Assembly: GCA_004298015.1 (NCBI GenBank)
Contig: SCSE01000061.1
Span: forward strand, 21,822 to 85,821
Source: Rhodanobacter sp.
GTDB lineage: Bacteria > Pseudomonadota > Gammaproteobacteria > Xanthomonadales > Rhodanobacteraceae
Direction of reading: 5' to 3'
DNA length: 64,000 bases
This document shows positions 1 to 64,000 of the stretch, one piece after another. The notes beneath the pieces were generated by a model. It did not search any database. It saw only the letters and a list, made by a program, of their open reading frames with translations, and was not told the origin of the DNA. Positions within the stretch are counted from its first letter, which is position 1; each line of letters begins with the position of its first letter. Position numbers and translations under genes: made by a program.

Positions 1-135
1 CAGGCCCACCACCGCAACCTGCTGTGCCGAGGTCCTGCTTTCACCTATCCTGTCGGGCAGTTGCACGATGACCGTGGACAGGGGCAGTTTTGCCTGGCTA
101 CGCCGCATGCGCACTTCTCCTGCCAGGTAAACCCG

Positions 136-915
136 ATGTCCTGTCGTCTGTTCAAATTTCTCCTGTTGCCAATAATCCTTGCACTGACCACGCTGCCTGC
201 CAGCGCCGGTTCGATCACGATCGCGGCGGCAGCGGATCTGAAATTCGCGATGGACAACATCACGGCGACCTTCCGCAAGGCACATCCCGACGATAGCGTG
301 AAGGTCATCTATGGCTCATCCGGCAAGTTCTACACCCAGATCCGCCAGGGTGCGCCGTTCGACCTGTTTTTTTCCGCCGATATCGGCTACCCGAAAAAGC
401 TGGCCAGGGCCGGGCTGACCGCATCCACGCCGCGAGCGTATGCGCTGGGTCGGATTGTGCTGTGGAGTGCCGAGGTGGACGCCAGCAAACTGAGCCTTGA
501 AGACCTGGTGAAGCCGTCATTCGACCGCATCGCCGTGGCCAATCCGCAACACGCACCGTATGGCGAACGCGCGGTCGAGGCGCTGAAATCCAGCGGCGTC
601 TGGAACCAGGTCAAGGGCAAGCTGGTGTATGGCGAAAACATCGGGCAGACCGCCCAGTTCGTGCGCACCGGCAACGCACGCATCGGTATCATCGCGCTGT
701 CGCTGGCGTTGAACCCGGCATTCGCGTCCAGGGGGGGCTACGCCACGATCCCGACTCGCCTGTACAAACCGTTGATCCAGGGCTTCGTGATCACCCGTCA
801 CGCCGCCGACAATCCGCTGGCAAAGACGTTCGCCAAGTTCATCGATTCGGCATCGGCACAGGCGATCTTCAAACACTACGGCTTTGCGCGCATACCGGCC
901 GGCACTGCACCATGA
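136..915 (+). CDS. modA: Molybdate ABC transporter, periplasmic substrate-binding protein
   Basis: ORF 61..915; likely start ATG 136 gives signal peptide MSCRLFKFLLLPIILALTTLPASAG then ITIAAAADLKFAMDNI typical of ModA; followed by modB and modC. Confidence 0.93.
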   Translation: MSCRLFKFLLLPIILALTTLPASAGSITIAAAADLKFAMDNITATFRKAHPDDSVKVIYGSSGKFYTQIRQGAPFDLFFSADIGYPKKLARAGLTASTPRAYALGRIVLWSAEVDASKLSLEDLVKPSFDRIAVANPQHAPYGERAVEALKSSGVWNQVKGKLVYGENIGQTAQFVRTGNARIGIIALSLALNPAFASRGGYATIPTRLYKPLIQGFVITRHAADNPLAKTFAKFIDSASAQAIFKHYGFARIPAGTAP

Positions 916-1046
916 CGACCGAACCGTACCGCGCACCTCAAGCGTCGCCGTCATCCACGGAGTGCACGGCGAGGACAGCGGAGTCTGCGGTCGCGGTGAG
1001 CAGCGAACGTGGCCGGAGCCTCGCAGGCTCGCTGGCTCGCTGAGTC

Positions 1047-1724
1047 ATGATGCTGTCGGCCGCCGATCTCGGCGCACTCTGGCTGACCCTGAAGCTGGCT
1101 ACCACGGTGACCCTGCTGCTGTTTATGCTGGGCACGCCGGTGGCCTGGTGGCTGGCGCGCTCACGCTCACGCTGGAGACATCCGGTATCCGCGCTGGTAG
1201 CACTGCCGCTGGTATTGCCGCCTACCGTGCTGGGTTTTTACCTATTGGTCGCATTCGGCCCGCACGGCCCGATCGGCGTACTCACGCAATCGCTGGGCAT
1301 CGGCCTGTTGTCGTTCACCTTTCCCGGTCTGGTGATCGCCTCGATGCTGTATTCGATGCCATTCGTGATCCAGCCGCTGCGCAATGCATTCGAGGCCATC
1401 GGCGAGCGCCCGCTGGAGGTGGCCGCGACGCTGCGCGCCGGCCCGCTGGATCGTTTTTTCTCGGTGGCGCTGCCCTTGTCGCGGCGCGGCTTCGTTACTG
1501 CCGGCGTGCTCGGTTTCGCCCACACGGTAGGCGAGTTCGGTGTGGTGCTGATGATTGGCGGCAACATCCCGCAAAGCACCCGGGTGGTTTCGGTACAGAT
1601 ATTCGATCATGTCGAGGCCCTGCAATACGGCCAGGCGCATGCGCTGGCCGGCGGCTTGATGGTGTTTTCGTTCCTGGTGTTGCTGGCGGTCTACGGCAGC
1701 CAGCCGCGGCTGCGGAGTTTCTGA
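1047..1724 (+). CDS. modB: Molybdate ABC transporter permease
   Basis: 225 aa, multiple TM segments, ModB/CysT permease-like ([34 protein letters not shown]). Confidence 0.95.
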
Positions 1725-1725
1725 G

Positions 1726-2805
1726 GTGGGCGATACCATCCGCATCCGTCTCCCTTTGCGCCACGCCGGGTTCACGCTGGATCTCGACCTTTCTCTGCCC
1801 CCGCGCGGAATCAGCGCATTGTATGGACCCTCCGGCAGCGGCAAGACCAGTTGCCTGCGTGCCCTCGCCGGACTGGATCGGGTCGCCAACGGCTACATCG
1901 CGATGGGCGACGAGGTGTGGCAGGACGAAAGCCGGCAGCTGTTCGTACCCACGCACCAGCGCGCGATCGGCTACGTGTTCCAGGAGCCGAGCCTGTTTGC
2001 GCATCTGTCGGTGCGCGGCAATCTCGATTTTGGCCATCGTCGCGCCGGGCGGCCGAGCACCGTCGACACTCAGGCCATTGTCGGGATGTTGGGTATCGGT
2101 GCGCTGCTCGACCGCCGCGCGGATGCACTGTCCGGTGGCGAGCGTCAACGCGTGGCTATCGCCCGCGCGCTGATGAGCCGTCCCCGGCTGTTGCTTCTGG
2201 ACGAACCTCTGGCAGCTCTGGACAGCGCGCGCAAGGCGGAGATCCTGCCCTACCTGGCACGCCTGCATGACACCCTCGCGGTACCGGCAATCTATGTCAG
2301 CCATGCGTTGGAGGAGGTCGCGCAACTGGCCGACTATCTGGTCTTGCTGGGCGACGACCAGCAAGTGCACAGCGGCCCGTTGCCCCCGATGCTGGCGCGG
2401 CTCGATCTGGCCGCGGCATTCAGTGACGATCCCGGGGTAGTGATCGCGACCACGGTGGCGGCACACGATGACACCGACCATCTGAGCCGGCTCGACTTTT
2501 CGGGCGGGCAGCTGTTCGTGGCACGCCGGCCCGAGCCCGTCGGCCACGCGTTGCGCTATCGTATCCATGCCCGCGACGTCAGCCTGACCCGGGTTCAGCC
2601 GGAAGCCACCAGCATCCTCAACGTGCTGCGCGCCGACGTCACCGGCATGACCTTGACCGATACGCCGGCGTATCTGCTGGTGCGCCTGCAGGCTGGCGAT
2701 ACTGCGTTGCTGGCACGCATCAGCCGACGCTCCTGGCAAGGCCTGAAGCTGGCACCGGGGGTCAAGGTATGGGTACAAATCAAGTCCGCGGCATTGCTGG
2801 GATGA
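1726..2805 (+). CDS. modC: Molybdate ABC transporter ATP-binding protein with C-terminal MOP/TOBE-like region
   Basis: 359 aa, GTG start 1 nt after modB stop; Walker A GPSGSGKTS, signature LSGGERQRVAIARAL, Walker B LLLLDEPLAAL. Confidence 0.94.
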   Translation: MGDTIRIRLPLRHAGFTLDLDLSLPPRGISALYGPSGSGKTSCLRALAGLDRVANGYIAMGDEVWQDESRQLFVPTHQRAIGYVFQEPSLFAHLSVRGNLDFGHRRAGRPSTVDTQAIVGMLGIGALLDRRADALSGGERQRVAIARALMSRPRLLLLDEPLAALDSARKAEILPYLARLHDTLAVPAIYVSHALEEVAQLADYLVLLGDDQQVHSGPLPPMLARLDLAAAFSDDPGVVIATTVAAHDDTDHLSRLDFSGGQLFVARRPEPVGHALRYRIHARDVSLTRVQPEATSILNVLRADVTGMTLTDTPAYLLVRLQAGDTALLARISRRSWQGLKLAPGVKVWVQIKSAALLG

Positions 2806-3026
2806 CGGTGCATGGCCCGAGCCCGACCGCAGTGGGTAACCGGGTGCATACTTGCAGCGAATACCGTCTGACAGGTCGGTAACGGGAAGCGTGAGCTGCA
2901 CCCTGCAAGGCTGCCGCGAATGTCCCCATCGCATGGATCGCATGACCTGGAGAGCTGTCGCATGGGCACCTCGAAGCCTGCCAACCGTGACATGAAAAAA
3001 CAGCCGCCACCGGCGAGTAGCCCACA

Positions 3027-3944
3027 ATGAATTCACCCGACCTGACTGCCAACGTGGCTGATGCCGAAACGCCGATATCGCGCCCCATCCGGCGCTGGCG
3101 ATCGCGCGTGGTCTACCGGCACAAGTTGCCGATTCGCATCATGCACTGGATCAACGTGATCGCCTTGTCGGTGATGTTTTTCAGCGGCCTGCAGATCTTC
3201 AATGCCGACCCCAGCCTGTCCTGGGGCCAGAAGACGGTTCCCGGCAAGCAATGGCTGGTGCTGGGCGCACGCGAGGATGCATCCGGCAAGCTGATCGGGA
3301 TTACCCGGATCGGCCAGCATCAATTCATCACCACCGGCGTGCTCGGTGTGTCGGCCGGCAGCGATGGCTCGCCGCAGGTTCGCGGCTTTCCATCCTGGCT
3401 GACCGTTCCCGGGCCGACCTGGCTGGCGATGGGTCGCCGCTGGCACTTCTTTTTCGCCTGGGTGTTCGTGCTGAACGGGCTCTGCTATGTCGGCTATTCG
3501 CTGTCGCGAAAACATCTTCAACGCGACCTGTGGCCGACCCGATCCGACTGGCGCGGCATCGGTCGCTCGATCGTCGACCACCTGCGCTTCAGGCACCCGC
3601 ATGGCGACGAGGCGCTGCGCTACAACGTCCTGCAACGACTGGCCTATCTCACGGTGATCTTCGTGTTCGGCGCGGGCATCGTGCTGATGGGGCTGGCGAT
3701 GTCGCCACGCATGGACACCGTGCTCGGCCCGGTGCTCGATCTGGTCGGCGGGCGGCAATCCGCGCGCACAATCCATTTCATCATAGCCTGGGCGTTCGTC
3801 GTGTTCGTGCTGATTCATCTTTTCGAGGTACTCATCAGCGGGCTGGCCAACCAGCTTCGCGGCATGATCACCGGGTATTACCGGGTCGACGATCCGCCGA
3901 CCGCCACGCCGGCGACTATCGACAAGGAGCTCTCCGATGACTGA
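3027..3944 (+). CDS. Cytochrome b561-type membrane protein (thiosulfate reductase/Ni-hydrogenase cytochrome b-like)
   Basis: 305 aa; IRIMHWINVIALSVMFFSG and HFIIAWAFVVFVLIHLFE heme-His TM segments; overlaps the next gene by 8 nt. Confidence 0.85.
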   Translation: MNSPDLTANVADAETPISRPIRRWRSRVVYRHKLPIRIMHWINVIALSVMFFSGLQIFNADPSLSWGQKTVPGKQWLVLGAREDASGKLIGITRIGQHQFITTGVLGVSAGSDGSPQVRGFPSWLTVPGPTWLAMGRRWHFFFAWVFVLNGLCYVGYSLSRKHLQRDLWPTRSDWRGIGRSIVDHLRFRHPHGDEALRYNVLQRLAYLTVIFVFGAGIVLMGLAMSPRMDTVLGPVLDLVGGRQSARTIHFIIAWAFVVFVLIHLFEVLISGLANQLRGMITGYYRVDDPPTATPATIDKELSDD

Positions 3945-4692
3945 TCGCCGCGCGTTTCTGCGCATGACCATGATGGGTGCCGCCGGCCTCATCGTGGCTG
4001 GCTGCGACCGGATTTCGCAAAGCAGCTGGGGCCCGAAAGTACTGGGCAGCGCGGAAGGCCTGAATCATCGGGTGCAGGCCCTGCTCGCTCCATCCAGCGC
4101 CATGGCCCGCGAGTACCGCGAGGCGGATATCTCAGCGGTATTCCGTGCCAACGGCACCACCATGCCCGGCAGCGCGGTCTACCAGACCTTGCTGGCCAAC
4201 CAGTTTCGCGACTATCGCCTGCCGGTGAACGGACTGGTAAGTCGACCGACCACACTGTCGATCGATGATCTGAAAAAGCTCGACATGCGCACCCAGATCA
4301 CCCGTCACGATTGCGTCGAAGGCTGGAGCGTGATCGGCAAATGGCAGGGCACGTTGCTGTCGGCGGTACTCGACCATGTCGGAGTGCAACCGCAGGCACG
4401 CTACGTGGTATTCCACTGCTTCGACGACATGGGTCTGGGCACGCCGTACTACGAGAGCGTGGACCTCAGCGAGGCGCGACATCCGCAGACGCTGTTGGCC
4501 TATGGCCTCAACGACCGGTCGGTACCGGTACCCAACGGTGCGCCGCTGCGGTTGCGGGTAAGTCGGCAGCTCGGCTACAAGCAGGCCAAGTACATCAGTC
4601 GCATCGAACTGGTGGCGTCGTTCGCATCGATCGGTGACGGCCACGGCGGTTACTGGGAGGACCAGGGTTACGAGTGGTACGCCGGCATTTGA
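3937..4692 (+). CDS. SUOX-fold molybdopterin-dependent oxidoreductase, Tat/lipobox N-terminus
   Basis: 251 aa; DRRAFLRM (Tat-like) plus VAGC lipobox; TRHDCVEGWSVIGKWQG with the Cys typical of the sulfite oxidase/MsrP family. Confidence 0.88.
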   Translation: MTDRRAFLRMTMMGAAGLIVAGCDRISQSSWGPKVLGSAEGLNHRVQALLAPSSAMAREYREADISAVFRANGTTMPGSAVYQTLLANQFRDYRLPVNGLVSRPTTLSIDDLKKLDMRTQITRHDCVEGWSVIGKWQGTLLSAVLDHVGVQPQARYVVFHCFDDMGLGTPYYESVDLSEARHPQTLLAYGLNDRSVPVPNGAPLRLRVSRQLGYKQAKYISRIELVASFASIGDGHGGYWEDQGYEWYAGI

Positions 4693-4755
4693 GCCGTCAG
4701 TCCGTTGCGCGATGCAGGCTGGTATGGTCTGGACAGTCCGCTACGGAAGCTGCCC

Positions 4756-6408
4756 TTGAAACGACTGATCTGTGCCGCCATCGCCCTGTCCGCCTGCTCG
4801 AGCGCCCTCGCCTCGAACCCGCCGACCTTCAGTACCAAACGCCTTTCCAGCGAGGTCAGGACACTGTCCTCCGACGCCTTTGCGGGACGTGGCCCGGATA
4901 CCCCCGGCGAGACGCGAACGATCGACTACGTAGTGGCGCAAATGAAGGCGGCAGGGCTGCAACCGGGCGGTGACCTGAAGCATGGCAAGCGGGCCTGGAC
5001 TCAAGCGGTTCCGCTGCTGCGTACTGAAATCATCGGCACCCCCAAGCTGGCACTTGACATCCATGGCAAGCGCGACGAACTGACCCAGGGCAGGCAAATC
5101 GCCGTGCGCGCACCGATGAACGGTGCGACCACGGTGGCCATCGAGGATGCACCGCTGGTTTTCGTCGGTTACGGCGTCAAGGCCCCCGAGCGCCACTGGG
5201 ATGATTTCAAGGGTGTCGACCTGCATGGCAAGATCGCCGTGGTCCTGATCAACGATCCGGATTTCGAGACCGGCAAAGGTGACTTCGGTGGCAAAGCGAT
5301 GACCATCTACGGTCGCTGGACCTACAAATACGAGGAAGCCGCCCGGCAGGGTGCGCTGGGCATGCTGGTCATCCACGAAACGGCGCCAGCCTCGTACGGC
5401 TGGGCAACGGTCAAGAACTCCAACACCAACACCATGTTCGACATCGTCCGCGACAAGCCGGCGGCGGAACATCCGCTGCTGGAGGGTTGGATCCAGCGCG
5501 ACCTGGCGGTGCGGATGTTCAAGGATGCCGGTCTCGATTTCGCCGCGCTGAAGAAACAGGCGCAAAGCCGCGACTTCAGGCCCGTGACGCTCAAGGGTGA
5601 GCACTTTTCGGCCAGTTTCAAGGTCGATTCGAAGGTCATCACCTCGCACAATATCGTCGGCCGCCTCATCGGCAGCAAGTACCCCGAACAGACCGTGATC
5701 TACAGCGCCCACTGGGACCACCTCGGCGTCGGCCAGCCCGATGCCCGCGGCGATCGCATCTACAACGGCGCGGTCGACAATGCGACCGGCACCGTGGCGC
5801 TGATCGAGATGGGCCGGGCTTTCGCCAAGGCTCCGCGGCCAGAACGCTCGGTGGTTTTCCTCAACGTCACCGCCGAGGAAAAAGGTCTGCTTGGCTCCGA
5901 GTACTACGCCGCCAAGCCGCTGTACCCATTGGCAACAACCGCCGGCGTGATCAATATGGACGCGCTCGATCCACACGGGCCCACCCGCAACTTCACCATC
6001 TCCGGCAACGCCAGCCTCGGCTTGCTGGATGACCTGATTGCCGACGCGAGAGAGTACGGCATGGTTTATACGCCGGACCCGAAACCCGAGGCTGGCCACT
6101 TCTTCCGTTCCGATCACTTCTCGTTCGCCAAACGCGGCGTACCTGCGATCTCGTTCGGCTCGGGCGACGACTGGGTGCACGGTGGTGTCGCGGCCGGCAA
6201 GGCCGCTGAGACGGACTACGTCAACAAACGCTACCACCAGCCAGGTGATGAATGGCAAGCGAGCTGGGCCTTCACCGGTATGGCGCGCGATCTGCAGTTG
6301 CTCTACACCGTAGGCAGCCAGCTGGCCAACTCCGAACAATGGCCAAACTGGAGCGAGGATTCAGCGTTCCGCGCGATCCGCGACGCGAGCGCCGCCGAAC
6401 GCGAGTAA
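4756..6408 (+). CDS. M28 family zinc metallopeptidase with PA domain, exported (possible lipoprotein)
   Basis: ORF 4705..6408, likely TTG start 4756 (MKRLICAAIALSACSSALA); YSAHWDHLG, GAVDNATGTVALIEM, NVTAEEKGLLGSEYYA metal-site motifs. Confidence 0.88.
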   Translation: MKRLICAAIALSACSSALASNPPTFSTKRLSSEVRTLSSDAFAGRGPDTPGETRTIDYVVAQMKAAGLQPGGDLKHGKRAWTQAVPLLRTEIIGTPKLALDIHGKRDELTQGRQIAVRAPMNGATTVAIEDAPLVFVGYGVKAPERHWDDFKGVDLHGKIAVVLINDPDFETGKGDFGGKAMTIYGRWTYKYEEAARQGALGMLVIHETAPASYGWATVKNSNTNTMFDIVRDKPAAEHPLLEGWIQRDLAVRMFKDAGLDFAALKKQAQSRDFRPVTLKGEHFSASFKVDSKVITSHNIVGRLIGSKYPEQTVIYSAHWDHLGVGQPDARGDRIYNGAVDNATGTVALIEMGRAFAKAPRPERSVVFLNVTAEEKGLLGSEYYAAKPLYPLATTAGVINMDALDPHGPTRNFTISGNASLGLLDDLIADAREYGMVYTPDPKPEAGHFFRSDHFSFAKRGVPAISFGSGDDWVHGGVAAGKAAETDYVNKRYHQPGDEWQASWAFTGMARDLQLLYTVGSQLANSEQWPNWSEDSAFRAIRDASAAERE

Positions 6409-6418
6409 CGCCGCCGCA

Positions 6419-6438
6419 GGAGCGGCTTCAGCCGCTCC
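6419..6438. repeat. REP-like hairpin GGAGCGGCTTCAGCCGCTCC in convergent intergenic region
   Basis: Perfect 9-bp inverted repeat with 2-nt loop between M28 peptidase and alpha-glucosidase stops; resembles common REP cores of the GGAGCGGCTTCAGCCG type. Confidence 0.6.
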
Positions 6439-6460
6439 AAGCGGTGTGGATGAACCGTGC

Positions 6461-8080
6461 TCAATCAAGCCGGGCAAACCATACGCCATGGCCGGGCAAG
6501 TGCAGGCGAAGGTTCTGCAGCTTTCCCTGCAGCAATCCGTGGCCTTCGATGACTGTCGGAGTGCCCACGCCGGGTGGCAACTCAACGTCGATCGTGGCGA
6601 TGGCGAGATTGAACACCACCAGCACCTTCTCGCCGTTGAGCTCGCGAACGAATGCGAGTACGGGTTCGGCGGTATCGAGAAAGACGATTTCGCCCCGGCA
6701 CAGTGCAGGTTGCGTCTTGCGCCAATGCATGAAAGCGCGAAATCCGCGCAACGCCGAATGCGGATCGGCCTCCTGCTGGGTTACCGACAGGGTCTGGTGT
6801 TTCGATGGTACCGGCAGCCAGGGGTTGGAGCGACTGAAGCCGGCATGCTCGGTATCACTCCACGGCATCGGCGTGCGACACCCGTCGCGCCCCTTGAAGT
6901 TGGGCCAGAAGGCAATGCCGTAGGGATCCTTCAGCGATTCGTACGGCACCTCGGCCTCGGTCAGCGCAAGCTCCTCGCCCTGGTAGACGCAGACCGAGCC
7001 ACGCAGTGAGCAGACCATGGCCGTCAGCAGATTGGCCAGCTTCGGCGACGCATCGCCATTGCCCCAACGACTCAACACGCGTTCGACATCGTGGTTTGAA
7101 ATCGCCCAGCACGGCCAGCCATCACGCATCTGCGCCTCGAGGTTACGCACCGTGTTGCGGATGTAGCCGGCACTGAAGTCGTCGGTCAGCAACTCGAAGC
7201 TGTAGCCCATGTGCAGACGGCGCCCGCTGGTGTATTCGGCCATCGTCGCCAACGAATCCTCGGAGGAAATTTCGCCCAGGGCGGCGACATCCTCATAGCG
7301 ATCCAGCAGCGCTCGCAATTCCTCCAGAAAGGCCAGGTTTTCCGGCTGCGTGTTGTTGTAGTAGTGATACTGGAAGGCGTAGGGATTGTCCGGGCTGAAG
7401 CCGCGCCCTACGCGCTCCTGCAGCGGCTTGGGCGGGTTGTCGCGCAGTTGGCGATCATGGAAGCAGAAGTTGATCGCATCCAGGCGCAAGCCGTCCACAC
7501 CCCGATCGAGCCAGAACTTCACACTGTCGAGCGCCGCCGCACGCACCTCGGCGTGGTGAAAGTTGAGATCCGGCTGCGAGGTCAGGAAGTTGTGCAGGTA
7601 GTACTGCCCACGCCGTGGCTCCCATTGCCAGGCACAGCCGCCGAACAACGACAGCCAGTTGTTCGGCGGCGTGCCGTCGGCTTTCGCATCGGCCCACACG
7701 TACCAGTCCGCTTTCGGGTTGTCGCGGCTCTGCCGGCTCTCGCGGAACCAGGCATGCTCGACCGAGGTGTGACTGAGTACCTGATCGATCATCACCTTCA
7801 GCCCCAGGCCATGCGCCTTGGCCAGCAGCTGATCGAAATCCTGCAACGTGCCGAACAGCGGATCGACATCGCGGTAATCGGCAATGTCGTATCCGAAGTC
7901 GGCCATCGGTGACTTGAAGAATGGCGCGATCCAGATCGCGTCCACCCCCAGCGCCGCGACATAGTCGAGCCGATCGATGATGCCCGGCAGATCGCCTACC
8001 CCGTCGCCGTTGGTGTCGAGAAAGCTGCGCGGATAGATCTGGTAGATAACGCCGCCGCGCCACCAGGGTTGAGTGCTCAT
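6461..8080 (-). CDS. GH13 alpha-glucosidase (cytoplasmic, oligo-1,6-/maltodextrin glucosidase-like)
   Basis: ORF 6461..8131; likely start at MSTQPWWRGGVIYQIYPRSF; GH13 motifs GVDGLRLDAINF, ALGEISSED, SNHDVERV; no signal peptide. Confidence 0.92.
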   Translation of the reverse strand: MSTQPWWRGGVIYQIYPRSFLDTNGDGVGDLPGIIDRLDYVAALGVDAIWIAPFFKSPMADFGYDIADYRDVDPLFGTLQDFDQLLAKAHGLGLKVMIDQVLSHTSVEHAWFRESRQSRDNPKADWYVWADAKADGTPPNNWLSLFGGCAWQWEPRRGQYYLHNFLTSQPDLNFHHAEVRAAALDSVKFWLDRGVDGLRLDAINFCFHDRQLRDNPPKPLQERVGRGFSPDNPYAFQYHYYNNTQPENLAFLEELRALLDRYEDVAALGEISSEDSLATMAEYTSGRRLHMGYSFELLTDDFSAGYIRNTVRNLEAQMRDGWPCWAISNHDVERVLSRWGNGDASPKLANLLTAMVCSLRGSVCVYQGEELALTEAEVPYESLKDPYGIAFWPNFKGRDGCRTPMPWSDTEHAGFSRSNPWLPVPSKHQTLSVTQQEADPHSALRGFRAFMHWRKTQPALCRGEIVFLDTAEPVLAFVRELNGEKVLVVFNLAIATIDVELPPGVGTPTVIEGHGLLQGKLQNLRLHLPGHGVWFARLD

Positions 8081-8185
8081 GCAATGATCCCGAACTTCGT
8101 GCGCCCGCATCATGCGGGACACGCGCCGCAAAGTGCGGCCTTGCGTCGCAGCTTAACCGCGGCAGGCAGGATCAGCCGATGGTTG

Positions 8186-8200
8186 TGCATACGTATTCAT
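8186..8200 (-). promoter_or_regulatory. Operator-like motif, site A (TGCATACGTATTCAT)
   Basis: Near-palindrome around TACGTA, upstream of alpha-glucosidase; reverse complement identical to sites B and C over 15 nt. Confidence 0.65.
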
Positions 8201-8263
8201 CTCCCTCGACATCTTCGCGCCAGACGGCCAAACCCTTGGTGGCCTCGCTGCCAAATGGGTGAA

Positions 8264-8290
8264 GGCTGTCATGGCAGTGATATGACAGCC
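8264..8290. promoter_or_regulatory. Perfect inverted repeat GGCTGTCAT-N9-ATGACAGCC in divergent promoter region
   Basis: 9-bp arms, 9-nt spacer, between sites A and B. Confidence 0.5.
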
Positions 8291-8440
8291 GCGCGTCCGG
8301 ATCGTGGCAAACCCGTTGCCGCAGCACGCTTTCAGCGTTTCACAGCATGGATTTGTATACCACCACCCCGCGGCTTTTGCGCACTGCACAACGCGCCGGC
8401 CAAGGTCGTCGAAGACAAAATCGCCAGCCGTCTGCCCGCA

Positions 8441-8455
8441 ATGAATACGTATGCA
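8441..8455 (+). promoter_or_regulatory. Operator-like motif, site B (ATGAATACGTATGCA)
   Basis: Same 15-mer as sites A (inverted) and C, upstream of TonB-dependent receptor. Confidence 0.65.
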
Positions 8456-8598
8456 GCACAAGCCAACATCGACTTAACCACGACTACCATCGTGTTGCGC
8501 AGGTTTGACAGACCTCGTTCGTATTCGGATCAAGCAGGTGCATCGAGACATCTGCAGTCCCATGCCATAAATCCAATGTTTCAGTACGGGAGGGGTAC

Positions 8599-11508
8599 AT
8601 GTTGAACTTCAAACGCAATCTGCTCAGCGCAGCGCTGGCATCAGCCGTGTTGATGATGGCTGCCAATGCGCAGGCTGAAGCCGCCAACGCCGCGGCGGGC
8701 CAAGGTCAGCAAAGCGCCGACACCAAGGCAAACGGCGACAAGCCGGCAGACGCCAAGACCCGCAAGAAGCCGCAAGCGATGCAGGCCGTCCAGGTCAATG
8801 GTTTCGTCAGCAGCATCGAAAACGCCACCGCGATCAAGCGCAACGCCAACAGCATTGTCGAAGCGGTATCCGCCGAACAGATCGGCAAACTTCCGGGTAT
8901 CAGCATCGCCGACACCCTTGGTCGCCTGCCCGGCCTGGCGGTGCAGACCGTGGACGGTCGCCCGCAGGTATTGACCATCCACGGCCTCGGTCCAGACTTC
9001 AGCACGGCGCTGGTCAACGGCGGCCAGCAGGTGTCGACCTCCAACAACCGCGACGTGCAGTTCGACCAATACCCCTCCAGCTGGTTCAACGCCGTGGTGG
9101 TGCACCTGAGCCCGCAGGCCAATCTCATCGGCCAGGGCCTGGCCGGCACGGTGGACATGCAGACGATTCGCCCGCTGGAAAAGAACAAGCCGGAAGCGGC
9201 GATGAATGTCCGCTACATCTGGAACGGCATGTCCCAGCTCGCCAGTGGCCCGGGTGTCAGCGACAAGGGTTACAACGTCAACGGCGTATGGGTGAACCAG
9301 TTCGCCGATCACACGGTAGGCGTCACGCTGGGCGTGGATATGGAGTCCAACCCGTCGCAGATCCAGCACCAGGCACCCTGGGGCTATCCGACAGACAATG
9401 CAGTCGCCAACGGCAACGCGGTAATCGGCGGCTCGAAGAACTACGGCATCTCCGACACCATGAAGCGCCGCGGCCTGCTCGCCACCGTCCAGTGGCAGCC
9501 GAACGAGTACTACACCGGCACGATCGACATGACGTACGACAACTTCAAGGAGGTCCAGCAGGCCAAGGGCATGGAGTTGCCGCTCGCCTGGGGCTCGGCC
9601 ACGCTGCAACCTGGCTATACCGCCAATAACGGGCTCATCACCAGCGGCACCTACACCACGTTGTCGCCTGTCATCCGCAACGACTACAACAGCACCAGCT
9701 CGCGCGTCTACAACTTCAACTGGGACAACAAGTTCCACATCAACGAGAACTGGTCGGCCGACCTGGTAGCCAACTACTCGCGTGCCACCAGCCGCCATGT
9801 CAACCTGGAGAGCTACTCCGGCAGCGGCTACAACAAGAGCGGCCCGCTCGGCACGCTGAACTTCAACGAGCAAAGCAATGGCCTGCTGTACGTCAACAAC
9901 TCGGTCGACTACGCCAGCGGCGCCGTGCTGACCGACCCGCAGGGCTGGGGCTCGGGCAGCAACGTGGTGCAGACCGGCTTCGTCAATACGCCGCGCACGG
10001 TGGACTACCTGGCCAACCTCAAGCTCAGCGTCGAGCGTGACTTCATGAGTGGTCCATTCTCCAGCGTGGAGTTCGGCATTGCGCGCAGCACTCGTCAGAA
10101 GACCTACAACATCGAGCAGAACTTCCTGACCCTCGGCGGCGGTTTCATCACCCCCACCAACACGCCGGTGCAGTCGGTACCCTATACTGGCGCCACCTGC
10201 TCGCCGCTGGCCTGGATGGGCCTCGGCGCCCAGCCGTGCTACAACCCGTTTACGCTGATCGGCAACGGCACTTACACCGAGATCCCGGTCTTCATGTCGA
10301 GTCTTCCCATCCCTCCAAACTGGAAGGTTCGCGAGCGCGACACGACGCCTTACTTCCAGTTCAATCTGGACACCCAAATCGGCAACTATTCGTTGCGCGG
10401 CAACTTCGGCGTACAGGCGGCTCTGGTCAGCCAGACATCTCAGGGACAGGGTGTTGTGGTTGCTCCGGGAACAAGCTTTACCGGTGGCAATGCTCAGCTG
10501 ACATCCCGCTCCGGTGGCACTACCTACACTCGCTATCTGCCTAGCCTGAACCTCATCTTCGGCCTGACCTCGAACGATGACATCCGCTTCGGTGCCGCCC
10601 GGACCATGGCGCAGCCGCGCATGGATCAGATGAACAATAGCCTTGCTATCAGCGGCGACAACACACACTTGGCCTCTACTGATCCAAACCAAGCCTACTT
10701 CAGCTCGAAGAGTGGTAATCCACAGCTGAATCCGACCATGGCTGACAACTACAACATCAGCTACGAGCATTATTTCGCAAACGACACCTCGAGCTACCAG
10801 TGCAACTCGTCCGATGCCAAGCAGTCGGACCTGTGCCGTGGCGGCGGCGGTGGCTACTTCGCTGTGTCGGGCTACTTCCTGAAGCTGTCGGACTTCATCA
10901 ACCCCAACTTCGGCGTGCAGCAAGATTTCAGCGCGTATGTTTCCGCCTTCCTGAATCCGGCACAGCAGGCGCAACTGGGGACAACGCAGGGCGTCCGTAC
11001 GTACCCGACCAACGACGGCCACGGCTATGTGAAGGGCGCCCAGGTAACCCTGAACCTGCCCGCCAGCGTGATCACCCCGGCGCTCAGCGGCTTCGGCGTG
11101 ATCGTGAGCGGCAACCGTACCAAGAGCTCGCTGGTCTACGCCGGCAACAGCACACCGATCACCGTGCCCGGCCTGTCGAAGTGGGTAGCGAACGGCACGC
11201 TGTACTACCAGCACCGTGGTTTCGAGGCTCGCGTCAGCGACAGCTACCGCTCCAGCTTCCTGGGCCGGGTGTCCGGCATCAGTTCGTCGCGCATCGAGCA
11301 GACCATCAAGGGCGGCAGCAGCATCGACGCACAAGTCAGCTACACCTTCGATCATGGTCCACTGGAGGGTCTGACGGTGATTGCGCAGGGCTCCAACCTG
11401 AACAACAAGAAGTTCGTCACCTACCAGAACAACGATCCACGACAGGTGCAGACCTGGGAGAGCTACGGCCGTCGCTACGAGGTCGGCGTCTCCTACAAGT
11501 TCAAGTAA
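8599..11508 (+). CDS. TonB-dependent receptor, probable maltodextrin/alpha-glucan transporter
   Basis: 969 aa; signal peptide, plug region (IADTLGRLPGLAVQTVDGRPQVLTIHGLGPDFSTALVNGG), C-terminal beta-barrel ending YEVGVSYKFK; substrate inferred from neighbours. Confidence 0.9.
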   Translation: MLNFKRNLLSAALASAVLMMAANAQAEAANAAAGQGQQSADTKANGDKPADAKTRKKPQAMQAVQVNGFVSSIENATAIKRNANSIVEAVSAEQIGKLPGISIADTLGRLPGLAVQTVDGRPQVLTIHGLGPDFSTALVNGGQQVSTSNNRDVQFDQYPSSWFNAVVVHLSPQANLIGQGLAGTVDMQTIRPLEKNKPEAAMNVRYIWNGMSQLASGPGVSDKGYNVNGVWVNQFADHTVGVTLGVDMESNPSQIQHQAPWGYPTDNAVANGNAVIGGSKNYGISDTMKRRGLLATVQWQPNEYYTGTIDMTYDNFKEVQQAKGMELPLAWGSATLQPGYTANNGLITSGTYTTLSPVIRNDYNSTSSRVYNFNWDNKFHINENWSADLVANYSRATSRHVNLESYSGSGYNKSGPLGTLNFNEQSNGLLYVNNSVDYASGAVLTDPQGWGSGSNVVQTGFVNTPRTVDYLANLKLSVERDFMSGPFSSVEFGIARSTRQKTYNIEQNFLTLGGGFITPTNTPVQSVPYTGATCSPLAWMGLGAQPCYNPFTLIGNGTYTEIPVFMSSLPIPPNWKVRERDTTPYFQFNLDTQIGNYSLRGNFGVQAALVSQTSQGQGVVVAPGTSFTGGNAQLTSRSGGTTYTRYLPSLNLIFGLTSNDDIRFGAARTMAQPRMDQMNNSLAISGDNTHLASTDPNQAYFSSKSGNPQLNPTMADNYNISYEHYFANDTSSYQCNSSDAKQSDLCRGGGGGYFAVSGYFLKLSDFINPNFGVQQDFSAYVSAFLNPAQQAQLGTTQGVRTYPTNDGHGYVKGAQVTLNLPASVITPALSGFGVIVSGNRTKSSLVYAGNSTPITVPGLSKWVANGTLYYQHRGFEARVSDSYRSSFLGRVSGISSSRIEQTIKGGSSIDAQVSYTFDHGPLEGLTVIAQGSNLNNKKFVTYQNNDPRQVQTWESYGRRYEVGVSYKFK

Positions 11509-11530
11509 ACAAAAAGCACTTCCCAAGTCG

Positions 11531-11563
11531 CCCCGTTGAGTCCATCCAACGGGGCTTTTTTTT
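11531..11563 (+). terminator. Rho-independent terminator after TonB-dependent receptor
   Basis: CCCCGTTG-N8-CAACGGGG followed by C and T8. Confidence 0.88.
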
Positions 11564-11587
11564 GACAAGGCCGTGGCGAAACGCCAG

Positions 11588-11757
11588 CAGGCTGTCGGAC
11601 TTGGCTGGCCGAGGCTAGAATTTGGCGACGCGAGGACAGGTTTCTGACGATTAGCCGGCCCCTCGTGGTGCTATGGACCAAGGAACGGCAAAAACAGGGG
11701 CCGTGCAGGCGGATTTCGCAGAACGGTCGAGCAAAATCCAACCACCTCCTGATTAAC
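11588..11757. repeat. Degenerate dispersed repeat, copy 1
   Basis: GCAGGCTGTCGGACTTGGCTGGCCGAGGC... resembles 63656..63808 at both ends and in the middle by eye. Confidence 0.35.
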
Positions 11758-11783
11758 GGCTTTCACCTATTCCGGACACACGC

Positions 11784-13295
11784 ATGCCTGCAAATCCGAT
11801 CCAACGCGTGGTCATCGTCGGCGGCGGCACCGCCGGCTGGATGACCGCGGCGCTGCTGTCCCGCGCAATGGGGCCGCAACTCGATATCCGCTTGATCGAG
11901 TCTGACCAGATCGGCATCGTCGGTGTCGGCGAAGCCACGATTCCGCAGATCCGTCATGTCAACCAGTTCCTCGGACTGGATGAGGACGATGTGCTGAAAG
12001 CCACCCAGGGCACCTTCAAGCTTGGCATCCAGTTCAACGACTGGCGACGCATCGGCGATTCCTACCTGCACGCCTTCGGCGACATCGGCTTGCCGCTCGG
12101 CCTGCTGGGCTTTCATCAGTACTGGCTCAGGAAACGCCAGCAAGATCCAGCGGCGGACCTGTGGGCCTATTCGCTGAATGCGCAGGCAGCAGGTGCCAAT
12201 CGCTTCGCCCGCATGGAAACCGTCGGCAGCAGCCCGCTGACCGGCATCAAGCATGCCTACCATCTGGACGCCGGGCTCTACAGCAAGTACTTGAGCCAGC
12301 ATTGTGATTCACGCATCGTGCGCCGCACCGAAGGCAAGGTGGTGGACGTGCAATTGCGCGCCGACGACGGCTTCATCGAATCGCTGAAGCTCGAAAGCGG
12401 CGAGATCGTTGACGGCGACCTGTTTATCGATTGCTCCGGTTTTCGTGGCCTGCTGATCGAGGGCGCACTCGAGACCGGCTACGAAGACTGGCGACAATGG
12501 CTACCCTGCGACCGCGCCATCGCCGTGGCCAGCGAACGGATCGAGCCGATGCGTCCCTACACCCAGGCCAGCGCGCGACCCGCTGGCTGGCAATGGCGCA
12601 TCCCGCTGCAGCATCGCAACGGCAACGGCCACGTCTATTGCAGCCAGTTCATGGGCGACGACGAGGCTACCGCATTGCTGCTTGGCAACCTCGAGGGAGA
12701 CGCCATCGCCGAGCCGCGCCCGCTGCGTTTCACCACCGGCATGCGACGCCAGTTCTGGAACCGCAACTGCGTGTCGCTCGGCCTTGCCGCCGGCTTCATG
12801 GAGCCACTGGAATCGACCAGCATCCACCTGATCCAGACCGGGGTGAGCCGGCTGCTCACGCTGTTTCCCGATCGCCATTTCGACCCTGGCCTGAGCGCCG
12901 AATACAACCGCCAGACCCGTTTCGAATACGAACGCGTACGCGATTTCCTGATCCTGCACTACCGTGCCACCGAGCGCGACGACTCGCCGTTCTGGCGACA
13001 CTGCGCGCACATCGACATGCCCGAAAGCCTGCTTCGAAAACTCGAACTGTTCCGCAGCAGTGGTCAGGTCTTCCGTGAAGGCGAGGAGCTGTTTACCGAG
13101 GTCGCCTGGCTGCAAGTCATGCTCGGCCAGGGTATCGAGCCGACACGGCATCATCCGCTGGCCGATGCCCTCGCGCCGACGCAACTCGATGAGTTCCTCG
13201 GCAACATCCGCACCCTGATCGGTCGGGCCGTGAACACCATGCCTCAGCATACCCGTTTCGTCACCGAGCATTGCCGGGCGACAATGCCGGGCTGA
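11784..13295 (+). CDS. Flavin-dependent halogenase, tryptophan halogenase family (paralogue 1)
   Basis: 503 aa; [11 protein letters not shown] motif, TFKLGI (catalytic Lys context), GWQWRIPLQ (WxWxIP), [13 protein letters not shown]. Confidence 0.92.
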   Translation: MPANPIQRVVIVGGGTAGWMTAALLSRAMGPQLDIRLIESDQIGIVGVGEATIPQIRHVNQFLGLDEDDVLKATQGTFKLGIQFNDWRRIGDSYLHAFGDIGLPLGLLGFHQYWLRKRQQDPAADLWAYSLNAQAAGANRFARMETVGSSPLTGIKHAYHLDAGLYSKYLSQHCDSRIVRRTEGKVVDVQLRADDGFIESLKLESGEIVDGDLFIDCSGFRGLLIEGALETGYEDWRQWLPCDRAIAVASERIEPMRPYTQASARPAGWQWRIPLQHRNGNGHVYCSQFMGDDEATALLLGNLEGDAIAEPRPLRFTTGMRRQFWNRNCVSLGLAAGFMEPLESTSIHLIQTGVSRLLTLFPDRHFDPGLSAEYNRQTRFEYERVRDFLILHYRATERDDSPFWRHCAHIDMPESLLRKLELFRSSGQVFREGEELFTEVAWLQVMLGQGIEPTRHHPLADALAPTQLDEFLGNIRTLIGRAVNTMPQHTRFVTEHCRATMPG

Positions 13296-13455
13296 TTGCT
13301 GCAAGTACTTGCGAGACATCCGCCAAGAACCTTCGTCACAGGCCGGTACTTTCGTCACTTGTCGGGTATTCGGTAGCGGTTTCACAGTGGCAGGGATTAC
13401 CCATGCGCGGCGCTTGTACTGCTGTGCACCCATCCTGCCCCACAGGGAACCAGCC

Positions 13456-16400
13456 ATGCCTCCACTACACGCCCGTCTGCTGTCGCTCGCGATCCTCACC
13501 GCACTGGCAGCTACGCCAGCCCTGGCTTCGGACACCGCGCATCACACTCGCTCAACCGACCAATCGTCGCAGCAGAAAGGTCCGTTCGCACAGCTGCATT
13601 TCCGCGACCTGGGTCCGGCCATCGCCGGCGGTCGAGTTTCCGCCATCGCCGGCATTCCGGGCAACCCGTTGATCTATTACGTCGGCGCGGCGGCCGGCGG
13701 CGTATGGAAGACCACCGACGGTGGCCAGCACTGGAAGGCCATTTTCGCGCATGAGGCGACGGCCTCGATCGGCGCGATCGCACTGTCGCGCTCCAACCCG
13801 AATCTGGTCTGGGTCGGTACCGGCGAACCGAATATCCGCAACGACATTGTCGATGGTGCCGGCGTCTATCTATCCACCGACGCCGGCAAGAATTTCAAGC
13901 GCATGGGCCTGGCCGACGCCGGCCAGATCGGCAAGATCGTCGTCGACCCGCACAATCCCGATCATGTGCTGGTGGCCGCACTGGGACATGCCTGGGGACC
14001 GAATGCCGAACGCGGCGTGTTCGAGACCACGGACGGTGGCAAGCACTGGCACAAGACCTTGTTCGTCGACAACCAGACCGGGGCGATCGACATGGCGATG
14101 GCACCGGGCAACCCCGAGGTGCTGTTTGCCGCCACCTGGCAGGTGGTGCGCCACCCCTGGAACCTGGTCGATGGCGGCAAGGGCAGCGGGCTGTGGCGCT
14201 CCATCGACGGTGGCGCCCACTGGACGCGGCTGAGCAAGGGCCTGCCCAAGGGGCCGCTCGGACGGATCGCGGTGGCCACGGCGCCAAGCGATCCGGAACG
14301 CGTCTATACCCTGGTCGAAACCAAACCGGGCAAGGGGCTGTTGTTCGTCTCGCACGATCTCGGCGACAAGTGGACCGAGGTCAGCGACAACCACGCGCTG
14401 GACGTGCGTCCGTTCTACTTCTCGCGTTTTGCCGTGTCACCGACCAATGCCGACCGACTGTATTTCATGTCGTTCCATCTGATGGAGTCCGACGATGGCG
14501 GCAAGACCGCCCACATTATCGACAAGAGCGTGCATGTCGACCATCACGCGATATGGATCGATCCCGAGCACCCGCAGCGCATCATCCAGGGCAACGACGG
14601 CGGTGCCTACCTGAGCCAGGACGGTGGCAAGAGCTGGCGCTTCCTCGACGCCCTGCCGATCGAACAGGATTACATGGTCGCCGCCGACAACAGGACCCCG
14701 TACACCTTGTGCGCCGGGTTGCAGGACAACAGCGGCTGGTGCGGCCCCGCCAACTCGCTGGCGGACAAGGTCAACAGCGGCAACGACTGGTTCAACGTGG
14801 TCGGTGGCGACGGCCAGTACGTGGTGCCGGCGCCAAGCGACTCCAACCTGATCTACAACGACTCGCAGGATGGCACGATGAGCGTGTTCCACCGCGCCAG
14901 CAAGCGCAGCGATTTCGTGATGCCGTATCTTCATGGTCCGGGCTTCGTCAACGACCTGCCGCCCGCCGCGGTGAAATACCGCTTCAACTGGACCAGTCCG
15001 ATCGCGGTCGATCCGCGTGATGCGAAAACGGTCTACCTGGGGGCGAACGTGGTGTTCAAATCCACCGATGCCGGTCTGCATTGGACACCGATCAGCGGCG
15101 ACCTGACCCGCAACGACAAAGCCAAGCAGGCGCTCTCCGGTGGCCCGGTGAATCTGGACCTGTCCGGCGCGGAAACGTACGACACCGTGCTGTCGCTGAG
15201 CATCGCACCGTCGGACCCGAAGGTCCTGTGGGCCGGTACCGACGATGGCCTGGTGCAGGTCACCCGTGACGATGGTGCGCACTGGTCCAACGTTACCCCG
15301 GGCGGCGCACCGAAATGGGCGCGCGTCTACCAGGTCGGCGTCTCCGCGACACAGCCTGGCACCGCGTATGTCGGCTTCGATGCTCACGAACTGGACAACC
15401 GCCACGCCTATGCCTACCGCACCGACGACTACGGTCGCAGCTGGCACAACATCAGCCACGGCCTGCCCGACGCGCCGGTCTCGGTGGTGCGCGAAGATCC
15501 GGCGCATCCCGGCGTGCTGGTGGCCGGCACCGACATCGGTGCGTGGATCTCGCGCGACAACGGCAGCCACTGGTCGCGTCTCACCGCGCACTTGCCGACG
15601 GTGCCGGTGGTCGACGTGAAGTTCGTCCAAGGTGACCTGGTACTGGCGACCCATGGCCGCGGCATTTTCGTACTCGATCACTTCGCCTCGATCGCCGAAT
15701 ACAACCACAAGCTGGCAAAGCAGGCGCTGCACCTGTTCACGCCGCGCGCTGGCACCGAGTACGTACGCTGGTCCCGCGGCGAAGGTGCCGAGCCGCTGTA
15801 CACCGTACCCAATGCACCCGACGGCGTGCTGATCGACTACAGCGTGCCGAAGGCGATCAAGGCTGCCAAGAAGGCCAAGCATGGCGCTGTCACCATCACC
15901 GTGCGCGATGCCCAGGGTCATCTGGTCGCCACCCGTTACACCAACGCCAAGGCCGGCGTGAACCGCTATGCCTGGAACATGCAATACGACGGCGCGACCC
16001 GGTTGACCTTCGAGAAGCACAAGGACAAGAAAGACCGGAAGGACGGCAACAACCCGGATGGCCCGCAGGTATTGCCCGGCACATACAAGGTCACGGTCGA
16101 TGCCGACGGCGCGCAAGCCAGTGAAAACGTGGTGGTTCGCGCCGATCCCAACCAGAAGCCGGCAACCGCTGCGGCGCGCGCCGTCCTCCAGCACGCGCTC
16201 GCGGCACGCAACGAGCTGAGTGCGCTGGACGATGTACTCAACCGGGTCACCGCGATGCAGGCCACGCTCAAGCAGTTCGAGGACAAGGCCGGCAACGACA
16301 ACCGCTACGCCAACACCCTGAAGCTGGCGAAGAAACTCGACGCTGAACTCGGCAAGCTCAAGGACGGCGCCTACAACCCCCATGTGCAGCACGACGTGAT

Positions 16401-16668
16401 CGAGGACGATCTGAAACAACTCAGCGACCTGCACGGCTCGATGAAGGCCTTGTCGGGCTATGGGTTCTCCGGATTGCAGGGACAGTTCCCGACACCGGCT
16501 CTGCTGAGCCTGCAGCAGCAACTGAATGGCAAGGTCGGCAAGCTGATCGATCGCTTCAATACGTTGCTCGGCGGTGATGTGGTCGCCTACAACCATGCCG
16601 CCTATGCGGCGGGCGCGCCAACGCTGATGACCGGCTCGCCCGTAAAAGTGACAGCCGTCAACCTGTAG
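13456..16668 (+). CDS. Secreted Asp-box/BNR (VPS10/sortilin-like) beta-propeller protein, glycosyl hydrolase-like
   Basis: ORF 13309..16668; start ATG 13456 gives a signal peptide; 10 Asp-box motifs S/T-x-D-x-G-x-x-W/F. Confidence 0.85.
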   Translation: MPPLHARLLSLAILTALAATPALASDTAHHTRSTDQSSQQKGPFAQLHFRDLGPAIAGGRVSAIAGIPGNPLIYYVGAAAGGVWKTTDGGQHWKAIFAHEATASIGAIALSRSNPNLVWVGTGEPNIRNDIVDGAGVYLSTDAGKNFKRMGLADAGQIGKIVVDPHNPDHVLVAALGHAWGPNAERGVFETTDGGKHWHKTLFVDNQTGAIDMAMAPGNPEVLFAATWQVVRHPWNLVDGGKGSGLWRSIDGGAHWTRLSKGLPKGPLGRIAVATAPSDPERVYTLVETKPGKGLLFVSHDLGDKWTEVSDNHALDVRPFYFSRFAVSPTNADRLYFMSFHLMESDDGGKTAHIIDKSVHVDHHAIWIDPEHPQRIIQGNDGGAYLSQDGGKSWRFLDALPIEQDYMVAADNRTPYTLCAGLQDNSGWCGPANSLADKVNSGNDWFNVVGGDGQYVVPAPSDSNLIYNDSQDGTMSVFHRASKRSDFVMPYLHGPGFVNDLPPAAVKYRFNWTSPIAVDPRDAKTVYLGANVVFKSTDAGLHWTPISGDLTRNDKAKQALSGGPVNLDLSGAETYDTVLSLSIAPSDPKVLWAGTDDGLVQVTRDDGAHWSNVTPGGAPKWARVYQVGVSATQPGTAYVGFDAHELDNRHAYAYRTDDYGRSWHNISHGLPDAPVSVVREDPAHPGVLVAGTDIGAWISRDNGSHWSRLTAHLPTVPVVDVKFVQGDLVLATHGRGIFVLDHFASIAEYNHKLAKQALHLFTPRAGTEYVRWSRGEGAEPLYTVPNAPDGVLIDYSVPKAIKAAKKAKHGAVTITVRDAQGHLVATRYTNAKAGVNRYAWNMQYDGATRLTFEKHKDKKDRKDGNNPDGPQVLPGTYKVTVDADGAQASENVVVRADPNQKPATAAARAVLQHALAARNELSALDDVLNRVTAMQATLKQFEDKAGNDNRYANTLKLAKKLDAELGKLKDGAYNPHVQHDVIEDDLKQLSDLHGSMKALSGYGFSGLQGQFPTPALLSLQQQLNGKVGKLIDRFNTLLGGDVVAYNHAAYAAGAPTLMTGSPVKVTAVNL

Positions 16669-16678
16669 AAGCTCGAGG

Positions 16679-16723
16679 CCCGGCATCGTTGATCACCACG
16701 ATGTCGGGCGTCGGCCGTTTTTT
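16679..16723 (+). terminator. Probable terminator of Asp-box gene
   Basis: CCCGGCATCG-N10-CGATGTCGGG, T6 run starting 9 nt downstream. Confidence 0.4.
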
Positions 16724-17006
16724 CGACGGGCTACGAGTGCCCCCGCATTCTTGCTGCGCCCCGTCGTCATTGGCTTGCCCACGGGCTCATCCAATGCTGG
16801 CCCGTGGTCCAGCCCGACCACCTCGATGAGGCGTCATGCACCAAGGCGGCCAGTGCTTTCCTGCCTGACAGCGGTTGACACCAGCGGCGAGTCCATACAC
16901 GGGGCCCGGCCCGGTGGCTCCTGGGTGGTCGGCGCCGCGGATCCCTCATATCCCTGCACCGCCAATCTTCGATCGGCGGGTACGGCCCGCCCGGCGTCAA
17001 AGCTCG

Positions 17007-18539
17007 TTATGCACGCGGGCCGTTGGCCGGAAGCGCATCGGGCTGCGCCCGGCAATGCCGCTCGATGTATTGCTGATGCGTCGGCATGCTGCGAACGGCC
17101 TCCTCGATCACCTGGCGCATACCCTGCAGGCGCCCGGTCGCATCGACCTGGCTGCGCATGTCTGCCAGCGGATGGTAGCGCTCGGGCCATACCTCCTGCC
17201 CTACCAGCACGGCCAGCCAGTTGGCGTTCTGGAACAGCTCCATGCTCTCGGCAACCAGCCGGCCACCGCGGCGAAACTGCTCGATCTTGTAGCGCAACGT
17301 GTCGGGGATCGACATCGTCGCGGTCTGGCGCCACAACGGCTCCTCGCGTTGTACCGCGTGGTAGTGCAGGATCAGGAAATCGCGGATGCGTTCGTACTCG
17401 GTATGCGTAAGCCGGTTGTATTCCTGCACCGCGACGGGGTCGAAATCGCGGTCGGGAAACAGCGCCAACAGGCGGGTGACGGCGGTCTGGATCAGATGGA
17501 TGCTGGTCGACTCCAGCGGCTCCATGAAGCCAGCCGACAGACCGATCGCCACGCAGTTGCGGTTCCATGACTGCTTGCGCCGCCCGGCGGTGAAGCGCAA
17601 CTGCCGCGGCGAACCCAGCAGCTCGCCCTCCAGATTGCCCAGCAGCGTCGCCGCGGCCTCGTCGTCGCTGATGAACTGGCTGCAGTAGACGTGGCCGTTG
17701 CCCATCCGGTGCTGCAGCGGGATACGCCACTGCCAACCGGCTGCGTGGGCGGTAGAGCGCGTGTGAGGCGTCAACTCGCGGCGGTGGGTGCAGGCCACCG
17801 CCACCGCGCGGTCGCACGGCAGCCAGTGCGTCCAGTCGTCATAGCCAGTCTTCAGCGCGCCGTCGATCAACAGGCCGCGAAAACCGGAGCAGTCGATGAA
17901 CAGGTCGCCCTCGATCACCGTACCGCCGTCCAGCGTTACGCTCTCAATGAAGCCGTCTTCGCCGCGCAGGCTGACGTCCACCACCTTGCCCTCGGTTCGC
18001 CGTACGCCGCGCTGCTCGGCGTACGTGCGCAGGAAACGTGCGTACAGGCTGGCGTCGAAGTGATAGGCATAGTCGTGGGAGGACAGCACCTGGCGCTGAT
18101 CGGCCACCGGCAGATCGAACTTGCCGGCGCGGGCAGCCACCCAGGCCAGCGCGTAATCCTGCAGCGGCGTGTCGTCACCGCGTTCGCGCTCACGCAGCCA
18201 GTAATGGTGTAGCGGCACCGCATCAAACTCGGCACCGAACTGGCCGAACGGATGAAAGTAGCGTTGCCCGCCACGGGTCCAGTCGACGAACTCGATGCCG
18301 AGCTTGAAGGTGCCCTGGGTGGCCGCCAGGAACGCGTTCTCGTCGATACCCAGCGTGCGGTTGAAGTACTTGATCGGCGGAATCGTTGCTTCGCCGACAC
18401 CAATGCTGCCGATCTGCTCCGATTCGACCAGCTCGATCCGACAGTTGCCCTGCAACGCATTGGCCAGCGCCGCCGCCGTCATCCAGCCCGCCGTACCTCC
18501 TCCCACGATCACGATGCGGCGAATGCGCCGGTCAGTCAT
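17007..18539 (-). CDS. Flavin-dependent halogenase, tryptophan halogenase family (paralogue 2)
   Basis: 510 aa; [36 protein letters not shown]; clear paralogue of 11784..13295. Confidence 0.92.
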
Positions 18540-18705
18540 TTTTCAGTCCCCGGAAATTCAATGGTCGTCGGCTGCCGGTGCGTGGCGAACGATGCCACGC
18601 ATCGAAACCCGGCATGCAGAGGGTTCTGCCAAAGACTAGCCGATTGATTCCTATCCCCGCCCATTTCACCTTGCAACGCAGCATGAAAAACGGCGTTGCC
18701 GGCCG

Positions 18706-18720
18706 ATGAATACGTATGCA
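18706..18720 (+). promoter_or_regulatory. Operator-like motif, site C (ATGAATACGTATGCA)
   Basis: Identical to site B; in divergent region between halogenase 2 and alpha-amylase. Confidence 0.65.
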
Positions 18721-18850
18721 GATGGCGCCGCGGCAGCATCCCAGCGACCTACCATGGGACAGGCATTGCAGCACCGTGGCAGACCGCTGGCAGACGGTGC
18801 GAATCTGACTCGCCATTTCGACGCCTTCACTTCCGCTGGATGGATTTCCG

Positions 18851-20476
18851 ATGAACCGTCACCACGCCCTGGCCTGGCTTGTCCTCGCTGCCGTGTTGCT
18901 CGCTGCAGGCATTACCCCCGCAGCCCATGCGCAACCCAAGCAGACTGTTGCACGTACACATGCCTCCCTCAGCTCACGGTCCTCCGGCGTCTGGTACGAG
19001 ATCTTCGTGCGCAGCTGGTACGACACCAACGGCGACGGTATCGGCGACCTCAACGGTGTCACCGCCAAGCTCGATTACCTGAAATCGCTGGGCATCAGCG
19101 GCATCTGGCTGATGCCGATCAATCCTTCGCCCAGCTATCACGGCTACGACGTCACCAATTACTACGGCATCAATCCGCAATACGGCTCCATGGCCGATTT
19201 CGAGCACCTGCTGCACGAGGCGCACAAGTGCGGCATCAAGGTGATCATGGATCTGGTGATCAACCACACCAGCAGCCAGTCACCCTGGTTCAAGGCCGCG
19301 CAAAATCCGCACAGCCGCTACCACGACTGGTATACGTGGGCCGGCCCGAACACAAATCTGCACGCGATCAGCGCCGCCGGTGGACCGGCCTGGCATGCGG
19401 CCATCGTGTCGGCCGACGGCAAGCCCGTGGCAGGCAGTCCGTATTACCTGGGGGTCTTTGGTCGCAACATGCCGGACCTCAATTACGACGACCCGGCAGT
19501 GCGCCGGGAGATGATCAAGGTTGGGCAGTTCTGGCTGAAAAAAGGGGTCGATGGTTTCCGCCTGGATGCGGCCCGGCACATCTACGACAACCTCGCATCG
19601 GATGACGGCAAGCCATCGACGCTGCGCAAGAACGTGGCGTGGTGGTCGGACTTCCGTCACGGCCTCGATGTCGTCAACCGGCACGCATACCTGGTCGGCG
19701 AAGTGACCGTGCCACCTGCGGCGGCCGCCCACCCCGATGCCCTGCTTGCGCCGTACCTGAAACCGCTCGATTCGGTATTCGACTTCCCGCTGGCCGCCGA
19801 ACTGATCGCCAGTGCACAGCAGGAAAAGGTGCTGCCGATTGCCGCGAGCGTGGCCAGATCCCGTGCCGCGTACCGCGCCGCCTCGGCCGGCCATTTCATC
19901 GATGCGACCTTCCTCTCCAACCACGACCAGAACCGGGTACTGAGTCAACTGGATGGAAATCTGCAGCACATGCGAATGGCGGCTGCCATGCTGTTGACCC
20001 TGCCCGGCCGGCCATTCATCTATTACGGCGAAGAGCTTGGCATGCTCGGCCACAAGCCTGACCCTGACCTGCGCGAACCGATGCGCTGGGATCGCTCACG
20101 CGACGCACCGGGCGAGACACGCTGGAAGGTTTCTTCGGCCCGGCAAGGCGGTGACATTTCGGTCGCGGCCGAACAGACGACGCCCGACTCGCTGCTGAAG
20201 TTCTACCGCATGTTGATTCGCTGGCGCAGTCAGCTGCCGGCATTGCGTGACGGTCGCATCCACCCATTTCCGCTTGCCGGCGAGCAGTTGATGGCCTACC
20301 GCCTCGACGACGCCCGCAGCCACCTGCTGGTGGTGCACAACCTTTCCGGCCGGCCACAGCGGGTCAAGCTGCTGGCGGGATCTTTCCGCCGCGTGATCCG
20401 GCGCACCCGCAAGGACGTCGAAATGCACGGCCACCTGCTGTCCCTGCCGCCCTACTCCACCGCGATCGTGCAATGA
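18851..20476 (+). CDS. GH13 alpha-amylase, exported
   Basis: 541 aa; signal peptide; GVDGFRLDAARHI, YLVGEVTV, FLSNHDQNRV. Confidence 0.93.
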   Translation: MNRHHALAWLVLAAVLLAAGITPAAHAQPKQTVARTHASLSSRSSGVWYEIFVRSWYDTNGDGIGDLNGVTAKLDYLKSLGISGIWLMPINPSPSYHGYDVTNYYGINPQYGSMADFEHLLHEAHKCGIKVIMDLVINHTSSQSPWFKAAQNPHSRYHDWYTWAGPNTNLHAISAAGGPAWHAAIVSADGKPVAGSPYYLGVFGRNMPDLNYDDPAVRREMIKVGQFWLKKGVDGFRLDAARHIYDNLASDDGKPSTLRKNVAWWSDFRHGLDVVNRHAYLVGEVTVPPAAAAHPDALLAPYLKPLDSVFDFPLAAELIASAQQEKVLPIAASVARSRAAYRAASAGHFIDATFLSNHDQNRVLSQLDGNLQHMRMAAAMLLTLPGRPFIYYGEELGMLGHKPDPDLREPMRWDRSRDAPGETRWKVSSARQGGDISVAAEQTTPDSLLKFYRMLIRWRSQLPALRDGRIHPFPLAGEQLMAYRLDDARSHLLVVHNLSGRPQRVKLLAGSFRRVIRRTRKDVEMHGHLLSLPPYSTAIVQ

Positions 20477-20526
20477 CGCGCCCTTGCAATGACGCGCCGA
20501 ACCGTACCCGGCGCCCCGACCTCGAG

Positions 20527-22962
20527 ATGTCCATGGATTTTCGCCTGCCGCACCGCCTCGTTTCCGCCCTGACCGTGCTCGGACTGGGCGCCTGTCTCGC
20601 TTCCGCCCCGGCGCTGGCTGACCCGGCCCCGGCCACCACCACCCCGCAAGTCCATGTGCAACAGAAGGGCCATGGCATCGACATCCAGCTGGACGGAAAC
20701 CGCATCGAACTGCGCCTGGTACGCGGCAACGTGCTGCACGTGCACTACCAACCCGACGGCAAGAGCACGCCGCCATCGCTGGTGATGTCTCCTGATGCGC
20801 CGCGCCACGCCGCCGTGCCGGTTCAGGTACAGCGCCACGGACACGTCATGACCATGACCAGTCCTTCGCTTGGCGTGTCGCTCGACACCCGCACGCTGGC
20901 GCTTTCGGTGAGCGACCGGATCCACCACCGATGGCTGCTGCGGCAAGCCGACCTGGCCGACCTGGCGCAGCACAAGCTCGAGCTCGACTACGCCAGCGGC
21001 GCCCCGATGTACGGTATCCACAGTTTCAGCGCCCAGGGCGGTCCTCTCTACGGTACGCCCGACTGCAGCACGGTCGAGCACGACACCACGGGACTGCTGC
21101 GCCGGGGACGCCAGGTCGCCAAGGCCTGCCCGGAAGGCGGCGCCGGGGCGCCGTTCGTGTGGAGTACCCGCGGCTTCGGGCTGCTGGTCGATACCAAGAC
21201 CGCCACCTTCGACATCGGCGACCACTCGGTCTCGGTCGCCGGGACCTCGCGCCCCGATCTGAGCTATTACATCATCAGCGGTCGGCCGGACGCCATCTTC
21301 ACGGCTCTGGCCGACCTCAGCGGCCACCCGCAGCTGTTCCCGAAGTGGGCCACCGGGTTCACCAATTCCCAGTGGGGCATCGACCAGAAGCAGCTGCTGG
21401 CCATCGTCCACACCTACCGCAGCAAGCACATCCCGATCGACAACTTCACCCTGGACTTTGACTGGAAAGCCTGGGGCCAGGACCACTACGGCGAGTTCCG
21501 CTGGAACGCGAAGAAATTCCCGGACGGCCCCAGCGGCAAGCTGGCGCGTGAGCTGGCCGCCGAAGGCCTGCAGCTGACCGGGATCATGAAGCCGCGCATC
21601 CACGTCGACACCGTCGAAGGGCGCTACGCCACCGTGCACCACCTGTGGGTGCCCGGCGAAAAGGCCACCGACGACTACTTCTCACACAAGCTGGTGCGCG
21701 ACATCGACTTCGACAAGCCGGCGGCACGCCACTGGTTCGGACAGAAGGCGATCCAGTACGGCTTCGACAAGGGCATCGTCGGCTGGTGGAACGACGAGGC
21801 CGACGAAATCGACGACAACACCCAGTTCCTGAACATGGAGCGCGCGCTGTACAACGCCCAGCGCGCACATACCGATATCCGGGTGTGGTCGATCAACCGC
21901 AGCTTCTGGCTCGGGGCTCAGCGCTATGCCTACGGCATGTGGTCGGGCGACATCCAGACCGGCTTCGCGTCGATGGCACGGCAGCGGCTGCGGATGCTCA
22001 ATGCCGTCACCATCGGTGCGACCCTGTGGGGCATGGACGGCGGCGGCTTCAACGGCCACCCCTCGGATGAAAACTACGCCCGCTGGATCGAGTTCGGCGC
22101 CTTCACGCCGATCTTCCGCGTGCACGGCGTCAAGCCCGAGAAGCGCCAGCCCTGGCGCTACGGCCCGATCGCCGAGAAGGCCGCCACGCATGCGATTCGC
22201 CTGCGCTACCGCCTGATTCCCTACATCTACAGCTATTTCTGGCAGGGCCACGCCAGCGGCATCGGCCTGGTACGTCCGCTGGCCTTTGGCTGGCCACACG
22301 ACCCGAAAACCCGCAATGACGTCGATGCCTGGATGTTCGGCGACTGGCTGCTGGTCTCGCCGGTGGTCGTGCAGGGCCAGACCGAGAAGCAGATCTACCT
22401 GCCCGCAGGCACCTGGACCGAGTGGACCAGCGGCAAGGTCTACACCGGCGGACAGAGCGTGACCGTCGCCACCGACAGCGTGCACTGGGGCGACATCCCG
22501 CTGTTCATCCGCCAGGGCGCCATCATCCCGACTCAGCCGGTGATGGACTACGTCGGCCAGCACCCGGTGACCACCCTCAGCGTGGACGTGTTTCCTGCGT
22601 CGCAGGCCACACACTTCGACTACTACGACGACAACGGCCGCACCTATGCCTACGAGCACGGCAGCTATTTCCTGCAGACGCTCACCACGCAACGGCACGG
22701 CCACAGTATCCGATTCGCCACCGACAAGCCCAAGGGAAGCTTCAAGACCCGGCTCGCCTTCTATCTGCTGAAAATTCACGGCAGCGCCGCCAGCGCAGTA
22801 CGCAGCAATGGCAAGAACATGGCGTCGTTCGGCGGCCTTGATGCCTTGCGTGGGGGCAACGGGGAGGGCTGGGCCACCGGCCAGGACCGCTTCGGTCCGG
22901 TCACTTATGTGCGTGTCGCGGCAGCGCGGGCGGAGTCCATCCAGCTCGCCCTGCCACGGTAG
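20527..22962 (+). CDS. GH31 alpha-glucosidase, exported
   Basis: ORF 20473..22962; start 20527 gives a signal peptide; GH31 motifs GIVGWWNDEADE and YAYGMWSGDIQ. Confidence 0.92.
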   Translation: MSMDFRLPHRLVSALTVLGLGACLASAPALADPAPATTTPQVHVQQKGHGIDIQLDGNRIELRLVRGNVLHVHYQPDGKSTPPSLVMSPDAPRHAAVPVQVQRHGHVMTMTSPSLGVSLDTRTLALSVSDRIHHRWLLRQADLADLAQHKLELDYASGAPMYGIHSFSAQGGPLYGTPDCSTVEHDTTGLLRRGRQVAKACPEGGAGAPFVWSTRGFGLLVDTKTATFDIGDHSVSVAGTSRPDLSYYIISGRPDAIFTALADLSGHPQLFPKWATGFTNSQWGIDQKQLLAIVHTYRSKHIPIDNFTLDFDWKAWGQDHYGEFRWNAKKFPDGPSGKLARELAAEGLQLTGIMKPRIHVDTVEGRYATVHHLWVPGEKATDDYFSHKLVRDIDFDKPAARHWFGQKAIQYGFDKGIVGWWNDEADEIDDNTQFLNMERALYNAQRAHTDIRVWSINRSFWLGAQRYAYGMWSGDIQTGFASMARQRLRMLNAVTIGATLWGMDGGGFNGHPSDENYARWIEFGAFTPIFRVHGVKPEKRQPWRYGPIAEKAATHAIRLRYRLIPYIYSYFWQGHASGIGLVRPLAFGWPHDPKTRNDVDAWMFGDWLLVSPVVVQGQTEKQIYLPAGTWTEWTSGKVYTGGQSVTVATDSVHWGDIPLFIRQGAIIPTQPVMDYVGQHPVTTLSVDVFPASQATHFDYYDDNGRTYAYEHGSYFLQTLTTQRHGHSIRFATDKPKGSFKTRLAFYLLKIHGSAASAVRSNGKNMASFGGLDALRGGNGEGWATGQDRFGPVTYVRVAAARAESIQLALPR

Positions 22963-22987
22963 TTCGTTTCATCCAGCAACATTACCG

Positions 22988-23015
22988 GGCGGGACCGCGC
23001 GCGCATGGTCCCGCC
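22988..23015. other. Intercistronic hairpin GGCGGGACC-N10-GGTCCCGCC
   Basis: Perfect 9-bp stem between GH31 and next GH13 gene, no T-tract. Confidence 0.55.
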
Positions 23016-23043
23016 TTACCGTCACCGTAGGGAGGGACGTTGA

Positions 23044-25068
<2,025 letters not shown>

Positions 25069-25126
25069 TCACGCAAGTTGTCCCCTGGGGGCTCCGGCCA
25101 CGACAGGCCTCATTTCAACCGTAGCT

Positions 25127-25149
25127 GTCGAAGCCGGAGCCGCTCCTGC
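25127..25149. repeat. REP-like sequence GTCGAAGCCGGAGCCGCTCCTGC
   Basis: Reverse complement starts GCAGGAGCGGCT like the 6419 element. Confidence 0.4.
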
Positions 25150-25241
25150 ATCTTTTGCGACACGGGGGCGTCATACCCGCTATCGGCAAGCATTCACGGC
25201 CGCTGGACGTACCGGCCTGACTGTAGGAAACTCGACTTTCA

Positions 25242-25255
25242 TGTAAACGTTTACA
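25242..25255. promoter_or_regulatory. LacI-family-type operator TGTAAACGTTTACA
   Basis: Perfect 14-bp palindrome with central CG, about 70 nt upstream of GH39 start codon. Confidence 0.75.
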
Positions 25256-25322
25256 CCACAAGCTGCCAGCTGTTCCAGACAGCGCGCTCCAAATCCTGCC
25301 TCACGCCCAAAACGGACCTGCG

Positions 25323-26873
25323 ATGACCACTCTGCGATCCCTCAAGCATCTTGCCTTCGGCGCCTGCGCCGCCGCCCTTTTGCTGGTTGGCACGGCCAGC
25401 GCAACCAGCGCCGATACCGTCCAGATCCGCGTCGATGCCAGCGCCCATGGCACCCCCTTTCCGCACTTCTGGGAACAGATGTTCGGCTCTGGCCGTGCCT
25501 CGCTTTCGCTGCGCGAGGACTATCGCAAGGATCTCGATGCGGTGCACCGGGCCACGGGTTTCGGCTATATCCGCTTTCACGGCATCCTCGATCATGACGT
25601 CGGCCTGGTGCGACGCGGTGCCGATGGCAAGATCAGCTACAACTTCTCCTACATCGACCAGATCTACGACGGCCTGCTGGCGCATGGCGTCAAGCCCTTT
25701 ATCGAACTGAGTTTCATGCCGCCCGCGCTGAGCTCCGATCCCAAGGCGCTGCAGGAATTCTGGTATCACCCCAACATTGCCCCACCGAAGAGCTACGTCG
25801 AATGGGATGCGATGATTACCGCATTCGCCAGACACCTCGTAGCGCGCTATGGCATCAACGAAGTGGCCAGCTGGTATTTCGAGGTGTGGAACGAGCCCAA
25901 CATCGGGTTCTGGGCTGGCCGGCCTGCGCAGTCGACCTACTTCACCCTGTACGACCACACGGCACGGGCGCTCAAGGCGGTCAGCCCGCGTCTGCGCGTC
26001 GGCGGCCCCAGCACCGCGCAGGGTGCCTGGGCCAGCGCCTTCCTGGCGCACGCCAAAAAGGACAACGTACCGGTCGATTTCATCAGCACCCATGTCTATG
26101 GCGACGACACCGCGAAGAACGTGTTCCACACCGACGAGAACATCCCGCGCCGTGACATGGTTTGCCGCACCGTGGACCAGGTGCACAAGGAGATCGCCGC
26201 CTCGCCCTACCCGAAGCTGCCGCTGATCTTCAGCGAATACAACGCCAGCTATGCCAACCTGCCCAACGTCACCGACACGGTATTCATGGGACCGTGGATG
26301 GCCAACACCATCCGCGAGTGCGCCGGCAAGGTGCAGATCATGAGCTACTGGTCGTTCTCGGACGTGTTCGAGGAGCAAGGCGTGGTACGGAGTCCGTTTT
26401 ACGGCGGCTTCGGACTGATCGCCGCCGACCGCATCGACAAGCCGTCATTCAACGCCTTCGCGATGCTGCACAAGCTGGGCGACCGCTTGCTGAAAACACG
26501 GTCCGACTCGGCCCTGGTCACCAGACGCGCGGACGGCCACGTGGTGATGGCGTTGTGGAACTATGCCCCACCGGTCGGCAAGACCGCGAGCTACACCGCG
26601 GGCAAGCCCAAAGGCGAGCCGAAACATTTCGACATCGACGTCAAGCATCTGGCCGCCAGCGCTCAAGCGACGGTGTGGCGCCTCGACCGCCAGCACGGCA
26701 ATGCTGTGGCGCTGTTCAACCGGATGGGACGCCCCGACTTCCCCAATCGCGAGCAGATTCGCCAGCTGCGCGCTGCCGGCAAACTGGCCGCGCCGGAAAC
26801 GATGGCGCTGCGCCATGGCAAGTTCGAAATCACCATACCGCCACAGGGACTGGTCGTCGTCGAGCTGCACTGA
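25323..26873 (+). CDS. GH39 family glycosidase (beta-xylosidase-like), exported
   Basis: 516 aa; signal peptide; EVWNEPNIGFW acid/base motif and LIFSEYNAS nucleophile motif. Confidence 0.9.
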   Translation: MTTLRSLKHLAFGACAAALLLVGTASATSADTVQIRVDASAHGTPFPHFWEQMFGSGRASLSLREDYRKDLDAVHRATGFGYIRFHGILDHDVGLVRRGADGKISYNFSYIDQIYDGLLAHGVKPFIELSFMPPALSSDPKALQEFWYHPNIAPPKSYVEWDAMITAFARHLVARYGINEVASWYFEVWNEPNIGFWAGRPAQSTYFTLYDHTARALKAVSPRLRVGGPSTAQGAWASAFLAHAKKDNVPVDFISTHVYGDDTAKNVFHTDENIPRRDMVCRTVDQVHKEIAASPYPKLPLIFSEYNASYANLPNVTDTVFMGPWMANTIRECAGKVQIMSYWSFSDVFEEQGVVRSPFYGGFGLIAADRIDKPSFNAFAMLHKLGDRLLKTRSDSALVTRRADGHVVMALWNYAPPVGKTASYTAGKPKGEPKHFDIDVKHLAASAQATVWRLDRQHGNAVALFNRMGRPDFPNREQIRQLRAAGKLAAPETMALRHGKFEITIPPQGLVVVELH

Positions 26874-26951
26874 GAGGCGGAGAAAAATCGCCCGCCTGCT
26901 GCGAACGCCGGGAGACGCTCTCGCTACGCCGTTCGATATTTTTCCAACCTC
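26874..26951. repeat. Small dispersed palindromic element, copy 1
   Basis: GAGGCGGAGAAAAATCG ... CGATATTTTTCCAACCTC, starts immediately after GH39 stop. Confidence 0.5.
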
Positions 26952-27117
26952 TGAGGAAAACGCCGGCCATGGGGCTGGCACCGGTGCTGAAGCGATCAAA
27001 CTTACCCGCTCAAAAGCCATCGAGCGGCGTAGAGTATACGGCAGTGACAGACCGATCCCGTTCCATCGCCGCGGTCACTCGATGCCGAAATAAAGGCTTT
27101 GACTTGGAGGTTCCATC

Positions 27118-27630
27118 GTGGATGCCGAAGAACTGCGATCCGTCCAGACGCCGCTGAAGGAACGCTACCGCGAGCAACCGGACGCGGCGTGTGTCACCTT
27201 GCGCGCGCAGGGCCGGCTGGGCGAAGGCCTCAGTTGCAAGATCGAAACAGGCAAGGCGCTGGCAGTTGCCGGGCTGCATCCCGCCACCGGCGGCAACGGT
27301 CTCGGCGCGTGTTCGGGCGACATGCTGCTGGAAGCCCTGGTAGCGTGTGCCGGCGTGACCCTGAATGCCGTTGCCACCGCGCTTGGCATCGTGCTGCGTG
27401 ACGCCTCCCTGGTCGCCGAGGGTGACCTCGACTTCCGTGGCACGCTGGGTGTTTCCAAACAGGTACCCGTGGGTTTCCAGAGCATACGATTGCAATTCAC
27501 CCTCGATACCGACGCCTCCGAGGAGGAGCTCACCACCCTGCTGCGCCTTACTGAGCGCTACTGCGTGGTCTATCAGACCCTGGCGCACCCACCGGTACTC
27601 GCCGTAATGCGCAAGCCACGCTCTGGGTGA
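27118..27630 (+). CDS. OsmC family protein
   Basis: 170 aa, GTG start; GGNGLGACSGDMLLEALVACAGVTLNAVA, typical OsmC Cys motifs. Confidence 0.87.
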   Translation: MDAEELRSVQTPLKERYREQPDAACVTLRAQGRLGEGLSCKIETGKALAVAGLHPATGGNGLGACSGDMLLEALVACAGVTLNAVATALGIVLRDASLVAEGDLDFRGTLGVSKQVPVGFQSIRLQFTLDTDASEEELTTLLRLTERYCVVYQTLAHPPVLAVMRKPRSG

Positions 27631-27807
27631 GCGACTTCTAGATCCAGCCCGATCTTTTGCAAGTCGACCGCGATCGACAGCAACACCCCGCTTGCGCGGG
27701 GATGACGAATCTGTGCCGACCGATGTCAAGTAACTCCCATTCGGCTCCGACGTAAATCGCCGCACATGGAGATTCGACAGCACCCATCTGCCGAGACATC
27801 CAACTAC

Positions 27808-27842
27808 AAAAAAAAACCCGCAAGGCCATGAGCCTCGCGGGT
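27808..27842 (-). terminator. Rho-independent terminator downstream of tRNA-Lys
   Basis: ACCCGCGAGG...CCTTGCGGGT hairpin followed by T-run on minus strand. Confidence 0.85.
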
Positions 27843-27849
27843 AAAAAGA

Positions 27850-27925
27850 TGGTGGGCCGTCCGAGATTCGAACTCGGGACCAATAGATTAAAAGTCTACT
27901 GCTCTACCGGCTGAGCTAACGGCCC
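27850..27925 (-). tRNA. tRNA-Lys (anticodon TTT), CCA encoded
   Basis: GGGCCGTTAGCTCAGCCGGTAGAGCAGTAGACTTTTAATCTATTGGTCCCGAGTTCGAATCTCGGACGGCCCACCA folds as a cloverleaf. Confidence 0.96.
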
Positions 27926-27987
27926 ATCATTGGTGAACTCCAGCCGGCCATTTTACGGGCTGGCCGGCAGTGGCACAAGCAAGATGC

Positions 27988-28683
27988 TCAGACGTAGCGC
28001 GTAGGATCCGCCAGGCCGGCTTCGTGAAAGCCCTGGGCACGCAAGCGACAGGCATCACAATGACCGCAGGCGCGACCGCCCTCGTCGGCCTGGTAGCAAC
28101 TGACCGTGGCGGAAAAATCAACGCCGAGGCGTTGCCCCTCACGAGCGATATCCGCCTTGCTCATGCGCATCAGCGGCGCATGGATGCGCAGAGCCGAACC
28201 TTCGACCGCAGCCTTGGTCGCTACATTGGCGAGGCCCTCGAAGGCCTCAATGAAGGCCGGTCGGCAGTCGGGGTATCCCGAATAGTCGACGGCGTTGACA
28301 CCGCACCAGATATCACTGGCACCAAGTACCTCGGCCCAACCGAGCGCGATCGACAACATGATGGTATTGCGCGCCGGCACGTAGGTCACCGGAATGGTGC
28401 TGGCGCTGCGGGTGTCATCCGTATCCAGCGGCACATCGATGTCTGCCGTGAGCGCCGAGCCGCCGATGCTGCGCAAGTCGATGCGTACCGTCTTGTGCTC
28501 GATGGCCCCGAGCATCCGCGCGACCTGCTCGGAGGCGGCAAGCTCCGAACTGTGGCGCTGGCCGTAGGCCACGCTCAGCGCGAAGACCTGGTAGCCCTGC
28601 TCCCGCGCCAACGCGATGGTGACCGCCGAATCCATGCCGCCGGACACCAGGACGACAGCTTTGCGCAAGATATTTTCAGACAT
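27988..28683 (-). CDS. queC: 7-cyano-7-deazaguanine synthase
   Basis: ORF 27988..28752, likely start [19 protein letters not shown] (PP-loop); C-terminal [10 protein letters not shown] zinc motif. Confidence 0.95.
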
Positions 28684-28840
28684 AACGTAGTTCCATCCCG
28701 AATAGCCGGTCACCGGCCGCAAACGCCACCGGCAATACAGGCCGGGGCGCATAAAACAGACGTGGGCGCAAAGGTGCGGGAAACGAGAGACAGCGCTTTG
28801 CCGTTACGCATTTCTCTCCCCTTCCCATTCGTTACTCGCT

Positions 28841-29536
28841 TCAGTGTCCCGCCGCGTCGTTCCACAGCAGCTTGTGCAACTGCAGCTGGAAGCGTACCGG
28901 CAGCTTGTCGGCGATGATCCATTCAGCCAGATCGCGTGGACTTACCGCGCCATGCACGGGCGAAAACAACACCATGCAACGCTGTGTCAGATTGCGCTCA
29001 CGCAACGTCGTGCGGGCCCACTCGTAATCGGCACGGCTGGCGATCACGATCTTTATCTGATCGTGCGGCAGCAGAAAATCCAGGTTCGACCACAGGTTGC
29101 GCGCGCACTCCCCTGAGTCCGGGGCCTTCAGATCCATCACCTTGCGCACGCGCGCATCGACACCGGAAATATCCAGCGCACCGGAGGTTTCCAGCGACAC
29201 TTCGTAACCCTGCTCGCACAATCGGCGCAGGAGGATCAGGCAGCGCTTTTGCGCCAACGGCTCACCACCGGTGACGCATACATGGCGCGCCCCGTGGGAG
29301 GCAACCTCAAGCAGGATGTCGTCGATCGACTGCCAGTCGCCACCATGAAACGAGTACGCGGTATCACACCACACGCATCGCAGCGGACAGCCGGTGAGGC
29401 GGACGAACACGGTTCGCCAACCGATGGCGTCGGCTTCGCCCTGGATCGAGTGGAAGACTTCGGTAATCCGCAAGCGTTCAGCGGGCAATGACGACAAGGT
29501 GCCGGACGCCGCCTGTGCGTCGTTTTCGCTGACCAC
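28841..29536 (-). CDS. queE: 7-carboxy-7-deazaguanine synthase (radical SAM)
   Basis: ORF to 29584; GTG at 29536 avoids overlap with cpoB; CPLRCVWCDTAYSF; adjacent to queC. Confidence 0.93.
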   Translation of the reverse strand: MVSENDAQAASGTLSSLPAERLRITEVFHSIQGEADAIGWRTVFVRLTGCPLRCVWCDTAYSFHGGDWQSIDDILLEVASHGARHVCVTGGEPLAQKRCLILLRRLCEQGYEVSLETSGALDISGVDARVRKVMDLKAPDSGECARNLWSNLDFLLPHDQIKIVIASRADYEWARTTLRERNLTQRCMVLFSPVHGAVSPRDLAEWIIADKLPVRFQLQLHKLLWNDAAGH

Positions 29537-29543
29537 CGCGACC

Positions 29544-30383
29544 TCAGTTGACCGACTGCAGCTGGATGCGATGCAGTCGCTCACGCGCCAGACTGGCGGC
29601 GCTGGAACCGGGGTACTTTGTGGTCACTTCCGTCAGCGTGGCCTTGGCCTTGTCCGTCTGTTTGAGTTCAAACTGGCAATAGCCGACCTTGAGCATGGCA
29701 TCGGGTACCTTTTCGCTCTGCGGAAACTGTTTGACAATCTGCTGGAACGATTGCAGAGCCACCTGATAATTCATCGTGACGTAATACGACTCACCCAGCC
29801 AATACCAGGCATTGGGCGTAAGTGCGTTGTCGGGATACTGCTTGATGAAGGTGCGAAAATCCCGCGAGGCCTGCGCATAACTGCCTGACTGCAAGGCCTT
29901 GAAAGCCACGTTGTAACTGCTTTGTGCCGCCGCCGCATCGCCACCACCGGCCACCGCACCGCTGGATGTCGCGCTGGCCGGACTCACTGAGGCAGCAACA
30001 GCGGGAGCCGAAGCCGTGGATGCAGGCACCGGGCCGCTCGCGGAAGATGTCGCTGAACCGCCCTTTTCGAGTCGGGCCAGACGTGAATCCAGGTCGACAT
30101 ACTGTGCCTTGCTCTTGTCCTCCAACTGCTGCAGATGATGCTGCAGTTCCTCGATACGTCCTTGCAACTGCTGCACCTGAGCGGTCAGTTGCTGCATCTG
30201 GTTGACCATGCCGATGGCACTTTGATCCTTGTTTTGCGCACGCTGTTCGAGCAGTGCAACACGATCGGCCAGACTCAAGCGCGAATTCTGTGCCCATGCC
30301 GGAAACGCGAACAGCATGGCGGCTGCGAGCGCAGCCGCCATGCTGAACCTGGCTATGAAACTGTCGGCCAGGTACTTCACCAT
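29544..30383 (-). CDS. cpoB: Cell division coordinator / Tol-Pal system TPR protein
   Basis: Signal peptide, coiled coil, TPR (YNVAFKALQSGSYAQASRDFRTFIKQYPDNALTPNAWYWLGESYY); ATG overlaps pal stop by 1 nt. Confidence 0.94.
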   Translation of the reverse strand: MVKYLADSFIARFSMAAALAAAMLFAFPAWAQNSRLSLADRVALLEQRAQNKDQSAIGMVNQMQQLTAQVQQLQGRIEELQHHLQQLEDKSKAQYVDLDSRLARLEKGGSATSSASGPVPASTASAPAVAASVSPASATSSGAVAGGGDAAAAQSSYNVAFKALQSGSYAQASRDFRTFIKQYPDNALTPNAWYWLGESYYVTMNYQVALQSFQQIVKQFPQSEKVPDAMLKVGYCQFELKQTDKAKATLTEVTTKYPGSSAASLARERLHRIQLQSVN

Positions 30384-30898
30384 TATTGCGCCGTGTAGAC
30401 GATATCGACGCGACGGTTCTTGCTCCAGCAAGCCTCGTTGTGCTCACGGCATACCGGCTTTTCCTTGCCGTAGCTGATCACGCTGATCTGGCTGGCCGAA
30501 CCACCGGCAGCCTGCAACGCGCTGGAAACGGCATCGGCACGACGCTCACCGAGGCCGAGGTTGTACTCACGCGTACCACGCTCGTCGGTGTTGCCCTCGA
30601 GGCGCATCCGCGCCGTCGGGCGGTCCTGCAGGTACTTGGCATGGCAAGCGATGATCTGCTGGAACTCCGGCTTGATCTCGGTCTTGTTGAAATCGAAGTA
30701 CACGACACGCTGGCGCAGGCAGGCATCGGTATCGAGATCGGCCGGGGTGTACTTGCCGTTGGACACCGGTGGCGGGGTCTGGGCAACCGGAGCTTCCGGA
30801 GCCGGCGGCGGCGGTGGCGGCTTGACTTCCTTCTTGGTACATGCGGCCGCGCCAACACAGAGCAGGGCGACCAGGGCGACGCGTACGGTCTTATTCAT
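30383..30898 (-). CDS. pal: Peptidoglycan-associated lipoprotein
   Basis: 171 aa lipoprotein (GAAAC lipobox) with OmpA-C domain (RMRLEGNTDERGTREYNLGLGERRADAV). Confidence 0.97.
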   Translation of the reverse strand: MNKTVRVALVALLCVGAAACTKKEVKPPPPPPAPEAPVAQTPPPVSNGKYTPADLDTDACLRQRVVYFDFNKTEIKPEFQQIIACHAKYLQDRPTARMRLEGNTDERGTREYNLGLGERRADAVSSALQAAGGSASQISVISYGKEKPVCREHNEACWSKNRRVDIVYTAQ

Positions 30899-31108
30899 GG
30901 TGACGATCCTTACAAACGGGTTGAGTTCCGAACAAGCGATGACGACTACGGGACAGCCACGCCGGTTAACCGGCTGTTATTTCCACATATGAAAGGTCGC
31001 GAACGCGTGATACGACGCTCCCGACCTGACTGGCAATGAGGCAAAAAAACCCCACCGCCGCAAACCGAAACGCGCTGATGGCGCTGTTCGGGCCCGATCC
31101 CTGGGCAC

Positions 31109-31138
31109 CATGCAGCCGAAATTGCGAACGGCTGCATG
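31109..31138. other. Perfect inverted repeat in tolB-pal intergenic region
   Basis: CATGCAGCCG-AAATTGCGAA-CGGCTGCATG, 10-bp arms. Confidence 0.6.
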
Positions 31139-31143
31139 GAAAT

Positions 31144-32475
31144 TCAATTTTGCCGATAGGGTCCCCACGCAGGCTCCCGCACATCACCGTCGGCAAGCAC
31201 GAGGCGTTGACGCACCAGTCCATCGTCGGAAACGGCATACAGCACTTCTCGACGCCCTTCGGTGGCGGAGTAGAGCAGCATGCTGGCATTCGGGGCAAAA
31301 CTCGGCGAGCCATCAAATGGGCCTGGCGAAATGAATCGCACTTGATTACCCAGACTTTTGTCCATGATGGCAATACGATACACGTTACCGTTGCCCTGCA
31401 CCATGGCGATTTGCTTGCCGTCATAACTTACCGCGGCATCGGCGTTGTTCTGCCCCTGGAAAGTGATGCGCTGGGCGGTCCCGCCGGTGGATGGAATCTG
31501 GTAAATCTGCGGCTGACCCGAGCGGTCCGAGGTGAAATAGATGCTCTTGCCATCCGGAGCCCACACCGGCTCGGTGTCGATGGCGAGATTGTGCGTCAAT
31601 CGGGTCTCCTTGTGAGTGGCCAGATCGAGCACGAAAATCTCCAAATTGCCCACGTAGGACAGCGCCACCGCAAGCTTGGTACCGTCTGGCGACCATGCCG
31701 GGGCCCCATTGATACCCTTGGCATGGGCTTCGACCAGCTGCCGCGAGCCGGTGATGATGTTCTGCACGTAGATCGCCGAATTGCCGCTCTCGAACGAGAC
31801 GTAGGCGATCTTCTTGCCGTCCGGCGACCATCTCGGCGAAAGCAGTGACTCCTTGGAACGCGCCACCACCTGCGGGTTGTAGCCGTCCGAGTCGGCCACG
31901 ATCAGCGAATATGTCGTGTTGTTGCCCAGGCCCACCGCCGTGATATAGGCGATGCGCGTCCAGAACGCACCGCGTACCCCGGTAATCTTCTGGTAAATGA
32001 TGTCGGCAATCTGGTGCGCCACGCTGCGCAGGTCGCCTACCGGTACCGGGGGCATCGCCTGGTGCAGCAGGCTCTGCTGTTTGTTCACGTCCCACAGCTC
32101 GTACTCGACCTGCACCATGCCGTTGCCGGCGTCCTTGACGTTACCCACCACGATGTAATCCTGCTTGAGCAGGCGCCAGGTGGCGAACTTGATCTCGGAC
32201 CCCTTGGACGGGGACTCCACGATGTCGCTCCTGGCCAGCGAACGAAACTTGCCGGAGCGGTTGAAATCATTGCGCATGACATCGGCCACATCGGTCGGCA
32301 AGGGCGTGCCGCCCTGCTGGGCGAATGGCACCACCACGATCGGCGTGGCGGTCTTGAGGCCGCCAACGATGTCCACATTCAACGACTGGGCGGCCAGCGG
32401 TCCGGCAAACAGACCGGCAACGACGAGCAGGACCAGGGCGAGGCTTGAGCTGAGTTTGCGCGTGGGCTTGATCAT
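31144..32475 (-). CDS. tolB: Tol-Pal system beta-propeller protein TolB
   Basis: 443 aa; signal peptide; repeats SPRWSPDGKKIAYVSFE, APAWSPDGTKLAV; synteny. Confidence 0.97.
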   Translation of the reverse strand: MIKPTRKLSSSLALVLLVVAGLFAGPLAAQSLNVDIVGGLKTATPIVVVPFAQQGGTPLPTDVADVMRNDFNRSGKFRSLARSDIVESPSKGSEIKFATWRLLKQDYIVVGNVKDAGNGMVQVEYELWDVNKQQSLLHQAMPPVPVGDLRSVAHQIADIIYQKITGVRGAFWTRIAYITAVGLGNNTTYSLIVADSDGYNPQVVARSKESLLSPRWSPDGKKIAYVSFESGNSAIYVQNIITGSRQLVEAHAKGINGAPAWSPDGTKLAVALSYVGNLEIFVLDLATHKETRLTHNLAIDTEPVWAPDGKSIYFTSDRSGQPQIYQIPSTGGTAQRITFQGQNNADAAVSYDGKQIAMVQGNGNVYRIAIMDKSLGNQVRFISPGPFDGSPSFAPNASMLLYSATEGRREVLYAVSDDGLVRQRLVLADGDVREPAWGPYRQN

Positions 32476-33407
32476 TTCGGCCTGAAGGTTAGGTTGATTT
32501 CGCGACTGAACACTTTCTCAAAGCCCTTGTACGGCAGGGTCTTGGTCCGCAGCACGGCATTTTCGAGTGACCGCTTTCCCGCATCGTCGTAAGGGCACCC
32601 GGCATCGACCTTGGCACTCATGACATCGCCGCCCGGCAACTGCACCACATGCACCACGCAGGCAACATCCGGCATATTATCCGGACGCAGCCAGTTCGGT
32701 GTGACCGCATTCTGAATGGCCGCCTGATATTGCCCCATCAAGCCAGTGTCTGCGCCATTAGTGCCACTTTGACGTTGCGCCGCCTTGGGCAAGTCAGGCT
32801 GCCCATTGGCCTTGGCATCCTTCAGGTCCGCCATTTGCTGTTTCGCCTGCCGGGCCCGGTTGTCCAGCTTCCGGGTCTGGGCGGCGGCGGCATCCATCTT
32901 GGCAAACATTTCATCGAGCTGTTTCTGCTTTTTGGCCCTGGCGGCCTGCGCATCCAGCTCGGACTGCCGTTGCCGCTGCTTTTCCTTCTGCAGCTTCCTG
33001 GCGTCCTCAGCCTTCTGCAAGGCATCGGCCACCACCCGCTCCTGATCCACGATATCGGGGTGCTCCGGCGGTGGCGGCAGGGTCTTGATCTTCGGCGCCT
33101 CCACGGCGGGCACCGCGGGCGTCACGGTGGGTGGCGGCGGCATACTGTCCGGCACCGGCCGCGCCTTGCTGGCCTTCGGTGGCGGGCTGCCGGTGGGGCC
33201 GATCAGCGTCGCCTGAATAATCTGACCCGGCAACTCGAGTGGACGTGAACAGGTGATCGGATTCAGCCAGGCCGGCAAACCCAGGGCATCGAAGAATTTC
33301 TCATAGCTGGAGCACGGCAGGATCGCGAGGAAGAGAAACCCCACGATACCTACATGCAGAATGGCGGAAAGTACGACCGCCCTCGGCGTCGCCTTACTTT
33401 CGTCCAT
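32472..33407 (-). CDS. tolA: Cell envelope protein TolA
   Basis: 311 aa; N-terminal TM, Ala/Lys/Gln-rich central region, TonB-like C-terminal; 4-nt overlap with tolB. Confidence 0.93.
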   Translation of the reverse strand: MDESKATPRAVVLSAILHVGIVGFLFLAILPCSSYEKFFDALGLPAWLNPITCSRPLELPGQIIQATLIGPTGSPPPKASKARPVPDSMPPPPTVTPAVPAVEAPKIKTLPPPPEHPDIVDQERVVADALQKAEDARKLQKEKQRQRQSELDAQAARAKKQKQLDEMFAKMDAAAAQTRKLDNRARQAKQQMADLKDAKANGQPDLPKAAQRQSGTNGADTGLMGQYQAAIQNAVTPNWLRPDNMPDVACVVHVVQLPGGDVMSAKVDAGCPYDDAGKRSLENAVLRTKTLPYKGFEKVFSREINLTFRPK

Positions 33408-33861
33408 GGGTCGTGCCCGTGCCCGGACCGGCCGACGTGTCGGGCTGGCCCATCAAGCCGACCTTGGCGACACCCGCCTGCTGCAGGTCGGCCAGCACCT
33501 TGAACACGCCGCCGTAACTGCCGCGCTTGTCGCCGCCGACCAGTACGCTGACTTCGGGGTTGACGCGCACGAACGCGCCCACCTTGGCCTTCAACGTCGC
33601 CTCATCGACCCGCTCCTTCTTGGACCCGCTCAAGGTCAGGTACAGCGTACCGTCCTGCTGCACCGAGATCAGCACCGGGTCCTTCTTCTGCTGCAACGAT
33701 TTCGCGTTGGCCTGCGGCAGCTGCACATCCACGCTGGAGTTGAGCATCGGCGTGGTGACCATGAAGATGATCAGCAACACCAGCATCACGTCGATATAAG
33801 GTACGACGTTGATCTCGGATTTGAGCTTGTAGCGTTTCTGGCGACGGTTCGGAGTTCGCAT
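33394..33861 (-). CDS. tolR: ExbD/TolR family protein
   Basis: 155 aa; KSEINVVPYIDVMLVLLIIFMVTTPM. Confidence 0.96.
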   Translation of the reverse strand: MRTPNRRQKRYKLKSEINVVPYIDVMLVLLIIFMVTTPMLNSSVDVQLPQANAKSLQQKKDPVLISVQQDGTLYLTLSGSKKERVDEATLKAKVGAFVRVNPEVSVLVGGDKRGSYGGVFKVLADLQQAGVAKVGLMGQPDTSAGPGTGTTHGRK

Positions 33862-33875
33862 GGCGGCAGCCTCGC

Positions 33876-34562
33876 TCAGGCCACGTCGTCAGACTGGATC
33901 TGCCGCTGCAGCACCGAGGAAAACTCTTCCTGGAACACGTCATAGCGCGACGCCACACGCTCGACCTTGTTGGCATAGCGGTTGTACGCCCATTGCGCAG
34001 GAATCGCCGCAAACAGACCCATGGCGGTAGCGATCAGCGCCTCGGAGATGTGCGGCGCCACCACCGCGATGGTCACGTCCTTCATCTCGCCCAGCCCCTG
34101 AAACGCGCCCATGATGCCCCATACGGTGCCGAACAAACCCACGTAGGGACTGATCGAACCGACATTGGCGAGAAACTCCAGATTGCGTTCAAGCAGGCCG
34201 ATCTCGCGGGTGACGGCAACCCGCATCGCCCGTTCCGACCCTTCGATCACGCTGCGTACGTCGTGGGTCTTGCGCTGCCGCTGGCGGGCAAATTCGCGGA
34301 AGCCGGACTCGAAGATGTTTTCGATCCCGCCGTTGTCGGCGCCACGATTGCTGACCTCGCGGAACAACTGGGCCAGATCGCCGCCTGACCAGAAACGCTC
34401 CTCGAAGGCCTCGGCATCCTCCATCGCCGCCTTGGTCTGCGAATACTTGCGGATGATGATGACCCACGACAGGAAGGAGAACACCAGCAGCACCAGCAAT
34501 ACCAGCTTGACCGGCCAGCTCGAATCCGCGATCAGCGAGAAAATATTCAGTCCACCGTTCAT
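33876..34562 (-). CDS. tolQ: MotA/TolQ/ExbB proton channel protein
   Basis: ORF to 34679; likely start MNGGLNIFSLIADSS; VGSISPYVGLFGTVWGIMGAFQGL. Confidence 0.96.
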   Translation of the reverse strand: MNGGLNIFSLIADSSWPVKLVLLVLLVFSFLSWVIIIRKYSQTKAAMEDAEAFEERFWSGGDLAQLFREVSNRGADNGGIENIFESGFREFARQRQRKTHDVRSVIEGSERAMRVAVTREIGLLERNLEFLANVGSISPYVGLFGTVWGIMGAFQGLGEMKDVTIAVVAPHISEALIATAMGLFAAIPAQWAYNRYANKVERVASRYDVFQEEFSSVLQRQIQSDDVA

Positions 34563-34611
34563 TGCTTGAAGGTTCTCCGCCAGTCGGCTGGTTGTCTTGG
34601 GGCAGCTTGTC

Positions 34612-35046
34612 TCAAGAGGCCGGTTCCGCGAACAGATCGGGCGGAATCGGTACTGCACGCATGCGTTGCACGTCCACACACGCCACGCGCACCACGGCGC
34701 GGATCAGGCAACTGCCATCCGCTCGCGATATCGTCTGGGTGAACAGGATACTGGCTGCACGCCGTTCTTTGACCGCGACTGTCACCAGCAGTTCATCATC
34801 CAGCAGGGCAGCGCGCAGAAAGTCGATCTGCATTTCCCGCACCAGGAACGCCAGACCGGTACTCTGCTTGAGCGACGACTGGTCGATACCCAGCTCGCGC
34901 AGCCATTCACTGCGCGCGCGTTCGAGGAATCGCAGGTAGCTGGCGTGATAGACCACGCCGCCAGCGTCGGTATCTTCCCAGTACACCCGCACCGGCCATC
35001 GAAACGGTGGTTTGGCGACTGCTTCAGACATCGTCGGCACCGGCAT
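34612..35046 (-). CDS. ybgC: Tol-Pal-associated acyl-CoA thioesterase
   Basis: Hotdog fold; [31 protein letters not shown]. Confidence 0.94.
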
Positions 35047-36073
35047 TGAACAGGTCGGCCGGCTGCGGCTGGCGTGGCGGCGGGACCAATCCCAGATGGC
35101 GCCACCCTTTGGCGCTGACCATGCGCCCGCGCGCGGTGCGGATCAGATAGCCCTGCTGGATCAGGTAAGGCTCGACCACATCCTCCAGCGTGCCGCGATC
35201 CTCGCTCAGCGCGGCGGCCAGCGATTCGACCCCGACCGGGCCACCGTCGAAATTCTCGATGATGATGCCGAGCATGCGCCGGTCCAGTTCGTCGAAACCC
35301 TGTGGATCGATCTTCAGCATGTCCAGCGCAGCCTGTGCCACCGGCAGGGTGATCTCGCCCCCTGCGCGCACTTCGGCATAGTCGCGCACCCGGCGCAGCA
35401 GGCGATTGGCGATGCGTGGTGTGCCGCGAGCGCGTCGAGCGATTTCCTGCGCCCCCTCCGGCACGCACGCAATATCGAGGATACGTGCGGCCCGACGCAC
35501 GATCGCCGCAAGCTCGTCAGTGGTATAGAACTCCAGCCGCTGCACAATCCCGAACCGGTCGCGCAGCGGCGCGGTGAGCATGCCGGCGCGGGTCGTCGCC
35601 CCGATCAGCGTGAACGGCGGCAGATCGAGCTTGATCGAGCGCGCGGCCGGCCCCTCGCCGATCATGATATCGATCTGGAAATCCTCCATCGCCGGATACA
35701 GCACTTCCTCGACCACCGGCGACAGTCGATGGATCTCGTCGACGAACAGCACGTCGTTCGGTTGCAGATTGGTCAGCAACGCAGCCAGATCGCCGGCGCG
35801 CTCCAGTACCGGTCCGGAGGTGGAGCGCAGGTTGACTCCCAGCTCATTGGCGATCACATGGCTCAGCGTGGTCTTGCCCAACCCCGGCGGACCGAAGATC
35901 AGCACATGATCCATCGCCCCGGCGCGCTTTCTCGCCGCCTCGATATAGATCGACAACTGCTCGCGCACCGCCTGCTGCCCCAGGTATTCGGCAAGCCGCC
36001 GTGGGCGAATCGTGGCTTCCAGCTCGGCGTCGTCCAGTTGGGCGGCCGCCGCAATGATACGGGATTCGGTCAT
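35024..36073 (-). CDS. ruvB: Holliday junction helicase RuvB
   Basis: 349 aa; [38 protein letters not shown]. Confidence 0.98.
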
Positions 36074-36106
36074 GGGCGGATTATGGCAGGCAAGACCCGC
36101 ATGTCG

Positions 36107-37996
36107 TCAGATCGCCACCTGCGTGCCCAGCTCGATCAGCCGGTTACCGGGGATCTGGAAGAACGCGGTGGCCGGCATCGCGTTGCGCGAGAGGATCACA
36201 AACAGCTTGTCGCGCCACAAGGCCATGCCGGGGCGACGCTTGTCGGCGATCACGGTTTCACGCGACAGGAAGAATGTCGTGTCCATCATGTCGAAACCCA
36301 GTCCTGCGGCGGCACACTGTGAGAGCGCCAGCGGAACATCCGGATCCTCGGCAAAGCCGAAACGTAACTCCAGACCGTAGAATTCGCCGCCCAGGGTGGT
36401 TATCCGAATCCGTTCGTCGAGCTCGGCCGTCGGGGTTTCCAGCATCTCCACCGTCAGCAACACATTGCGCTCGTGCAGCACCTTGTTGTGCTTGAGGTTG
36501 TGCAGCAGCGCATGCGGCACCGCGTGCTGGCTCGCGGTAAGGAAAATCGCCGTGCCCGGCACCCGCACCGGCGGATGCTCGCCGATGCTTTCGATAAACG
36601 GCGCCAGCGCCAGCCCGCCCTGCTTGATTTCCCGCATCACCAACTCACGGCCGCGCCGCCAGGTCGTCATCATGACGAACAGCAGCACGCCCAGTACCAG
36701 CGGAAACCAGCCGCCATGGGCGATCTTCAGCACATTGGCGCCGAAGAAGGCCAGGTCAACGGTCAGCAGCAAGCTGCCGACCACCACCACCGCCGCCCAG
36801 TGCCAGTGCCAGTGCTTGCGCGCCACCACCAGCGCCAGCAAGGTGGTCATGATCATCGTGCCGGTCACGGCGATACCGTACGCCGCGCCCAGCTGGGCCG
36901 AGCTCTGAAACCCCAGCACCGCACCGAACACCATCACCATCAACAAGCGGTTGACCCAGGGCACAAACACCTGGCCGGACATCTCGCGCGAGGTATGCAC
37001 CACCGCCATGCGTGGCGAATAACCCAGCGACATCGCCTCGCGGGTCATCGAAAAAGCGCCGGAAATAACCGCCTGTGAGGCGATCACTGCAGCCGCCGCC
37101 GACAGCACGATCATCGGGTATAGCAATGGCGGTGGCACCAGCAGGTAGAACGGGCTTTCGATCGCCGCCGGATCGATCAACAGCAAGGCGCCCTGGCCGA
37201 AATAGTTCACCAGCAGCGCCGGCAGCACGAACCCGAACCAGGCCACGCGTATCGGCTTCTTGCCGAAGTGGCCCATGTCGGCATACAGCGCTTCGGCACC
37301 GGTCAACGCCAGCACCACGCCGCCCAACGCAATGAACGCGTGATAGCCGTGGCTGAGGAAGAACTGCACGGCATACCAGGGGTTCAAGGCATACAGCACC
37401 TGCGGATGCCGAGCTATCTGGCGCGCCCCCAGCACCGCCAATACCACAAACCAGGTCACCATAACCGGCGCAAAGGCCTTGCCCACCGCATGCGTGCCAT
37501 AGCGCTGCAGCGCGAAGATGCCGAACAGGATCAGCAGCGAGATCACCACCACGTACGGCGCCAGACCGGGTTCGGCAATCCGCAAGCCCTCGACCGCCCC
37601 CAGCACCGAGATCGCCGGGGTAATCACCCCGTCCCCGTAGAACAACGCGGCACCGAAAATGCCGATCACCGCCAGCAACCAGCGCGCCCGCGCCGAGCCC
37701 CCAAGCGAACGCTGTGCCAGCGCCATCAAAGCCATGATGCCGCCCTCGCCCTTGTTGTCGGCGCGCATCACGAAGGTCACGTATTTCAGCGACACCACGA
37801 TCATCAACGACCAGAAGATCAGCGAAAGCACGCCCAGCACCGCGGCCGGCGAAGGCGTCATGCCATGTGTCCCCAGGGTTTCCTTCATGGTGTACAGCGG
37901 GCTGGTGCCGATATCGCCGAACACGATGCCGATGGCGCCCAGCGCAAGCGCCGTCAGGCGGGACGGTTTGCCGTTACTGCTGTCGGGCGTGGTCAT
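36107..37996 (-). CDS. kup: KUP family potassium transporter (paralogue 1)
   Basis: 629 aa; ALGAIGIVFGDIGTSPLYTMKETL. Confidence 0.95.
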   Translation of the reverse strand: MTTPDSSNGKPSRLTALALGAIGIVFGDIGTSPLYTMKETLGTHGMTPSPAAVLGVLSLIFWSLMIVVSLKYVTFVMRADNKGEGGIMALMALAQRSLGGSARARWLLAVIGIFGAALFYGDGVITPAISVLGAVEGLRIAEPGLAPYVVVISLLILFGIFALQRYGTHAVGKAFAPVMVTWFVVLAVLGARQIARHPQVLYALNPWYAVQFFLSHGYHAFIALGGVVLALTGAEALYADMGHFGKKPIRVAWFGFVLPALLVNYFGQGALLLIDPAAIESPFYLLVPPPLLYPMIVLSAAAAVIASQAVISGAFSMTREAMSLGYSPRMAVVHTSREMSGQVFVPWVNRLLMVMVFGAVLGFQSSAQLGAAYGIAVTGTMIMTTLLALVVARKHWHWHWAAVVVVGSLLLTVDLAFFGANVLKIAHGGWFPLVLGVLLFVMMTTWRRGRELVMREIKQGGLALAPFIESIGEHPPVRVPGTAIFLTASQHAVPHALLHNLKHNKVLHERNVLLTVEMLETPTAELDERIRITTLGGEFYGLELRFGFAEDPDVPLALSQCAAAGLGFDMMDTTFFLSRETVIADKRRPGMALWRDKLFVILSRNAMPATAFFQIPGNRLIELGTQVAI

Positions 37997-38055
37997 TTCC
38001 GGATAGCTTCAAGTGGGAATGGGCGGGGTCAGCACTGATATCGGCGGGGCACGGT

Positions 38056-39993
38056 CTAGATTTCCACCTGCGCACCGAGCTCGATAAGCCGGTTGCCGGG
38101 AATCTGGAAAAACGCCGTCGCCGGCAGCGCATTGCGCGCCATGAAGGCGAAAAGCTTGTCACGCCACAACGCCATGCCGGGTCGGCGCGTATCGGCAACG
38201 ATGCTCTCGCGTGAAAGAAAAAACGTGGTGTCCATCAGATCGAAACCGAGACCCTCGCGCGGACATTGCGACAGCGACAGCGGGATATTGGGGTCCTCGG
38301 CGAAGCCGAAACGCAGTTCCAGACCGTAGAAATCACCGCCCAGCGGACTGATCTGGATGCGCTCCTCGGCTTCGGCGACCGGTGTCTCCAGGATCGCCAC
38401 GGTCAGCAATACGTTGCGCTCGTGCAATACCTTGTTGTGCTTGAGATTGTGCAACAAGGCATGCGGCACGGCATTCTGATCGGCGGTAAGGAACACCGCC
38501 GTGCCAGGTACCCGCAACGGCGGATGTTCGGTCATGTTCTCGATGAACGGCGCCAGCGCGAGCCCACCCTGGGTGATCTCGCGCTTGACCAGGTCACGGC
38601 CACGACGCCAGGTGGTCATGACCGTGAACAGGCCCAGCCCCAGCACCAGCGGAAACCACCCGCCATCGGGAATTTTCAGCGTATTGGCACCGAAATAACT
38701 CAGGTCGACGGTGAGCAGCACGATCGCGGTGACGATCACCGCGGCGCGGTTCCACTGCCACATGCGGCGCGCCACGATCATCGTCAGCACGGTATCGATG
38801 GCCATGGTGCCGGTCACCGCAATGCCGTAGGCACCGGCCAGCGCGTTGGACGAACCAAACCCGATCACGGTGGCGATCACCGCCACCATCAATGCCCGAT
38901 TGACCCATGGCAAATAGATCTGCCCGATCGCCTCGCGCGAGGTATGCACCACCTGCATGCGCGGCAGAAAGCCCAGCTGGATCGCCTGGCGGGTCACCGT
39001 AAATGCGCCCGAAATCACTGCCTGCGAGGCGATCACCGTGGCCGCCGTCGCCAGCGCAATCATCGGGTACAGCGCCCAGGCCGGCACCGAGTAGTAGAAC
39101 GGATTGGCGATCGCATCGGGGTGCACCAGGATCAGTCCGCCCTGGCCGTAGTAATTGATCAACAACGCCGGCATCACAAAACCGAACCATGCCGTGCGGA
39201 TCGGGAACCGGCCGAAATGGCCCATGTCGGTGTACAGCGCCTCGGCGCCGGTCACGCAAAGCACCACCGAACCCAGGGCCAGCACTGAGGTTTCCCGATG
39301 GGTGTAAAAAAACTCGTACGCGTACCACGGATTGAGCGCGCGCAGCACGCCGGGCGCCTGGATGATGTTGCTGATGCCGATCACCGCCAGGCTCAGAAAC
39401 CACAGCACCATCACCGGACCGAACACCGCCCCGACCTTGGCCGTGCCGTGCCGCTGCAACCAGAACAGGCCCAGCAACACCAGCACGGTAATCGGCACCA
39501 CCCAGTGCGACAGGCTCGGTGCAGCCACCTCCAGCCCCTCCACCGCCGAAAGCACCGAGATGGACGGCGTAATCACGCCGTCGCCGAAGAACAGTGCCGC
39601 GCCCAGCAGGGCCATCAGCATGATGGTCCTGCGTACCCGCACCGACTTGCCGGCGGCGCGCTGGGCCAGGGTCATCAGCGCCATGATGCCGCCCTCGCCC
39701 TTGTTGTCCGCGCGCATCACCAGGCTCACGTACTTGATCGCCACCACGATGATCAACGACCAGGTTATCAGCGACAGAATCCCCAGTACCGTGGCCGGAT
39801 GGGGCTTCAACCCGTGCGCCGGCAGGAAGGTTTCGTGCATGGTGTACAGCGGGCTGGTGCCGATGTCGCCAAACACCACGCCGATGGCACCGAGGATCAG
39901 CGCCTTGCGGCTGCCGTGACTCTGGGCCGAATCCGTTGAATCGGGTGGTGCGTCGGGAGGGGGCTGATTCATGGGTTTCCTGTTTGACACCAC
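38056..39993 (-). CDS. kup: KUP family potassium transporter (paralogue 2)
   Basis: 645 aa; ILGAIGVVFGDIGTSPLYTMHETF; tandem to paralogue 1. Confidence 0.95.
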   Translation of the reverse strand: MVSNRKPMNQPPPDAPPDSTDSAQSHGSRKALILGAIGVVFGDIGTSPLYTMHETFLPAHGLKPHPATVLGILSLITWSLIIVVAIKYVSLVMRADNKGEGGIMALMTLAQRAAGKSVRVRRTIMLMALLGAALFFGDGVITPSISVLSAVEGLEVAAPSLSHWVVPITVLVLLGLFWLQRHGTAKVGAVFGPVMVLWFLSLAVIGISNIIQAPGVLRALNPWYAYEFFYTHRETSVLALGSVVLCVTGAEALYTDMGHFGRFPIRTAWFGFVMPALLINYYGQGGLILVHPDAIANPFYYSVPAWALYPMIALATAATVIASQAVISGAFTVTRQAIQLGFLPRMQVVHTSREAIGQIYLPWVNRALMVAVIATVIGFGSSNALAGAYGIAVTGTMAIDTVLTMIVARRMWQWNRAAVIVTAIVLLTVDLSYFGANTLKIPDGGWFPLVLGLGLFTVMTTWRRGRDLVKREITQGGLALAPFIENMTEHPPLRVPGTAVFLTADQNAVPHALLHNLKHNKVLHERNVLLTVAILETPVAEAEERIQISPLGGDFYGLELRFGFAEDPNIPLSLSQCPREGLGFDLMDTTFFLSRESIVADTRRPGMALWRDKLFAFMARNALPATAFFQIPGNRLIELGAQVEI

Positions 39994-39998
39994 GCCGG

Positions 39999-40595
39999 CT
40001 AGTTGCCCAGGGCAGCGCGCAGTGCCTTGCGGATGATGGACTCGACGCTGTCGCCGGCAGCGGCCACTTTCTGCACCAGGCGCGCCACTTCGACCGATTT
40101 GTAACCCAGCTGCTGCAGCGCCACCGCGGCTTCGCCAGCGGGATCGAGTGGGGTCACACTTGGCGCGGAGGTGCCAGGCAGGCTCGCCCCCAACACGCCG
40201 ACGCGGTCACGCAACTCCACCACGATCCGCTCGGCGGTCTTCTTGCCGATACCTGGGATCTTGGTCAGCGCCACCACGTCGCCCGCCTGCACCAGGCGCG
40301 CAAAATCGTTGACCGACACCCCTGACAAGACGGCCAGCGCGATCTTGGCGCCGATCCCGCTGACCTTGAGCAGGTTGCGAAACAACGCACGTTCGGATTC
40401 GTGCTGAAAACCGTACAGCGCAACACCATCCTCTTTCACTGAGTGATGGGTGAGCAGGATCACTTCCTTGCCAAGTGCCGGCAGGTCGTAGATGGTCGAC
40501 ATCGGCGCTTCCAGCTCGTAGCCGACCCCGCCGACCTCCACCAGCAGCCAGGGTGGCTGCTTGGAGATCAGGGTTCCGCGCAGGCGACCGATCAT
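39999..40595 (-). CDS. ruvA: Holliday junction branch migration protein RuvA
   Basis: 198 aa; [27 protein letters not shown], Hh[19 protein letters not shown]. Confidence 0.98.
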
Positions 40596-41116
40596 CGACG
40601 CCGCCTCCAGGCCGTGCGGGGTATGCCGATCCGCTCGAGACTGGCCCGCGTATGCGCATGGGTTACCGCGATCGCCAGGGCATCGGCGGCATCAGCCTGC
40701 AAGGGCCCCTTGAGGCCCAGCAATACGCTGATCATGTGTTGCACCTGGGTTTTGTCGCTGCGACCACTGCCCACCACCGACTGCTTCACCTCGGTTGCTG
40801 CGTACTCGTGCACTGCGATCCCCCTGCTGACTACCGCACAAATCGCGGCGCCTCGTGCCTGCCCAAGCTTCAAGGCCGAGTCGGGATTGCGTGCCATGAA
40901 CACGCGCTCGATCCCGCACTCGGTCGGCTGATGGGTGGCGATGATGTCACACAGCCCGTCAAAGATGCGTTTCAGACGCAACGGGAAGGTCGGTTCCGCA
41001 GCAACTGCCAGCGCGCCATGAAACACGTGGCTCAACTTGCCGACGGCGTCGACATCGATGATGCCGATGCCGGTGCGCTGACTGCCGGGGTCGATGCCGA
41101 GAATGCGGATCATCAT
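40592..41116 (-). CDS. ruvC: Crossover junction endodeoxyribonuclease RuvC
   Basis: 174 aa; [17 protein letters not shown]; 4-nt overlap with ruvA. Confidence 0.98.
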
Positions 41117-41149
41117 GAGTGACCATGCGGAAGGCGGGCGCCCTCCGGC

Positions 41150-41884
41150 TTATTCGGCGGCCCCGGCGGGCAAGTCGGCGTTGTGATAGACCTCACTTAC
41201 ATCGTCCAGCGCGTCAAGGCGCTCAAGCAGCTCACCGAGCGGCTCAAGGGCGTCGGCCGGCACCGCGATACGGTTGTTCGGGCGCATCACCACCCCGGCA
41301 TGCGCGGCATCCAGGCCGGCATCCAGCAACGCCTGCTGCACCGTCTCGAAATTTTCCGGCGAGCACAGCACCACGCTCTCCCCATGCTCGTTGAGTACGT
41401 CGTCGGCGCCGGCCTCAAGCGCTGCCTCGAGCACCTTTTCTTCGGCCGCGACATCGCCGGCGGTCGCGAACACCAGCTCACCGCAGCGGCTGAACTGAAA
41501 GGCCACCGAGCCGCTGGTACCCAGATTGCCACCGTGTCGGGTCAATGCATGCCTTACGTCCGCCACGGTGCGGGTGGGATTGTCGGTGAAGCACTCAATG
41601 ATCAAGGCGATGCCCGCCGGCCCGTAGCCTTCGTAGCGAAGCTCCTGCATGTCGGCGCCGCCATCGACACCGGAGCCACGCTTGATCGCGCGCTCGATGG
41701 TGTCCCTGGTCATGTTCGCGGACAACGCCTTGTCCACCGCCGCGCGCAATCGCGGATTGCCTCCCGGGTCGGCCACCCCGGCGCGGGTGGCCACGGTGAT
41801 TTCGCGGATCAGCTTGGTAAATACCTTGGCGCGCTTGGCGTCCTCGGCGTTCTTGCGACCTTCGATGGAAGGGCCTCTACCCAT
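41150..41884 (-). CDS. yebC: YebC/PmpR family protein
   Basis: 244 aa; RKNAEDAKRAKVFTKLIREITVATR; upstream of ruvC as commonly seen. Confidence 0.96.
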   Translation of the reverse strand: MGRGPSIEGRKNAEDAKRAKVFTKLIREITVATRAGVADPGGNPRLRAAVDKALSANMTRDTIERAIKRGSGVDGGADMQELRYEGYGPAGIALIIECFTDNPTRTVADVRHALTRHGGNLGTSGSVAFQFSRCGELVFATAGDVAAEEKVLEAALEAGADDVLNEHGESVVLCSPENFETVQQALLDAGLDAAHAGVVMRPNNRIAVPADALEPLGELLERLDALDDVSEVYHNADLPAGAAE

Positions 41885-41984
41885 GACAATAGCCTGCGAC
41901 TGGATCGGATGGACAAGCCGGTAATTTTACCTGAATTCGACGCGCGTGCCGGTCGCACCCGACCCGCCGCATTGTCGCACCGGG

Positions 41985-42620
41985 TCAGGGCGCGGCGGCG
42001 AAACGACCGTCGTGCAGAAACCGCGTCACCTGCTGCGCCACTTCCTGCGAAAAAAGCAGTCCGGTATGGTTTGCCTCGACCAGGCAATGGTCCGCCAGGC
42101 CGGCCAGCCGGGTTTCCTCCACCGCTACCGTGCCGTCGTGTTTTCCCTCGAGATGGCCGAGCATGGATCCCAGGCCCAATGGCATGCAGCCGGCGATCAT
42201 GCCGACCTCGCGCGGCCCGTCCCAGCGCTCGAAGCCCTGTTCCAGCAACTCCCGGTTGTGTCCCAGCAACACCTCGCCGCCACGGCCCCAGCCGGCAAAC
42301 GCCCGTGCAGCCGCACTGCCCTTCAAGGGCGAGCCGAGACAGACGATGCGTCCCGGCGGCAACCCATCCACGTCCAGACAGGCACGCAGTGCCAGCAGGC
42401 CACCCAGGCTATGGCCGACGAGGTGCACCGCCTCGGCCTGATCGGCCAACTCGACCATGCGTGCCTGCAGCCGGTCCAGAATCCGCTGCTGGGTGGCTGC
42501 CACACTCAGGTAATCGAATCGGTGAACGCGGAAATCCGCTTCTATCAGCCGACGGTGCAGCATCGACAGCGCGAAGCCGCGCATCCACAGGCCGTGCAGC
42601 AGAATCACATGATCTGGCAT
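41985..42620 (-). CDS. Alpha/beta hydrolase (lipase-like)
   Basis: ORF to 42686; start MPDHVILLHGLWMRG; nucleophile elbow VGHSLGG. Confidence 0.85.
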   Translation of the reverse strand: MPDHVILLHGLWMRGFALSMLHRRLIEADFRVHRFDYLSVAATQQRILDRLQARMVELADQAEAVHLVGHSLGGLLALRACLDVDGLPPGRIVCLGSPLKGSAAARAFAGWGRGGEVLLGHNRELLEQGFERWDGPREVGMIAGCMPLGLGSMLGHLEGKHDGTVAVEETRLAGLADHCLVEANHTGLLFSQEVAQQVTRFLHDGRFAAAP

Positions 42621-42708
42621 GGTGACGATGAGATCTGACGCGACGTGGAGATAGCGAGAATACCTCGTGCGGGAGCGCGCGGGCATGTCTCGCTGACACC
42701 CGGAATAT

Positions 42709-44481
42709 TCAGCTCGAGGCCTCTATACCGGATGCGACCTGGACGTGCAGTTCCTTCAACTGCGCCGGGCCGATCGCCGACGGCGCATCGGTCATCAAGC
42801 ACTGGGCACTGGTGGTCTTGGGGAAGGCGATCACATCGCGAATCGACTCGGTGCCAGCCATCAAGGCCGCGATGCGGTCGATACCAAAAGCGAGCCCGCC
42901 GTGCGGTGGGGCACCGAATTTCAGCGCTTTCAACAGGAAACCGAACTTGGCCTCGGCCTCTTCGACGCCGATGCCGAGCAACTCGAAAACCGTACTCTGC
43001 ATCTCAGGACGATGGATACGGATCGATCCGCCGCCAATCTCGTTGCCGTTCAGCACCATATCGTAGCCGCGGCTTACCGCGGTCGCGGCGTTGGCCCGCA
43101 GGGCGTCGATGTCGTCGACCTTCGGTGCGGTAAACGGATGATGCAGGGCGACGTAGCGAGCTGCCTCGGCATCGTATTCGAACATCGGAAAATCCGTGAC
43201 CCATAGCGGCTTCCAGCCGGCTTCAAGCAACCCTCGGTCCTTGCCGATCTTGAGCCGCAGCGCACCCATGAAGTCGCTGACCACCTTCCACGCCCCCGCG
43301 CCAAAGAACAGGATGTCGCCGCTGTGCGCGGCCGTGGAGTGCAGGATGTCCTCGAGCGCGGTATCGTCGAGAAATTTCGCCACTGGCGAACTGATGCCTT
43401 CGCGCCCCTTGGCAAGATCCTCGACCTTCAGCCAGGCCAGGCCTTTCGCGCCGTAGCGTGCGACGTATTCGGTCAGGCCGTCAATCTCCTTGCGACTGAG
43501 CGCGGCGCCACCGGGCACGCGCAACGCGGCAACGCGGCCACCGACATCGTTGGCCGGAGCGGAAAACACCTTGAATTCGACCTGCTTCACCGCCTCGGCG
43601 ATGTCGACCAGCTCCATCGCGATGCGCAGATCCGGCTTGTCCGAGCCGAAGCGGCGCATGGCCTCGGCCCAGGTCATGCGCGGGAAGACGGGATCCAGCT
43701 CGACGCCCTGCACTTCGCGGAATACATGACGGATCAACGTCTCCACGAAATCCTGTACATCGCGCTCCTCGACAAAGGCGAATTCCAGGTCGAGCTGGGT
43801 GAATTCCGGCTGCCGATCAGCGCGCAGATCCTCGTCGCGGAAACAGCGGGCGATCTGGTAGTAGCGATCGAAGCCGGCCATCATCAGGATCTGCTTGAAC
43901 AGCTGCGGCGATTGCGGCAAGGCATAGAACTGCCCGGCATGCACGCGACTGGGCACCAGGTAGTCGCGCGCACCTTCCGGCGTGGCCTTGGTCAGGATCG
44001 GCGTCTCGATATCCTGAAAGCCGCGATCGTCCAGGTAGCGTCGCAACGCCTGCACCAGGCGAATCCGCTTGCGCATCATCTGCTGCATTTCAGGGCGACG
44101 CAGATCGAGGTAGCGATAGGTCATCCGCATGTCCTCGTTCGGGCTTTCATGCAGCGCGAACGGCAAATCCCTGGCCGCGTTGAGTACCTCGACAGTCTCG
44201 GCGACCAGCTCGACCTTGCCGGTCTTCAGCTTGTCGTTGACCGCCAGACGCGCCCGCACCGTGCCACTGACCCGCAGGCAATATTCGTTGCCGATCTCGC
44301 CGGCGACAGCAAACGCCGCGGCATTGTCGCGCTCGATCACGACCTGGGCCAGGCCCTCGTGATCGCGCAGGTCCACGAACGCGACATGGCTTTGCAGTCG
44401 CAACGTGTTGACCCAGCCGCACAGGCTGACAGTCTGACCAATCAGCGATTCATCGATGAGGCCACAATAATGCGTGCGCAT
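42709..44481 (-). CDS. aspS: Aspartyl-tRNA synthetase
   Basis: ORF to 44526, start [18 protein letters not shown]; class II motifs, [16 protein letters not shown]. Confidence 0.97.
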
Positions 44482-44564
44482 GCGTTGACAACTCCGGGCC
44501 GCCGCAACGGCAGAAACCAATGGCAAAGACCGGGAATGTTACCACTGCACAGCGGCAACAACGA

Positions 44565-44918
44565 TCAGTCGGCACTGCCCGATTTGGTGGATGACGAACC
44601 GGCGGCGGGGGCAGCCGGAGCTGCGGCGACGGCCGGTGCCGGTGCCGGTGCGGGTGCTGCCGCTGCCGCTGGCTTGTCGCTTGCCGCCGGGGCCGAGGCT
44701 CCCGCATCGCCCGCGAGATTGCGCTTCTTGTCGCCATCCTTCTTGAAATCGGTCTCGTACCAGCCGCTGCCCGCAAGACGAAACGAAGGGGCTGTCACCT
44801 GACGGGCTATTTCCGGCTTTTCGCAAACCGGACAGAGCCGTGGATCCGGGTCCGAAAGCTTCTGCAAACGGTCAAACTGGTGGCCACAAGCGCGGCAAAC
44901 GTAGGCATAAATGGGCAT
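44565..44918 (-). CDS. FmdB/CxxC zinc-ribbon regulatory-type protein with Ala/Pro-rich tail
   Basis: 117 aa; MPIYAYVCRACGHQFDRLQKLSDPDPRLCPVCEKPE. Confidence 0.9.
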   Translation of the reverse strand: MPIYAYVCRACGHQFDRLQKLSDPDPRLCPVCEKPEIARQVTAPSFRLAGSGWYETDFKKDGDKKRNLAGDAGASAPAASDKPAAAAAPAPAPAPAVAAAPAAPAAGSSSTKSGSAD

Positions 44919-45215
44919 GAGGGCTATTTCGAGGCGTTACACGGCGCCATTCAGGCCGCCAAGTATGGCGGCTGCGAAGCGGATTTCAAATGGCTGTGCC
45001 GATGATGATACGGACTATTGGCTGACGCTTTGTCACGGCCGCCACGCCCGTCGATTGTAAAAAATTTGTTGACACATGAATTGGCCTGTGACTACCTTCG
45101 ACATGAAGGACACGTGACACGGGGCATCAAATATGGTGACGGTGCGCGCAATCGATTGCACGGAATAGTAGTAGCAGAGCACACACATCATCGAATTCAA
45201 GGGGAGAGTTGTCGC

Positions 45216-47633
45216 ATGTCTGTAAACAAGTTTTCGACACATACCATCATCGCAGCCGCGATCATGCTGGCGCTGTCCCAGGCAGCATACGCCCAGGATA
45301 CCAGCGCCCAGCCGAGCAAGAAAAAAACGGTCAGCATGCAGACCGTGGTGGTCACCGGCACCCGCGCGTTCGACCGTACCGAGGCCGACTCGCTGGCGCC
45401 GATCGACGTCTTGACACCGAAGGACCTGCAAAGCACGGGTGCCACCAGCCTGGCCACAGCCTTGCGCGTACTGCTGCCATCGTTCAACTTTCCGCAGCCA
45501 TCGATTACCGATGGTACCGACGCAACCCAGCCGGCGCAGTTGCGCGGCCTGTCGCCTGACCAGACACTGGTGCTGATCAACGGCAAGCGCCAGCACTCCA
45601 CCTCGATCGTCAACGTCAACGGTTCGCTCGGCCGCGGCTCCTCGCCGGTCGACATCAACGCGATTCCGATCAACGCCATCGACCATGTCGAGGTGCTGCG
45701 TGATGGTGCGGCGGCGCAGTACGGCTCCGATGCCATCGCTGGCGTGATCAACATCATCCTCAAGGGTGGCAGCAAGCATGGCTCGGCCAGCGTCACCGGC
45801 GGCCAGTACAGCAAGGGCGACGGCACCACCTGGCAAGGCGGCGCCGACGGCGGCTTTGCGCTCGGCAAGAAGGGCTGGGTTCACATCGCGGTCGATGCCA
45901 GCCATCAGGATCCGACCAACAGCGCCGGCCCGGATACCCGCATCTACAACGGCACAGTGGCGCCGACCAATGGCCAGGTCACCTTCCACTACGGCCTGCC
46001 GGCGACCCGGGTGAAGCAAGCCGCGATCAACATGCAGTACGACCTGACGCCGGATGCGCAGCTTTATGCGTTCAGCCTGTTCAACAAGCACGACGTATCC
46101 GCCGGCGGCTACTACCGCTCCTTCAATCAGTTCGGCGTACCCGGCACAACCAACTATCACCCGGGCGCCGCGGCGACCTACCCGCTTGGCTTCCTGCCGA
46201 TGGAGAACAGCGCCATCCGCGACGACTCCGAGGTGCTCGGCGTACGTGGCAAGGTGGCTGGCTGGCATTACGACGTCAGCGCGAATACCGGCGGCAACCA
46301 CTGGAAGCTCAATACCAGCAACACCTACAACTATTCGCTGGATCCGAATTCGCCGACCCGGTTCTATATCGGCACGCTGACCAATCGGCAAAACCTGCTG
46401 AACGCCGACTTCAGCAAAAACTACGCCGTCAGCGGCATGAGCAGTCCGCTGACCGTGGCCTGGGGCCTGGAGTACCGCAAGGAAGACTTCACCATCAAGC
46501 ACGGTGACGCAGCCTCCTACGCCGGTGCCGGCGCCCAGGTATTCCCGGGCTACCAGCCCAGCGATGCCGGCACCCACTCGCGCAACAACCGTTCGGTCTA
46601 CGTCGATCTTGAAGGCGACATCACCTACAAGTTCTCCGCTGGCCTGGCAGCACGCAACGAGCATTACAGCGACTTCGGCAACACCACCTCGGTGAAGGCC
46701 TCCGGCCGCTACGCGTTTACCGACTCACTGGCCCTGCGTGGCACCGCGTCCAACGGTTTCCGTGCACCGTCACTGCAGCAGCAGTTCTACTCCAGCACCG
46801 CGACCAACTTCCTCAACCTCAACGGCACCACCATCCCGGTCCAGGTGCGCACCTTCCCGGTCAACGATCCAGCGGCAAGGGCCCTGGGTTCGCAGCCACT
46901 GAAGCCCGAGAAGTCGCGCAACTACAGCATCGGCCTGGTGTTCACGCCGATCAATGGGCTGTACGCCACCCTCGACCTGTATCGCATCGATATCGACAAC
47001 CGCATCATTCTCAGCGGCAACCTGGTCGGTGCAGCCGTAACCAACTACCTGACTTCCGTCGGCATCCCCGACGTAGGTGGTGGACGCTTCTTCACCAATG
47101 CCGTAAATACGCGTACCGACGGCGCCGACCTGGTCGCCACCTACCCGGTCAACCTGCAGGACTCCACCCTCAAGCTGACCGGTGGCTTCAACTACAACAA
47201 GACCACGATCCGCTCGATCGCACCCAACCCGACACAGCTGGGTCTGGCCGGCCTGACCCTGCCGATCATCGACAACGTCGAACAGGGCCGCATCACCAAG
47301 GGCTCGCCGCGCAGCAAGTCGTTTGTGGCTGCGGACTGGACCATCAGCAACTGGCAGGTGCATACCCAGCTGACCCGCTACGGACAGTGGACGGACTACA
47401 GCAACACACCAGCCGATAACCAGACGTATGCAGCACGTTTCCTGCTGGATGCCTCGGTGGGCTACAACTGGAACGACTGGACCTTCACCCTGGGTGCGAA
47501 CAATCTCACCGACACCTACCCCGAGAAGAATTCGCCGGCTACCAACTACCACGGCATCTTCCCGTATCCGAACTCGTCGCCGTTCGGCTTCAGTGGCGCC
47601 TACTACTACGGCACGGTTGCTTACCACTGGTAA
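45216..47633 (+). CDS. TonB-dependent receptor (tandem copy 1)
   Basis: ORF 45018..47633, start MSVNKFSTHTIIAAA; plug domain QTVVVTGTRAFDRTEADSLAPIDVL; barrel ends TVAYHW. Confidence 0.92.
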   Translation: MSVNKFSTHTIIAAAIMLALSQAAYAQDTSAQPSKKKTVSMQTVVVTGTRAFDRTEADSLAPIDVLTPKDLQSTGATSLATALRVLLPSFNFPQPSITDGTDATQPAQLRGLSPDQTLVLINGKRQHSTSIVNVNGSLGRGSSPVDINAIPINAIDHVEVLRDGAAAQYGSDAIAGVINIILKGGSKHGSASVTGGQYSKGDGTTWQGGADGGFALGKKGWVHIAVDASHQDPTNSAGPDTRIYNGTVAPTNGQVTFHYGLPATRVKQAAINMQYDLTPDAQLYAFSLFNKHDVSAGGYYRSFNQFGVPGTTNYHPGAAATYPLGFLPMENSAIRDDSEVLGVRGKVAGWHYDVSANTGGNHWKLNTSNTYNYSLDPNSPTRFYIGTLTNRQNLLNADFSKNYAVSGMSSPLTVAWGLEYRKEDFTIKHGDAASYAGAGAQVFPGYQPSDAGTHSRNNRSVYVDLEGDITYKFSAGLAARNEHYSDFGNTTSVKASGRYAFTDSLALRGTASNGFRAPSLQQQFYSSTATNFLNLNGTTIPVQVRTFPVNDPAARALGSQPLKPEKSRNYSIGLVFTPINGLYATLDLYRIDIDNRIILSGNLVGAAVTNYLTSVGIPDVGGGRFFTNAVNTRTDGADLVATYPVNLQDSTLKLTGGFNYNKTTIRSIAPNPTQLGLAGLTLPIIDNVEQGRITKGSPRSKSFVAADWTISNWQVHTQLTRYGQWTDYSNTPADNQTYAARFLLDASVGYNWNDWTFTLGANNLTDTYPEKNSPATNYHGIFPYPNSSPFGFSGAYYYGTVAYHW

Positions 47634-47701
47634 ACGGGTAACGTGGGCAATGCCGGGGCGCCGGCGCCATCTTCCGCCCCGCAAACGCGTTCAAGGCTCC
47701 A

Positions 47702-47736
47702 AAAAAAAACCTGCCGCTTTGGCAGGTTTTTTTTGC
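47702..47736 (+). terminator. Terminator between tandem TonB-dependent receptors
   Basis: A-run, AACCTGCC-GCTT-TGGCAGGTT, T-run; bidirectional-looking. Confidence 0.85.
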
Positions 47737-48004
47737 CTGGAGGCGGTTATTGCATTGCAAAAAAAAGCAAAAGCACTTTTTTCTGAACCGGCGCCATGGC
47801 AGGAAACCCGCCCCACACAATGACTTTTCGGGCCCAGATCGAGGCTATGTGACAACTTGTTGTCAGACTAAAGTCGATATATTGACGCAAGGCAGCATTT
47901 AACTTAGCTTTAATCCAGCGCGGACAGGGGGGGTGCATTCCGCGACGCAAGTTCCAACTGTCCTATTGACTTTTTACCAACGCTGTTTCCCCGGGGACCA
48001 CCTG

Positions 48005-50458
48005 ATGACAAACCGTTTTGCGCGCCGCCCGCTGGCTGCCGCCATGCTTCCTCTTCTGAGCGCGAGCCTGATACTGGTCGCGGCCACGGCCAGCGCCGCC
48101 GATACCACGCCTGCATCCACCACCAAGAACACCAAGCAGTTGCAGCAGGTGGTGGTTACCGGCACCCGCGCCAGCAATCGCACCGTTGCCGAATCGCTTT
48201 CGCCAATCGACGTGCTGACACCGGCCGACCTTACCGCCAGCGGCAGCACCGACCTGGCCAGTGCACTGAGCAGCCTGCTGCCCTCGCTGGACTTCCCACG
48301 CCCGGCCATCAATGACGGCAATGATGCAATCCGGCCCGCCACCCTGCGCGGACTCTCTCCCGACGATGTGCTGGTGCTGGTCGACGGCAAGCGTTATCAC
48401 ACCACCAGCCTGGTCAACTACAACCCGTCGGTGGGACGTGGTTCGGCGCCGGTCGATCTGAACTCGATCCCCATTTCGGCCATCGACCATATCGAAGTAC
48501 TACGTGATGGCGCCGCGGCACAATACGGTTCCGACGCCATCGCCGGTGTCATCAATGTCGTGCTCAAGCATGGCAGCCGCAAGGGCAACAACAGCGTCAG
48601 CGTCACCGGCGGCATCATGGATCGCGGCGATGGTGCGCGAAACGGTATCCAGGGATCGGTCGGCATCCCGCTCGGTGGTACCGACGGCGGCGGTAATTCC
48701 CCCGGCTGGGCCAGGCTGGCATGGAACTACCAGGACAGCATGGCCACCAACCGCGCGGCCAATACCGACAAGTCCACCGCGCTGGCACCCAACAAGAGCG
48801 TGATCCCCTACGAGCGTTACGGCGACCCGGCCGTGGTCACGCGCCAGGCGCTGGTCAATTTCGGCTACAACCTGACACCGGATGTCGAACTTTACGGCTA
48901 CCTCAACATCGGCCGGCGCGACGTGACGTCCAACGGCTACTACCGCCGCTGGTTCCAGACCCGCAACGTGCCGGAGGTCTACCCCAACGGTTTCCTGCCG
49001 CAGATCGTCAATCACAGCAACGACTATGCCGGCGTGCTGGGACTGAAGGGCAAGACCGCCGGCAACTGGCACTGGGACCTTTCCGGTGATTACGGTGAAA
49101 ACATCCTGGTGTTCGACATCCAGAACACCATCAATACCAACCTCTACTACAGCACCGGTCATTCGCCGACCTATTTCCACGCCGGCACGTTCCGCAACAA
49201 GCAGGGCGTGGTCAATCTCGACCTCAACAAGGAATACAACTGGGGCTTCCTGCCGAACCCGGTAACCGTGGCTTTCGGCGCTGAATATCGCAAGGAACAG
49301 TATGTCATCGGTGCCGGTGAACCGGACTCGTATTTCCTGAACCCCAACACCGTCGTTCCCGGCTCCGTCACCCCGAGCAATCCTTCCGGCACGCCCTACC
49401 CGGGCGGCTCGCAAGTGTTCCCGGGGCTGACGCCGCAAGTGGCCGGCAGTTTCAACCGGCATAGCGAAGCAGGGTACGTCGACCTGGAGACCGACCTCAG
49501 CGACAAGCTCTCCGCGGGCGTGGCGGCCCGTGTCGAGCACTACAGCGATGCCGGCTCCACCCGTTCGGGCAAACTCTCGGCGCGTTACCAGCTCACCGAC
49601 ACCTTTGCCTTGCGTGGCACCATTTCCAACGGATTCCGCGCGCCATCGCTGGCCCAGCAGAACTACGAATCCGTGGTTACGCTGCCGCAGGCGGGCAAGC
49701 TGATCCAGGTCGGCACCTTCCGCACCTCCGATCCGGTGGCCATCTCGCTCGGCGCCAAGCCGTTGAAGCCGGAAAAGTCGACCAACTACGGTTTCGGTGC
49801 GGTATGGCAGCCGACCAACAACTTCAATGCCACGCTCGACGTCTACCAGATCCGTATCGGCAACCAGATCCTGTACTCCGACCAGATTGCGGTCAGCGTT
49901 CCGAACAGCCAGGTCCAGGCTGCCCAGTTCTTCGTCAACGGCGCCACCACCCGCACCCGCGGTGTCGACCTGATCACCAACTACCGGATGGATCTTAACG
50001 ACTACGGCAGGCTCAACCTGACCTTCAGCGGCAACTACAACAAGACCGATATCCTGAATGTCTCGACCCCGGCGTTCGGGCGTGCAAGCCAGGGGCTGCT
50101 GACGGTATCGACGCCACACACCAAGTATGTGTTCACCTCGGACTGGATGATCAAGGCCTTCTCGGTGCACGCCAACCTGACCCGCTACGGTTCGGTGACG
50201 CGCCTGGGCGACACCCCGGGACCCACCCAGGACCAGACCTTCGCCGCCCGCTGGCTGCTCGATCTGTCCGCGAGCTACAACCTGGATGCATGGACCTTCA
50301 CACTCGGTGCGGACAACCTCACCAACCAGTATCCGACCAAGGTTGCGTTCAACGACAATGCCTACGAGGATGCCTACGACGGCCTGCAATACTCACCGCT
50401 GTCGCCATTCGGCATGAACGGTCGCTACTGGTACGGCAGGATCACCTACCACTTCTGA
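48005..50458 (+). CDS. TonB-dependent receptor (tandem copy 2)
   Basis: ORF 47933..50458, start MTNRFARRPLAAAMLP; VVVTGTRASNRTVAESLSPIDVL; barrel ends RITYHF. Confidence 0.92.
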   Translation: MTNRFARRPLAAAMLPLLSASLILVAATASAADTTPASTTKNTKQLQQVVVTGTRASNRTVAESLSPIDVLTPADLTASGSTDLASALSSLLPSLDFPRPAINDGNDAIRPATLRGLSPDDVLVLVDGKRYHTTSLVNYNPSVGRGSAPVDLNSIPISAIDHIEVLRDGAAAQYGSDAIAGVINVVLKHGSRKGNNSVSVTGGIMDRGDGARNGIQGSVGIPLGGTDGGGNSPGWARLAWNYQDSMATNRAANTDKSTALAPNKSVIPYERYGDPAVVTRQALVNFGYNLTPDVELYGYLNIGRRDVTSNGYYRRWFQTRNVPEVYPNGFLPQIVNHSNDYAGVLGLKGKTAGNWHWDLSGDYGENILVFDIQNTINTNLYYSTGHSPTYFHAGTFRNKQGVVNLDLNKEYNWGFLPNPVTVAFGAEYRKEQYVIGAGEPDSYFLNPNTVVPGSVTPSNPSGTPYPGGSQVFPGLTPQVAGSFNRHSEAGYVDLETDLSDKLSAGVAARVEHYSDAGSTRSGKLSARYQLTDTFALRGTISNGFRAPSLAQQNYESVVTLPQAGKLIQVGTFRTSDPVAISLGAKPLKPEKSTNYGFGAVWQPTNNFNATLDVYQIRIGNQILYSDQIAVSVPNSQVQAAQFFVNGATTRTRGVDLITNYRMDLNDYGRLNLTFSGNYNKTDILNVSTPAFGRASQGLLTVSTPHTKYVFTSDWMIKAFSVHANLTRYGSVTRLGDTPGPTQDQTFAARWLLDLSASYNLDAWTFTLGADNLTNQYPTKVAFNDNAYEDAYDGLQYSPLSPFGMNGRYWYGRITYHF

Positions 50459-50720
50459 TGGTCTCGAGTCCGCCGCTCCGGCAACCACCGGAGCGACGGA
50501 CTTGCTCGATACCGCCGATCGCAACGGCGCCGGATCAGACAGCCCGTCAGCGGGGTAGCGGTGAACGGTGCATGTCCGTTCAGTACCCGCGCAACATACT
50601 GGCACAAGCCTCCCAGAACCCAGGCCGGGCCGGCCGTTGCCTGACCGCCCCCGATGCGGCCTTGATCCTCCTGAAATGGTAGCCTCCGAAGCCTTCCCGG
50701 GCTTCGCACACGGACCGAAC

Positions 50721-51959
50721 ATGCTGCGCAACCTGCGTCCAATCACCTCGCTGCTCGTCGGCGCGGCACTGCTGTTGCTGGGCGTGGGACTGTTGACGAC
50801 CCTGATCCCGCTGCGTGGCCGCGCATTGGGTTTTTCGACCACCATGCTAGGCGCGCTTACCTCGGCGTATTACGCCGGCTATTTTGTCGGCACCTTCACT
50901 CTGCCGCCGCTGATCCAGCGGATCGGCCATATCCGTGCGTTCGCGTTCTGTACCGCGTCCGTGGCTTGCCTGGTATTGCTGCATGCACTGAGCAGCAACC
51001 CCTGGCTGTGGCTGCTGCTGCGGTTGCTGGCAGGGATATCGCTGGTCGGGCTGTATGCGATCATCGAGAGCTGGCTGAACGCACAAACCGAGCCGGCCCG
51101 ACGCGGCACCGTGTTCGCGATCTACATGATGGTCAACCTCGGCTCGCTGGCGCTGGCCCAGCAGTTGCTGCGCATCCCGGGGCAATCGTTCGTGCTGTTT
51201 ATCGTCGTCGCCCTGCTGGTGTGCGCCGCCACCTTGCCGGTGGTCGCCACCCGTCAGGCACAGCCCGGCTTGCAACCGGTGCCCCGCTTGCAACTGAAGC
51301 GACTGTACGCACTTGCGCCTACGGCCGGCGCCGGCGCGCTGCTGTCAGGGTTGGCGATGGGTGCCTTCTGGGGCCTGCTGCCGGTGTATGCACGCGGGCA
51401 GGGTTTTGGCCTGACCCAGGTGGGCACCTACATGAGCGTGGCGATCCTCGGTGGGGCGGCACTGCAATGGCCGGTCGGTCGGTGGTCCGATCGACATGAC
51501 CGGCGCATCGCCCTGGCGGTGGTCTGTGCGCTTGCTACGGCACTGGCACTACTGCAACTGGGGATGGCGCAATGGCATGGCGCGATGATTGCGCTGATTT
51601 TTCTCTACGGTGGCCTCACCTTCGCTGTCTACCCGATCGTGGTGGCACACTTGGTGGATCACCTGTCGCCGGATGAGCTGCTTTCGGCCAGCAGTAGCGT
51701 GCTGCTGATCTACGGTGTCGGCTCGGCGATCGGTCCGATCGCCGCCGGTGCGCTGATGTCGAGCCTCGGCCCCGGCTCGCTGTTCGGCTGGTTTGCACTG
51801 ACCCAGGCCTTGCTGGCCGTCTATGCGGCATACCGCTATTGGCATTTTTACCGCACCCAGTCGACCGACGCCAATTTCCGCATGATGCTGCGTACCACCC
51901 CGGCAGCGTTCGACATGCTGCCGGAAACAGAAATGGAACCACCGACCGAGCCACACTGA
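50721..51959 (+). CDS. MFS transporter (YcaD-like)
   Basis: ORF 50568..51959, start MLRNLRPITSLLVGAALLLLG; 12-TM MFS-like; LGALTSAYYAGYFVG. Confidence 0.85.
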   Translation: MLRNLRPITSLLVGAALLLLGVGLLTTLIPLRGRALGFSTTMLGALTSAYYAGYFVGTFTLPPLIQRIGHIRAFAFCTASVACLVLLHALSSNPWLWLLLRLLAGISLVGLYAIIESWLNAQTEPARRGTVFAIYMMVNLGSLALAQQLLRIPGQSFVLFIVVALLVCAATLPVVATRQAQPGLQPVPRLQLKRLYALAPTAGAGALLSGLAMGAFWGLLPVYARGQGFGLTQVGTYMSVAILGGAALQWPVGRWSDRHDRRIALAVVCALATALALLQLGMAQWHGAMIALIFLYGGLTFAVYPIVVAHLVDHLSPDELLSASSSVLLIYGVGSAIGPIAAGALMSSLGPGSLFGWFALTQALLAVYAAYRYWHFYRTQSTDANFRMMLRTTPAAFDMLPETEMEPPTEPH

Positions 51960-51961
51960 GC

Positions 51962-52069
51962 GGCGGAGAAAAATCGCTCGCCCACGGCGATCGCCGTGAG
52001 ACGCCCGGGTCGGCGGCGCGCTGCAGGAAAGTCCGGGACCTTTGGCCGACCAAACTCAACGAATTTTCC
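51962..52069. repeat. Small dispersed palindromic element, copy 2
   Basis: GGCGGAGAAAAATCGCTCGCC ... CGAATTTTCC; first 60 nt similar to 26876 onward. Confidence 0.45.
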
Positions 52070-52109
52070 CACAACGCGCGTGGGATCCTGTCGGACCTTG
52101 CTCCGCGGG

Positions 52110-54707
52110 TCAGCGCTTGCGGAAATGCAGCTGCCCGTGCTCCAGCTCGACCGCGATGGTGTCGCCCGCGCTGAACGTCCCGGCCAGCAGTTGCTGCGCC
52201 AGCGGATTCTCCAGCTGCTGCTGGATCGCCCGCTTCAACGGTCGCGCACCGTAGACCGGGTCGAAACCGATATTGCCCAGCAACGCCAGCGCTTCGTCAC
52301 TGACCTCCATCTTGAGCTGACGCTCGGCCAGCCGCTTCTCCAGGTAGCCAAGCTGGATCCGGGCGATGGCGCGGATCTGTGTCTTGTCCAGCGGGCGAAA
52401 TACCACCAGCTCGTCCAAGCGATTGATGAACTCAGGGCGGAAGTGCGCCTGCACGACACCCATCACCGAAGCCTTCATCTGCATGTACTGCTCTTCCGCA
52501 TCGCCACCTACACTGCTCTCCGACGAATCCTGGATCATCTGCGATCCGAGGTTGGAGGTCATCACGATGACGGTATTGCGAAAATCCACGGTGCGCCCTT
52601 GACCGTCGGTGAGGCGACCGTCATCAAGCACCTGCAGCAGGATGTTGAACACATCGGGGTGTGCCTTCTCCACCTCATCGAGCAGGATCACGCTGTACGG
52701 CCGGCGACGCACCGCTTCGGTAAGGTAACCGCCCTCTTCATAGCCGACATAACCCGGTGGCGCACCCACCAACCGACTGACCGCATGCTTCTCCATGAAC
52801 TCGCTCATGTCGATACGCACCATCGCATCGGTGGTATCGAACATGAATTCGGCCAGCGCCTTGCACAACTCGGTCTTGCCGACGCCGGTCGGGCCCAGGA
52901 ACAGGAACGAACCGCTGGGACGGTCCGGGTCGGAAAGCCCCGCGCGGGCCCGGCGAATCGCGTCGGAGACGGCCTTGACGGCCTCGTCCTGACCGACCAC
53001 GCGCCGGTGCAGCTCGTCCTCCATGTGCAACAGCTTTTCGCGCTCGCCCTCAAGCATCTTGGCCACCGGGATACCGGTCCAGCGCGCTACCACCTCGGCG
53101 ATTTCCTCCGCGGTGACCCGATCCTGCAGCAACTTGAAATCCTGCTGCTCGGCGGCCTGCGCTGCGGCCAGCTGCTTTTCAAGCTCCGGCAATCGGCCAT
53201 ACTGGATCTCGCTCATCTTCGCGTAGTCCTGGTGACGCTGGGCCGCCTCCATATCCAGCCGCGCCTGCTCGATCTGCTCCTTGACCCGCGTGGTGCCTTG
53301 CAGTGCGGCCTTCTCCGATTTCCAGATTTCGTTGAGGTCGGAGAACTCGCGCTCGAGTTTCTCGATATCCGTTTCCAGATCGGCAAGGCGCTGCTTCGAC
53401 TCGCTGTCCTTCTCCTTCTTCAGCATCTCGCGCTGGATCTTCAGCTGGATCAGCCGGCGCTCCAGGCGGTCCAGCTCCTCCGGCTTGGAGTCGATCTCCA
53501 TCCTGATCCGCGAAGCGGCCTCGTCCATCAGGTCGATCGCCTTGTCCGGCAGCTGCCGGTCCGGGATATAGCGGTGCGACAACGTGGCCGCGGCGACAAT
53601 CGCCGGATCGGTGATCTCCACACCATGGTGCACGGCATAGCGTTCCTTCAGTCCGCGCAGGATCGCAATGGTGTCTTCGACGCTGGGTTCGCCGACGAAG
53701 ATTTTCTGGAAGCGGCGCTCCAGCGCGGCGTCCTTCTCGATGTACTTGCGGTACTCGTCCAGCGTGGTGGCACCGATGCAGTGCAACTCGCCACGCGCCA
53801 GGGCCGGCTTGAGCATGTTGCCGGCATCCATCGAGCCCTCACCCTTGCCGGCACCGACCATGGTGTGCAGCTCGTCGATGAACAGGATCACCCGGCCTTC
53901 CTGCTTGGACAGATCGCTGAGCACCGCCTTCAGGCGCTCTTCGAACTCACCGCGGAATTTGGCCCCGGCAATCAACGCGCCCATGTCCAGCGACAATAGC
54001 CGGCGCTCGCGCAAACCTTCGGGGACTTCGCCCTTGATGATGCGCTGGGCCAGCCCCTCGACGATGGCGGTCTTGCCCACACCGGGCTCGCCGATCAGCA
54101 CCGGATTGTTCTTGGTACGCCGCTGCAGCACCTGGATCGTGCGGCGAATCTCCTCGTCGCGACCGATCACCGGATCGAGCTTGCCCTTCTCAGCCTGCTC
54201 GGTAAGATCGATGCAGTATTTCTCCAGTGCCTGACGCTGCTCCTCGGCATTCTCGCTCTGTACTTTCTCGCCACCGCGCAATTTCTCGATCGCCGCTTCC
54301 AGATTCGGCTTGGTCGCCCCGGCGGCTTTCAACGCCGCGCCCAGCTCGCCCTTGTCGTCCAGCGCCGCCAGCACAAACAGCTCGCTGGCGATGAACTGGT
54401 CGCCGCGCTGCTGCGCCAGCTTGTCGGTGAGATTGAGCAGACGCGACAACTCATTGCCGAGATTGATGTTGCCTTCCTGCCCGCTGACCTGCGGCAACCG
54501 CTCCAGAATGGCATTCACGCGCTGCTGCAATGCCGGCACGTTGACTTGCGATTGCGTCAGCAGTGGCGCGGTCGAGCCGCCCTGCTGGCTGAGCAACGCC
54601 GACATCACATGTGCCGGCTCGAGCATGTTGTTGTCTCGCCCTACCGCCAGTGACTGGGCGTCTGCCAGCGCCTGCTGGAAACGCGAAGTAAGCTTGTCCA
54701 TCCGCAT
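52110..54707 (-). CDS. clpB: ATP-dependent chaperone ClpB
   Basis: 865 aa; two AAA modules ([35 protein letters not shown]), coiled-coil M domain. Confidence 0.98.
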
Positions 54708-54837
54708 TGGCCTATCCCCTCAGCAAAGGATTCGACGGAGTTTCCGCCACTGCAGGTGAAAATGCGGGCAGCGCGCACCGATTCAAGCGAATGGCGCTGC
54801 GCGCCTTCCGCGGATAGCCGCTCGACGCGCGCCACAA

Positions 54838-55611
54838 TCAGTCTTCCGCCAACCAGATCAGGCTGGCGAAGCTGCCGCGGCGGGCCCCCTCGCGACGATG
54901 CGAATAGAAACGCGGATCAGCCAGCGTATCGAAGCCGCCGCCGTGGATGCGGGTCACCCCCGCCATCGTGAGGCGTTGACGGGCCAATCCCTCGATATCG
55001 CAGCGCCAATGTCCGGGCCGGGTCGCGGTGAAACATGCCGCCGCGGCACGATCGTGCCCGACGAAGGCCTCGCGTACCTCGTCGCCCACTTCGTATGAGA
55101 CACCCCCGGCAGCCGGACCGAGCCAGGTCAGCAGGCGGCTTGGCGGCAACTGCAGTTGTTCCACCACCGCTTCCAGCACGCCAGCAGCGAGGCCGCGCCA
55201 GCCCGCATGCGCCACACCGATGGCGCTGCCATCGTCGGCGCAGAACAGCACCGGCAGGCAATCGGCGGTCAGTACGGCCAGCACCGTGCCGGGCAGGCGC
55301 GATATCGCCGCGTCCGCTTCGGGCTCGTCCGCACTGGGCAGCGGCCCGAGCTCGGCCACGGTGCGACCATGCACCTGGCGCAACCAGCGCGGCTCCGCCG
55401 GCAGATTCAGCGTCTGCCGCAACACGCTGCGATTGGCCTGGACGGCTTCCGGCCGGTCACCATTGCGCAAGCCCAGATTGAAGCGCCCAAACGGCGGTAC
55501 CGACACACCGGGACCGTCGCGAGTCGTCACCGCGGTCCGTACCGGCAGCGGCGCTGGCCAGTCAGGGAAGATCCAGGCGGCATCCATGCTGGACCCTGTC
55601 GTGGCCGCCAT
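54838..55611 (-). CDS. pgeF: Peptidoglycan editing factor / polyphenol oxidase family protein
   Basis: 257 aa (start may be 55587); LTADCLPVLFCADDGSAIGVAHAGWRGLAAGV. Confidence 0.93.
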   Translation of the reverse strand: MAATTGSSMDAAWIFPDWPAPLPVRTAVTTRDGPGVSVPPFGRFNLGLRNGDRPEAVQANRSVLRQTLNLPAEPRWLRQVHGRTVAELGPLPSADEPEADAAISRLPGTVLAVLTADCLPVLFCADDGSAIGVAHAGWRGLAAGVLEAVVEQLQLPPSRLLTWLGPAAGGVSYEVGDEVREAFVGHDRAAAACFTATRPGHWRCDIEGLARQRLTMAGVTRIHGGGFDTLADPRFYSHRREGARRGSFASLIWLAED

Positions 55612-56598
55612 TCAGTAATCGTCCGTACCGTGAAGGGCCAGGTCAGCGCGCAGCGCCTCGATCAGCGCGAGCTGATCTGCTGGGCGCTCCACGCTGAACG
55701 ACAGCGGCTCGGCGGTTACCGGATGCACGAACGCCAGTTGCTCCGCGTGCAGTGCCTGGCGACGGAACCCCCGCAACACGGCGACCAGCTCGGGCGCTGC
55801 GCCCTTCGGCAGCTTCAGCCCGCCACCGTACAGCGGATCACCCAGCAGCGGATGACCCACATGTGCCATATGCACACGAATCTGGTGAGTGCGACCGGTT
55901 TCCAGCTGGCACTGCACCAGGGTGTGGGCGCGAAAGCGCTCGCGCAGGCGGTAATGGGTCACCGCGCGCTTGCCGTCCTCCTCGTCGCGCACCGACTGAC
56001 GCAGGCGATCACCCATGGAGCGACCCAACGGCGCATCCACCGTGCCGCCAGCCACCATCGTGCCCAGCACCACCGCCTCGTACTGGCGCTCGACGTCATG
56101 CCGCGACAGCATCTCCACCAGCGCCGTCAGCGCCGGGAACGACCTGGCCACCACCATCAATCCGGACGTGTCCTTGTCCAGCCGATGGACGATGCCCGCG
56201 CGCGGCAACTCCGCCAGTCCGGGATCGTGATGCAGGAGGCCGTTAAGCAAGGTTCCCGCCGGATTGCCGGCCCCCGGGTGTACCACCAGCCCGGCCGGCT
56301 TGTTCAGCACCAGCAGATGTTCATCCTCATGGACGATCTCCAGCGGGATCGCCTCAGCGGTACTGGTTACCTCGGTTTCCAGTTCAGCCTGCAGCTGAAC
56401 CTGTTCACCGCCCCGAAGCAAATGCCGCGGGGGCACCTGCACCCCGTCCAGCATCGCCGCACCGGATTTGATCCAGCCGCTGAGCCGCGAGCGTGAATAA
56501 TCCGGGAACATCTCCGCCAATGCCTGGTCGAATCTGCGTCCTGCGGCCGTCAATGGCACCGTGGCTTCATGCCGGATGCTGGTCATGCCCTGCTCCAC
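55612..56598 (-). CDS. rluD: 23S rRNA pseudouridine synthase RluD
   Basis: 328 aa; S4 domain, [17 protein letters not shown]; next to pgeF and divergent from bamD. Confidence 0.95.
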
Positions 56599-56657
56599 GG
56601 GCTACGGCCTGTTTCGGCTATCATGCCTTTTCGATCAAACATCTGAATTCATTTCCC

Positions 56658-57512
56658 ATGCGTGTAACCAAGCTGCCGATGTTCAAATTGCCTGCCCTGA
56701 AGCTGCTCGCCATTGTCGCGATTATCGCCACGATGAGCGCCTGTTCGATGTTCGGTACCAAGCGTGACACCATCAACACCATGCCGGTCGGCGAGCTGTA
56801 CAACAAGGCCCACGACTCGTTGGAGAACGCCGACTACGCCGCCGCCACCCGCGCCTACCAGCGGCTCATCGCCCGCTTTCCATCCGGCGCCTACAACGAG
56901 CAGGCCCAGCTCGACATGGCCTATTCGCAGTACAAGGACAACCAGCCGGACGATGCCTTGTCGACCGTCAACCGCTTCATCAAGACCTATCCGGCCAACA
57001 AACATGTCGATTATGCCTATTACCTGCGCGGCCTGATCAACTTCGATCGTACCAGCGGCTTCATCGAACGCTATGTCAGCCGTGACAGTGCGCAATCACG
57101 GCGCGACCAGGGCTACAACCTGCAGGCGTTTGATGACTTCTCCGAACTTTCGCGCCGCTTTCCCGACAGCGCCTATACCGCCGATGCACGCCAGCGGATG
57201 ATTTACCTGCGTAACGTGCTGGCACAGCACGAGATCAACGTTGCCGAGTTCTACCTGCGGCACAAGGCCTACATCGCCTCGGCCGACCGCGCACAGTATG
57301 TCATCGAACACTACCAGCAGGCACCGCAGGCCGGCGATGCCCTGGCCATCCTGTGCCGCAGCTACCTGGCGCTGGACCACAAGAAGCTCGCCGCGCAGAC
57401 GCGCAAGGTACTGGCCCTGAACTACCCGGACCACCCCTATCTGACCGATCCCAACTGGCCGCATGAGCCATCGCTGCTGCGCAAGATGATTCCGTTCTCC
57501 GGGCATCACTGA
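56658..57512 (+). CDS. bamD: Outer membrane assembly lipoprotein BamD
   Basis: ORF 56493..57512; start MRVTKLPMFKLPALKLL, lipobox MSAC, TPR repeats YNKAHDSLENADYAAATRAYQRLIARFPSG. Confidence 0.95.
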   Translation: MRVTKLPMFKLPALKLLAIVAIIATMSACSMFGTKRDTINTMPVGELYNKAHDSLENADYAAATRAYQRLIARFPSGAYNEQAQLDMAYSQYKDNQPDDALSTVNRFIKTYPANKHVDYAYYLRGLINFDRTSGFIERYVSRDSAQSRRDQGYNLQAFDDFSELSRRFPDSAYTADARQRMIYLRNVLAQHEINVAEFYLRHKAYIASADRAQYVIEHYQQAPQAGDALAILCRSYLALDHKKLAAQTRKVLALNYPDHPYLTDPNWPHEPSLLRKMIPFSGHH

Positions 57513-57529
57513 TCCAGCGGTCACAGGAT

Positions 57530-57606
57530 GTGAAAATATCGAACGCCGCAGCGCACCGCCGACACGGGCATCTGACGGCGATCGCAGTAGGGGGGCGCAT
57601 TTTCAC
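57530..57606. repeat. Small dispersed palindromic element, copy 3
   Basis: Terminal inverted repeats GTGAAAAT ... ATTTTCAC, internal AAAATATCGAACGCCG shared (inverted) with 26874 element. Confidence 0.4.
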
Positions 57607-57628
57607 GGCTTCTCGGCTGGTGAAAGGG

Positions 57629-57658
57629 AAAAAGCCGGCGCCATGGCGCCGGCTTTTT
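57629..57658. terminator. Bidirectional terminator between convergent bamD and nadE
   Basis: AAAAAGCCGGCGCCATGGCGCCGGCTTTTT, fully palindromic. Confidence 0.92.
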
Positions 57659-57760
57659 CATTCCTGACGCCGCCAACATTCTGCCTGCCACCTCACGCTG
57701 GCGCTGAAAAACAGGGCGCCGGCGCGCGGCACCGGAATGGCGTTGGTGGTGTGTGGAGGC

Positions 57761-59398
57761 TCAGCTCCAGCCGGAGGTGATCGGATAACGTCTTTCCCGG
57801 CCGAAGGCGCGCGTGGTCACACGCGGGCCGGGTGCCGACTGTCGCCGCTTGAATTCATTGCGCAACACCAGTCGCACGACCCGATGCACGGTACTGGCGT
57901 CGAATCCTCCCGCAATGATCTCAGCCTGCGACTGTTCGCCCTCAATGAAGCGGCTCAATATCGCGTCCAGCTCCCCGTAATCCGGGAGAGAGTCCTGATC
58001 GGTCTGGTTGTCGCGCAACTCGGCCGAAGGCGCGCGCTCGATCACGGCCGGGGGGATGACCCAGGAGCCGGGAACCCCAGCGGGAAGCCCTGCGCCATTG
58101 CGCCAGCGCGCCAGGCGGTATACCGCCGTCTTGTAGACATCCTTCAGTGGCGCGTAACCCCCACACATGTCGCCATAAAGCGTGGCATAGCCCACCGCCA
58201 TTTCGCTCTTGTTGCCGGTCGCCAGCAGCAACTGGCCATGCTTGTTGGACACAGCCATCAGCATCGCACCACGTGTGCGCGACTGCAGGTTCTCCTCGGT
58301 GGCATCGGCCGGCTTGCCGGCAAAAACCGGGTTGAGTGCGTCGACGAAGGACTGAAAGGTCGCCTCGATCGAAAGCACGTGATAGCCCACGCCAAGCCGT
58401 TGCGCCTGATCGCGCGCGCCATCCAGCGACAACTGCGAGGTGTAGCGTGTAGGCATCATCACTGCGGTCACCCGCTCGGGGCCCAGCGCATCCACGGCCA
58501 GCGCCAAGGTCAATGCCGAATCGATGCCACCGGACAAACCCAGCAGCACGCCGGGAAAACCGTTCTTGCCGACGTAGTCGCGAATGCCGCGGGTCAGTGC
58601 CGCGTACAACCTGGCTTCGTGCGAGTCGTCGACCGTCTCCGGCCAGCTTTCCGGGTGCCAGCTGCGGTTGGACGAATCGAATTCGGCCCACAGCAGCGCG
58701 TCGACGAACGCGGGCGCGCGGGCTGCAATCGAACCGTCGCCATTGACCAGCAGGGCGGCACCGTCATACACCACCTCGTCCTGCCCCCCGACCATGTTGA
58801 GATAGGCCATCGCGCAGCCGCTTTCAGCCGCGCGAGCCTTCAGCACCGCTTCGCGCTCAGCCTGCTTGGCAGCATCCCAAGGCGACGCATTGATCACCAC
58901 GACCAGCTCCGCCCCCGCAGCGGCGACCTGCATCAGCGGCTCCGGTCGCCACACGTCCTCACAGATCAGCAGCACCACCTGCACCCCGGCGATCGCCACC
59001 ACGGCCGTGGCGTGCCCCGGTCGAAAATAACGCTTGTCATCAAAGACGCCGTAATTCGGCAATACCTGCTTGTGCGTGACGCGTTCGACCCGCCCCTGGC
59101 GCAGCAGGCTCGCCGCGTTGTAAACCTCGCCTTCGCTGTGTGGATGACCGACAAGTGCGGCCATCTCCCCGATGTTGCCCGCCAGCGCCTCGAGCTCGCT
59201 TTCGCAGGCGGCGAGAAAGCTCGGCCGCAACAACAGATCCTCCGGCGGGTAGCCGCTCAAGGCCAGCTCGGGAAATACCACCAGTTCGGCGCCGCCAGCG
59301 CGCGCCTGTGCAGCGAGATCGGCGATGCGGGCGGCATTGACCGCCACCGCGCCTACCGGAAAATCGAACTGGGACAGCGCCAGACGCAGCCTTGCCAT
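57761..59398 (-). CDS. nadE: Glutamine-dependent NAD+ synthase
   Basis: 545 aa; N-terminal nitrilase/GAT domain, C-terminal LGLSGGIDSALTLALAVDALG. Confidence 0.96.
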   Translation of the reverse strand: MARLRLALSQFDFPVGAVAVNAARIADLAAQARAGGAELVVFPELALSGYPPEDLLLRPSFLAACESELEALAGNIGEMAALVGHPHSEGEVYNAASLLRQGRVERVTHKQVLPNYGVFDDKRYFRPGHATAVVAIAGVQVVLLICEDVWRPEPLMQVAAAGAELVVVINASPWDAAKQAEREAVLKARAAESGCAMAYLNMVGGQDEVVYDGAALLVNGDGSIAARAPAFVDALLWAEFDSSNRSWHPESWPETVDDSHEARLYAALTRGIRDYVGKNGFPGVLLGLSGGIDSALTLALAVDALGPERVTAVMMPTRYTSQLSLDGARDQAQRLGVGYHVLSIEATFQSFVDALNPVFAGKPADATEENLQSRTRGAMLMAVSNKHGQLLLATGNKSEMAVGYATLYGDMCGGYAPLKDVYKTAVYRLARWRNGAGLPAGVPGSWVIPPAVIERAPSAELRDNQTDQDSLPDYGELDAILSRFIEGEQSQAEIIAGGFDASTVHRVVRLVLRNEFKRRQSAPGPRVTTRAFGRERRYPITSGWS

Positions 59399-59470
59399 GC
59401 AATCACTCCAGAAATGACGAAGGCCACGACACCCGTCGCGGCCCTCGCATTTTACCCTGTGTCGACCGAC

Positions 59471-60343
<873 letters not shown>

Positions 60344-60362
60344 TGAAATATCCCGTATCTGT

Positions 60363-60441
60363 GTAGGAGCGCACCCTGTGCGCGATGCTTCTGCTTTTCA
60401 CACGCGCCAAAAAGACAATCGCGCACACGGTGCGCTCCTAC
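60363..60441. repeat. Paired inverted REP/BIME-like element between sucC and sucD
   Basis: GTAGGAGCGCACCCTGTGCGCGAT and ATCGCGCACACGGTGCGCTCCTAC, 23/24 complementary, 31-nt spacer. Confidence 0.85.
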
Positions 60442-60448
60442 GGGGTGA

Positions 60449-61609
60449 TTAGTGGGCCGCAGCCACGGCTTTCTGCGCCGCGTCGTTGAGATCGTCGGCC
60501 GGCGTGATCGCCAGACCGGAGTTGGCCAGCAGTTCGCGGCCCTTCTCAACATTGGTGCCCTGCAGGCGCACCACCACGGGGATCGTCAGACCCACTTCCT
60601 TGACCGCGGCGATGATGCCCTCGGCGATCAGGTCGCAACGCACGATGCCGCCGAAAATGTTGACCAGGATGCAGTTCACCTTGTCCGAGGACAGGATCAG
60701 CTTGAACGCCTCGGTGACCCGCTCCTTGGTGGCACCGCCGCCGACGTCAAGGAAGTTGGCCGGCTCGCCGCCCGCCAGCTTGATCACGTCCATGGTGGCC
60801 ATCGCCAGGCCGGCCCCGTTGACCATGCAGCCGATGGTGCCGTCCATGGTTACGTAGTTGAGGTTGTGCTGGACGGCAGCGGCTTCGGCGGCGTCTTCCT
60901 GGGACAAGTCGCGCATCGCGGCCAGATCGGCATGGCGGAATTCGGCGTTGTCGTCGGAATTGACCTTGCCGTCGAGCGCCGCCAGGTTGCCGTCCTCGAG
61001 GATCGCCAGCGGGTTGAGTTCGACCAGTGCCAGGTCCTTCTCGTTGAACAGCTTGTACAGGCCCAGCATGATCTTGGTGAGCTGACCGACCTGCTTCGCA
61101 TTCAGATCCATCGCGAAACCGAGCTGGCGGCACTGGTACGGCTGCAGGCCCTCGACGAAATCGATCACGATGGTGTGGATGTCTTCCGGCGTGTCCTTGG
61201 CGACCTGCTCGATGTCCACGCCACCATGCTTGGAGGCGATGAACGAAATCGCCTTGCTGTCGCGATCGACCAGGATCGAAAGGTATAGCTCCCTGGCAAT
61301 GTCGGTTGCGTCCGTCACCAGTACCAGGTTCACCGGCAGCGCACGGCCAGCGGACTGGTAGGTTTCCATCTGCGTGCCCAGCATCGCCTTGGCGGCGGCG
61401 CGGACATCATCGAGACTCTTGCAGAACTTGACGCCACCGGCCTTGCCGCGGCCACCCGCATGGATCTGGGCCTTGACCATCCATTGCGAACCACCAAGGT
61501 GCTTGGCGACATCGACGGCGGCGTCGGGAGAATTGGCGGTCTTGCCCGGCGGTACGGCTATACCGTACTGCGCGAACAGTTCTTTGGCCTGGTATTCGTG
61601 GAAATTCAT
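60449..61609 (-). CDS. sucC: Succinyl-CoA synthetase beta subunit
   Basis: ORF to 61669; start [20 protein letters not shown]-grasp. Confidence 0.98.
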
Positions 61610-61984
61610 TCGATACCTCGAGCGAATGGAAAACAGAATCACCGTACGCTGGAAAGCGGCGTGCGGCATGAGGGTCGGACGGCGAAATAGCGCGCTGCCG
61701 GCATGCAGTGCGCTGCCAGGGGACTTGGCAAAAACCGCGCAATACGGCCGCCTATTTTCGCGGAAGCGGGCCGCGATGGAAAGGGCAGCTTGCGCAGGCA
61801 GGCTGGAACGGGGCCTTGCCGGCTGTTTTAGGCACCGTCAGGCGTGTCCCCACCCCAGCCCCGACTCGCATCCCCGCTGGCCACCCCCATAGGTTTCCCC
61901 GGCATGACGCCGCCCGCCAAATCGCCGATATGTCGCTGACTTGCCCCCTATACTGGCCGAAACTGCCACGGAGTGATTTGCCAA

Positions 61985-63628
61985 GTGTCCACCTCGGTCC
62001 CTCTGTCCATTCAAGGTGCCAGCAGCGCAACGATCCGTCACGAACTCTCGTTTCTCAACGTTTTTCGGGTGGTGCAGGCGTTGGTCTATGTCGGCCTGGC
62101 CTTCAGTCCGGCATGGCTGGGTCGGCCCCATCTAGGGGCGGCCGACTTTGCCCGCGGCGAAGCGGTGTTCTATCTGCTGTTTGCCTTGATCATGCTGCTG
62201 CTCAACAGGCGCAGCATGGCCTATGTCACGATGGCTGTGTCAGCCTCCCTGGTGGTCGATATTGTCGCGGCGGTCTTGGCCATCACCGCCATGTATGACG
62301 CGCGCATCGGCATCGCGATGATGCTTGCAGTGAACCTGAGTGCCGGGGCACTGATGCTGCCATTGCGGCTGTCCAGCTTCTTCGCGGCATTGGCGACGCT
62401 GGGTATTCTTGGCCACACCTTTCTGGGCAGCGGCCCTGGAGGCTCACCGGGCGACCGCGACCTGATGGAAGGCGCACTGTTCGGCCTGGCCTACTTCGCG
62501 ACGACCACACTTTGCCATGTACTTGGGCGCCAACTGCGCGCGACGGAAGCCCTGGCCGAACAACGCAGCACCGACCTGGTCAACATGGCCCAGGTCAGCG
62601 AACTGATCATCCGTCGCATGAAAACCGGTGTCTTGCTGGTCGACGATGCAAACCGCATCCACCAGATCAACGAGTCCGCGTGGATGCTGCTGGGCAACCC
62701 CGGTGCCGATCAGCGCGACCTGGGACAGCTGGCACCGGAACTGTCACGACGGCTGTATCACTGGATGACCTCGGGCAAGCTGGACGAAACCGCTACCCAG
62801 CTCGCCGACGGCGTGCCCGAGGTGGTGCCGCGATTCACGCGGCTTGCGCCGAACGACGATTCTCACGTGCTGATCTTTCTCGACGATACCTCGCTGCTGT
62901 CCAGGCGTGCCGAGGAACTGACGCTCACCTCGCTCGGCCGCCTGTCCGCGTCGATCGCGCATGAAATTCGCAACCCGCTGGCAGCTATCCGTTATTCCGC
63001 GCAACTGCTGGCCGAGTCCAAGAGCATGGACAGTACCGACCAGCGCATGGTCGAGATCATCAACAACCACTGCATCCGGCTCAACGAGATCATCGAAAAC
63101 ATCCTGCAACTCTCGCGGCGCGAGCGGTCGCGCCCGGAAAGCCTCGACCTCGGCAACTGGGCACAGGATTTCGTGGCCGAGTACAGCGAGAGCAACGATC
63201 TCGGTGCCGACACGCTGCGCGTCATCGCCAACAGTCCGGTACCCGTCACCGCGGTAGCCGATCCACAACAACTGCAGCAGGTGTTGTGGAATCTGGTACA
63301 GAATGCCTTGCGCTATGGCCGTATGCCCGGGGAACCTGCGCGCGTCCTGGTCGTTGCGCGCCAGGGTGAACACGGGGCGCCCATCCTCGAAGTGATCGAC
63401 CGCGGCCCGGGTATCGTACCCAAGGTGGCTGCCCAGATTTTCGAGCCGTTCTATACCACCCACGAGTACGGCACCGGGCTCGGCCTGTACCTGGCTCGCC
63501 AGATGAGCGAGGCCAACCAGGCCGCACTGGAATATGTCCGGGTCGCCGGTGGCGGCAGTTGCTTCCGACTGACGCTTACGCCTGCGCACGGAGGCCTTGC
63601 CGCACCGGAAGAGGCCACCACGGCCTGA
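61985..63628 (+). CDS. pilS: Sensor histidine kinase, PilS-like (type IV pilus regulation)
   Basis: 551 aa ORF from 61973 (GTG at 61973 or 61985); N-terminal multi-TM, HEIRNPLAAIRYSAQLL H-box, HATPase GTGLGLYLARQM. Confidence 0.82.
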   Translation: MSTSVPLSIQGASSATIRHELSFLNVFRVVQALVYVGLAFSPAWLGRPHLGAADFARGEAVFYLLFALIMLLLNRRSMAYVTMAVSASLVVDIVAAVLAITAMYDARIGIAMMLAVNLSAGALMLPLRLSSFFAALATLGILGHTFLGSGPGGSPGDRDLMEGALFGLAYFATTTLCHVLGRQLRATEALAEQRSTDLVNMAQVSELIIRRMKTGVLLVDDANRIHQINESAWMLLGNPGADQRDLGQLAPELSRRLYHWMTSGKLDETATQLADGVPEVVPRFTRLAPNDDSHVLIFLDDTSLLSRRAEELTLTSLGRLSASIAHEIRNPLAAIRYSAQLLAESKSMDSTDQRMVEIINNHCIRLNEIIENILQLSRRERSRPESLDLGNWAQDFVAEYSESNDLGADTLRVIANSPVPVTAVADPQQLQQVLWNLVQNALRYGRMPGEPARVLVVARQGEHGAPILEVIDRGPGIVPKVAAQIFEPFYTTHEYGTGLGLYLARQMSEANQAALEYVRVAGGGSCFRLTLTPAHGGLAAPEEATTA

Positions 63629-63655
63629 CCTTTGCCAACACCCCACCGGCCAGGA

Positions 63656-63808
63656 AGCTGTCGGACTTTGGTGGTCGAGGCGGGAATCTGACTGCATGAG
63701 GGCAGACGACGATTCGGCGGCACATCGTGGTTCCAGGGGCCAGAATCAGCGGAAATCGGGATCGCGCAGACGCATTCGCAGGCCGGCCGCGCCAAGTCTG
63801 ACAGGCTG
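63656..63808. repeat. Degenerate dispersed repeat, copy 2
   Basis: AGCTGTCGGACTTTGGTGGTCGAGGC... parallels 11588..11757. Confidence 0.35.
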
Positions 63809-63810
63809 CC

Positions 63811-63935
63811 AGGAGCGCGGGCCGCAGAAACCTTCGGGCTGCGTTGGTGCTATCGCCCTCCAACGTTTCCACGGCTCAAGCGCCTAGGAGCTTGGGCCGT
63901 AGAACCTTTGGATAGCGAGATTGCGCTATCGCCAT
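63811..63935. repeat. Two degenerate direct repeats (about 48 nt, 75-nt period)
   Basis: AGGAGCGCGGGCCGCAGAAACCTTCGG...GCTATCGCC (63811) and AGGAGCTTGGGCCGTAGAACCTTTGG...GCTATCGCC (63886). Confidence 0.5.
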
Positions 63936-64000
63936 AGGATGGGTCTATCGGAAGGAGCGCATAGTGGTTCTATGCAAGCCTGACGAGAGACTCAGCCTAT

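Follow-up and report, generated by a model that had tools for sequence, protein, structure and literature searches.

Most characterised members of the LacI family are repressors. Cra/FruR and PckR, as well as L. lactis MalR and B. subtilis MdxR, are LacI-fold proteins that serve as activators at some promoters, working from sites upstream of them much as is proposed here, and we know of no LacI-family activator with a directional operator held at one fixed distance from promoters without a -35 throughout a regulon. LacI-family operators are described as even palindromes with a central CG (PMC4052901). The closest described system is the maltodextrin regulon of Shewanella, governed by the LacI-family protein MalR (PMC2996990, PMC3223726, RegPrecise). 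In the accessible text of these sources, MalR is annotated as a repressor, with sites ahead of the divergent operons for the receptor and for the glucosidase and porter, and ahead of the susB and malT operons, and that text gives no fixed polarity or -10 spacing for them. Also similar is the CUT locus of Xanthomonas (XCC2469; XAC2595-XAC2602), with a receptor, GH13/GH97 enzymes, an MFS transporter and a LacI-family regulator. For its receptor gene XCC2469 the inducer is maltose (PMC1790865), and for the cluster of X. citri it is starch (PMC10714752). It differs in that the regulator, a presumed repressor, lies within the cluster, whereas in the genome studied here the regulator and the receptor are on different contigs.

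The operators and regulon described here, from a Rhodanobacter sp. (assembly GCA_004298015.1), are fresh instances of the known MalR type. The activator geometry and the polarity of the operator are, as far as we have found, undescribed in the literature, and a literature text search for the motif returned nothing related.

Operator sites of the starch locus

The window, by which we mean the whole stretch of 64,000 nucleotides that was analysed (contig SCSE01000061.1, positions 21,822 to 85,821), contains two exact, inverted copies of the 15-mer ATGAATACGTATGCA between a glucosidase gene and a receptor gene, 255 bp apart and each reading towards its own gene (sites A and B, Table 1). An earlier sequence-only reading had picked out this pair correctly, as near-palindromes with one mismatch; ATGAATACGTATGCA is one base away from the palindrome TGAATACGTATTCA. 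That reading overlooked a third exact copy, site C, ahead of a run of GH13, GH31 and GH13 genes. With up to three mismatches allowed, ATGAATACGTATGCA has 6 matches in the window (the three sites counted on both strands) against 0.65 expected, and 6 matches were reached in none of 100 shuffles.

Table 1. Predicted operators, inferred promoter elements and neighbouring genes in the window.
Feature	Position	Strand	Basis
GH13 alpha-glucosidase	6461..8080	-	Pfam PF00128 4e-125; start codon read from sequence
-10-like TAAGCT, putative promoter	8150..8155	-	30 nt downstream of site A
Predicted MalR operator (site A), facing GH13 glucosidase gene	8186..8200	-	exact ATGAATACGTATGCA; same polarity at orthologous promoters
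Site B, predicted MalR operator facing TonB-dependent receptor gene	8441..8455	+	exact 15-mer
-10-like TACCAT, putative promoter	8485..8490	+	29 nt downstream of site B
TonB-dependent receptor	8599..11508	+	TIGR01782 2.4e-129; PF07715 and PF00593 above cut-off; orthologs found
Site C, predicted MalR operator	18706..18720	+	exact third copy
-10-like TACCAT	18750..18755	+	29 nt downstream of site C
GH13 alpha-amylase/glucosidase, SusG-like, first gene past site C	18851..20476	+	PF00128, PF23915
GH31 glycosidase	20473..22962	+	PF01055 8.8e-65
GH13 with N-terminal domain	23044..25068	+	PF00128, PF02903

The glucosidase next to site A may be XgtA-like, as suggested by the literature, and the receptor would serve maltodextrin uptake. 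Beyond site C, the GH31 gene is likely to form an operon with the GH13 gene before it, because its start overlaps the stop of that gene, and the second GH13 gene is likely to belong to the same operon. The TAAGCT element is kept at orthologous glucosidase promoters. A scan for consensus sigma-70 promoters in the intergenic region gave no matches, which fits the absence of a -35 described below.

It is worth adding that the starch locus also contains two tryptophan-halogenase-like flavoproteins (PF04820; 11784-13295 on the plus strand and 17007-18539 on the minus strand), with a large predicted protein with Sortilin-Vps10/BNR repeats between them (13309-16668, plus strand). In several loci of Alteromonadales (L328, L342, L349), relatives of the PF04820 proteins likewise adjoin the GPH transporter.

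The candidate regulator and its distribution

The draft genome (3.93 Mb in 90 contigs) contains only five exact copies of the 14-mer TGCATACGTATTCA/TGAATACGTATGCA, of which three are sites A, B and C and the other two are on contig C81, and all five precede maltodextrin-type genes or a porter-regulator pair. The motif is not found at random genome positions, and it is conserved, polarity included, at orthologous promoters. One of the C81 sites is upstream of a glycosidase, a GPH-type MFS transporter and a GH13 enzyme. The other precedes a sugar porter gene, behind which comes a LacI-family gene (C81:6079-7104), the product of which has an N-terminal helix-turn-helix (PF00356, 4.8e-15) and a sugar-binding core (PF13377, 8.8e-36), all above cut-off. 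The form of the operator, TGAATAC|GTATGCA, is that of a LacI-family operator: a 14-mer with a central CG and one departure from symmetry. The six LacI-family genes of the genome are all on contigs other than that of the window. The earlier statement that the window has no regulator gene is therefore right for this family, and the earlier proposal of a LacI-family operator acted on in trans is supported. On sequence grounds, C81:6079-7104 is the likely regulator of sites A, B and C.

This assignment was examined in 60 genomes of the family, with TGMATACGTATKCA as the motif. The ortholog (at least 64% identity to the C81 regulator) is present in 42 genomes and the motif in 42, with both in 41, so that the motif is found in 41/42 regulator-positive and 1/18 regulator-negative genomes (Fisher p = 8e-13, kinship ignored). 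The same pattern read backwards occurs in only 2 genomes. The one regulator-positive exception (G008) has sites with one mismatch upstream of its glucosidase and receptor genes, with the usual -10 spacing, and the regulator-negative exception (G046) has a single site (L055) with no -10. In several genomes there are sites upstream of the gene for the regulator itself (L038, L044 and L046; in L341 the site is symmetric).

The genes downstream of the sites are those of a TonB-dependent receptor, GH13 enzymes, a glycosidase of the type found at L013, a GPH-type MFS transporter and sometimes the regulator. The earlier suggestion of a MalR-type maltose regulon is supported: the targets are those of the published Shewanella regulon (PMC2996990), which has an orthologous regulator and sites upstream of a receptor, alpha-glucosidases and a GPH-type transporter, and those of the maltose/starch locus of Xanthomonas (PMC1790865, PMC10714752). 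The ortholog in a Shewanella sp. (L187), beside a malT-like gene, has 57% identity over its full length, and the same 14-mer stands before receptor and MFS genes in Shewanella genomes. Identity to the regulators of Alteromonadales is 55-66%, against at most 41% for the paralogs of the C81 regulator in our genome. The recognition helix GVSQSTVSRAL is identical in the Rhodanobacter, Pseudoalteromonas, Colwellia, Glaciecola and Shewanella orthologs compared, with two substitutions in one Lysobacter. Since this helix hardly varies even at the distance of Shewanella, for which the regulon has been published as that of MalR, the regulon is one that is already known. Judging from these sequence comparisons, sites A and B are very probably binding sites for MalR.

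A variant of the operator, TGCAAACGTATGCA, was seen upstream of zwf-edd (L015:5325-5338) and of the pyruvate kinase gene pyk (L014:5703-5716), positions which correspond to C68:81824 and C25:40702 in our genome. It is present in only 7 of the 60 family genomes, and could be a site for the C81 regulator or a paralog acting on central carbon metabolism.

Promoter geometry

TANNNT, a loose definition of a -10, is found 28-30 nt after TGAATACGTATGCA in 58 of 69 distinct family sites, and at that distance on the other side in none, these sites being related and hence non-independent samples. The composite TGAATACGTATGCA-N28-30-TANNNT occurs at about 430 places (a hand-summed count) in 156 of 234 family genomes, and with the site turned round at 1 place in the 234. 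When 57 non-redundant promoters were aligned on the -10, no -35 was seen, since only 4 reach four of six matches, compared to 5.9 expected. Simple arithmetic from the spacing, with the first T of TANNNT taken as -12, puts the operator centre near -48.5, which is an activator position.

The sequence-only reading took the site for a simple near-palindrome. The operator is indeed one base away from symmetry, but it also has a direction and keeps a set distance of 28-30 nt to a -10, and this speaks for activation. The fully symmetric TGCATACGTATGCA and TGAATACGTATTCA occur in 9 and 8 genomes, respectively. Of the TGAATACGTATTCA sites, 7/8 belong to promoters of the regulon and have the expected distance to the -10, compared to 0/7 of the TGCATACGTATGCA sites examined; the part held fixed is the far half-site TGAATAC.

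In a scan of named genomes, the composite was found, among the matches listed, mostly in Xanthomonas, Stenotrophomonas, Lysobacter, Pseudoxanthomonas, Alteromonas, Pseudoalteromonas, Shewanella, Colwellia and their relatives, and the few scattered matches elsewhere among those listed are probably due to chance. The 14-mer with the same geometry is found in X. arboricola and X. cannabis. Such a scan selects for the geometry, and therefore the 14-mer alone was searched for in 41 of these genomes. This gave 48 asymmetric sites, mostly from Alteromonadales, and 18 symmetric sites that had not already been selected. TANNNT is at 28-30 nt in 32/48 asymmetric sites, in none at 18-20 nt, in 3 at 38-40 nt, and in 4/48 at 28-30 nt on the other side (binomial about 1e-23, kinship ignored). 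Only 1/18 symmetric sites has it at 28-30 nt.

One type of promoter is an exception. At porter-type promoters (L012:8755-8768, L004, and L056, L058, L067 and L069 at 1501, from Rhodanobacter and other genera) the site is reversed relative to the gene, and there is a conserved CAGAAT 24-25 nt downstream of the site. The downstream gene was confirmed as a porter in our own genome. The reversed site and different spacing imply that the regulator may act differently there, and the reversed operator may represent a second mode of action.

Two further features of these promoters were observed. A second element resembling TGCTGCANTGCGA is found at about 18672-18686 in the window, in L005, L060, L063 and L137, and in others, and in many cases lies no more than about 40 nt from the MalR site. 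The pattern, which was chosen by eye, is present in 15/56 non-redundant promoters compared to about 0.1 in shuffles, and a search of the upstream flanks for a partner site found no gapped k-mer beyond the level in shuffles. In Colwellia, Ningiella and Paraglaciecola (L201, L212, L258) there are tandem MalR sites before receptor genes, facing the same direction and 30-32 bp apart, or about three helical turns.

Activation or repression by MalR

The fixed position and direction of the operator at hundreds of promoters suggest, from sequence, that a supposed repressor switches its genes on. The Shewanella and Xanthomonas papers assumed repression or left the sign of MalR action open (PMC2996990, PMC1790865, PMC10714752). 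Fitness data from Shewanella suggested that MalR is a misannotated activator, with a malR-malT cofitness of 0.94 (PMC5443562), and the promoter geometry agrees with Sagawa et al. on this sign. Against this, the regulator is called a repressor in RegPrecise, as quoted in a paper citing it (PMC5443562), and in X. citri (PMC10714752), and the malT site of Shewanella loihica reportedly lies more than 300 bp upstream (PMC5443562). Induction by maltose is compatible with an activator or a repressor alike.

If the same regulator were a classical repressor, MalR would block transcription without maltose, perhaps by looping between A and B, and maltose would release it. This would be in keeping with most of the characterised family, with the assumption made in RegPrecise and by the X. 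citri authors, and with the divergent site pairs, which are common. Set against it are an operator upstream of the promoter at a single fixed distance and direction, with no -35, the many targets with a single site, and the Shewanella fitness data (PMC5443562), so that we regard a repressor as unlikely. A looping repressor of the LacI type has an operator overlapping the promoter, or a phased pair. Here the centre is near -48.5, and the divergent pairs face outwards with spacings of 19 to 614 bp and no preferred helical phase. A loop is therefore not a conserved feature, and looping between A and B, as proposed in the sequence-only reading, is not supported, given this variable and unphased spacing; single sites such as C share the same geometry.

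That the sites belong to another transcription factor, with the C81 regulator merely a neighbour, seems very improbable. The genome has five further LacI-family genes, and the link between the C81 regulator and the sites is one of sequence; however, presence and absence of the motif across the 60 genomes, losses included, tracks the ortholog group of this regulator, which has sites ahead of its own gene in four loci and an identical recognition helix in Shewanella. It is still harder to credit, to the point of being negligible, that ATGAATACGTATGCA is no operator and opens a conserved leader peptide, M-N-T-Y-A. Among the first 74 family sites, 82% have an A before the 14-mer, giving ATG, but this A is kept in only 94/194 sites at the other loci, and the conserved bases are palindromic. 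The leader peptide was rejected because the putative -10 is downstream of the ATG, so that the transcript would not contain it.

We therefore return to activation, and consider it probable that the C81 MalR has its operators at sites A, B and C and most likely activates from them, with A and B acting independently rather than through a loop. In the mechanism that we propose, MalR carrying an effector derived from alpha-glucan (maltose or similar) would bind the asymmetric pseudo-palindrome, which has its centre near -48.5 and lies immediately ahead of promoters with a weak -10 and no -35, and there recruit RNA polymerase. Sites A and B would each serve their own divergent promoter, for the glucosidase and the TonB-dependent receptor, and the malR gene would lie behind a sugar-porter gene bearing its own site. 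The sites, their conservation, their co-occurrence with the regulator, the fixed polarity and spacing and the missing -35 were computed; binding, activation, effector, transcription start and polymerase contact are what we infer from them. More generally, and with somewhat less confidence, we favour the view that in Xanthomonadales and Alteromonadales MalR acts solely as an activator, through a polar operator of which the far half is nearly always TGAATAC while the near half prefers TGCATAC, used in one direction only, 28-30 nt before the -10 and replacing the -35, with the reversed porter operator as a second mode.

These results name a likely regulator of the genes with which Rhodanobacter and its relatives take up starch and maltose, widen its set of targets, and correct the reading of it as a looping repressor. 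They also provide independent sequence evidence, from two orders of Gammaproteobacteria, on whether MalR is a repressor or an activator. Both the activator geometry and the polarity of the operator can be tested, and why a LacI-type protein, presumably a homodimer, should keep an asymmetric and directional operator is a testable question.
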